From positions 1 to 35,547 of the forward strand of contig JAPOYG010000145.1 of assembly GCA_026706755.1 (NCBI GenBank): a stretch of DNA of 35,547 nt, in the 5' to 3' direction. The notes under the pieces are model-generated. The model saw only the letters and a list, made by a program, of their open reading frames with translations, was not told the origin of the DNA and searched no databases. Position numbers and translations under genes: made by a program. Each line of letters starts with the position of its first letter. The stretch's first letter is position 1. Of this stretch, positions 1 to 35,547 are shown piece by piece. Source of the DNA: Acidobacteriota bacterium (GTDB lineage Bacteria > Acidobacteriota > Vicinamibacteria > Vicinamibacterales > UBA8438).

Positions 1-35
1 TCTTCAGGCGATTCGGCTGTCACGTCGTCTGTCAT
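1..35 (-). CDS. grpE: Partial 5' end of a gene overlapping the hrcA 3' end; probable GrpE (MTDDVTAESPE...)
   Basis: Minus-strand ATG at 35-33 gives an acidic N-terminus running off the window; hrcA-grpE order is common. Only about 11 codons visible. Confidence 0.4.
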   Translation of the reverse strand, partial: MTDDVTAESPE

Positions 36-1119
36 GGTCGGACGATGCCGCCTGCGCGACGAGAACGCGGCTCACGGCTCGCGAAACCCGATCCACGGCG
101 GCGATGGCGCGCGAGTAGCGCATGCGGCGAGGGCCGATGATGCCGATGCTGCCGGTGCACCCGCCATCGAAGTACGTGGAGGTCACCAGGCTGAAGTGCC
201 GCATCTCCGGGGAGATGTGCTCGGTACCGATCACGACCGTGAGGCCGGGACCCTCGATGTACTCGTGCAGGAGCCGAACCAGCAGGTCCTTGCGCTCGAT
301 CAATGCGAGCAGAGCGCGCAGCGTGGCGAGGGGCACGCGATCCTCGCCGTCGGACACCCCTTCGACGAGGAAGCCCGTGCCCTCCACGAAGAGCCGGTCC
401 TGGGGCGCCATGTCCTCGAGGGTGGAGCTGGCGAGCCGCAGCACGGAGGAACGAAGCTGGTCGTAGAGCATCCGTTCCTGGCGGAGCTGCTCCACGACGG
501 CGGCGCGGACCTCCCAGAGGGGCAGTCCGGTGAACTCCTGATTCAGGTAGAGAGCGCCCTGCTCCAGCGCACCGCGGCCGATCGGCTCGCCGAGGTCGAT
601 CGCCTTGTGCGCGACCTGGCCGTCCTGCGTGGACACGACGACCAGAATGCGCGTGCCGTCGAGGGGGACGAACTCGATGTGGCGAAAGGTGCCCGACGCA
701 ACCTGCGGCATCAGCGCGAACGCCAGGTGCCGCGACGCCAGGGAGAGCTCGTGCGAGACGTTGGACAGGACGTCGCCGAGCGTCCCCGCCTGGCGCAGGC
801 GCGCCTCCACCTCCCGCGTCGGCTGCGTGCCGCGCCGCCGCTCCAGCAGCAGATCGACGAAGCAACGGTAGCCGTGGTCCGTGGGGACCCGGCCGGCGGA
901 CTTGTGGGGCTGATGGACGTAGCCGAGATCCTCGAGCTCGGCCATGATGTTGCGGACCGAGGCCGACGAGAGACCGACGTCGCCGTGCTCCGCCAGCCAC
1001 AGCGAGGAAACCGGCTCGCCGGTGTCGATGTAGTGCTTGACGAGCGTGGCCAGGATGGCGCGGGAACGGGCCGACAGGCCGTCACCGGCGGCACCCTGCT
1101 TGTCGGAATGTCGACTCAT
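4..1119 (-). CDS. hrcA: Heat-inducible transcription repressor HrcA
   Basis: N-terminal winged helix 'SARSRAILATLVKHYIDTGEPVSSLWLAEHGDVGLSSASVRNIMAELEDLGYVHQPHKSAGRVPTDHGYRCFVD' is diagnostic of HrcA. Confidence 0.95.
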   Translation of the reverse strand: MSRHSDKQGAAGDGLSARSRAILATLVKHYIDTGEPVSSLWLAEHGDVGLSSASVRNIMAELEDLGYVHQPHKSAGRVPTDHGYRCFVDLLLERRRGTQPTREVEARLRQAGTLGDVLSNVSHELSLASRHLAFALMPQVASGTFRHIEFVPLDGTRILVVVSTQDGQVAHKAIDLGEPIGRGALEQGALYLNQEFTGLPLWEVRAAVVEQLRQERMLYDQLRSSVLRLASSTLEDMAPQDRLFVEGTGFLVEGVSDGEDRVPLATLRALLALIERKDLLVRLLHEYIEGPGLTVVIGTEHISPEMRHFSLVTSTYFDGGCTGSIGIIGPRRMRYSRAIAAVDRVSRAVSRVLVAQAASSDHDRRRDSRIA

Positions 1120-1217
1120 GGTGACCAGGCCGCCGTTCGTCGCCTGCGGCTCCGCTCGGCGCCCAATCCAATCCTTCAGGAGCGCGCGCCGTTCTGCGGC
1201 CCGGACCCCTGACCCGC

Positions 1218-1223
1218 ATTATA
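1218..1223 (-). promoter_or_regulatory. Candidate -10 element (TATAAT) upstream of hrcA
   Basis: Perfect TATAAT on the minus strand about 100 bp upstream of the hrcA ATG; no clear -35 seen. Confidence 0.35.
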
Positions 1224-1268
1224 TCAGCCGTCCTCGGCCACCCTCCCGACGCGATCCGCCGTCCCGCG

Positions 1269-2144
1269 TCAGGGTTCGGCGGGTGCCGCGGCGGCGGGCG
1301 CCGCGCTCGCCTGCGGCCGCCAGCGCAGCGAGCGGACTCGCGTGTCGCGGGTCGCTTCGTCGTGGTCGAGCTTGCCGTACTTGACCGCGATCAGCTCGGC
1401 CAGGATGCTGACGGCGATCTCCTGCGGCGATACGGCGCCGATGTCCAGGCCGACGGGAGCGTGCAGGCCGTCCAGGTCGTGGAACGCGACGCCCTCCTCG
1501 TGGAGCGCCTCGTGGAGACGCGCCACCTTGGCGCGGCTGCCGATGAGGCCCAGGTACCGCAGCTCGCGGGTGGCCAGGGCGCGGAGCGCGTCGAGATCGT
1601 GGCGATGCCCCCGGGTGAGGATGACCACGTAGGCGTTCGGCGGGATCGTGGCGCGGGTCAGCCACTCCGGAACGTCGTCGACGGCCACCTCGACCGCCTC
1701 CGGGAAGCGTTCCGCGTTGGCGAACTTCTCGCGGTCGTCGAGCACGTGGATCCGGAACCCGACCGTCGCGGCCAGCCGGCCGAGGTGATAGGCGACGTGC
1801 CCGCCCCCGACGAGATAGAGGTGCGGCGCGGCCTCGAGCGGTTCGATGTACACCTCCATCTGACCCCCGCAGATGAGCCCGGACTCCTCGGCCAGGTCGT
1901 CGGCGAGCTCGTACTTCGCCACGAGCGGCTGCCGCGTCTCGAGGGCGCGGCGCGCCTTCCAGAAGGCATCGTTCTCGTAGCAGCCCCCTCCGATCGTGCC
2001 GACCGATCGACCGTCGGGGAAGACCAGCATCTTCGCCCCGACACGTTGCGGCGTGGAGCCCTGGGTGCGGATCACGGTCACCAGCGCGGCCGATTCCCCG
2101 CGCCGCAGCATGTCGCCGACGGCCTGGAACACCTCTTCGTTCAT
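1269..2144 (-). CDS. XdhC/CoxI family protein (XdhC N-terminal plus Rossmann C-terminal domain)
   Basis: 'ESAALVTVIRTQGSTPQRVGAKMLVFPDGRSVGTIGGGCYE' and 'LYLVGGGHVAYHLGRLAATVGFRIHVLDDR'. ATG overlaps the stop of the upstream PPIase gene (ATGA). Confidence 0.9.
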   Translation of the reverse strand: MNEEVFQAVGDMLRRGESAALVTVIRTQGSTPQRVGAKMLVFPDGRSVGTIGGGCYENDAFWKARRALETRQPLVAKYELADDLAEESGLICGGQMEVYIEPLEAAPHLYLVGGGHVAYHLGRLAATVGFRIHVLDDREKFANAERFPEAVEVAVDDVPEWLTRATIPPNAYVVILTRGHRHDLDALRALATRELRYLGLIGSRAKVARLHEALHEEGVAFHDLDGLHAPVGLDIGAVSPQEIAVSILAELIAVKYGKLDHDEATRDTRVRSLRWRPQASAAPAAAAPAEP

Positions 2145-3151
2145 AGGTAGGTCTCGATCTCGCCGGCGGCCCGCAGCCGGGCGACGAGCTCCGCCGCGAG
2201 CGCCTGACGCGCCTGCGCGACGAGCATGCGCCGAATTCCGTCGCCGGCCTCCTCGAAGGGAACGACGCGCGCGTCTCGCCGGCCGTCGGCGCGGATTACG
2301 TGAAAGCCGAACTGCGACTCGGTCACCGGCCCGACCTCGCCGGGTTGCAGGGCGAAGAGGGCCTCCTCGAACGGCGGGACGGTCTGTCCCCGAACCACGA
2401 AGCCGAGCTCGCCGCCCGCCGCCGCCGTCGCTCGGTCGTCGGAGTGCTCCCGCGCGAGGGCGCCGAAGTCGGCCCCCGCCGCCAGCGCCTCGCTCCGAAT
2501 CGCCTCCGCTCGCGCCCGGGCGGCGTCCCGCTCGGCCGGCGCTCCGTCGGACGCCGCCTCGATGAGGATGTGGCTGGCCCGCACCGCCTCCGTCTCCGCG
2601 AACTGGTCCGGGTGCTGGTCGTAGAAGGCCCGCACCGCTTCGTCGCCCACGGCGATCCGGGGTGCCACGTCGGCCTCGATGAGCTTCGCGATCAACATGT
2701 CCCGGCGCCGCTCCGCCCGCAGCTCGTCGAGCGACGTGCCCCACTGGGAGAGCTGGGCCTCGAAGGCCTCCTCGGAGGGGAAGTCCTCGCGGATTCGGTC
2801 GATCTCGGCATCGACCTCGCCGTCGTCGACGACGAGTTGCCGGGCCCGGGCCTCCTGGAGGAGAAGGTGAAACACGATCAGGCGGTCGAGCACGCGGTCG
2901 TAGATCGCCGCGCGGAGCGACGCGGGGACCACCTGTCCCGCCCGCACCTCCGCGGAACGGACGGCGCGCTCGAACTCGTGCCGCGGTATGGAGATGCCGT
3001 TGACGTGCGCCACGACCTCGGGAAGGTCGGCCTGCGATTCGGGCGTCTCGGCGGTTGCCGTCGCGCCTCCACCGGAAGCTGCGTCGCATCCCGCCAGGGC
3101 CGTCCCCGCCAGGAGCCCGGCGGCAATCACCACGGGGAACCGAAGCTGCAC
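2141..3151 (-). CDS. Parvulin-type peptidyl-prolyl cis-trans isomerase (SurA/PpiC-like), predicted lipoprotein
   Basis: Lipobox-like 'LLAGTALAGC'; 'ASHILIEA...FGALAREHSDDRATAAAGGELGFVVRGQTVPPFEEALFALQPGEVGPVTESQFGFHVIRADGRR'. Confidence 0.9.
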   Translation of the reverse strand: MQLRFPVVIAAGLLAGTALAGCDAASGGGATATAETPESQADLPEVVAHVNGISIPRHEFERAVRSAEVRAGQVVPASLRAAIYDRVLDRLIVFHLLLQEARARQLVVDDGEVDAEIDRIREDFPSEEAFEAQLSQWGTSLDELRAERRRDMLIAKLIEADVAPRIAVGDEAVRAFYDQHPDQFAETEAVRASHILIEAASDGAPAERDAARARAEAIRSEALAAGADFGALAREHSDDRATAAAGGELGFVVRGQTVPPFEEALFALQPGEVGPVTESQFGFHVIRADGRRDARVVPFEEAGDGIRRMLVAQARQALAAELVARLRAAGEIETYL

Positions 3152-3242
3152 CTGCGTGTCCTGTCCTGACAGTAGGCGATTTGCTGAGAGTATACCGTCG
3201 TCTGCGGCGCTGGCCCGCCGTCGTCGCCTGCGGCAAAGACTC

Positions 3243-4931
3243 CTAGATGGTCAGCAGCCAGTGCCGGCCGGGGTCGAGCGGGAGGTCGGCCAGCAGCCGA
3301 TCGACGAAGGCGGGGCCGTAGCGGTTGAGGAAGTAGATGGTGCCGACGCTTCTCTCCTGGGGCTCGCCGTTCGGGAACGCCTGCGCGCGGGCTCGCCGAA
3401 ACTGCCGGCGCAGCGTCTCATCCCGCCGCTTCGCCGCCTGCACGACCTTCCCGCGGAGCGTGGCCAGATCGCGCTGCATCCGCTTGCGCGTCGACGCCAC
3501 CACCCCGGACAGGGTGGGATCGAGCAACGGTGCGGCCGCCGAGACCGCGGCGAGGCGCTCGTCCACCGCCGCGTCCGCCCCCGCCAGCGCCGTCTCCAGC
3601 TCGGCCGGGATCAGCGCGGCGAGCAGGCGGTTGAGCACGGCGTCGTCGCGCGGCCGGAGATTGGCGAAGTCGAGCCCGTAGCGCTCCAGGAACCTCACGG
3701 TCGCCCGGTCTACGATGGTTGCGCTCGTCCGCGGGAAGATGATCGGCATCGGTATGCCGAACCGGTCGTAGACGCCCCGAAGCTGGCCCAGATAGGCGAG
3801 CTCGTTCGGACCGGAGACGTACGCGGCGGTCGGGAACAGCGCGTCCTGCACCAGTGGTCGGAGCAGGACGTTCGGGCTGAAGCGCGCCGGGTGGGCGTCG
3901 ACCTCGCGCAGCAGTTCGTCGGCGCCGACCACGCGCCCGCCCACCGCGAATCCCTCCGGCGCCACCCGGATGGCCTGCCGCGTCTCGCCCAGACGGAAGA
4001 GCGCCACGCCTTCGGGCTGCGGCTCGACCTGCGCGTGGTAGCCGGCGGCCACGAGCGCCGCGCCCGCCGCGGCAGCCTGGCGCGCGGTCTCGCCCGAAGC
4101 CCGCAGCTCGTCCGTGAAGAGCGACCGGACGAGGGGTTTCGCGGCGGGGTCGGAAGCGTCGAACACGACGAGCCCTGCGGGGCCGGCCAGCCGGTCGAGC
4201 CAGCGGGCGAACGCTTCCACCAGTCGCGTGCCCTCGGCGTACGCGGCGTCGAGACCGCCGAGCACCTCGTCCGTGAACTCGGTCGGCGGCAACAGCTCGC
4301 GGAGGGCGGCCGTGGCGTCGCGCACGTTGGCCGCCAGGCGGACGGCGGCCGCCGCCGTGCCGCGCGGAGAATCGAGGTCGAGACTGATTGCGTGCGGGTC
4401 GAGATTGTCGTCGAGGAGCGGGCAGGCACGAATCTCGTCGAGGTCGTGGTCCTCCGCGTCCACCCAGAATATGGGGACGACGGTCGCATCGTGCTCGCGT
4501 GCGAGGCGCTCGGCAAGCCGAATGCCGGTCAGTGCCTTGAGCAGCGTGTACAGCGGGCCGCCGAAGAGGCCCGCCTGCTGTCCGGTCACCACGGCCACGG
4601 CCCCCGGCTCCGCAAGGCGCCGGGCCGCCGCCTGCGCCGCGGCGGGTGCCGCCCGCGCAGCCAGTTGCGCGGCCAGCACGTCCGCGATGGCGGGCCGCGG
4701 GGGACGGCGACGGCAGCGCTCGACCGCCTCCGCCCACGCCTCCGGCGCGGCCGGCGAGCCCGCGTAGAAGGGAGCCAGCCGGTCGAACGCGTGACTGTAG
4801 TCGCGCACGAGTCGACGCGTCCACGGCAGGCGGCGAAGGTCGATGGACACACCCGACGAGGAGGGGCTCGAGGACGGCACGTCGGCGGGCACGCTCAACG
4901 TACTCTCGCAAACGCGGGATTGCACTGTCAA
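3243..4931 (-). CDS. bshC: Bacillithiol biosynthesis cysteine-adding enzyme BshC
   Basis: 'VAVVTGQQAGLFGGPLYTLLKALTGIRLAERL', 'VVPIFWVDAEDHDLDEI', 'SPNVLLRPLVQDALFPTAAYVSGPNELAYLGQLRGVYDRFGIPMPIIFPRTSATIVD' match the BshC family. Confidence 0.93.
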   Translation of the reverse strand: MTVQSRVCESTLSVPADVPSSSPSSSGVSIDLRRLPWTRRLVRDYSHAFDRLAPFYAGSPAAPEAWAEAVERCRRRPPRPAIADVLAAQLAARAAPAAAQAAARRLAEPGAVAVVTGQQAGLFGGPLYTLLKALTGIRLAERLAREHDATVVPIFWVDAEDHDLDEIRACPLLDDNLDPHAISLDLDSPRGTAAAAVRLAANVRDATAALRELLPPTEFTDEVLGGLDAAYAEGTRLVEAFARWLDRLAGPAGLVVFDASDPAAKPLVRSLFTDELRASGETARQAAAAGAALVAAGYHAQVEPQPEGVALFRLGETRQAIRVAPEGFAVGGRVVGADELLREVDAHPARFSPNVLLRPLVQDALFPTAAYVSGPNELAYLGQLRGVYDRFGIPMPIIFPRTSATIVDRATVRFLERYGLDFANLRPRDDAVLNRLLAALIPAELETALAGADAAVDERLAAVSAAAPLLDPTLSGVVASTRKRMQRDLATLRGKVVQAAKRRDETLRRQFRRARAQAFPNGEPQERSVGTIYFLNRYGPAFVDRLLADLPLDPGRHWLLTI

Positions 4932-4967
4932 GGCCCCGCCGGCCCCTCACCCGGTCCGGCCAACCCA

Positions 4968-4996
4968 TTGAAACGACGCCGCTTCCATGGTACGAT
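4968..4996 (+). promoter_or_regulatory. Candidate sigma70-type promoter of the pseudokinase-carAB operon (TTGAAA-N17-TACGAT)
   Basis: TTGAAA at 4968-4973 and TACGAT at 4991-4996 with exactly 17 nt between, in the bshC/pseudokinase divergent interval. Confidence 0.5.
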
Positions 4997-5024
4997 CGCG
5001 CCACTGGCCCGGGGGACTGCACCA

Positions 5025-7100
5025 CTGACATTCGAGGACGCCGCGTCGCCTTCCGCTCCCGGTGCGTTCGGCCCGTTCCGAGTGCTGCATCAGCTCGGGG
5101 CGGGTGTCCTCGGCCCCGTGTACCGCGCCTCGGATCCGGCGAACGGCGAGGCCGTTGCGGTCAAGGCCTTCCACCTCGATCTCACGCCGGAGCTCGCCGA
5201 CGAGCTCGCCGACGCCCTGCAGCGGCTGGTCGGGGCCGGGTTGGCGCATCCGGGCATCGTCACGCCGCTCGCGGTCGGGTGCGAGGGGAGCGTTCCCTAT
5301 CTCGCGCAGGAGTACGTCGCCGCCGAGTCGCTGGACGTCGCGATGCGCCACTACGCGCCGGCTGCCGCCGAACGCGCCATGCCGCTGCTCCATCAGCTCG
5401 CGGGCGCCGTCGACGCGGCGCACGACGCTGGCGTCCTGCACGGGAGCCTTCATCTGCGCGATGTGTTCGTGTCACCGGAAGAGGCCCGTGCGACGGGCTT
5501 CGGGGTGGCGCGCGCCCTCGCGGATGTCGGGCTCCGCGCGCCGGTGCGGCGTCCGTACGCCGCCCCGGAAGTGGTGGACGGGACCGACTGGGGTGCCGAG
5601 GCGGATCGCTACGCCGTGGCCGCGATCGCCTACGAGCTGTTGACCGGGCGTCGCGCCACCGGCAGCGGGGACGAGATCATCGAGCGGCTGGGTTCCATCT
5701 ACGTGGGGGACGAGGGGGCGTTGCCCGCCCTGCGGGACGCGTTCTCCTGGGGGCTCTCCGAGGAACCCGCCGACCGGCCGAGCCGCGCCGTCGAGCTCGT
5801 GGCCTCGCTCGCCGCGGCGCTGGGCGTCGAGGTGATGGAGCCGGAACCGATCGACGCTGCGGCGCAAACGGTCCGTCCCGCCTCGTCTCCGACGCTGTCG
5901 GACCGGGCCGGCGACGGCGTGCTCCCGGGTCCCGACGAGGAGCTCGACGGCGAGCGCGAGCCCTCCGCGGCCGATGACGCCGAGCCGGGACTCCCGCCGA
6001 GCCTCCGCGAGCGCCTGCCCGGGCCGCGGTCGGATGGCGCGCACGACGCCGACGGGCACGAGGCCGCACGGGTTGCCGCCGGCCCGGAGAGCGACGCGGA
6101 TCTGCTCGAGGACCTGGAGCCGATCGAGGACGAGGAGCCTCTCTCCATGGGAGAGCGGGTGCGCGGCATCCTGCAGGGAACCGCTGCGGTCCTCCTCGGC
6201 GTCCTCGGCGCGGGCGTGCTCTACTTCCTCTTCGCGCCGGAGGCAGGGGTGGGTGGCGGCGACGCGGCCGCCCCCGGCGCGGAGGCTGGCTTGGGCGAAC
6301 GGTCGGAGCCCCGCGAGATCCCCGAGGATCCGCCGCTGCGGATGGGGGACCTCGACGCGCTGCCGCCCGAGGCGCCCGCTCGCGAGCCGGGTGGCGAGAG
6401 CCTGCCGCCCGGGGGGGCGTTCCGGCCGGCCGAGCCTGAGCCGCCGGTGGATTCCCGGGCGCCAGGGGATGCCTTCGCGTCGGTGGTGGGCGACGCGTTC
6501 CCGCTGGCGGACCCGGTTCCGACCCTGCCGGCCGCCCCTGCCGCGGAGCAGGCGTCGGCGACAGCCGCCCCGCAGGTCGGGTGGCTGCTCGTCCGCACGT
6601 CTCCGCCGGGGGCAACCGTCACCGTGGAGGGGGTCGATCGGGGGCGAACGCCGCTCTCTCTCCAGGACGTGCCCTACGGCACCCACCGGGTCGGGATCGA
6701 GGCCCCCGGCTACGGCTTGCAGACTCGCGAGGTCACGCTTTCCACGGCGGCGAAGGTGGCGGCGCTCAGCGTCGAGCTGGTGCGGAGCGGCGTACCGCCC
6801 GCGGCCGAGACCCTGCCGCCGGCCCCCGCCGAGCCCGCCACCCCTCCCGCTCCCGTCATCGCCGGAGCCGGCGCCGGAACGACCGGGTCGGTCTTCGTCG
6901 AGTCCCGGCCGGCCGGCGCCCGCGTCCTCATCGACGGCGAGCGCGCCGGACTCACGCCGATCGTCGTCGCCGATCTCCCGGCGGGCCGCCTCGAGGTACG
7001 CATCGAGCAGGACGGGTACGCGCCGTGGGTCACCGTGGTCGACGTGCCGGCGCTCGACCGCGTCCGCGTCGCGGCGTCACTCGATCGGGCACGCCCATGA
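5025..7100 (+). CDS. Protein kinase-like (probable pseudokinase) - transmembrane - tandem PEGA domain protein
   Basis: G-loop '[10 protein letters not shown]', 'AVKAF', 'YAAPEVV', '[16 protein letters not shown]'; TM '[19 protein letters not shown]'; two PEGA repeats '[45 protein letters not shown]' and '[45 protein letters not shown]'. Start codon uncertain: no in-frame ATG near the domain start (CTG 5025, GTG 5082 or TTG 4920 possible). Confidence 0.8.
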
Positions 7101-8227
7101 ACGCGGTCCTCGCGCTGGAGAGCGGCGCGTCGTTCGTGGGCCGGGCCGTCGGTGCGGCGGGCCGGGCGACGGGCGAGGTGGTCTTCAACACGAGCATGAC
7201 CGGGTACCAGGAGGTCCTGACCGACCCGTCCTATGCCGGGCAGATCGTGACGATGACCTGTCCGCAGATCGGCAACTACGGGGTCGCTCCCGACGACGTG
7301 GAGTCCGGACGGCCTCACGTGGCCGGGTTCGTCATTCGCGAGGCCTCGCCCATCGCCAGCAACTGGCGCGCCACGGGGACGCTCGACGACTACCTGGCCG
7401 CGCATGGCGTGGTGGCGATTGCGGGCATCGATACGCGAGCCCTGACCCGTACGCTGCGGTCGTCGGGCGTCATGCGGGGCGTGATCGGCACGGGCGCCGT
7501 CAACCCGGACGACCTCGTCGACCAGGCGCGGGCCGCGCCGGCGATGGAAGGCAGCGATCTCGTCCGCGGGGTCACCTGCACGGAGCCGTTCGACTGGCGG
7601 GCGTCGGGGCCGCCGCCCGGCTTCGCCCTCGACCCTCCCCGCCGCGCGGCGCGGCGGTTGCGGGTCGCCGCCTACGACCTCGGGATGAAACGCAACATCC
7701 TGCGTCGGCTCGACAGCCACGGCTGCGACGTGCGGGTCTTCCCGGCCGCCGCTCCCGCCGCGGAGCTCCTCGCGATGCAGCCCGACGGCGTCTTCCTCAG
7801 CAACGGTCCCGGCGACCCGTCGCCGCTCGACTACGCCGTCGCCAACGCCCGCGATCTCATGGGCTCGGGCGTACCGCTGTTCGGCATCTGTCTCGGGCAC
7901 CAGGTTCTGGGCCTCGCCATGGGCGCCACCACCTACAAGCTCAAGTTCGGCCACCGGGGAGCCAACCACCCGGTCAAGAACCTGCGGACCGGGCAGGTGG
8001 AGATCACGTCGCAGAACCACGGCTTCGCGGTCGACCAGGATTCCGTGCCGGACGACGTCGAAATCACCCACCGGAACCTGTACGACGGCACGGTCGAGGG
8101 GCTGCGGCACAAGCGCCTGCCCGTCTCCTGCGTGCAGTATCATCCCGAGGCCTCGCCCGGGCCCCACGACGCCGACTACTTGTTCTCCGCGTTCGTCGAC
8201 GCGATGGAGCGGCCGCCGTCACGGTGA
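7097..8227 (+). CDS. carA: Carbamoyl-phosphate synthase small subunit
   Basis: '[37 protein letters not shown]', '[38 protein letters not shown]'. ATG overlaps the upstream stop (ATGA). Confidence 0.97.
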
Positions 8228-8246
8228 GCCCTCACCCTGCACCGTC

Positions 8247-11495
<3,249 letters not shown>

Positions 11496-11542
11496 GCCTC
11501 CCGCGATCCGAACCGGGCGCACCCCTTGCATGCCCGCCCCGC

Positions 11543-12265
11543 ATGCTGCACGGGGCGATTGCGCCGGCTGCCGCGATGCTCTCCGGTGCGGCGGCCGGCT
11601 GGGCGCTCGGACGGGCGGTCCCGCTGGCCGTGGCCGTCGCCATCCTTGCCTGGGCCGTCGCCGCCCTTCTCCTCCGGCGTCACGCGGAGCGGTGGTTCGT
11701 GGTCGCGTCCCTCCTGGGATTCACCGCCTGCGGCACGGCCCTCGGCGGGATTGCCCGCGCGGAGTTGCGCACGCCGTTGGTGGCGTGGTACGCGGCACAG
11801 CGGGCGGGGGAACCGCGCACCGGGGGACCCCGACGGGTGGTGGTCGTCGAGGGGCGCCTCCGCCGGGACGCGCTGGCGACGGACTACGGCGCGAGCCTCG
11901 TCGTCGACGTCGACCGGCTGACCGACCGGGGCCGCGAGGTTGCGGTGCGCGGGGGCGTGCGAGCCTCCGTCGGCGGTCGATTCGTCGAGGCGCGCATGCC
12001 TGCGTGGCGCGTCGGCCGGCGCGTACGCGTGCCGGTCGCCCTGCGCTGGCCGCCTCGCTACGCCAACTTCGGCACGCCCGACCAGGCCCACCGCCTCCGG
12101 ACGCGCGGCATTGGTCTGCTCGGCTCGGTGAAGAGCGCTCTGCTCGTCGAGGTGCTGGAGCCGGCGGCCCGGCGCGCGGAATGGGCGGCCGCGGTGCGCG
12201 CCAGGGTGCGCGGCTGGATCGCCCGCTCGGTGGGTGCCACAGCACCCGCTCCGCGGGCATCGTGA
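11543..12265 (+). CDS. comEC: ComEC/Rec2-like N-terminal portion (TM segments plus DUF4131-like domain), ends at TGA 12263-12265
   Basis: 'MLHGAIAPAAAMLSGAAAGWALGRAVPLAVAVAILAWAVAALLL...' hydrophobic start then a DUF4131-like region; frame terminates where the competence domain would begin in the -1 frame. Confidence 0.7.
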   Translation: MLHGAIAPAAAMLSGAAAGWALGRAVPLAVAVAILAWAVAALLLRRHAERWFVVASLLGFTACGTALGGIARAELRTPLVAWYAAQRAGEPRTGGPRRVVVVEGRLRRDALATDYGASLVVDVDRLTDRGREVAVRGGVRASVGGRFVEARMPAWRVGRRVRVPVALRWPPRYANFGTPDQAHRLRTRGIGLLGSVKSALLVEVLEPAARRAEWAAAVRARVRGWIARSVGATAPAPRAS

Positions 12266-14052
12266 CGGCGGTGCTGATCGGGGACCGGGCGGGGCTCGAT
12301 CCCGAGACGACGCGGCGCCTGCAGGAGGCGGGGACGTACCACGTCATCGCGATCTCGGGCGGCAACATCGCGGTCCTGGCGGGCCTGCTCGTCGCCGCGT
12401 GCCGGCTGGCCGGAGCGGGGCGCCGCGCGGCCGCGCTCTTCGCCGCGGCGGGCCTCCTCGCCTACGCGGAGGTCGTGGGCCCGGAGCCGTCCGTCGCCCG
12501 GGCCACGTTCACCGCCGTCACGTTCCTGCTCGCCCGCGCCGCCGACCTTCGCACGCGGCCGCTCAACACGCTGGCCCTCGCCGGAGCCTGCCTCGTGGCC
12601 GCATCGCCGGGGCAACTGGCCGATCCCGGCTTCCAGCTCACGTTCGGCGCCACGCTGGGCATCCTCGCCGGGATGCCGCGGCTGGCCGGATCCGCCGCGT
12701 CAACCGCGGTGGACAGGCTCGGTTCGCTCGGCCGCCCGGCGGCGAAGGCGGCGCTCCTGCTCCTCGGGGCAACGGTTTGCGCCGAGGTGGCGCTGCTGCC
12801 GGTCGCGGCCACGTGGTTCTCGCGCATCAGCCTCGCCGGCCTCCTGTTGAATTTCGCCGCGATTCCCCTGATGACGGTTACCCAGCTCGCCGGCATGGCG
12901 GCGGCCGCGCTCGCCCCCGCGTGGCCCGCGGCCGCGGCCGGGGTCGGCTTCGTGGCCCATCTCGCCGCGTTCGGCATCGTGGAGTCGACCCGCCTGGTCG
13001 ACGCGGCGCCGGGCCTGGTGGTGGACGTGGCGAGGCCGTACCCGGCGCTGGCCGCGGTCTACTACGGCACCTGGGCCCTCTGGCTCTGCGCCCCGCGCCG
13101 CCGGGTACGCGCGTGCGGACTCTGCGCGGCGGCCCTGGCCACGGCCGCGGTCGTGTCGCCGCCCGGCTTCGCCAGTCCCTCCCGGTGGCTCGCCAGCTCG
13201 ACGTGCGCGGGGCTCGACGGCCCGGATGCCGCGGGGGACGCGCGGCTGCGGGTGCTGTTCCTCGACGTGGGGCAGGCCGACGCCACGCTCGTGCTGCTGC
13301 CGGGAGGGCGGTCGCTGCTCGTCGACGCCGCCGGGTCCGCGACGGGCGGATCCGGCATCGGTCGTCGCGTCGTGGTGCCCGCCTTGCGCGCGGCAGGGGT
13401 GCGGCGGCTGGACTACCTTCTCGTGACGCACGCGCATCCGGACCACATCGGAGGGGCGGCGGAGGTCGTTCGCGAGTTCGCACCGCGCGAGATCTGGGAG
13501 GGGGTGCCGGTTCCCGCGTCGCCCCCGCGAGCCGAGTTGCTGGCGCTCGCGCGCGCGACCTCGGCGACCTGGCGGACGCGCAACGCCGGAGAGCGGTTCG
13601 TCGCAGGCGGCGCGGTGGTGCGGGTCGTCCATCCTCCGCGGCCCGACTGGGAACGGCCCCGCGTGCGCAACGACGACTCGGTCGTCCTCGACGTCCGGCT
13701 GGGCGACGTGTCGGTCGTGCTGCCGGGCGACGTCGGCGCTGCCGTGGAGGCGGAGCTGGCCGCCGCCTGGACTCCCGCCCCGATCCGCGTCCTCAAGGCG
13801 CCGCACCACGGAAGCCGCACCTCCAGCTCCGAGGGACTCCTGACGGCCCTCGAGCCCGACGTGGCCATCGTCAGCGCCGGCCGCGACAGCCGCTTCGGGC
13901 ACCCGCACCCCGAGGTCGTCGCGCGCTACGAGGCGCAGGGGGCGCGGCTGCTCGAGACCGGCGAGGTGGGGGCAGTCTCGGTCTGCACCGACGGTCGCCG
14001 GGCCGTCGTGGCGACGGCGGTGGACGGCATGCGGTTCACTCTCGACCCTTGA
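12262..14052 (+). CDS. comEC: ComEC/Rec2 competence (TM) plus C-terminal metallo-beta-lactamase domain
   Basis: 'GDRAGLDPETTRRLQEAGTYHVIAISGGNIAVLAGLL' and MBL 'RLRVLFLDVGQADATLVLLPGGRSLLVDA...YLLVTHAHPDHIGG...LKAPHHGSRTSSS'. GTG 12262 overlaps the upstream TGA (GTGA). Confidence 0.85.
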   Translation: MTAVLIGDRAGLDPETTRRLQEAGTYHVIAISGGNIAVLAGLLVAACRLAGAGRRAAALFAAAGLLAYAEVVGPEPSVARATFTAVTFLLARAADLRTRPLNTLALAGACLVAASPGQLADPGFQLTFGATLGILAGMPRLAGSAASTAVDRLGSLGRPAAKAALLLLGATVCAEVALLPVAATWFSRISLAGLLLNFAAIPLMTVTQLAGMAAAALAPAWPAAAAGVGFVAHLAAFGIVESTRLVDAAPGLVVDVARPYPALAAVYYGTWALWLCAPRRRVRACGLCAAALATAAVVSPPGFASPSRWLASSTCAGLDGPDAAGDARLRVLFLDVGQADATLVLLPGGRSLLVDAAGSATGGSGIGRRVVVPALRAAGVRRLDYLLVTHAHPDHIGGAAEVVREFAPREIWEGVPVPASPPRAELLALARATSATWRTRNAGERFVAGGAVVRVVHPPRPDWERPRVRNDDSVVLDVRLGDVSVVLPGDVGAAVEAELAAAWTPAPIRVLKAPHHGSRTSSSEGLLTALEPDVAIVSAGRDSRFGHPHPEVVARYEAQGARLLETGEVGAVSVCTDGRRAVVATAVDGMRFTLDP

Positions 14053-14860
14053 CGCGTCGCCACTCCGCGTCCAGCTCCGCGGGCGAGGCGTCGCGGAGCT
14101 CGCTTCCCCGGTCGCGAAACCGCTGCTCGAGCGCGCGGAACCGCGCCGCGAACTTCCGATTGGCGGCGCGCAGCGCGGCTTCGGGATCGACGTCGAGATG
14201 CCGTGCGAGATTCGCCAGCGCGAACAGGAGGTCGCCGAGCTCCTCCTCCACCTCGCGCCGCGAGCCCGCGGTCCGGGCCTCCCGGAGCTCCCGGAGCTCC
14301 TCGTCCACCTTCGCCTCGACCTCGGCGGGCGCCGTCCAGTCGAAGCCGGCGGTGGCCGCACGCTTCCCGATGCGGTAGGCCCGCAGCAGCGCCGGCAGGG
14401 CCTCGGGGATCTCGCCCAGAGCCTCCGGCTCGCGGCCGGCGGAGGTCCGCTCGTCCGCCTTGATGGCCTCCCACTGCCGCTTGACGTCGTCGGCCGACAG
14501 GGGGGGAGCCGCCCCGTCGGCGGGGCCGAACACGTGCGGGTGCCGCCGCACGAGCTTCGCGCAGACCGCATCGAGGGAATCGCGAATCCCGAAGGCTCCC
14601 TGCTCGTGCGCCACCTGGGCCAGGAACACCGCCTCGAGCACGAAGTCCCCGATCTCCTCCCGGAGCGCCGCGAGGTCGCCCCGGTCGATGGCGTCGACCA
14701 CCTCGTAGGCCTCTTCGAGCACGAAGGGACGCAGCGAGGCCAGGGTCTGCTCGCGGTCCCAGGCGCAGCCGCCGGGAGACCGCAGGGTCCGCATGGTCTC
14801 GACGAGACGATCGAAGGCGGCGCCGGGGGTCGGTCGGCCGGGGTCGCGCGGTGACGACAT
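14036..14860 (-). CDS. mazG: Nucleoside triphosphate pyrophosphohydrolase MazG
   Basis: 'LRSPGGCAWDREQTLASLRPFVLEEAYEVVDAI...EEIGDFVLEAVFLAQVA' and 'VEEELGDLLFALANLARHL DVDPEAALRAANRKFAARF'. Confidence 0.95.
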   Translation of the reverse strand: MSSPRDPGRPTPGAAFDRLVETMRTLRSPGGCAWDREQTLASLRPFVLEEAYEVVDAIDRGDLAALREEIGDFVLEAVFLAQVAHEQGAFGIRDSLDAVCAKLVRRHPHVFGPADGAAPPLSADDVKRQWEAIKADERTSAGREPEALGEIPEALPALLRAYRIGKRAATAGFDWTAPAEVEAKVDEELRELREARTAGSRREVEEELGDLLFALANLARHLDVDPEAALRAANRKFAARFRALEQRFRDRGSELRDASPAELDAEWRRVKGRE

Positions 14861-14930
14861 GCTGGCGTATGCTTGGAATCCGGAGCCGGACAGATTATGC
14901 CGTGCCACCACGGCCCGGACCAGCCCGAGC

Positions 14931-15242
14931 GTGACTGGAGTTACCTTCAACGGCTTTGTAGTCTCGCTGGCGACGACCGCCGCCGTCCACTTTGGCGACG
15001 TCGCCGATCCCGGCTCCGGCGAGAAGGGGCCCGCCAACCTCTCCGCGGCCGGTCAGGCGATCGCCATGCTGGCCCTGCTCGAGGAGAAGACCCGCGGCAA
15101 CCTCACCGACGAAGAAACGCGGTTCCTGCGGCAGGTGCTGTACGAGTTGCGGCGCCGCCTGGCCGATGCGCGGAAGCGGACTTCCGACGACGCCGGCCAG
15201 GCCGCCTCGCCGGACGAGACGACGTTCGACGGGGAAGGGTAG
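14931..15242 (+). CDS. DUF1844 family protein
   Basis: 'FNGFVVSLATTAAVHFGDV...NLSAAGQAIAMLALLEEKTRGNLTDEETRFLRQVLYELRRRL' fits DUF1844. GTG start chosen; an in-frame ATG at 14859 is an alternative. Confidence 0.75.
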   Translation: MTGVTFNGFVVSLATTAAVHFGDVADPGSGEKGPANLSAAGQAIAMLALLEEKTRGNLTDEETRFLRQVLYELRRRLADARKRTSDDAGQAASPDETTFDGEG

Positions 15243-15257
15243 GAGTCTGCGCCGCCC

Positions 15258-16079
15258 GTGCGGATCACGTTCCTGGGGACGGGCACATCGTCGGGCGTGC
15301 CGGTAATCGCCTGCGAATGCGAGACTTGTCGCTCCAGCGACGTTCGGGACCGGCGCTGGCGCACGTCGGTGGCCCTCGCGCTCGACGACGGTACGTCGGT
15401 GCTCGTCGATGCCTCGCCGGACCTCCGTGCGCAGGCCCTCGCCTTCGGCCTGAAGCGCGTCGACGCGATTCTCCTCACGCACGAGCACGCGGACCACGTG
15501 CTTGGCCTCGACGACGTTCGCATCTACAACTTCCGGCAGCGCCGGGCGATCCCGTGCCTCGGCACGGCCCGGACGCTGGCGCGGGTGCGGGGCATGTTCT
15601 CGTACGTCTTCGACCCCGAGACGCCGCGCGGAGGCGGCCTCCCGCAACTGGCCCTGTCGACGGTGGTCGGCCCGTTCTCCATCGGCCGACGCCTGGTCGT
15701 CCCGATTCCGCTGCTCCACGGCACGCTGCCCGTGCTCGGGTTCCGCATCGGGGCGTTCGCCTACCTTACCGACTGCAACGCCATCCCGGACGCCTCGTGG
15801 CCGCTGTTGCGGGGACTCGACGTCGTGGTCCTCGATGCGTTGCGCCGCAAGCCTCACGCGACCCACTTCACCCTCGACGAGGCGGTGGCGGCCGCCCGGC
15901 GGATCGGCGCCGCGCGCACCTATTTCACCCACATGGCGCACGATCTCGCGCATGCGGCAACGTGCGACGAGCTGCCGGCGGGGATGACGTTGGCCTACGA
16001 CGGGCTGTGCCTGGAAGTGGACGGGGGCGCGGAGCCGTCCGTGCCGGCGAATCCTGCGCCTTGGACTATGATCCCGTGA
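15258..16079 (+). CDS. MBL-fold metal-dependent hydrolase (PhnP-like)
   Basis: 'ITFLGTGTSSGVPVIACECETCRSSDVRDRRWRTSVAL', 'ILLTHEHADHVLGLDDVR', 'FAYLTDCNAIPD'. Confidence 0.9.
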   Translation: MRITFLGTGTSSGVPVIACECETCRSSDVRDRRWRTSVALALDDGTSVLVDASPDLRAQALAFGLKRVDAILLTHEHADHVLGLDDVRIYNFRQRRAIPCLGTARTLARVRGMFSYVFDPETPRGGGLPQLALSTVVGPFSIGRRLVVPIPLLHGTLPVLGFRIGAFAYLTDCNAIPDASWPLLRGLDVVVLDALRRKPHATHFTLDEAVAAARRIGAARTYFTHMAHDLAHAATCDELPAGMTLAYDGLCLEVDGGAEPSVPANPAPWTMIP

Positions 16080-16085
16080 TCGAGC

Positions 16086-17024
16086 GTGGAGGTCATTCAC
16101 TATCCTGACGACCGGCCGCCGGCGGCGTGGACGCAGACCGCCCTGGCGCTCGGCAACTTCGACGGCCTGCACCGGGGTCATACCAAGCTCGTCGAGCGCG
16201 TGCGGAGCCAGGCGGACGAGCGCGGCGGCACCGGTGTGGTGCTGACGTTCGACCCCCACCCGCCCCGCGTCGTCCGGCCGGATCGCGCCCCGCCGCTCCT
16301 GATGACGCTCCCCCAGAAGCTCCGGGGCCTGGCCGACCTCGGCATGGACGGCGCCGCGGTAGTGCGTTTCACCCTCGAGCTGTCGCGTTGGGATCCGGAG
16401 CGGTTCGTGCGGACCGTGCTCGTCGAGTGGCTGGCGGTGCGCGACGTCTGGGTGGGCGCGAACTTCCTGTTCGGCCGCGACCGCCGCGGCAATTTCTCCC
16501 TCCTGCGCGCGCTCGGGGCGCAGTACGGCTTTCGCACGGAGCGGATCGAGCCGGTACGCTACAAGGACTTCGTCGTCAGCAGCACGCGGCTGCGACGCCT
16601 GGTGGGCGAGGGCCGCGTGGACGAGGCCGGCGCCCTCCTCGGCCACCACTACGCCATCGAGGGCACGGTCGTGCACGGAGCGGGCCGGGGCCGGAACCAG
16701 GGGTTTCCGACCGCCAACCTCGACAGCGACAACGAGCTGCTGCCCCCGGACGGCGTCTACGCGACGACTGCGACCGTGGACGGGATCCTGCATCCGTCCA
16801 TTACCAACATCGGTGTCCGGCCGACGTTCGAGAGCGCGGGACCGCGCACCGTCGAAACGCACCTGCTCGAGTCGGGTGACGATCTCTACGGTCGGCGCGT
16901 CAGGCTGGCCTTCATCCAGCGGTTGCGAGGGGAACGGCCGTTTCCGGACGCCGCCGCCCTGACCCGGCAGATCGCGGCCGACTGCGACCAGGCGCGGGCG
17001 TTGTTCAGCCGGATTTCACTATAG
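16086..17024 (+). CDS. ribF: Bifunctional riboflavin kinase/FAD synthetase
   Basis: 'LALGNFDGLHRGHTKLVERV', 'VLTFDPHP', 'GRGRNQGFPTANLDSDNELLPPDGVYATTATVDG', 'NIGVRPTF'. Start taken from the ORF track (GTG). Confidence 0.93.
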   Translation: MEVIHYPDDRPPAAWTQTALALGNFDGLHRGHTKLVERVRSQADERGGTGVVLTFDPHPPRVVRPDRAPPLLMTLPQKLRGLADLGMDGAAVVRFTLELSRWDPERFVRTVLVEWLAVRDVWVGANFLFGRDRRGNFSLLRALGAQYGFRTERIEPVRYKDFVVSSTRLRRLVGEGRVDEAGALLGHHYAIEGTVVHGAGRGRNQGFPTANLDSDNELLPPDGVYATTATVDGILHPSITNIGVRPTFESAGPRTVETHLLESGDDLYGRRVRLAFIQRLRGERPFPDAAALTRQIAADCDQARALFSRISL

Positions 17025-17482
17025 TGAACGCCGTGACGGAAGGGAGTGCCGCGGGCCCCGTGCCGATGCGCCTGGACATGACGGTGTCCTGCGACGAGCG
17101 CTTCCGCCCGCTGCTCGACCAGTTCGTCTCGCGCATGATCGCCTACGTGGGCTACGACGCGTCGGACGCGACGGCCGTCGCCGGCGTCGTGGAGCGTGCG
17201 ATCGGCGGCGCCTGGGCCTGCATGGCCGGCACGCCGGACGCCAGCGTCGACCTGCGGTTCGTGATCGGCGAGACCGAGATGCAGATTCGCATCGGGTGTC
17301 GGCCGGCGCCCGGCGCCGGGCCGACCGGGGAAGTGGGTCTCGACCGCGCGTTGCGCGAGGGGGGGGCGGGCGAGGATGCGCCGCTCCACCGCATTCGGCA
17401 GGTAATGACGCGGGTCGAGTTCGGCCGCGAGGGCGGCCTCGACGTGTGCACCCTCGCCAAGGCCCTGCCCGGCCGGGGCTGA
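17024..17482 (+). CDS. Hypothetical protein in the ribF-cysS interval
   Basis: Intact ORF, GTG start overlaps the ribF TAG; no family recognised with confidence. Confidence 0.6.
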   Translation: MNAVTEGSAAGPVPMRLDMTVSCDERFRPLLDQFVSRMIAYVGYDASDATAVAGVVERAIGGAWACMAGTPDASVDLRFVIGETEMQIRIGCRPAPGAGPTGEVGLDRALREGGAGEDAPLHRIRQVMTRVEFGREGGLDVCTLAKALPGRG

Positions 17483-17546
17483 CTGCCGACCGGTCCCCGT
17501 GCAGCCGCACGGGCGCCCGCGGCGCCGCGGAAACCGAGCCACCGAC

Positions 17547-18962
17547 ATGCGCCTCTACAACACCCTGACGCGCTCGCTCGAGGAGTTCGCCCCGTCGCAC
17601 GGCGATACCGTGCGGATGTACGCGTGTGGGCTGACCGTGTACGCCCGCGGCCACATCGGCAACTTCCGGACGTTCGTCTGCCTGGACGTCCTGCGGCGCA
17701 CGCTGCGGCACGTCGCGGGGCACGAGATGCGTCAGGTGGTCAACTTCACCGACGTCGACGACAAGACGATCGCCGGCGCGCGGGCGGCCGGGGTGCCGCT
17801 GCGCGAGTACACGGACCGCTACATCGACGCGTTCCGCGAGGATGCCGCCACCCTGGGGCTCGAGGCCGTCGAGGAATCGCCGCGCGCGACGGATGGCGCG
17901 AACCTGCAGGCGATGGCCGACATGATCGCGGCCCTCGAGGCGCGCGGACATACGTACCGGAGCGATGGATCGGTGTATTTCCGGATCGGCACGCTGCCCG
18001 GCTACGGCAAGCTGGCGCGTCTCGACCACGACGGGATGCGCCCCGGCGCGCGCGTCGACAGCGACGAGTACGCCAAGGAGGACGCTCGCGACTTCGTGCT
18101 CTGGAAGGCGACCGCGCCCGAGGAGCCGAGCTGGGATCTCGGGGTAGGACCCGGGCGTCCCGGGTGGCACATCGAGTGTTCCGCGATGGCCTTGCGCCTT
18201 CTGGACGGGCCACCCATCGACATCCACGCCGGCGGGGTGGATCTCGTCTTCCCCCACCACGAGAACGAGATCGCCCAGGCGGAGGGGGCAACCGGCCAGC
18301 CGTTCGCGCGCTTCTGGGTGCACGTGGAGCATCTGCTGCTCGACCGCGACGTGAAGATGTCGAAGTCGCTCGGCAATGTCTTCACGGTGCAGGACATCCT
18401 GGAGCGCGGCCACCGGGCGTCGGCGCTGCGCTTCGTCCTGCTGTCGACGCACTACCGCAAGCAGTTGCGATTCACGTGGACGAGCCTCGCGCAGGCGGAG
18501 GAGGCGCTGCAGCGGCTCATGGCATGTCTGGCCCGCGTCGAGTCGGTGTCGCGGGGCGAACGGCACGACGCGATCGCCGAGCGCGTCGAATCCGCACGCC
18601 AGGCGTTTGCCGCGCGGATGGCGGACGACCTCAACATGCCGGGCGCGCTCGGCGCGGTCTTCGAGCTCGTGCGGGACGTGAACGCGGCGATCGACGCGGG
18701 GGAGCTGGGCTCCGGCGACGCCGCGCTCGTCCGGGACGCGTTCGAGGCGTTCGATCGGGTCCTCGGGGTGATTTGCCTGCGGCGGGCCGAGGAGGCCGCG
18801 CCTCCGGTCGAGGTGGGCGAGATCGACCGCCTGATCGCCGCCCGGCGGGAGGCGCGCCGCCGGCGCGACTTCGCGACCGCCGACCGGATCCGGGACGAGC
18901 TCGACGAACGCGGCATCCAGCTCGAGGACACGTCCGACGGGACACGCTGGCGGCGGAAGTAG
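17547..18962 (+). CDS. cysS: Cysteinyl-tRNA synthetase
   Basis: 'MRLYNTLTRS...VRMYACGLTVYARGHIGNFRTFVCLDVLRR', 'GWHIECSAMA', 'DIHAGGVDLVFPHHENEIAQAEG', 'KMSKSLGN'. Confidence 0.97.
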   Translation: MRLYNTLTRSLEEFAPSHGDTVRMYACGLTVYARGHIGNFRTFVCLDVLRRTLRHVAGHEMRQVVNFTDVDDKTIAGARAAGVPLREYTDRYIDAFREDAATLGLEAVEESPRATDGANLQAMADMIAALEARGHTYRSDGSVYFRIGTLPGYGKLARLDHDGMRPGARVDSDEYAKEDARDFVLWKATAPEEPSWDLGVGPGRPGWHIECSAMALRLLDGPPIDIHAGGVDLVFPHHENEIAQAEGATGQPFARFWVHVEHLLLDRDVKMSKSLGNVFTVQDILERGHRASALRFVLLSTHYRKQLRFTWTSLAQAEEALQRLMACLARVESVSRGERHDAIAERVESARQAFAARMADDLNMPGALGAVFELVRDVNAAIDAGELGSGDAALVRDAFEAFDRVLGVICLRRAEEAAPPVEVGEIDRLIAARREARRRRDFATADRIRDELDERGIQLEDTSDGTRWRRK

Positions 18963-18991
18963 GCGCGGAGCTTGCAAGGACTGTCGGCGTC

Positions 18992-19360
18992 GTGCCGACT
19001 CCTCGACAGGCGGCGCTCGGGACTCTCGGCGAGCTTCTGGCGTGCCGCGAGTTGCGGCGGCGGGGCTACGCCATACTGGCCCGCGGATTCCGTACGCGGC
19101 ACGGCGAGATCGACATCGTGGCTCGTGACGGCGACGTCCTGGTGTTCGTGGAGGTGAAGGCGCGCGCCGGCCGCCGCTACGGCACGGCGCTCGAGGCGGT
19201 CACCGCGCGCAAGCAGCGCCGGGTCGCGGCGATGGCCCGCAGCTACCTCGCCCGCGCCGGATGGGGCGAACGCCCCTGCCGGTTCGATGTCGTCGCCGTC
19301 ACCGGGCGCGAGCCGGAACGAGCCCAGGTGACGGTGGTGAGGAACGCCTTCAGCCTGTGA
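18992..19360 (+). CDS. YraN/UPF0102 family endonuclease-like protein
   Basis: 'LGELLACRELRRRGYAILARGFRTRHGEIDIVARDGDVLVFVEVKARAGRRYG' is the UPF0102 signature; GTG start inferred. Confidence 0.9.
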   Translation: MPTPRQAALGTLGELLACRELRRRGYAILARGFRTRHGEIDIVARDGDVLVFVEVKARAGRRYGTALEAVTARKQRRVAAMARSYLARAGWGERPCRFDVVAVTGREPERAQVTVVRNAFSL

Positions 19361-19500
19361 CGGCGCCGGGAACGTCGGTCGCCGGCCCGGTCCCCGGGGC
19401 CCTGCCCGCGCCCGCTCCCGCCACGCCCCGCGGGCGCCGGGGGCCGTCCTTGAAGCACTCGGATGCCCTGTGGTACGGTTGGGGGCGCGCGTTGTGGCGG

Positions 19501-19575
19501 GCGGGAATAACTCAGTGGTAGAGTGCGACCTTGCCAAGGTCGAAGTCGCGGGTTCGAATCCCGTTTCCCGCTCCA
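19501..19575 (+). tRNA. tRNA-Gly (anticodon GCC)
   Basis: GCGGGAA/TTCCCGC acceptor stem, anticodon loop TTGCCAA, T-loop GGGTTCGAATCCC, encoded CCA. Confidence 0.96.
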
Positions 19576-19613
19576 TCCCTCCTTGCTTGAACGATTCGCG
19601 CGGCCGGTCTGAC

Positions 19614-19687
<74 letters not shown>

Positions 19688-19734
19688 TCAGCCGCACGTC
19701 GAGCGAGCGCGAACGCAAAAGGACGCGAGAAACC

Positions 19735-21072
19735 ATGAACATCACGAAGCTGTACGCGGGGCTGGCGACGGTCGCCGTCCTTGCCGGCCTGGCCGGTCCC
19801 GCCGCGGCGGCGGAGGCGGAGACGCCCACCTTCACGCGGGACGTCGCGCCCATCTTCCAGGCCAAGTGCGAGGCCTGCCACCGTGCCGACTCCATTGCGC
19901 CCATGTCGCTGGTGACGTACCAGGAGGCTCGTCCCTGGGCGCGGTCCATTCGGGAACGCGTCTCGACGCGGCAGATGCCGCCGTGGCACATCGACCGCAC
20001 CGTCGGCATCGCGGAGTTCAAGAACGACCGCTCGCTCACCGACGCGGAGATCGACACCGTCGTACGGTGGGTCGACGGGGGCGCGCCGCAGGGCGATCCG
20101 GCCGACCTGCCGCCTGCGCGCGAGTGGCCCGACGCGTCGAAGTGGTACTTCGCGGAGCGGTTCGGCGGCCCGCCCGACCTCATCGTCCGCTCGGCCCCGT
20201 TCACGATGCCCGCGGAGGCGAACGACGCGTGGTGGAAGCCGCAGAGCGAGACCGGCCTGACCGAGCCGCGCTGGGTGCGGGCCATCGAGTTGCGGCCGGC
20301 CACGGTCGCCGGCCGGCGCATCACCCACCACGCGATCGCGCGCCTCGAGCAGGAGGAGACCGACCCGCTGCTGCGCAACGCGAACGCGACCGACGACGAC
20401 GATCCGCTCAACAACTCCGGGCTCTTCATGGAGTGGGCGGTCGGTAAGCAGGGCGAGCTGATGCGCCCCGGCAGCGGCAAGCTCATGCTTCCCGGGTCGC
20501 GCATCATCTGGGACGTTCACTACTCGGCGGCCGGCGAGGAGATCACCGACCACGTCGAGCTGGGTATCTACTTCTACCCGCGCGACGAGGAGCCGGACCA
20601 CCGTCAGGTCCTGCACCTGATGGGCGCAACCGGCGGGGGAGCGCTCGACATCCCGCCGCACAGCGTCACGGTGACCGAGGGCTTCTTCCCGCTGCGCCGG
20701 GCCGCGCGCATCGAGAGCTACCAGCCGCACATGCACCTGCGAGGCAAGGCGATGTCGATGGAGGCGATTCTCCCCACCGGCCGCGTCCGGACCCTGAGCC
20801 ACGTCGGCGACTTCAACTTCAACTGGCACAACGCCTACGTCTACGCCGACGACGCCGCGCCGCTGCTGCCGCGCGGCACGGTGATCAAGGTCACCGCGTG
20901 GCACGACAACACGGCGGCCAACCGGGCCAATCCCGATCCGAACGTCTGGGTCGGGTACGGGGACCGGACCGTAGACGAGATGGCGCACGCCTGGGTCAAC
21001 GTCACCTACTTCACGGACGACGACTACGAGGCGGAGCTCGAGAAGCGCGCGGCGGGGACGGACGACAATTGA
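19735..21072 (+). CDS. Secreted c-type cytochrome fused to a PHM-like (copper type II, ascorbate-dependent monooxygenase) domain
   Basis: Signal peptide; heme motif 'CEACH'; PHM-like copper ligand motifs 'THHAI', 'IWDVHYS', 'QPHMHLRGK', 'TVDEMAHAWVNVTYF'. Confidence 0.85.
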   Translation: MNITKLYAGLATVAVLAGLAGPAAAAEAETPTFTRDVAPIFQAKCEACHRADSIAPMSLVTYQEARPWARSIRERVSTRQMPPWHIDRTVGIAEFKNDRSLTDAEIDTVVRWVDGGAPQGDPADLPPAREWPDASKWYFAERFGGPPDLIVRSAPFTMPAEANDAWWKPQSETGLTEPRWVRAIELRPATVAGRRITHHAIARLEQEETDPLLRNANATDDDDPLNNSGLFMEWAVGKQGELMRPGSGKLMLPGSRIIWDVHYSAAGEEITDHVELGIYFYPRDEEPDHRQVLHLMGATGGGALDIPPHSVTVTEGFFPLRRAARIESYQPHMHLRGKAMSMEAILPTGRVRTLSHVGDFNFNWHNAYVYADDAAPLLPRGTVIKVTAWHDNTAANRANPDPNVWVGYGDRTVDEMAHAWVNVTYFTDDDYEAELEKRAAGTDDN

Positions 21073-21971
21073 CGGGACGCGCGCACGCGGTGCCGGCGTC
21101 TTCCCCTGCGTCGGGCGCCCTGCCGTTCGTTCTGCTGGCGGCCATGCTGCTGGCGGCGTCCGGTGCGGGGGCGCAGCCGCCACGGGCACCGTTGCCTCTC
21201 GAGCCGGAGGGCGATCGCGGAGAGGCGATCTACCCGGCCCTGGAAGGCTGGTACCGCAACGCCGACGGGAGCCACACCATCCTGCTCGGCTACTTCAACC
21301 GCAACGCGGTACCGGTCGACCTGCCGATCGGTCCGGACAACCGCATCGAGCCCGGCGGTCCGGACCTCGGACAGCCGACGCACTTCCTGCCGCGGCGCGC
21401 CTGGGGCGTGTTCGCGATCCGCGTGCCCGCCGACTTCGCCGAGCGTCGGCTGACCTGGACGCTGGTCGCGAACAACCAGCGCGCCGAGGTCACCTTCTGG
21501 CTGAATCCCCCGTACTTCGTCGATCCGTTCCTGAACCGGGCGAACGGCAACCGGCCGCCGCTCCTGCGCGTGGCCGACGGAGGGCCGGAGCTCCAGGGAC
21601 CGCCGCAGGGCGTGGCGGCGTCCCTCCGGGCGGTCGCCGGGACTCCCGTCCGACTGACCGCGTGGGCGAGGGACACGGAGCTGGAGAACCCGCCGCCGCC
21701 CCGCGCCCGCAGCCGCCCGCGGCCTCCGCTCACGGTCACCTGGCGCAAGCATCGCGGCCCGGGCGACGTCACCTTCGACGAGGCGGCGTACGAGTACGAG
21801 AGCCTCGCGGGCGGGGAGGCATCGACGATGGCGACCTTCGCGGAGCCGGGCGCCTACCGTCTCACCGTAACCGCGAACGACATCTCGGGGAACGGAGGGG
21901 GTGGCGACCAGTGCTGCTGGACGACCGCCCACGTCGACGTCGTCGTCGAGCCGGCCCCGCTGTCGCCGTGA
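21069..21971 (+). CDS. Predicted secreted protein with a C-terminal PKD/Ig-like segment, function unknown
   Basis: Signal-like 'ALPFVLLAAMLLAASGAGAQPP'; 'VTWRKHRGPGDVTFD...ATFAEPGAYRLTVTANDISGNGG' PKD-like. TTG 21069 overlaps the upstream TGA; GTG 21090 is an alternative. Confidence 0.75.
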   Translation: MTGRAHAVPASSPASGALPFVLLAAMLLAASGAGAQPPRAPLPLEPEGDRGEAIYPALEGWYRNADGSHTILLGYFNRNAVPVDLPIGPDNRIEPGGPDLGQPTHFLPRRAWGVFAIRVPADFAERRLTWTLVANNQRAEVTFWLNPPYFVDPFLNRANGNRPPLLRVADGGPELQGPPQGVAASLRAVAGTPVRLTAWARDTELENPPPPRARSRPRPPLTVTWRKHRGPGDVTFDEAAYEYESLAGGEASTMATFAEPGAYRLTVTANDISGNGGGGDQCCWTTAHVDVVVEPAPLSP

Positions 21972-22042
21972 TTTCGTGCTTGCCTCCGGAGGGGGCGAAG
22001 TGGCACGCTTGGGGCGCGATAGCGAAACGTCAGGAGGCATAC

Positions 22043-23263
22043 ATGATCCGGAAGTTCGGCTGTCTGATGGTGGTGGCGCTCCTCGCGGTCACCGTGGCGT
22101 GCGGTGGGGGCCCCATTCCCGGAGTGCAGGCGCAGGGCTCGGAGCTGCCCCCGACCACGGGCGAGGGCGCGCCGACGTTCGAGGTGGACCCGTTCTGGCC
22201 GAAGCCGCTGCCGAACAACTGGCTGCTCGGCTCGACGATCGGGGTCGCGGTTGACTCCGACGACCACGTCTGGATCGTGCACCGCGGCAACCTCGGCAAC
22301 AACGAGATTCCTGCCGCCCTCGATCCGCCGCTCGCGGCAGAGTGCTGCTTCCCGGCGCCGCCGATTCTGGAGTTCGATTCGGAAGGCAACCTGCTGCAGC
22401 ACTGGGGCGGCCCGGGCGAGGGCTACGACTGGCCCGAGTCGAACCACGGCATCTTCGTCGACCACATGAACAACGTCTGGATCGGCGGCAACGGCGGGGA
22501 CGACTCGCACGCGCTGAAGTTCAGCCACAACGGCGAGTTCCTGCTGCAGATCGGCGAGGACGGTCACCCGGAACCGGATAGCAGCTCCACCACGCGCTAC
22601 TCGCGGGTGGCCAAGGTGGCCTTCGACGCCTCGGCGAACGAGGCGTATCTCGCGGACGGCTACGGCAACCGGCGGGTGGCGGTGGTCGACGGGGACAGCG
22701 GCGAGCTGAAGCGCTTCTGGGGTGCCTACGGCAACACGCCGAGCGACGATCCCTTGCCGCCGTACGACCTCGACGGCGCTCCGGAGCATGGCGCGGTCAG
22801 CAGCGACAAGTCCGGCGATCCGCAGTTCCGGAATCCCGTGCATTGCGCCGATCCGACGAACGACGGCCTGGTCTACGCCTGCGACCGTCCGGGCAACCGC
22901 GTGCAGGTGTTCGAGAAGGACGGGACGTTCGTCGAGGAGATCTACCTGCAGACGAAGACCCTCGGGGCCGGGGCGGTCTGGGACATCGCGTTCTCGACCG
23001 ATCCGGATCAGACCTTCGCCTACGTGGCCGACGGCATGAACGAGAAGGTCCACGTGCTGCGCCGCAAGCCGCTCGAGTACATCTACAGCTTCGGGAGCGG
23101 CGGCCGCATGGCGGGCCAGTTCTACGGCAACCACAGCATCGCCGTCGACTCGCAGGGCAACGTCTACACGACGGAGACCTACGAGGGGAAGCGGGTGCAG
23201 AAGTTCCGCTACACCGGCATGGGGAATCCCATGGGGGATGTCGGCGTTCCGCATCCGCAATAG
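22043..23263 (+). CDS. NHL-type beta-propeller protein resembling peptidyl-alpha-hydroxyglycine alpha-amidating lyase (PAL); predicted lipoprotein
   Basis: AGGAGG ribosome site 5' of ATG; repeated blades 'GVAVDSDDHVWIVHRG', 'HGIFVDHMNNVWIGG', 'YLADGYGNRRVAVVDGDSGELKRFWG', 'YACDRPGNRVQVFEKDGTFVEEI', 'HSIAVDSQGNVYTTETYEGKRVQKFR'. Confidence 0.85.
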   Translation: MIRKFGCLMVVALLAVTVACGGGPIPGVQAQGSELPPTTGEGAPTFEVDPFWPKPLPNNWLLGSTIGVAVDSDDHVWIVHRGNLGNNEIPAALDPPLAAECCFPAPPILEFDSEGNLLQHWGGPGEGYDWPESNHGIFVDHMNNVWIGGNGGDDSHALKFSHNGEFLLQIGEDGHPEPDSSSTTRYSRVAKVAFDASANEAYLADGYGNRRVAVVDGDSGELKRFWGAYGNTPSDDPLPPYDLDGAPEHGAVSSDKSGDPQFRNPVHCADPTNDGLVYACDRPGNRVQVFEKDGTFVEEIYLQTKTLGAGAVWDIAFSTDPDQTFAYVADGMNEKVHVLRRKPLEYIYSFGSGGRMAGQFYGNHSIAVDSQGNVYTTETYEGKRVQKFRYTGMGNPMGDVGVPHPQ

Positions 23264-23286
23264 GCTTCCGTCCGCGACCGGCAACG

Positions 23287-23323
23287 CACGAAGGCCGGGT
23301 GCCGATCGCACCCGGCCTTCGTG
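23287..23323 (+). terminator. Perfect 16-bp inverted repeat with 5-nt loop after the PAL-like gene (no U-tract)
   Basis: CACGAAGGCCGGGTGC - CGATC - GCACCCGGCCTTCGTG, 23 bp after the stop codon. Confidence 0.6.
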
Positions 23324-23462
23324 TGTACGAGTTGCCGGCCCCAGGCCTCCCGCCTTACGATTCGGGGAAGGGCGGATGCCCGGGGCGGCGCGGCCGGAGG
23401 TGAGCCTCCTGGTCGGTCCCACCGATACGAGGAAGCAACGGAAACGGGGGCGAGGACACGAC

Positions 23463-23936
23463 ATGCGAAAGACCAGTGGGCTGTTGTTGTCGGCGGTGCT
23501 GCTCATCGCCGGGTGCGCGGAAGAGCCGGCGGGGCCGCCGCTCGACCTGCGCCACAACACGCGGGACCTCATGGCCGGGATGATCGACGCGTCCGCCGAC
23601 GCGCTCTGGGATGCCGTCGGGACGGTCTGGGACGAGAACGGGGAGCAGTACTGGCAGCCGGAGACGGAAGAGGACTGGCTCGCTGTGACGGGCGCCGCGA
23701 TGACGCTGGTCGAGTCGGGCAACCTGCTCATGCTCGGCGACCGTCCGCGTGACGACACGCAATGGATGAGCTTCTCCCAGGACATGATCGACGCGGCGTC
23801 GGTGGCGCTCGAGGCGGCGCAGGCGCGCGACCCGGATGGCGTCTTCGACAGCGGCGAAGTGGTCTACAACTCCTGCAACACCTGCCACAGCGTCTACTGG
23901 GTGGGCGACGAGCAGCGCGGTCGCGCCATCCAGTGA
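23463..23936 (+). CDS. Predicted lipoprotein c-type cytochrome (cytochrome c'-like, C-terminal CxxCH)
   Basis: 'LLSAVLLIAGCAEEP' lipobox; helical body; C-terminal 'VVYNSCNTCHSVYWVGDE'. Confidence 0.8.
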   Translation: MRKTSGLLLSAVLLIAGCAEEPAGPPLDLRHNTRDLMAGMIDASADALWDAVGTVWDENGEQYWQPETEEDWLAVTGAAMTLVESGNLLMLGDRPRDDTQWMSFSQDMIDAASVALEAAQARDPDGVFDSGEVVYNSCNTCHSVYWVGDEQRGRAIQ

Positions 23937-23956
23937 CGGGCGCCCGGCGGCGGTCG

Positions 23957-24230
23957 GCAAGCTCCTAGGACGGTGGGGGCTGGGGCCGACCCGGAGCGTG
24001 CGACGGGTTGGCGGCGCTAGGAGCTTGCGCCGCAGAACGCCAACGGAGTGCGTGCCGCGGCGCAGGCTCCTAGGACGGTGGGGGCTGGGGCCGACCCGGA
24101 GCGTGCGACGGGTTGGCGGCGCTAGGAGCTTGCGCCGCAGAACGCCAACGGAGTGCGTGCCGCGGCGCAGGCTCCTAGGACGGTGGGGGCTGGGGCCGAC
24201 CCGGAGCGTGCGACGGGTTGGCGGCGCTAG
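23957..24230. repeat. Tandem repeat, 105-bp unit, about 2.6 copies, with internal inverted repeats and CTAG punctuation
   Basis: GCTCCTAGGACGGTGGGGGCTGGGGCC... recurs at 23961, 24066 and 24171 (period 105) with apparently identical copies; CTAG at 23965, 24017, 24070, 24122, 24175 and 24227. Confidence 0.95.
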
Positions 24231-24706
24231 CGTTGGGAGAGGGTCGCGATCTCGGGGCTCGATTCGCGTTCGCAGAGAGCCGCGCGCGTTGCCGGCTCCG
24301 CCGGACCCGAAGGACGCCGGGCGACGTTGAGGAGATAGAGCCGATAGGCGCCCGGGTCGCGCCCCGGGTGGCCGCACAAGATAACCGCGTCCCCACGCGC
24401 GAGCGCGTCCCCCCGCACCCCGGCCCGTGAGAGCCGGTCGGCGGCGCGCCACTCCACGGCCCACGTGCGGGTGAGCCCGCGGTCGTCGGGGACACGAACG
24501 TGCAGGACGGAGTGCGGGTTCCCGAAGAGGAACGCCTCCACCTCGCCGTCGAGGACGATGGTCTGCTCTTCGTCGTAAATCTCACCGATTGCGTGGTGTC
24601 CTGCGGCCGGGGCACCGGGCGCCAGCATCTCGGGAGCCGGGCGGCCGGGCATTCCGGTCGCCGGCAGCAGAGAGGCGGCGATCAGAACGGGCAGCGTGCT
24701 CTTCAT
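24227..24706 (-). CDS. DUF6152 family secreted protein
   Basis: Signal peptide 'MKSTLPVLIAASLLPATGMP'; 'GHHAIGEIYDEEQTIVLDGEVEAFLFGNPHSVLHVRV...AVEWRA' resembles the DUF6152 pattern (HHxxxxxYD, NPH). Confidence 0.75.
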   Translation of the reverse strand: MKSTLPVLIAASLLPATGMPGRPAPEMLAPGAPAAGHHAIGEIYDEEQTIVLDGEVEAFLFGNPHSVLHVRVPDDRGLTRTWAVEWRAADRLSRAGVRGDALARGDAVILCGHPGRDPGAYRLYLLNVARRPSGPAEPATRAALCERESSPEIATLSQR

Positions 24707-24806
24707 GGGCCGTTCTCCACTTCTGCCGAGGGCGGGCTCTTCTCGCGACGGGGCGGTCGCCGGCGTGGCCGCCACGGGTCGGCCCGCAACCCGCCACCTG
24801 CAACCT

Positions 24807-24851
24807 ATCATAGTGCGCGGCGGCCTGTCCCTGTCTGAAGATCCCCTGAAG
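24807..24851 (-). promoter_or_regulatory. Putative response-regulator operator (CTTCAG-N5-CTTCAG) plus -10 TATGAT, DUF6152 direction; also between DUF6152 and the two-component genes
   Basis: Plus-strand CTGAAG at 24835 and 24846 (11-bp period); minus-strand TATGAT at 24812-24807, 22 nt away. Confidence 0.6.
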
Positions 24852-24893
24852 ATCCTGTCGCTCGCGCCCCGAGGGCCGTTATGCTCGACGGAA

Positions 24894-25640
24894 ATGCCAG
24901 CCGGCGAACACGGGTTCGAGGCGGCGGAGGGCATGGAGGCCACATCCGCAACGCAGCGGTTGCGCGCGCTGGTCGTCGAGGACGAGCCGAAGGTGGCGGC
25001 GGCCCTGCGGGAGGGGCTCGAAGGTGAAGGGTACGAGGTAGCCGTAGAGGGGTCCGGCGAGGCCGCGTTCTTCCGCCTGACCACCGACAGCTTCGACGTC
25101 GTGCTCCTCGACCTGCGGCTCCCGGGTCGGGACGGTATCGAGATCCTCTCGGCCGCCCGGCGGCGGGGTGTCGCGACGCCGGTCGTCGTGTTGACGGCGC
25201 GCGACACGCTGGAGGACAGGGTGATCGGCCTCGACGCGGGGGCCGACGACTACGTCGTCAAGCCGTTCGCCTTCGCCGAGTTGCTGGCCCGCATCCGCGC
25301 GGTCGTGCGGCGCGGCCGAACGGCCGAGCCCGCGCGCCTCGTGATCGACACCCTGGTCGTCGACCGCGTCTCGCGCCAGGTGACGCGCGCGGGCGAGGCG
25401 GTGGAGTTGACGGTGAAGGAATTCGACCTGCTGCTTCATCTGGCGCGCCACGCCCGACAGGTAGTTTCCCGCGACACGCTGGTCCGCGATGTGTGGCGGG
25501 AAACCTCCCGCAGCACGACGCTGGACAACGTGATCGACGTCCACGTGTCGCGCCTGCGGCGGAAGGTGGACACACAGCGGCCGGTCAAGCTGATCCACAC
25601 CGTGCGCGGCGTCGGGTTCGTGCTGCGGGAGGCCCAGTGA
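24894..25640 (+). CDS. OmpR/PhoB-family response regulator
   Basis: Receiver 'RALVVEDEPKVAAALREGLEGEGYEV...DVVLLDLRLPGRDGIEIL...VLTARD...GADDYVVKPFAFAELLARIRAVVRR' and winged helix 'LTVKEFDLLLHLARHARQVVSRDTLVRDVW...VDVHVSRLRRKVD...IHTVRGVGFVLR'. ATG 24933 is an alternative start. Confidence 0.95.
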   Translation: MPAGEHGFEAAEGMEATSATQRLRALVVEDEPKVAAALREGLEGEGYEVAVEGSGEAAFFRLTTDSFDVVLLDLRLPGRDGIEILSAARRRGVATPVVVLTARDTLEDRVIGLDAGADDYVVKPFAFAELLARIRAVVRRGRTAEPARLVIDTLVVDRVSRQVTRAGEAVELTVKEFDLLLHLARHARQVVSRDTLVRDVWRETSRSTTLDNVIDVHVSRLRRKVDTQRPVKLIHTVRGVGFVLREAQ

Positions 25641-27055
25641 GCGGCCGCTGGTTGCCGCGCACGCTTCGCGTCCGGCTCACCGCCTGGCACGTCGCCGTGA
25701 TGGTCGTCGTGCTCGCGATCTACGTGACCGCCGTCCTGCTGATCGTGGCGCGCAATGCCTCGCGCGCCCTCGACGCGCGCCTGCGCAGTGATTTTCGATG
25801 GGCCGCGGGGATGGCGCAGCGGGACTCCGACGGTGCCCTCTCGTGGTTCGAGGGCGACCCGTGGAGCGAGGACAGCCCGTGGCTGCAGGTGTGGACGAAC
25901 GACGGAAGACTGATCTACCGGACGGCGGTCGCCCGGCGCCTCCCGGTACCGGCGAGCGAGGCGTTGCTCGACCGCGCCGACGGACGCATCGTGTCGCTGC
26001 CCAGCGAGCCCGCGCCGTTCCGCGTGCTGGGGCGGCGCGTCACCCTCGGCGGAGAGCCGGTCATCGCGCAGGTGGGGCGGTCGGAGGCGCTCATGCGCCA
26101 GGAGATCGCCGAGCTGGCCTTCGTGCTCCTGCTGGGACTGCCGCTGAGCGTGGTGGCGGCCGGCCTCGGGGGCTACTACCTGGCCCGCCGGGCGCTGGCG
26201 CCCCTGGCGCGGATGACGGACCGGGCGCGTGCCATTACGGCGTCGCGTCTCGGCGAGCGCCTGCCCATCGACGACCCGCAGGACGAGCTCGGACGCCTGG
26301 CGGTCGTGTTCAACGAGACGCTGGGCCGCCTGGAGGCGTCGTTCACCGAGATGCGGCGGTTCACGGCCAATGTCTCGCACGAGTTGCGCACGCCCTTGAC
26401 CGCGATTCGCAGCGTCGGCGAGGTGGGCCTGCGCGAGCCTCGCGACGCAGCGTCGTACCGGGCGGTGATCGAGAGCATGCTCGAGGAGGCGGATCGGCTG
26501 AGCTGCCTGGTCGATCAGCTGCTGACGGTGTCCCGGGCCGACGGCGGCGAGGGCGCGCGCGCCGGCCGCATCGACCTCGCGGACCTCGCCGAGAACGTGG
26601 CCGCCCACCTGGGAGTGCTCGCCGAGGAAAAGAGCCAGTCGATGGTCGTCGTGCGAGACGCCGCACCTGTCTGCCGCGGCGATCAGGTCGTTCTGCGGCA
26701 GGCGCTGATCAACCTGGTGGACAACGCGATCAAGTACACGCCCGCGGGCGGCCGCATCGAGCTCAGGGTGGCCGCGACGGAGGGGGAGGCGCTCCTGGAG
26801 GTGAGCGACAACGGTCCGGGTGTGGCGGACCGGCACGCGCCGCGACTGTTCGACCGCCTGTACCGGGCCGGAGACGGCGACCGGACCGACGCCGGGACAC
26901 CGGTACCGGACACGGTCGGCGCCGGACTCGGCCTGGCGCTTGCCCGCTGGGCGGTCGAGGCCAATCATGGGCGCCTCAGCTACCAGCCCGCGGACGGCCC
27001 CGGGAGCATCTTCCGCATCGTCTTGCCGGAGCACGCACGTGACATTCACCCATGA
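25637..27055 (+). CDS. HAMP-domain sensor histidine kinase
   Basis: Two TM segments, HAMP, H-box 'FTANVSHELRTPLTAI', N-box 'LRQALINLVDNAIKYTP', 'GVGAGLGLALARW'-type G-box. GTG overlaps the regulator TGA (GTGA). Confidence 0.95.
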   Translation: MSGRWLPRTLRVRLTAWHVAVMVVVLAIYVTAVLLIVARNASRALDARLRSDFRWAAGMAQRDSDGALSWFEGDPWSEDSPWLQVWTNDGRLIYRTAVARRLPVPASEALLDRADGRIVSLPSEPAPFRVLGRRVTLGGEPVIAQVGRSEALMRQEIAELAFVLLLGLPLSVVAAGLGGYYLARRALAPLARMTDRARAITASRLGERLPIDDPQDELGRLAVVFNETLGRLEASFTEMRRFTANVSHELRTPLTAIRSVGEVGLREPRDAASYRAVIESMLEEADRLSCLVDQLLTVSRADGGEGARAGRIDLADLAENVAAHLGVLAEEKSQSMVVVRDAAPVCRGDQVVLRQALINLVDNAIKYTPAGGRIELRVAATEGEALLEVSDNGPGVADRHAPRLFDRLYRAGDGDRTDAGTPVPDTVGAGLGLALARWAVEANHGRLSYQPADGPGSIFRIVLPEHARDIHP

Positions 27056-27130
27056 GGCCGCCGCCGTGGTTCGAGAGTGGAGGAACAGGCGCGGGACCCT
27101 GAGCCCGCCCGTGAGCGGGGGCGGCCGGCA

Positions 27131-28708
27131 ATGACGCAAACGGTCCTCCGGGGGCTGATTCTGCTGCACCGCTACCTCGGGATTCCGCTCGGCGTGCTCT
27201 TCGTAGTCTGGTTCGCCTCGGGCATCGTGATGATGTACACGGGCGACATGCCTCGCCTGACGCCCGAACGGCAGGTGGAGCGGCGTCCGCCGCTCGACCT
27301 CGCCGGGGTCGCCCTGTCGCCGGCCGCGGCGGCTCGACGGGCGCTCCTCGCGCCGGCCCCGCGCCGCGCCCTGCTTCTGACGGTGCTCGATCGGCCGGCC
27401 TACCGCTTCGACGGAGTGACCGTGTTCGCGGACACCGGGGAGCGCCTGGGGAAGGTCGGGCCGGCGGCGGCCGTTCGGGTCGCGAGTCGCTTCGCCGGCC
27501 TGCCGCTCGATGCCGTCGAGCACGTCCGCACCCTGGACGAGCCCGATCAGTGGACGCTCGTGGAACGAGGGCGGCTTCCGCTGCACCAGCTTCGGGTCGC
27601 CGACGCGGCCGGCACCGTCCTCTACGTCTCGCCTCGCACCGGCGAGGTCGTCCTGGAGACGACCAGGCGCAGCCGGGCGCTCGCCTGGCTCGGTGCGATC
27701 CCGCACTGGTTCTACTTCACCGCACTCCGCACGAACCAGCCGCTGTGGTCCGCCGTCGTCGTCTGGACGGCGACCCTCGGATGCGTGCTCGCGGTGCTCG
27801 GTCTCGCCCTCGGCGTGACGCAGTTCCGGTGGCGCACGCGCAGCAAGACCGCGCGCTCGGGCCGCGCCGGACCGCGGATCCCGTACGCAGGCTGGATGCG
27901 GTGGCACTACCTGACCGGCGTGGTCTTCGGCGTGGTGACGCTGACCTGGGTCTTCAGCGGCCTGCTCTCGATGGAACCCTACGCCTGGACGAGGGCGCGC
28001 GGCCTGGAAGTGCCGCCGGATGCGTTGGCCGGGGGAAGGCTCGATCTCACGCGCTTCCCGCCCGTCGATCCGCAGGCGTGGGCACGACTTGCGGAGGGGC
28101 GGGTCGTCAAGGAGATCGAGCTCCTGCGCGTTCAGGACGATCCGTACTACCTGATCCGCACGGTGCCGGGGCCGGATGGCGAGGCCTCGCCGCCGGGCTC
28201 CGGCCCGGCGGACCTGCTCGCGGCGGCCGACACGCTCGGGGTGCGAAGCGAGCCCTTCGACGTGGAGGCGCTGCTGGCGCGGTTGACGGCGGCGATTCCC
28301 GGGACGCCGATCGTCGCCTCCGAGCTCCTGCACGACTACGACGCCTACTACTACGCCCGGCGGAGCGCGGCGCCGCTGCCCGTGCTGCGGGTGAAGCTCG
28401 GCGACCCGCAGGAGACCTGGGTCTACGTCGACCCCGCACGAGGCAGGGTGGTCTCGAGCACACACCGGCTCGGCCGCGTCGAGCGGTGGCTCTTCAACGG
28501 CCTGCACAGCCTCGACTTCGCGTTCTGGTACGACCGCCGGCCGCTCTGGGACATCGGGCTCATCGTCCTGAGCCTTGGCGGCGTCGCATCGAGCGGCATC
28601 GGTCTCTGGATCGGCTGGGGCCGCGTGCGCCGGGCGATTGGTCGCGGCCTCCCGGCGCGGGCGGTTCGCACCGGGCGGGCGCGCGCGCGGGCTACTCCTC
28701 GTCGGTGA
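27131..28708 (+). CDS. PepSY-associated transmembrane protein
   Basis: 'LHRYLGIPLGVLFVVWFASGIVMMYTGDMPRLTPE...', 'MRWHYLTGVVFGVVTLTWVFSGLLSMEPYAW', C-terminal 'RWLFNGLHSLDFAFWYDRRPLWDIGLIVLSLGG'. Confidence 0.85.
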   Translation: MTQTVLRGLILLHRYLGIPLGVLFVVWFASGIVMMYTGDMPRLTPERQVERRPPLDLAGVALSPAAAARRALLAPAPRRALLLTVLDRPAYRFDGVTVFADTGERLGKVGPAAAVRVASRFAGLPLDAVEHVRTLDEPDQWTLVERGRLPLHQLRVADAAGTVLYVSPRTGEVVLETTRRSRALAWLGAIPHWFYFTALRTNQPLWSAVVVWTATLGCVLAVLGLALGVTQFRWRTRSKTARSGRAGPRIPYAGWMRWHYLTGVVFGVVTLTWVFSGLLSMEPYAWTRARGLEVPPDALAGGRLDLTRFPPVDPQAWARLAEGRVVKEIELLRVQDDPYYLIRTVPGPDGEASPPGSGPADLLAAADTLGVRSEPFDVEALLARLTAAIPGTPIVASELLHDYDAYYYARRSAAPLPVLRVKLGDPQETWVYVDPARGRVVSSTHRLGRVERWLFNGLHSLDFAFWYDRRPLWDIGLIVLSLGGVASSGIGLWIGWGRVRRAIGRGLPARAVRTGRARARATPRR

Positions 28709-29150
28709 CGCGGTCGGGATGCGCCGCCATCCAGGCCGTGACGGCGTCCACGATCTCCGGGACGTCTGCGAGGTGCCGGGTCAGGACGTCGTACAGCTCG
28801 GGCTCGGTCACTTCGTCGTACATGTGCACCAGCCGGTTTCGGTAGCGCGCCATGAGCACCAGCCGCTCGGCCTGGTCCGGAGACACGACGCCCACGTCTC
28901 CGAGTTGGCGCGCTACCTCGGCGTACTCGGTGGCGCCGCGCCCGAACGCTCTGGCCAGCACGTGGCGGGCGATATCGAGCAGCGCCTCGAGCGCGCGGCG
29001 GAGGTAGGACTCCGCGGCGGCGACCATGCGCGGGTCACGCTGAAACTCGCGGAGATCGTCGAGGGGGAGTGTCGCGATCCCGTCGAGCAGTCGATGGATC
29101 AGGGCGACCTTGTCGGCGACGACGGCGCGCCGGATCGGTCCCGGGGTCAT
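28692..29150 (-). CDS. HepT-like (DUF86) putative toxin/RNase
   Basis: 'MARYRNRLVHMYDEV' contains the RX4HXY motif; directly follows an MntA-like nucleotidyltransferase with ATGA overlap. Confidence 0.88.
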   Translation of the reverse strand: MTPGPIRRAVVADKVALIHRLLDGIATLPLDDLREFQRDPRMVAAAESYLRRALEALLDIARHVLARAFGRGATEYAEVARQLGDVGVVSPDQAERLVLMARYRNRLVHMYDEVTEPELYDVLTRHLADVPEIVDAVTAWMAAHPDRVTDEE

Positions 29151-29541
29151 CGTCGCGGCGAGAGGAGCAGCGCGCGGCGCTCGCGTTCGAACGGCAGGAG
29201 ATCCCCGGCCCGCCGCAACACGTACAGCTCGAAGAGGTCGGTTTCGAGCGGGTCGCGTGTGTAGAGCCGTTCACCGCGGACGACGGCTAGGGCCAGGTAG
29301 GCGCTCGCCCTCGACACATCGATCAGGTCGATCCGGTGGGGAGAGACCCGGTCGAGCATCTCTTCCAGCCGCAACGTGGCCTCCAGCCGTTGCCGCGCGG
29401 TGTACAGCACGCCCAGGTCGAGGTCGGCGTCCGGGTTCGCCTCGCCGTCGAGTCTCGAGCCGAAGGCATAGAGCGCGCGCACCGTCGGCCGACCTGCACC
29501 ACGGCGCACAGTCGCCCGACGAGCGCGGCCGGCAGCCCCAT
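29147..29541 (-). pseudogene. MntA-like nucleotidyltransferase antitoxin, apparently frameshifted near its 5' end (GSX10DXD frame intact from GTG 29509)
   Basis: 'YAFGSRLDGEANPDADLDLGVLY' = GSX10DXD; plausible N-terminus 'MGLPAALVGRLCAVVQ' from ATG 29541 lies in a different frame. Confidence 0.6.
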
Positions 29542-29644
29542 CCAGAGAGTATAGATACGGTTCCGGGTGAGAACGGCGACGTGTTCGGCGGTCGGGCCGC
29601 AGTGCCCGCTGCCGTCGGGCCGCGACATCCCGCCGTGACGCAGA

Positions 29645-29690
29645 GTTCAGCGAAACTTCAGTCTGCGACGGCACGCACCGCGGGTAGGAT
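29645..29690 (+). promoter_or_regulatory. Putative response-regulator operator (GTTCAG-N5-CTTCAG) plus -10 TAGGAT upstream of the di-heme enzyme gene
   Basis: GTTCAG 29645-29650 and CTTCAG 29656-29661 (11-bp period), 23 nt to TAGGAT 29685-29690. Confidence 0.5.
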
Positions 29691-29751
29691 GCGGGGTCGT
29701 GGTGCGGTGCGGAGTGCGCGCGAGCGCACCGGGAGCGGCAGCGAGGTGGTC

Positions 29752-30927
29752 ATGCGACGGAGAGCGATGGTCGGAGCCGTGGTCGTGGCAGCGGCGGTGA
29801 CGGGGCTTGCGGCGCAGGGGCCGGATGCCGACGGCTACGATTGGAAGTTGCCGCCCGGCGTGTCGCCCCCGCGACTGCCCCTCGACGCTCCGATGACGAG
29901 CGAGCGAGTGGAGCTGGGCCGGCATCTCTTCTACGACACGCGGCTGTCGGGGAACGGCACGCAGTCGTGCGCGACGTGCCACATCCAGGCCCTGGCCTTC
30001 ACCGACGGCCGTGCGCAGGGGCTTGGATCGACGGGCGAGCGCCACCCGCGCAGTGCGATGTCGCTCGTCAACGTAGCCTATCGGGACGCGTTGACGTGGG
30101 CGGACCCCACGCTGCATTCGCTGGAGGAGCAGGCGCTGGTCCCGATGCTCGGGACGGACCCGGTCGAGCTGGGGCTGTCGGGGCACGAGCCCCGCGTCTA
30201 CGCGGCGCTGGCCGCCTCGCCGGTGTACCAACGCCTGTTCGCGGCGGCGTTCCCTCCTCCGCCCCCCGCCGACGCGCACGAGGACGGCATCGAGTCGCTC
30301 GTCACGACCCGCAACGTCGCGCTCGCCCTGGCCGCGTTCCAGCGCTCGATCATCTCGTTCCGGTCGCCGTACGACCGCTATCGCTTCCACGGAGACGAGG
30401 CGGCGCTCACGCCTGCGGCCCGCCGCGGGATGGCGCTCTTCTTCTCGCGCCGGGCGCGGTGCGGCGGCTGCCACCTGGGCCATACGGTGTCGACCGCGAT
30501 CGGCCTCAATCTGGACGGGGGGTCGAAGGCCTCGACGAGCCCGCTGAGCGACCCGCCGGTGTTCCTGTTCCACAACACCGGTCTCTACAATCTGCCCGGC
30601 CGGATGCCGTACCCGGCCGACAACACGGGCAAGTACGCCCATACCGGGAAGCTGGAGGACGCGGGCCGCTTTCGCATTCCGACGCTGCGCAACGTGGCCG
30701 TGACCGCTCCCTACATGCACGACGGGAGCATCGCGGCGCTCGGTGAGGTGCTCGACCACTACGTGGCCGGCGGACGCGCGCCGAATCCACAGCAGAGCGA
30801 GTCGATCCAGCCGTTGACGCTGCGCGACGACGAGCGCCGCGACCTCATCGCGTTCCTCCAGAGCCTGACCGACGAGGCGCTGTTGCGCGACCCGCGCTGG
30901 AGCGACCCCTGGAGCGTCGATCCGTAA
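29752..30927 (+). CDS. Di-heme cytochrome c peroxidase/MauG superfamily enzyme (MbnH-like)
   Basis: 'RVELGRHLFYDTRLSGNGTQSCATCHIQALAFTDGRAQGLGSTGERHPRSAMSLVNVAYRDALTWADP', second heme 'CGGCHLG', 'FRIPTLRNVAVTAPYMHDGSIAALGEVLDHYVAGG'. Confidence 0.92.
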   Translation: MRRRAMVGAVVVAAAVTGLAAQGPDADGYDWKLPPGVSPPRLPLDAPMTSERVELGRHLFYDTRLSGNGTQSCATCHIQALAFTDGRAQGLGSTGERHPRSAMSLVNVAYRDALTWADPTLHSLEEQALVPMLGTDPVELGLSGHEPRVYAALAASPVYQRLFAAAFPPPPPADAHEDGIESLVTTRNVALALAAFQRSIISFRSPYDRYRFHGDEAALTPAARRGMALFFSRRARCGGCHLGHTVSTAIGLNLDGGSKASTSPLSDPPVFLFHNTGLYNLPGRMPYPADNTGKYAHTGKLEDAGRFRIPTLRNVAVTAPYMHDGSIAALGEVLDHYVAGGRAPNPQQSESIQPLTLRDDERRDLIAFLQSLTDEALLRDPRWSDPWSVDP

Positions 30928-30946
30928 CCGTCGGCGCCGCGCGACG

Positions 30947-30984
30947 AGCCGGCCTCGGGCTCTCCCCCGAACCCTCGGCCGGCT
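30947..30984. terminator. Hairpin between convergent genes (candidate bidirectional terminator)
   Basis: AGCCGGCC (30947-30954) / GGCCGGCT (30977-30984), with inner TCGGG/CCCGA pairing. Confidence 0.45.
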
Positions 30985-30991
30985 GGAACCG

Positions 30992-33352
30992 TCAGCCCCC
31001 GATCTCGAAGCGGCCGCCCGCCATGACGGCCCGCGGCAGGCCGGGATACCCGAGGGCGCCCTCGTACGCCTCGTCCGTCAGGTTCTCGACGCGCAGGAAG
31101 AGCGTGAAGTCGTTCCGCACCCGGAGCTGCCCGCCTACGCCGAGCAGGACGTAGCCCGGATTGACGGTGATGTCGACCGGGCGGCCGTCGGAGAGCCGCT
31201 GGAGCCCGAGGAATGCGCTGTCGTGGCGGTCGCCGGTCACCCGCACGTTCAGGTGCAGGCTGCCGCGGCCGCGCGCGTAGTCGACCCGCGCGCCGCCGGA
31301 GTGCCGGGGCCGGCGGAGCAGCGGCTGCCCCGGCTGGAACTGCTGGCTGGTGCTCACGTTGGTGACGACCTCGGTGTCGACGAGGGCGTACCAGGCGCTC
31401 GCGGTCAGGCCGCCCAGTGGCCGCTCCAGGCCGGATTCGAGCTCCAGGCCGGACGCCCGCGACCCGTCGATGTTCACGTAGTCGGGAACGCCGTCCCCTC
31501 CGAATCCCAGGGAGGGCGAGTAGGCGATCTGGTCGGTGTAGTCGTTGGCGAACCAGGTGACGCGGGCCAGCCAGCGCTGATCGTCGAACGTGAACTCCGC
31601 CCCCGCGTCGATGGAGACGGCCTGCTCGGGCTGCAGCAACAGGTCGCCGTCGACCCACTGCGAGCCGTAGATCTGCGAGAAGCTCGGGTTCTTGATGCCG
31701 CGGCCGACGTTCGCGGACAGCCGAACCGACGACAGCGCCCCGGATCGGTACGGCAGCGGGTAGCCGCCCGCGGAGAGCTTCGGGTTGACCGCGGTTCCGT
31801 AGTGGGCGTTGTCGTCGATGCGCGCCCCGCCGGTGACGAACCAGGCGTCCGCGAGATTGAGCTGCTGCTGCACGAAGTACGAGTGGTTCTCCACCCGCTG
31901 CAGTTCCTCGAGCGCGTTCGTCTCGCGGTAGTAGTCGTAGCCCGCGCTCAGCACCTGGCTGTCCATCCACGTCGCGTTGATCTGGTAGCGGACGGAGGGG
32001 CGGCGGAACTGCGTCTCGAAGGTGAACGGGTAGTCGTAGCCGCTGAACGGGCCGCTCCGGGCCAGGAACTGCCCGCCGGGGAGGCTCGACGGATCGGCCG
32101 CCAGCGCATCGAACTCCCGCTGATCGAGCAGGCGCACGAGTCGCGTTCCGGCCGGGTACAGCGCTCCCGGCTCGCCGGCGAGGATCGCGCGCACGAGCTG
32201 GCGCGGATCGCCGATCGCGTCCGCCGACTGGCGTCCGGATCGGAAGTAGCTCACCGTGGCCGCGTGGTCCACGCGCGACGAGAGCTGCTGGTCGAGGTCG
32301 ACGTGCCACGACAGGTCGTCCGTGTCGTAGCTCGTGCCGGTGTCGCCCGCCGTGTAGGCGATGGGCCCCACGGAGTTGGCACGGGCGTCGCTGTGGCGGA
32401 CGCCGGTGCGCAGTCGGGTGTTGTCGCCCAGGATGGCGCCGACGTTGGCATCGACCGTGGTCTGGTCGAAGCGATCGGGGTCGGCGAGGCGGTCTCCGAA
32501 AGCGCCGTCCGTGCCCCGGTAGGTGACCCCGAGCTGGTAGTCGACGCGTCGACTGGCGCCCCCGAGCAGGCGCAGATCGCCGCGCGACGTGCCGAACGAG
32601 CCGCCCTCGACGGAACCCGACAGGCCGGGCCCGCTGTCGGGCGCGCCCCGCTTCGTGAAGATCTGAATCACGGAGCCCATGGCGTCCGAGCCGTAGAGTG
32701 CGGACTGGGCTCCCCGCACCACCTCGACCCGTTCGATCTCGGACGCCGAGACTCGGCCGAAGTCGTAGTAGCCCCCGTTGGCGTTCACCCGCACGCCATC
32801 GATCAGCACGTGGTTGTAATCCGACTCCCCGCCGCGGGAGAAGAGCGACGACAGGCTTCCCTCGCGTCCGGTCGCCTCGATGCTCAGGCCGGGCACGTGC
32901 CGGAGCACGTCCGCCACGGAGGAGCTGCCGAGCGTCTGGATCTCCTCCGCGGTGAGGACGGCGTGGGACTCCATGACGGAGGCGCGCCCCTCCGCCGTCC
33001 GCGACGCCGTCACGATGATCGAGTCCCGCAGGGGAGCGATGTCGAGGCTAAAGTCGGCGGTCCCGGCTCCGGCAGCGGTCACCTCGGTCTCGCCGGCCGC
33101 GAAGCCGTCGAGGTGCGCGGTCACGAGGTAGACGCCCTCCGACGGCAGATCGAGGCGGTAGCCGCCGTCCTGCCCGGTCGATGTGCCGGCGACGACGCGG
33201 AGGCCGCGCAGAGCCGCGATCGACGCTCCCGGCAAGACGCCGCCCGACGAGTCGGTGACGACGCCGGTCACGGTGGCGGGAGCCTGCGCGGCGGCTGGCA
33301 AGACGGCCAGGGCCCACACGGCGAGGGCAGAGAGCGGAAGCGAACGGTTCAT
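30992..33352 (-). CDS. TonB-dependent outer-membrane receptor (BtuB-like) with N-terminal carboxypeptidase-regulatory-like domain
   Basis: Signal peptide; 'ATVTGVVTDSSGGVLPGASI'; plug 'HAVLTAEEIQTLGSSSVADVLRHVPGLSIEATGREGSLSSLFSRGGESDYNHVLIDGVRVN...IERVEVVRGAQSALYGSDAMGSVIQIFTKRG'; cobalamin riboswitch upstream. Confidence 0.92.
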   Translation of the reverse strand: MNRSLPLSALAVWALAVLPAAAQAPATVTGVVTDSSGGVLPGASIAALRGLRVVAGTSTGQDGGYRLDLPSEGVYLVTAHLDGFAAGETEVTAAGAGTADFSLDIAPLRDSIIVTASRTAEGRASVMESHAVLTAEEIQTLGSSSVADVLRHVPGLSIEATGREGSLSSLFSRGGESDYNHVLIDGVRVNANGGYYDFGRVSASEIERVEVVRGAQSALYGSDAMGSVIQIFTKRGAPDSGPGLSGSVEGGSFGTSRGDLRLLGGASRRVDYQLGVTYRGTDGAFGDRLADPDRFDQTTVDANVGAILGDNTRLRTGVRHSDARANSVGPIAYTAGDTGTSYDTDDLSWHVDLDQQLSSRVDHAATVSYFRSGRQSADAIGDPRQLVRAILAGEPGALYPAGTRLVRLLDQREFDALAADPSSLPGGQFLARSGPFSGYDYPFTFETQFRRPSVRYQINATWMDSQVLSAGYDYYRETNALEELQRVENHSYFVQQQLNLADAWFVTGGARIDDNAHYGTAVNPKLSAGGYPLPYRSGALSSVRLSANVGRGIKNPSFSQIYGSQWVDGDLLLQPEQAVSIDAGAEFTFDDQRWLARVTWFANDYTDQIAYSPSLGFGGDGVPDYVNIDGSRASGLELESGLERPLGGLTASAWYALVDTEVVTNVSTSQQFQPGQPLLRRPRHSGGARVDYARGRGSLHLNVRVTGDRHDSAFLGLQRLSDGRPVDITVNPGYVLLGVGGQLRVRNDFTLFLRVENLTDEAYEGALGYPGLPRAVMAGGRFEIGG

Positions 33353-33454
33353 GAGTACAGCTCCTCTCGTATCCGGGGCGGACGAGCGCGTACGCACGAC
33401 GAACGCGTGCGCACGGGTCGCCGAGTCAAGGCCCGGGATGATCGAGCCAGCCGG

Positions 33455-33510
33455 AGCGTACCGAACACCGCCCCGGCCGATCCTGAAGACCTACTGAAGA
33501 TTCCCTGAAG
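33455..33510 (-). promoter_or_regulatory. Putative response-regulator operator with three CTTCAG half-sites at 11-bp period plus -10 TACGCT, TonB-receptor direction
   Basis: Plus-strand CTGAAG at 33483, 33494 and 33505; minus-strand TACGCT at 33460-33455, gap 22 nt. Confidence 0.6.
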
Positions 33511-33589
33511 ATTGCCTGCCCGGCGGGTGCCGCTGGCGGATCACCGGTTCCTCCTCGCCTCCCCTTCGGAGGCAGTCGTGAGGCGCGGC

Positions 33590-33760
33590 TGGATCGGTCT
33601 CCTGGCTTGCAGGATCGGCCTACTCTCCGCGTCTTCCCACCCGTTGCCGGGCAGTGACCTGGGTGCGGATTTCGTTCCTGCTCACAGTTGCGAGGGCAGC
33701 GCCGGCTTCGCACCGGACTTCCCGTGCATCCAGCCGCAACCGCGTGGCGAACGAACCTTA
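33590..33760 (-). ncRNA. Cobalamin riboswitch upstream of the TonB-dependent receptor
   Basis: Minus strand reads CGGGAAGTCCGGTGCGAAGCCGGCGCTGCCCTCGCAACTGTGAGC ... GTCACTGCCCGGCAACGGGTGGGAAGACGCGGAGAGTAGGCCGATCCTGCAAGCCAGGAGACC, the canonical B12-box elements. Confidence 0.95.
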
Positions 33761-33784
33761 GGGCCGCGCGTGGCAACGTGTCAA
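33755..33784 (-). promoter_or_regulatory. Candidate promoter of the riboswitch transcript (TTGACA-N18-TAAGGT)
   Basis: Minus-strand TTGACA at 33784-33779 and TAAGGT at 33760-33755, just 5' of the riboswitch core. Confidence 0.4.
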
Positions 33785-33979
33785 GCTGGGTACGGACACC
33801 TGAAGTCTTCCTGAATTCGGGAGGCACGCCGCGCCTTCCGCTCGTGAGCGGGCGTCGTTGGCATAGACTTGCCGCGTCGACGGGCTGGGAACCTGCGCCG
33901 CCGCACGGGCCGCGCTCGGCCTCGCGCGAAACGCGGACTCCCAAACGAGCCGGACAGGGCGCTGGCGCCCCATCGCGTC

Positions 33980-34546
33980 GTGCTGGACGATGGACTAGGT
34001 CTGCTGTGTGCGCTCGGCGCGGCGGTGCTGGCCGCGGCTGCCGCCCGCCGGCGTGACGCCGTGGCGATGGCGGCCGGTTTCGGCGCCGCCGCCCTGTGGC
34101 TGCCGCCCGAGCCCGGGTTCACGGGCGCGGCCGTGGCGGTGGTGGCCGGGGCGGTCCTGGTTCGGCCGGGCCGCGTGCGGTTGGTGGGGGCGGCGGCCGC
34201 CGGACTGCTGGCCGGCACGTGGACGCACGTTCTGGCGGCGCACGGCTTCGCGCGGTGGAGCGCCTGGCTGTTGGCGGCCGGCGTCGTGGCGGTTTCGGCG
34301 GCCGCAGCGCGCCGCAGTCCGCGCTTCGCGCCGCGAGCGATTCGCGAGGAGGCGCTCGCCGTGCTCGCCGTGGGAGCCTTGATAGTGGCTGCCGCCCCCG
34401 CGGTGGCCGCGGGGTGGAGCGCGGCGGAGGCGATGAACCTGAGGGCCGGCGACGTGAACCGGTCCGCGGTCCACCCCGTGGTGCTCGCGGTCCTGGGTGC
34501 GGTCGTGGCGCTCGGAGGCGCGCACGCGCTTCGGAGGCGTCAGTGA
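33980..34546 (+). CDS. Predicted integral membrane protein, unknown function
   Basis: Several hydrophobic segments ('GLLCALGAAVLAAAAA', 'GAAVAVVAGAVLV', 'VLAVLGAVVALGGAHAL'); GTG start; stop overlaps the start of the next gene (GTGA). Confidence 0.65.
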   Translation: MLDDGLGLLCALGAAVLAAAAARRRDAVAMAAGFGAAALWLPPEPGFTGAAVAVVAGAVLVRPGRVRLVGAAAAGLLAGTWTHVLAAHGFARWSAWLLAAGVVAVSAAAARRSPRFAPRAIREEALAVLAVGALIVAAAPAVAAGWSAAEAMNLRAGDVNRSAVHPVVLAVLGAVVALGGAHALRRRQ

Positions 34547-35253
34547 ATCTGCTCGGGGCGCTCGAGAACGGCCTGTTCGCGTTGGCGCAGGTGCTGCGCC
34601 TGCCGGTCATCACCCTGCTCTGGGTAGCGGTCGGGGCGGCCGTCTTCATGGCGGGCGGGTGTGTGGTGGAGTGGCTCGCCCGCCGGCGTGAGCGCGCTGG
34701 GTTCAATCTCAACGCGTGGCTCGAGGCCGGAGCCGTGCTCGGCGCCGACGCCGCACGCCGTTCGGCGCTCCCTGCACCGCTGCGCGGTCTGCTCCGGGAT
34801 GTCGAAAGCGAGCGGCGGAAGCCGTCGTTCGGCGACGGAGGCCTCGAGCACCTCGTCCTCGAACGTGAGGAGCGGGTGAGGCGCACGCTGAACGGGTCGC
34901 GGGTGTTGGTCAAGGTCGGGCCGAGCCTGGGTCTGCTCGGGACCCTCATCCCGATGGGGACGGCGCTGGCTTCGCTGACTGCCGGCAACCTCGAGGCCAT
35001 GGCCGGCCAGATGGTCGTGGCTTTCACGACGACCATCGTGGGTCTGGCGGCGGGGACCGTCGCGTACGTCATTCAGGTCGTACGTCACGGCTGGGTCAAC
35101 GAGACCGTGCGGGAGCAGCGGTTCCTGGCCGAGCGCGTCGCCGGCGAGATCGCCCGCGGCGAGGCGGGTACGGACGCGGGCGCCCCGGCGCCGGGGGCCG
35201 CGCAGGAGGAACGGGACGATGGCGCGCTTTCTGCATCTGCCGTCGCCGGCTGA
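34543..35253 (+). CDS. MotA/TolQ/ExbB proton-channel family protein
   Basis: 'VKVGPSLGLLGTLIPMGTALASLTAGNLEAMAGQMVVAFTTTIVGLAAGTVAYVIQ' is the MotA_ExbB signature. Confidence 0.9.
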   Translation: MNLLGALENGLFALAQVLRLPVITLLWVAVGAAVFMAGGCVVEWLARRRERAGFNLNAWLEAGAVLGADAARRSALPAPLRGLLRDVESERRKPSFGDGGLEHLVLEREERVRRTLNGSRVLVKVGPSLGLLGTLIPMGTALASLTAGNLEAMAGQMVVAFTTTIVGLAAGTVAYVIQVVRHGWVNETVREQRFLAERVAGEIARGEAGTDAGAPAPGAAQEERDDGALSASAVAG

Positions 35254-35547
35254 CGCCGAGGACGAGGATCCGCTGGCAGGTGTCGCCAACATCTTCGACG
35301 TGTCGGTCGTGTTCATCGTCGGCCTGATGATCACGCTCTTCTCCGTCTACCGCATCGGCGACCTGGTCGATCCGGAGAGCGAGGTCACGCTGGTCAAGAC
35401 GAACGCCGACGGCCTCAGCGAGATCATCATCAAGGAAGGCACGGAGATCACCGCCTACGAGCTCACCGGCGAGGCGCTCGGCGGTCAGGGCGAGCGCCTC
35501 GGCACGGCGTACCGCCTCGCCGACGGCCAGGTGATCTACGTGCCCGA
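35219..35547 (+). CDS. DUF2149 domain protein (partial, runs off window)
   Basis: Own translation: MARFLHLPSPADAEDEDPLAGVANIFDVSVVFIVGLMITLFSVYRIGDLVDPESEVTLVKTNADGLSEIIIKEGTEITAYELTGEALGGQGERLGTAYRLADGQVIYVP; AGGAGG upstream; follows an ExbB-like gene. Not in the ORF track because truncated. Confidence 0.75.
   Translation, partial: MARFLHLPSPADAEDEDPLAGVANIFDVSVVFIVGLMITLFSVYRIGDLVDPESEVTLVKTNADGLSEIIIKEGTEITAYELTGEALGGQGERLGTAYRLADGQVIYVP

Follow-up and report, generated by a model that had tools for sequence, protein, structure and literature searches.

Two neighbouring genes of an Acidobacteriota bacterium, one PHM-like and the other PAL-like, raise the question of whether they form a bacterial counterpart of the two halves of peptidylglycine amidating monooxygenase, as a first-pass annotation of this DNA, made from the sequence alone, had suggested. 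The window, i.e., the whole stretch of 35,547 nucleotides that was analyzed, is a single contig of a genome of 5.8 Mb in 713 contigs. In it, four genes, herein A, B, C and D, follow one another in this order on the + strand, with genes for tRNA-Gly and tRNA-Cys upstream of A (Table 1). The start of B is ambiguous, and may be a TTG at 21069, which overlaps the stop codon of A, or a GTG at 21090. The proposed assignment of A to PHM and of C to PAL stood, but the conserved partner of A turned out to be B and not C; the importance of the intervening B, like the heme c domain of A, had been overlooked. As a whole, the locus is best explained, with good though not full confidence, if A is an exported copper monooxygenase of the PHM/DBM type, fused to a heme c domain, working with B as a partner, and multiplied within the genome.

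Table 1. Features of the A to D region, in window coordinates; ligand roles are those predicted by alignment
Feature	Position	Strand	Description or evidence
Gene A	19735..21072	+	ORF, 445 aa; a signal-like N-terminus, then a c-type cytochrome and a PHM/DBM-like copper monooxygenase domain
c-type cytochrome domain of A, ~residues 32-123	19828..20103	+	ligands conserved in 99/99; weak Cytochrome_CBB3 match
Heme ligands C45-x-x-C48-H49	19867-19881	+	CxxCH invariant, 99/99
Met81, putative axial heme ligand	19975-19977	+	invariant, 99/99
His198-His199, first two CuH ligands	20326..20331 (ITHHAI)	+	aligned to PHM H107/H108; 99/99
His262, third CuH ligand	20518..20520 (DVHY)	+	aligned to PHM H172; 99/99
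Gln330, PHM Arg240 position	within 20722..20736	+	alignment; 89/99
His332, His334, CuM ligands (PHMH, 20728-20736)	within 20722..20736	+	aligned to PHM H242, H244; 99/99
Met416, CuM ligand (DEM, 20980-20982)	within 20980..20994	+	aligned to PHM M314; 99/99
His418, Trp420, PHM Asn316 and Tyr318 positions	within 20980..20994	+	alignment; 85/99, 89/99
Gene B	21069..21971	+	~300 aa, exported (predicted), two Ig-like beta-sandwich domains
Gene C	22043..23263	+	406 aa, NHL propeller, PAL-like active site (alignment)
Gene D	23463..23936	+	157 aa, exported (predicted), one CxxCH, weak cytochrome c' resemblance

Between D and the next gene lies a tandem array (23957-24230; 2.6 copies of a 105-bp unit, 99% matches), directly adjoined by a gene for a DUF6152 family protein (24227-24733, − strand; E 1.3e-18). 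On the + strand, the translations of 24696-27055 read as a response regulator and a sensor kinase (a reading of the translations, without a family search), 27077-28708 codes for a PepSY_TM protein with a weak resemblance to cytochrome b561, and 29110-30927 for a MauG-like di-haem cytochrome c peroxidase. That the redox proteins of 24696-30927 lie close to A, a candidate heme-copper enzyme, is possibly a coincidence.

Gene A codes for a PHM/DBM-like copper protein

The animal relatives of A are the enzymes that finish peptide hormones (PHM) and that make noradrenaline (DBM). Conservation in A was assessed over 99 aligned homologues, and a set of 22 divergent members was compared with the Pfam and NCBIfam models. 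The copper motifs that the first-pass annotation had pointed out in A were confirmed at their places and go beyond chance: the six copper ligands of PHM/DBM are invariant in all of the homologues, down to about 33% identity, and in register with those of rat PHM in a profile alignment, although the overall sequence similarity to PHM is marginal. Together with Cys45, Cys48, His49 and Met81, they make up ten metal-ligand residues that do not vary among these 99. The names used here for the copper ligands are those of PHM (PMC6123673).

A search of the PDB with the A profile retrieved human dopamine beta-hydroxylase (E 0.0077), and the Pfam model Cu2_monoox_C (PF03712) was matched by five of the 22 divergent members (best E 2.7e-7). 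Thus, some members are already in Cu2_monoox_C and the family link itself is known to databases. Searched alone against Pfam, the A protein of the window matched no Cu-monooxygenase model, and the NCBIfam models gave zero matches among the 22 members. A single-sequence search of the PDB returned only weak or spurious matches (GAPDH, for example) and was set aside on the strength of the profile and of the fold. The AlphaFold model of A (pLDDT 83.5) has the two-domain beta-sandwich fold of PHM; in a Foldseek search with this model, ranks 1-31 were all rat PHM or human DBH (E 1e-10 to 3e-8; TM 0.53-0.61, normalised by the PHM chain). A is thus PHM/DBM-like in its copper ligands, as aligned, and in its fold, as modelled, and presumably binds copper.

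A c-type cytochrome domain fused to the copper domain

The N-terminal part of A combines, in a protein with a signal-like N-terminus, a CxxCH motif and a distal Met, the hallmarks of an exported c-type cytochrome, and the Pfam model Cytochrome_CBB3 was matched, weakly, by all of the 22 divergent members. PHM depends on copper and on ascorbate (PMC5461114). A fused heme c would be a natural replacement for ascorbate, so that a likely route runs from a periplasmic cytochrome to the heme c, then to CuH and on to CuM; probably, then, the heme c of A supplies the electrons that ascorbate gives to PHM. In the mechanism that we propose, the heme c, held by Cys45, Cys48, His49 and Met81, would take electrons from periplasmic cytochromes and hand them to CuH (His198, His199 and His262), and CuM (His332, His334 and Met416) would bind O2 and hydroxylate a C-H bond of an external substrate.

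Gene B is the constant partner of A

At 78 of the best 80 A loci in other records, B is no further than 1.2 kb from A; at the remaining two, the contigs end 46 and 156 bases past the matched part of A. Counted from B in four whole genomes, an A was no more than 600 bp away for 50 of 52 B genes and shared the strand for 47 of these, with B mostly downstream of A and sometimes upstream. Of the 17 distinct B loci in the window genome, 16 have an A next to them. Even a distant acidobacterial family (f45) has a single B about 110 bp from one of its ~16 A genes, with only the N-terminal domain matched. Seen from A the pairing is not constant: in the same four genomes, no B was detected next to 29 of the 79 A genes. 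B is A's constant and apparently obligate partner in the sense that it is hardly ever found away from an A.

The model of B (pLDDT 86.8) comprises two Ig-like sandwiches behind a signal-like N-terminus. Searches against Pfam, PDB profiles and Foldseek found a generic Ig/PKD-like resemblance and no specific structural relative; profile matches of B to a "Tet4 variant" were discarded, the per-domain E-values being above 2. Most of the invariant residues (D66, N79, N91, D99, Q102, P103, F106 and W130) are concentrated in the first domain, which is therefore probably the core of the protein. From its linkage to A, B would probably bind the substrate or dock the enzyme. A common third neighbour was sought by clustering the ORFs that flank A and B at about 98 loci, and nothing but A, B and their shadow frames came up widely; the next most recurrent neighbours are TonB-receptor-, ABC-transporter- and sigma-factor-like (as read from translations), at about 9-12 loci each. 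At one further locus (L148:6084-8534), C is followed directly by B, with no A detected nearby.

Matches to A number 27 in the window genome, fragments included, and 14-30 per genome in ten relatives. A and B probably form the functional unit, of which each genome would have some 14-30 variants, presumably acting on different substrates. In a wider sample of the phylum, A is present in 23 of 119 Acidobacteriota genomes, the copy numbers there being lower bounds; both A and C occur in eight genomes, A only in 15 and C only in four. A genes 67-76% identical to that of the window were also seen in four records (L030, L042, L049 and L050) titled as Pseudomonadales, Bifidobacterium breve, Cyanobacteria and Acidimicrobiia; these are likely mislabelled or misbinned MAG contigs, and gene transfer is also possible.

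Gene C has a PAL-like active site with an altered calcium site

The resemblance of the NHL protein to PAL, noted in the first-pass annotation, held over the whole propeller, which the C profile aligned with rat PAL (3fvz; E 4e-16, hhalign probability 98; the rat sequence used agrees with the PDB chain). In this alignment R81, H135, Y207, H267, R282 and H364 of C fall on R533, H585, Y654, H690, R706 and H786 of PAL, which we take, following the roles and numbering of the PAL structure, to be the three zinc His, the catalytic Tyr and two Arg. As these PAL signature residues are conserved in 37 of 37 C proteins, the view that C is merely a generic NHL propeller was ruled out. The position of the PAL calcium ligand Asp787 is occupied by Ser365 (Ser in 32 of the 37). 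As judged by alignment, then, C has a PAL-like active site in which the calcium site is altered.

Genes A and C are coupled in some modules

The expectation that A and C would be conserved neighbours was borne out only in part. Outside the window, this A-B-C arrangement was seen only at L021, L022 and L023, near-identical loci from close relatives. In other genera, C orthologues of about 80% identity lack an A in their vicinity, and some of them keep D: in L133, L135 and L137 C and D adjoin without A, possibly as a separate pair of a PAL-like and a cytochrome c'-like protein. Among the best 80 A loci, C lies near A in three, and in four relatives one of 30 C genes is near an A, against 1.07 expected, which is the level of chance. 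Moreover, in the window C is preceded by a gap of 71 bases and has its own ribosome-binding site. Hence, the chances are about even that the C of the window is an unrelated neighbour, A-B and C-D being two modules that adjoin by happenstance in this genus; against this stand the retention of the A-B-C order in several close relatives, two of which also have D, and the A-C pairs conserved elsewhere.

In six further genomes, six of 50 C genes are no more than 3 kb away from an A, where 1.95 would be expected, and in eleven genomes pooled, with the window excluded, such proximity was counted eight times against about 3.3 expected (P ~0.02, a rough value that ignores shared ancestry and that includes a genome, G020, added after A-C adjacency had already been seen there). 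A compact B-A-C operon, with gaps of about 60-115 bp, is present at two loci of one genus (L171:4874-8350 and L172:5268-8779), the A and C proteins of which are 84-86% and 77-80% identical, respectively, to those of an adjacent A-C pair elsewhere in the window genome (L009/L154, contig C558), so that this linkage, distinct from that of the window, extends over two genera. The ORF that precedes the operon (L171:1150-4695) matched nothing in Pfam and is possibly not a real gene. A second A-C linkage is common to L175 and L177, from two other genera. The idea that A-C linkage is purely a matter of chance, drawn from the four-genome count, was dropped in view of these conserved pairs. In some modules, then, a PHM-like gene does go together with a PAL-like one, but the pair in the window is not the best example.

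Such coupling bears on an alternative in which the two enzymes work one after the other on a substrate that is not a peptide: A would hydroxylate the carbon adjacent to an amide or amine nitrogen, and the carbinolamide would then be split by C, a PAL-like zinc lyase (oxidative N-dealkylation). Consistent with it are the excess in proximity, the orthologous linkages in L009/L171/L172 and L175/L177, and the retention of the PAL residues in ten linked C proteins, with the one exception of Arg81, a Leu in L178. However, the excess is modest, with the reservations on its P value given above, C is missing from the vicinity of most A copies, and each gene can abound without the other (15 A and no C in G036; eight C and no A in G054). 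As a general account this sequence is rather doubtful; it may be limited to the C-linked copies, and for some copies it is possible. A hand-over from A to C would be only possible for the pair in the window and more likely for the conserved B-A-C operon of L171/L172, which is the best candidate for sequential PHM-like and PAL-like chemistry.

Substrate-pocket residues of PHM are replaced in A

In PHM, Arg240, Asn316 and Tyr318 hold the carboxylate of the peptide. In A, these positions are taken by Gln, His and Trp (Table 1), and by Gln, His and His in the A of the B-A-C operon; in the profile alignment, human DBH likewise has Gln at the Arg240 position. With the carboxylate-binding residues replaced, a peptidyl-glycine hydroxylase is unlikely, and A is probably not one. 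The conserved Gln/His/Trp trio suggests that the main branch of the family shares a kind of substrate other than that of PHM, with variation in other paralogues. Peptidyl-glycine is disfavoured as the substrate, and some copies of A and C may still work in sequence.

The unlikeness of these pocket residues to those of PHM, and the fact that A has no known activity, could also indicate that A is not an oxygenase at all, but a copper- and heme-binding protein for electron transfer, sensing or copper storage. The Met of CuM is required for catalysis by PHM, and the invariance of all six ligands of both copper sites, this Met included, points to the same copper chemistry in A, making a non-oxygenase role improbable. 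Weakest of all, and very improbable, is the view of A and C as a peptide-amidating pair, in which a C-terminal glycine would be hydroxylated by A and the product then cleaved by C to the amide and glyoxylate: both active-site signatures, the proximity of A and C in the window and a B-A-C operon across two genera speak for it, but the carboxylate residues are replaced both in the window and in the operon, the pair of the window is restricted to close relatives, and A and C are each widespread without the other.

Significance and comparison with known systems

Electron supply to the two distant copper sites of PHM is still discussed, and a large bacterial branch with a fused electron donor would offer a recombinant model of it. 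The A family would also expose a large unassigned oxidative capacity in the Acidobacteriota, along with a candidate prokaryotic setting for PAL chemistry. In a 2020 review of metalloproteins, PHM and DBM are among the eukaryotic cuproproteins and absent from the prokaryote column (PMC7435645). No published description of a heme c-copper fusion, of the A-B pair or of bacterial PHM-like enzymes was found in a search of the open-access literature, which is weak evidence of novelty. The most far-reaching proposal, that of a secreted, cytochrome-driven bacterial counterpart of PHM and PAL, in which A and B, in dozens of A copies, and a PAL-type lyase in B-A-C operons carry out the oxidative N-dealkylation of an environmental substrate, is a tentative one that we consider unlikely as it stands.

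Set against rat PHM (1phm), A is alike in its fold (Foldseek E 1e-10), in the register of the six copper ligands and in being exported, and unlike it in the fused heme c, in the partner B and in the absence of the Arg240/Asn316/Tyr318 trio, at about 13% identity. In DBM, a DOMON domain stands at the N-terminus and the electron donor is ascorbate. With the human enzyme (DBM/DBH, 4zel), A shares the fold, the ligands and the Gln at the PHM Arg240 position, but has a heme c where DBM has the DOMON domain. C, in turn, matches rat PAL (3fvz) in the NHL propeller and in the register of the three zinc His, the Tyr and the two Arg, and differs from it in the replacement of Asp787 by Ser365 and in being a separate protein.
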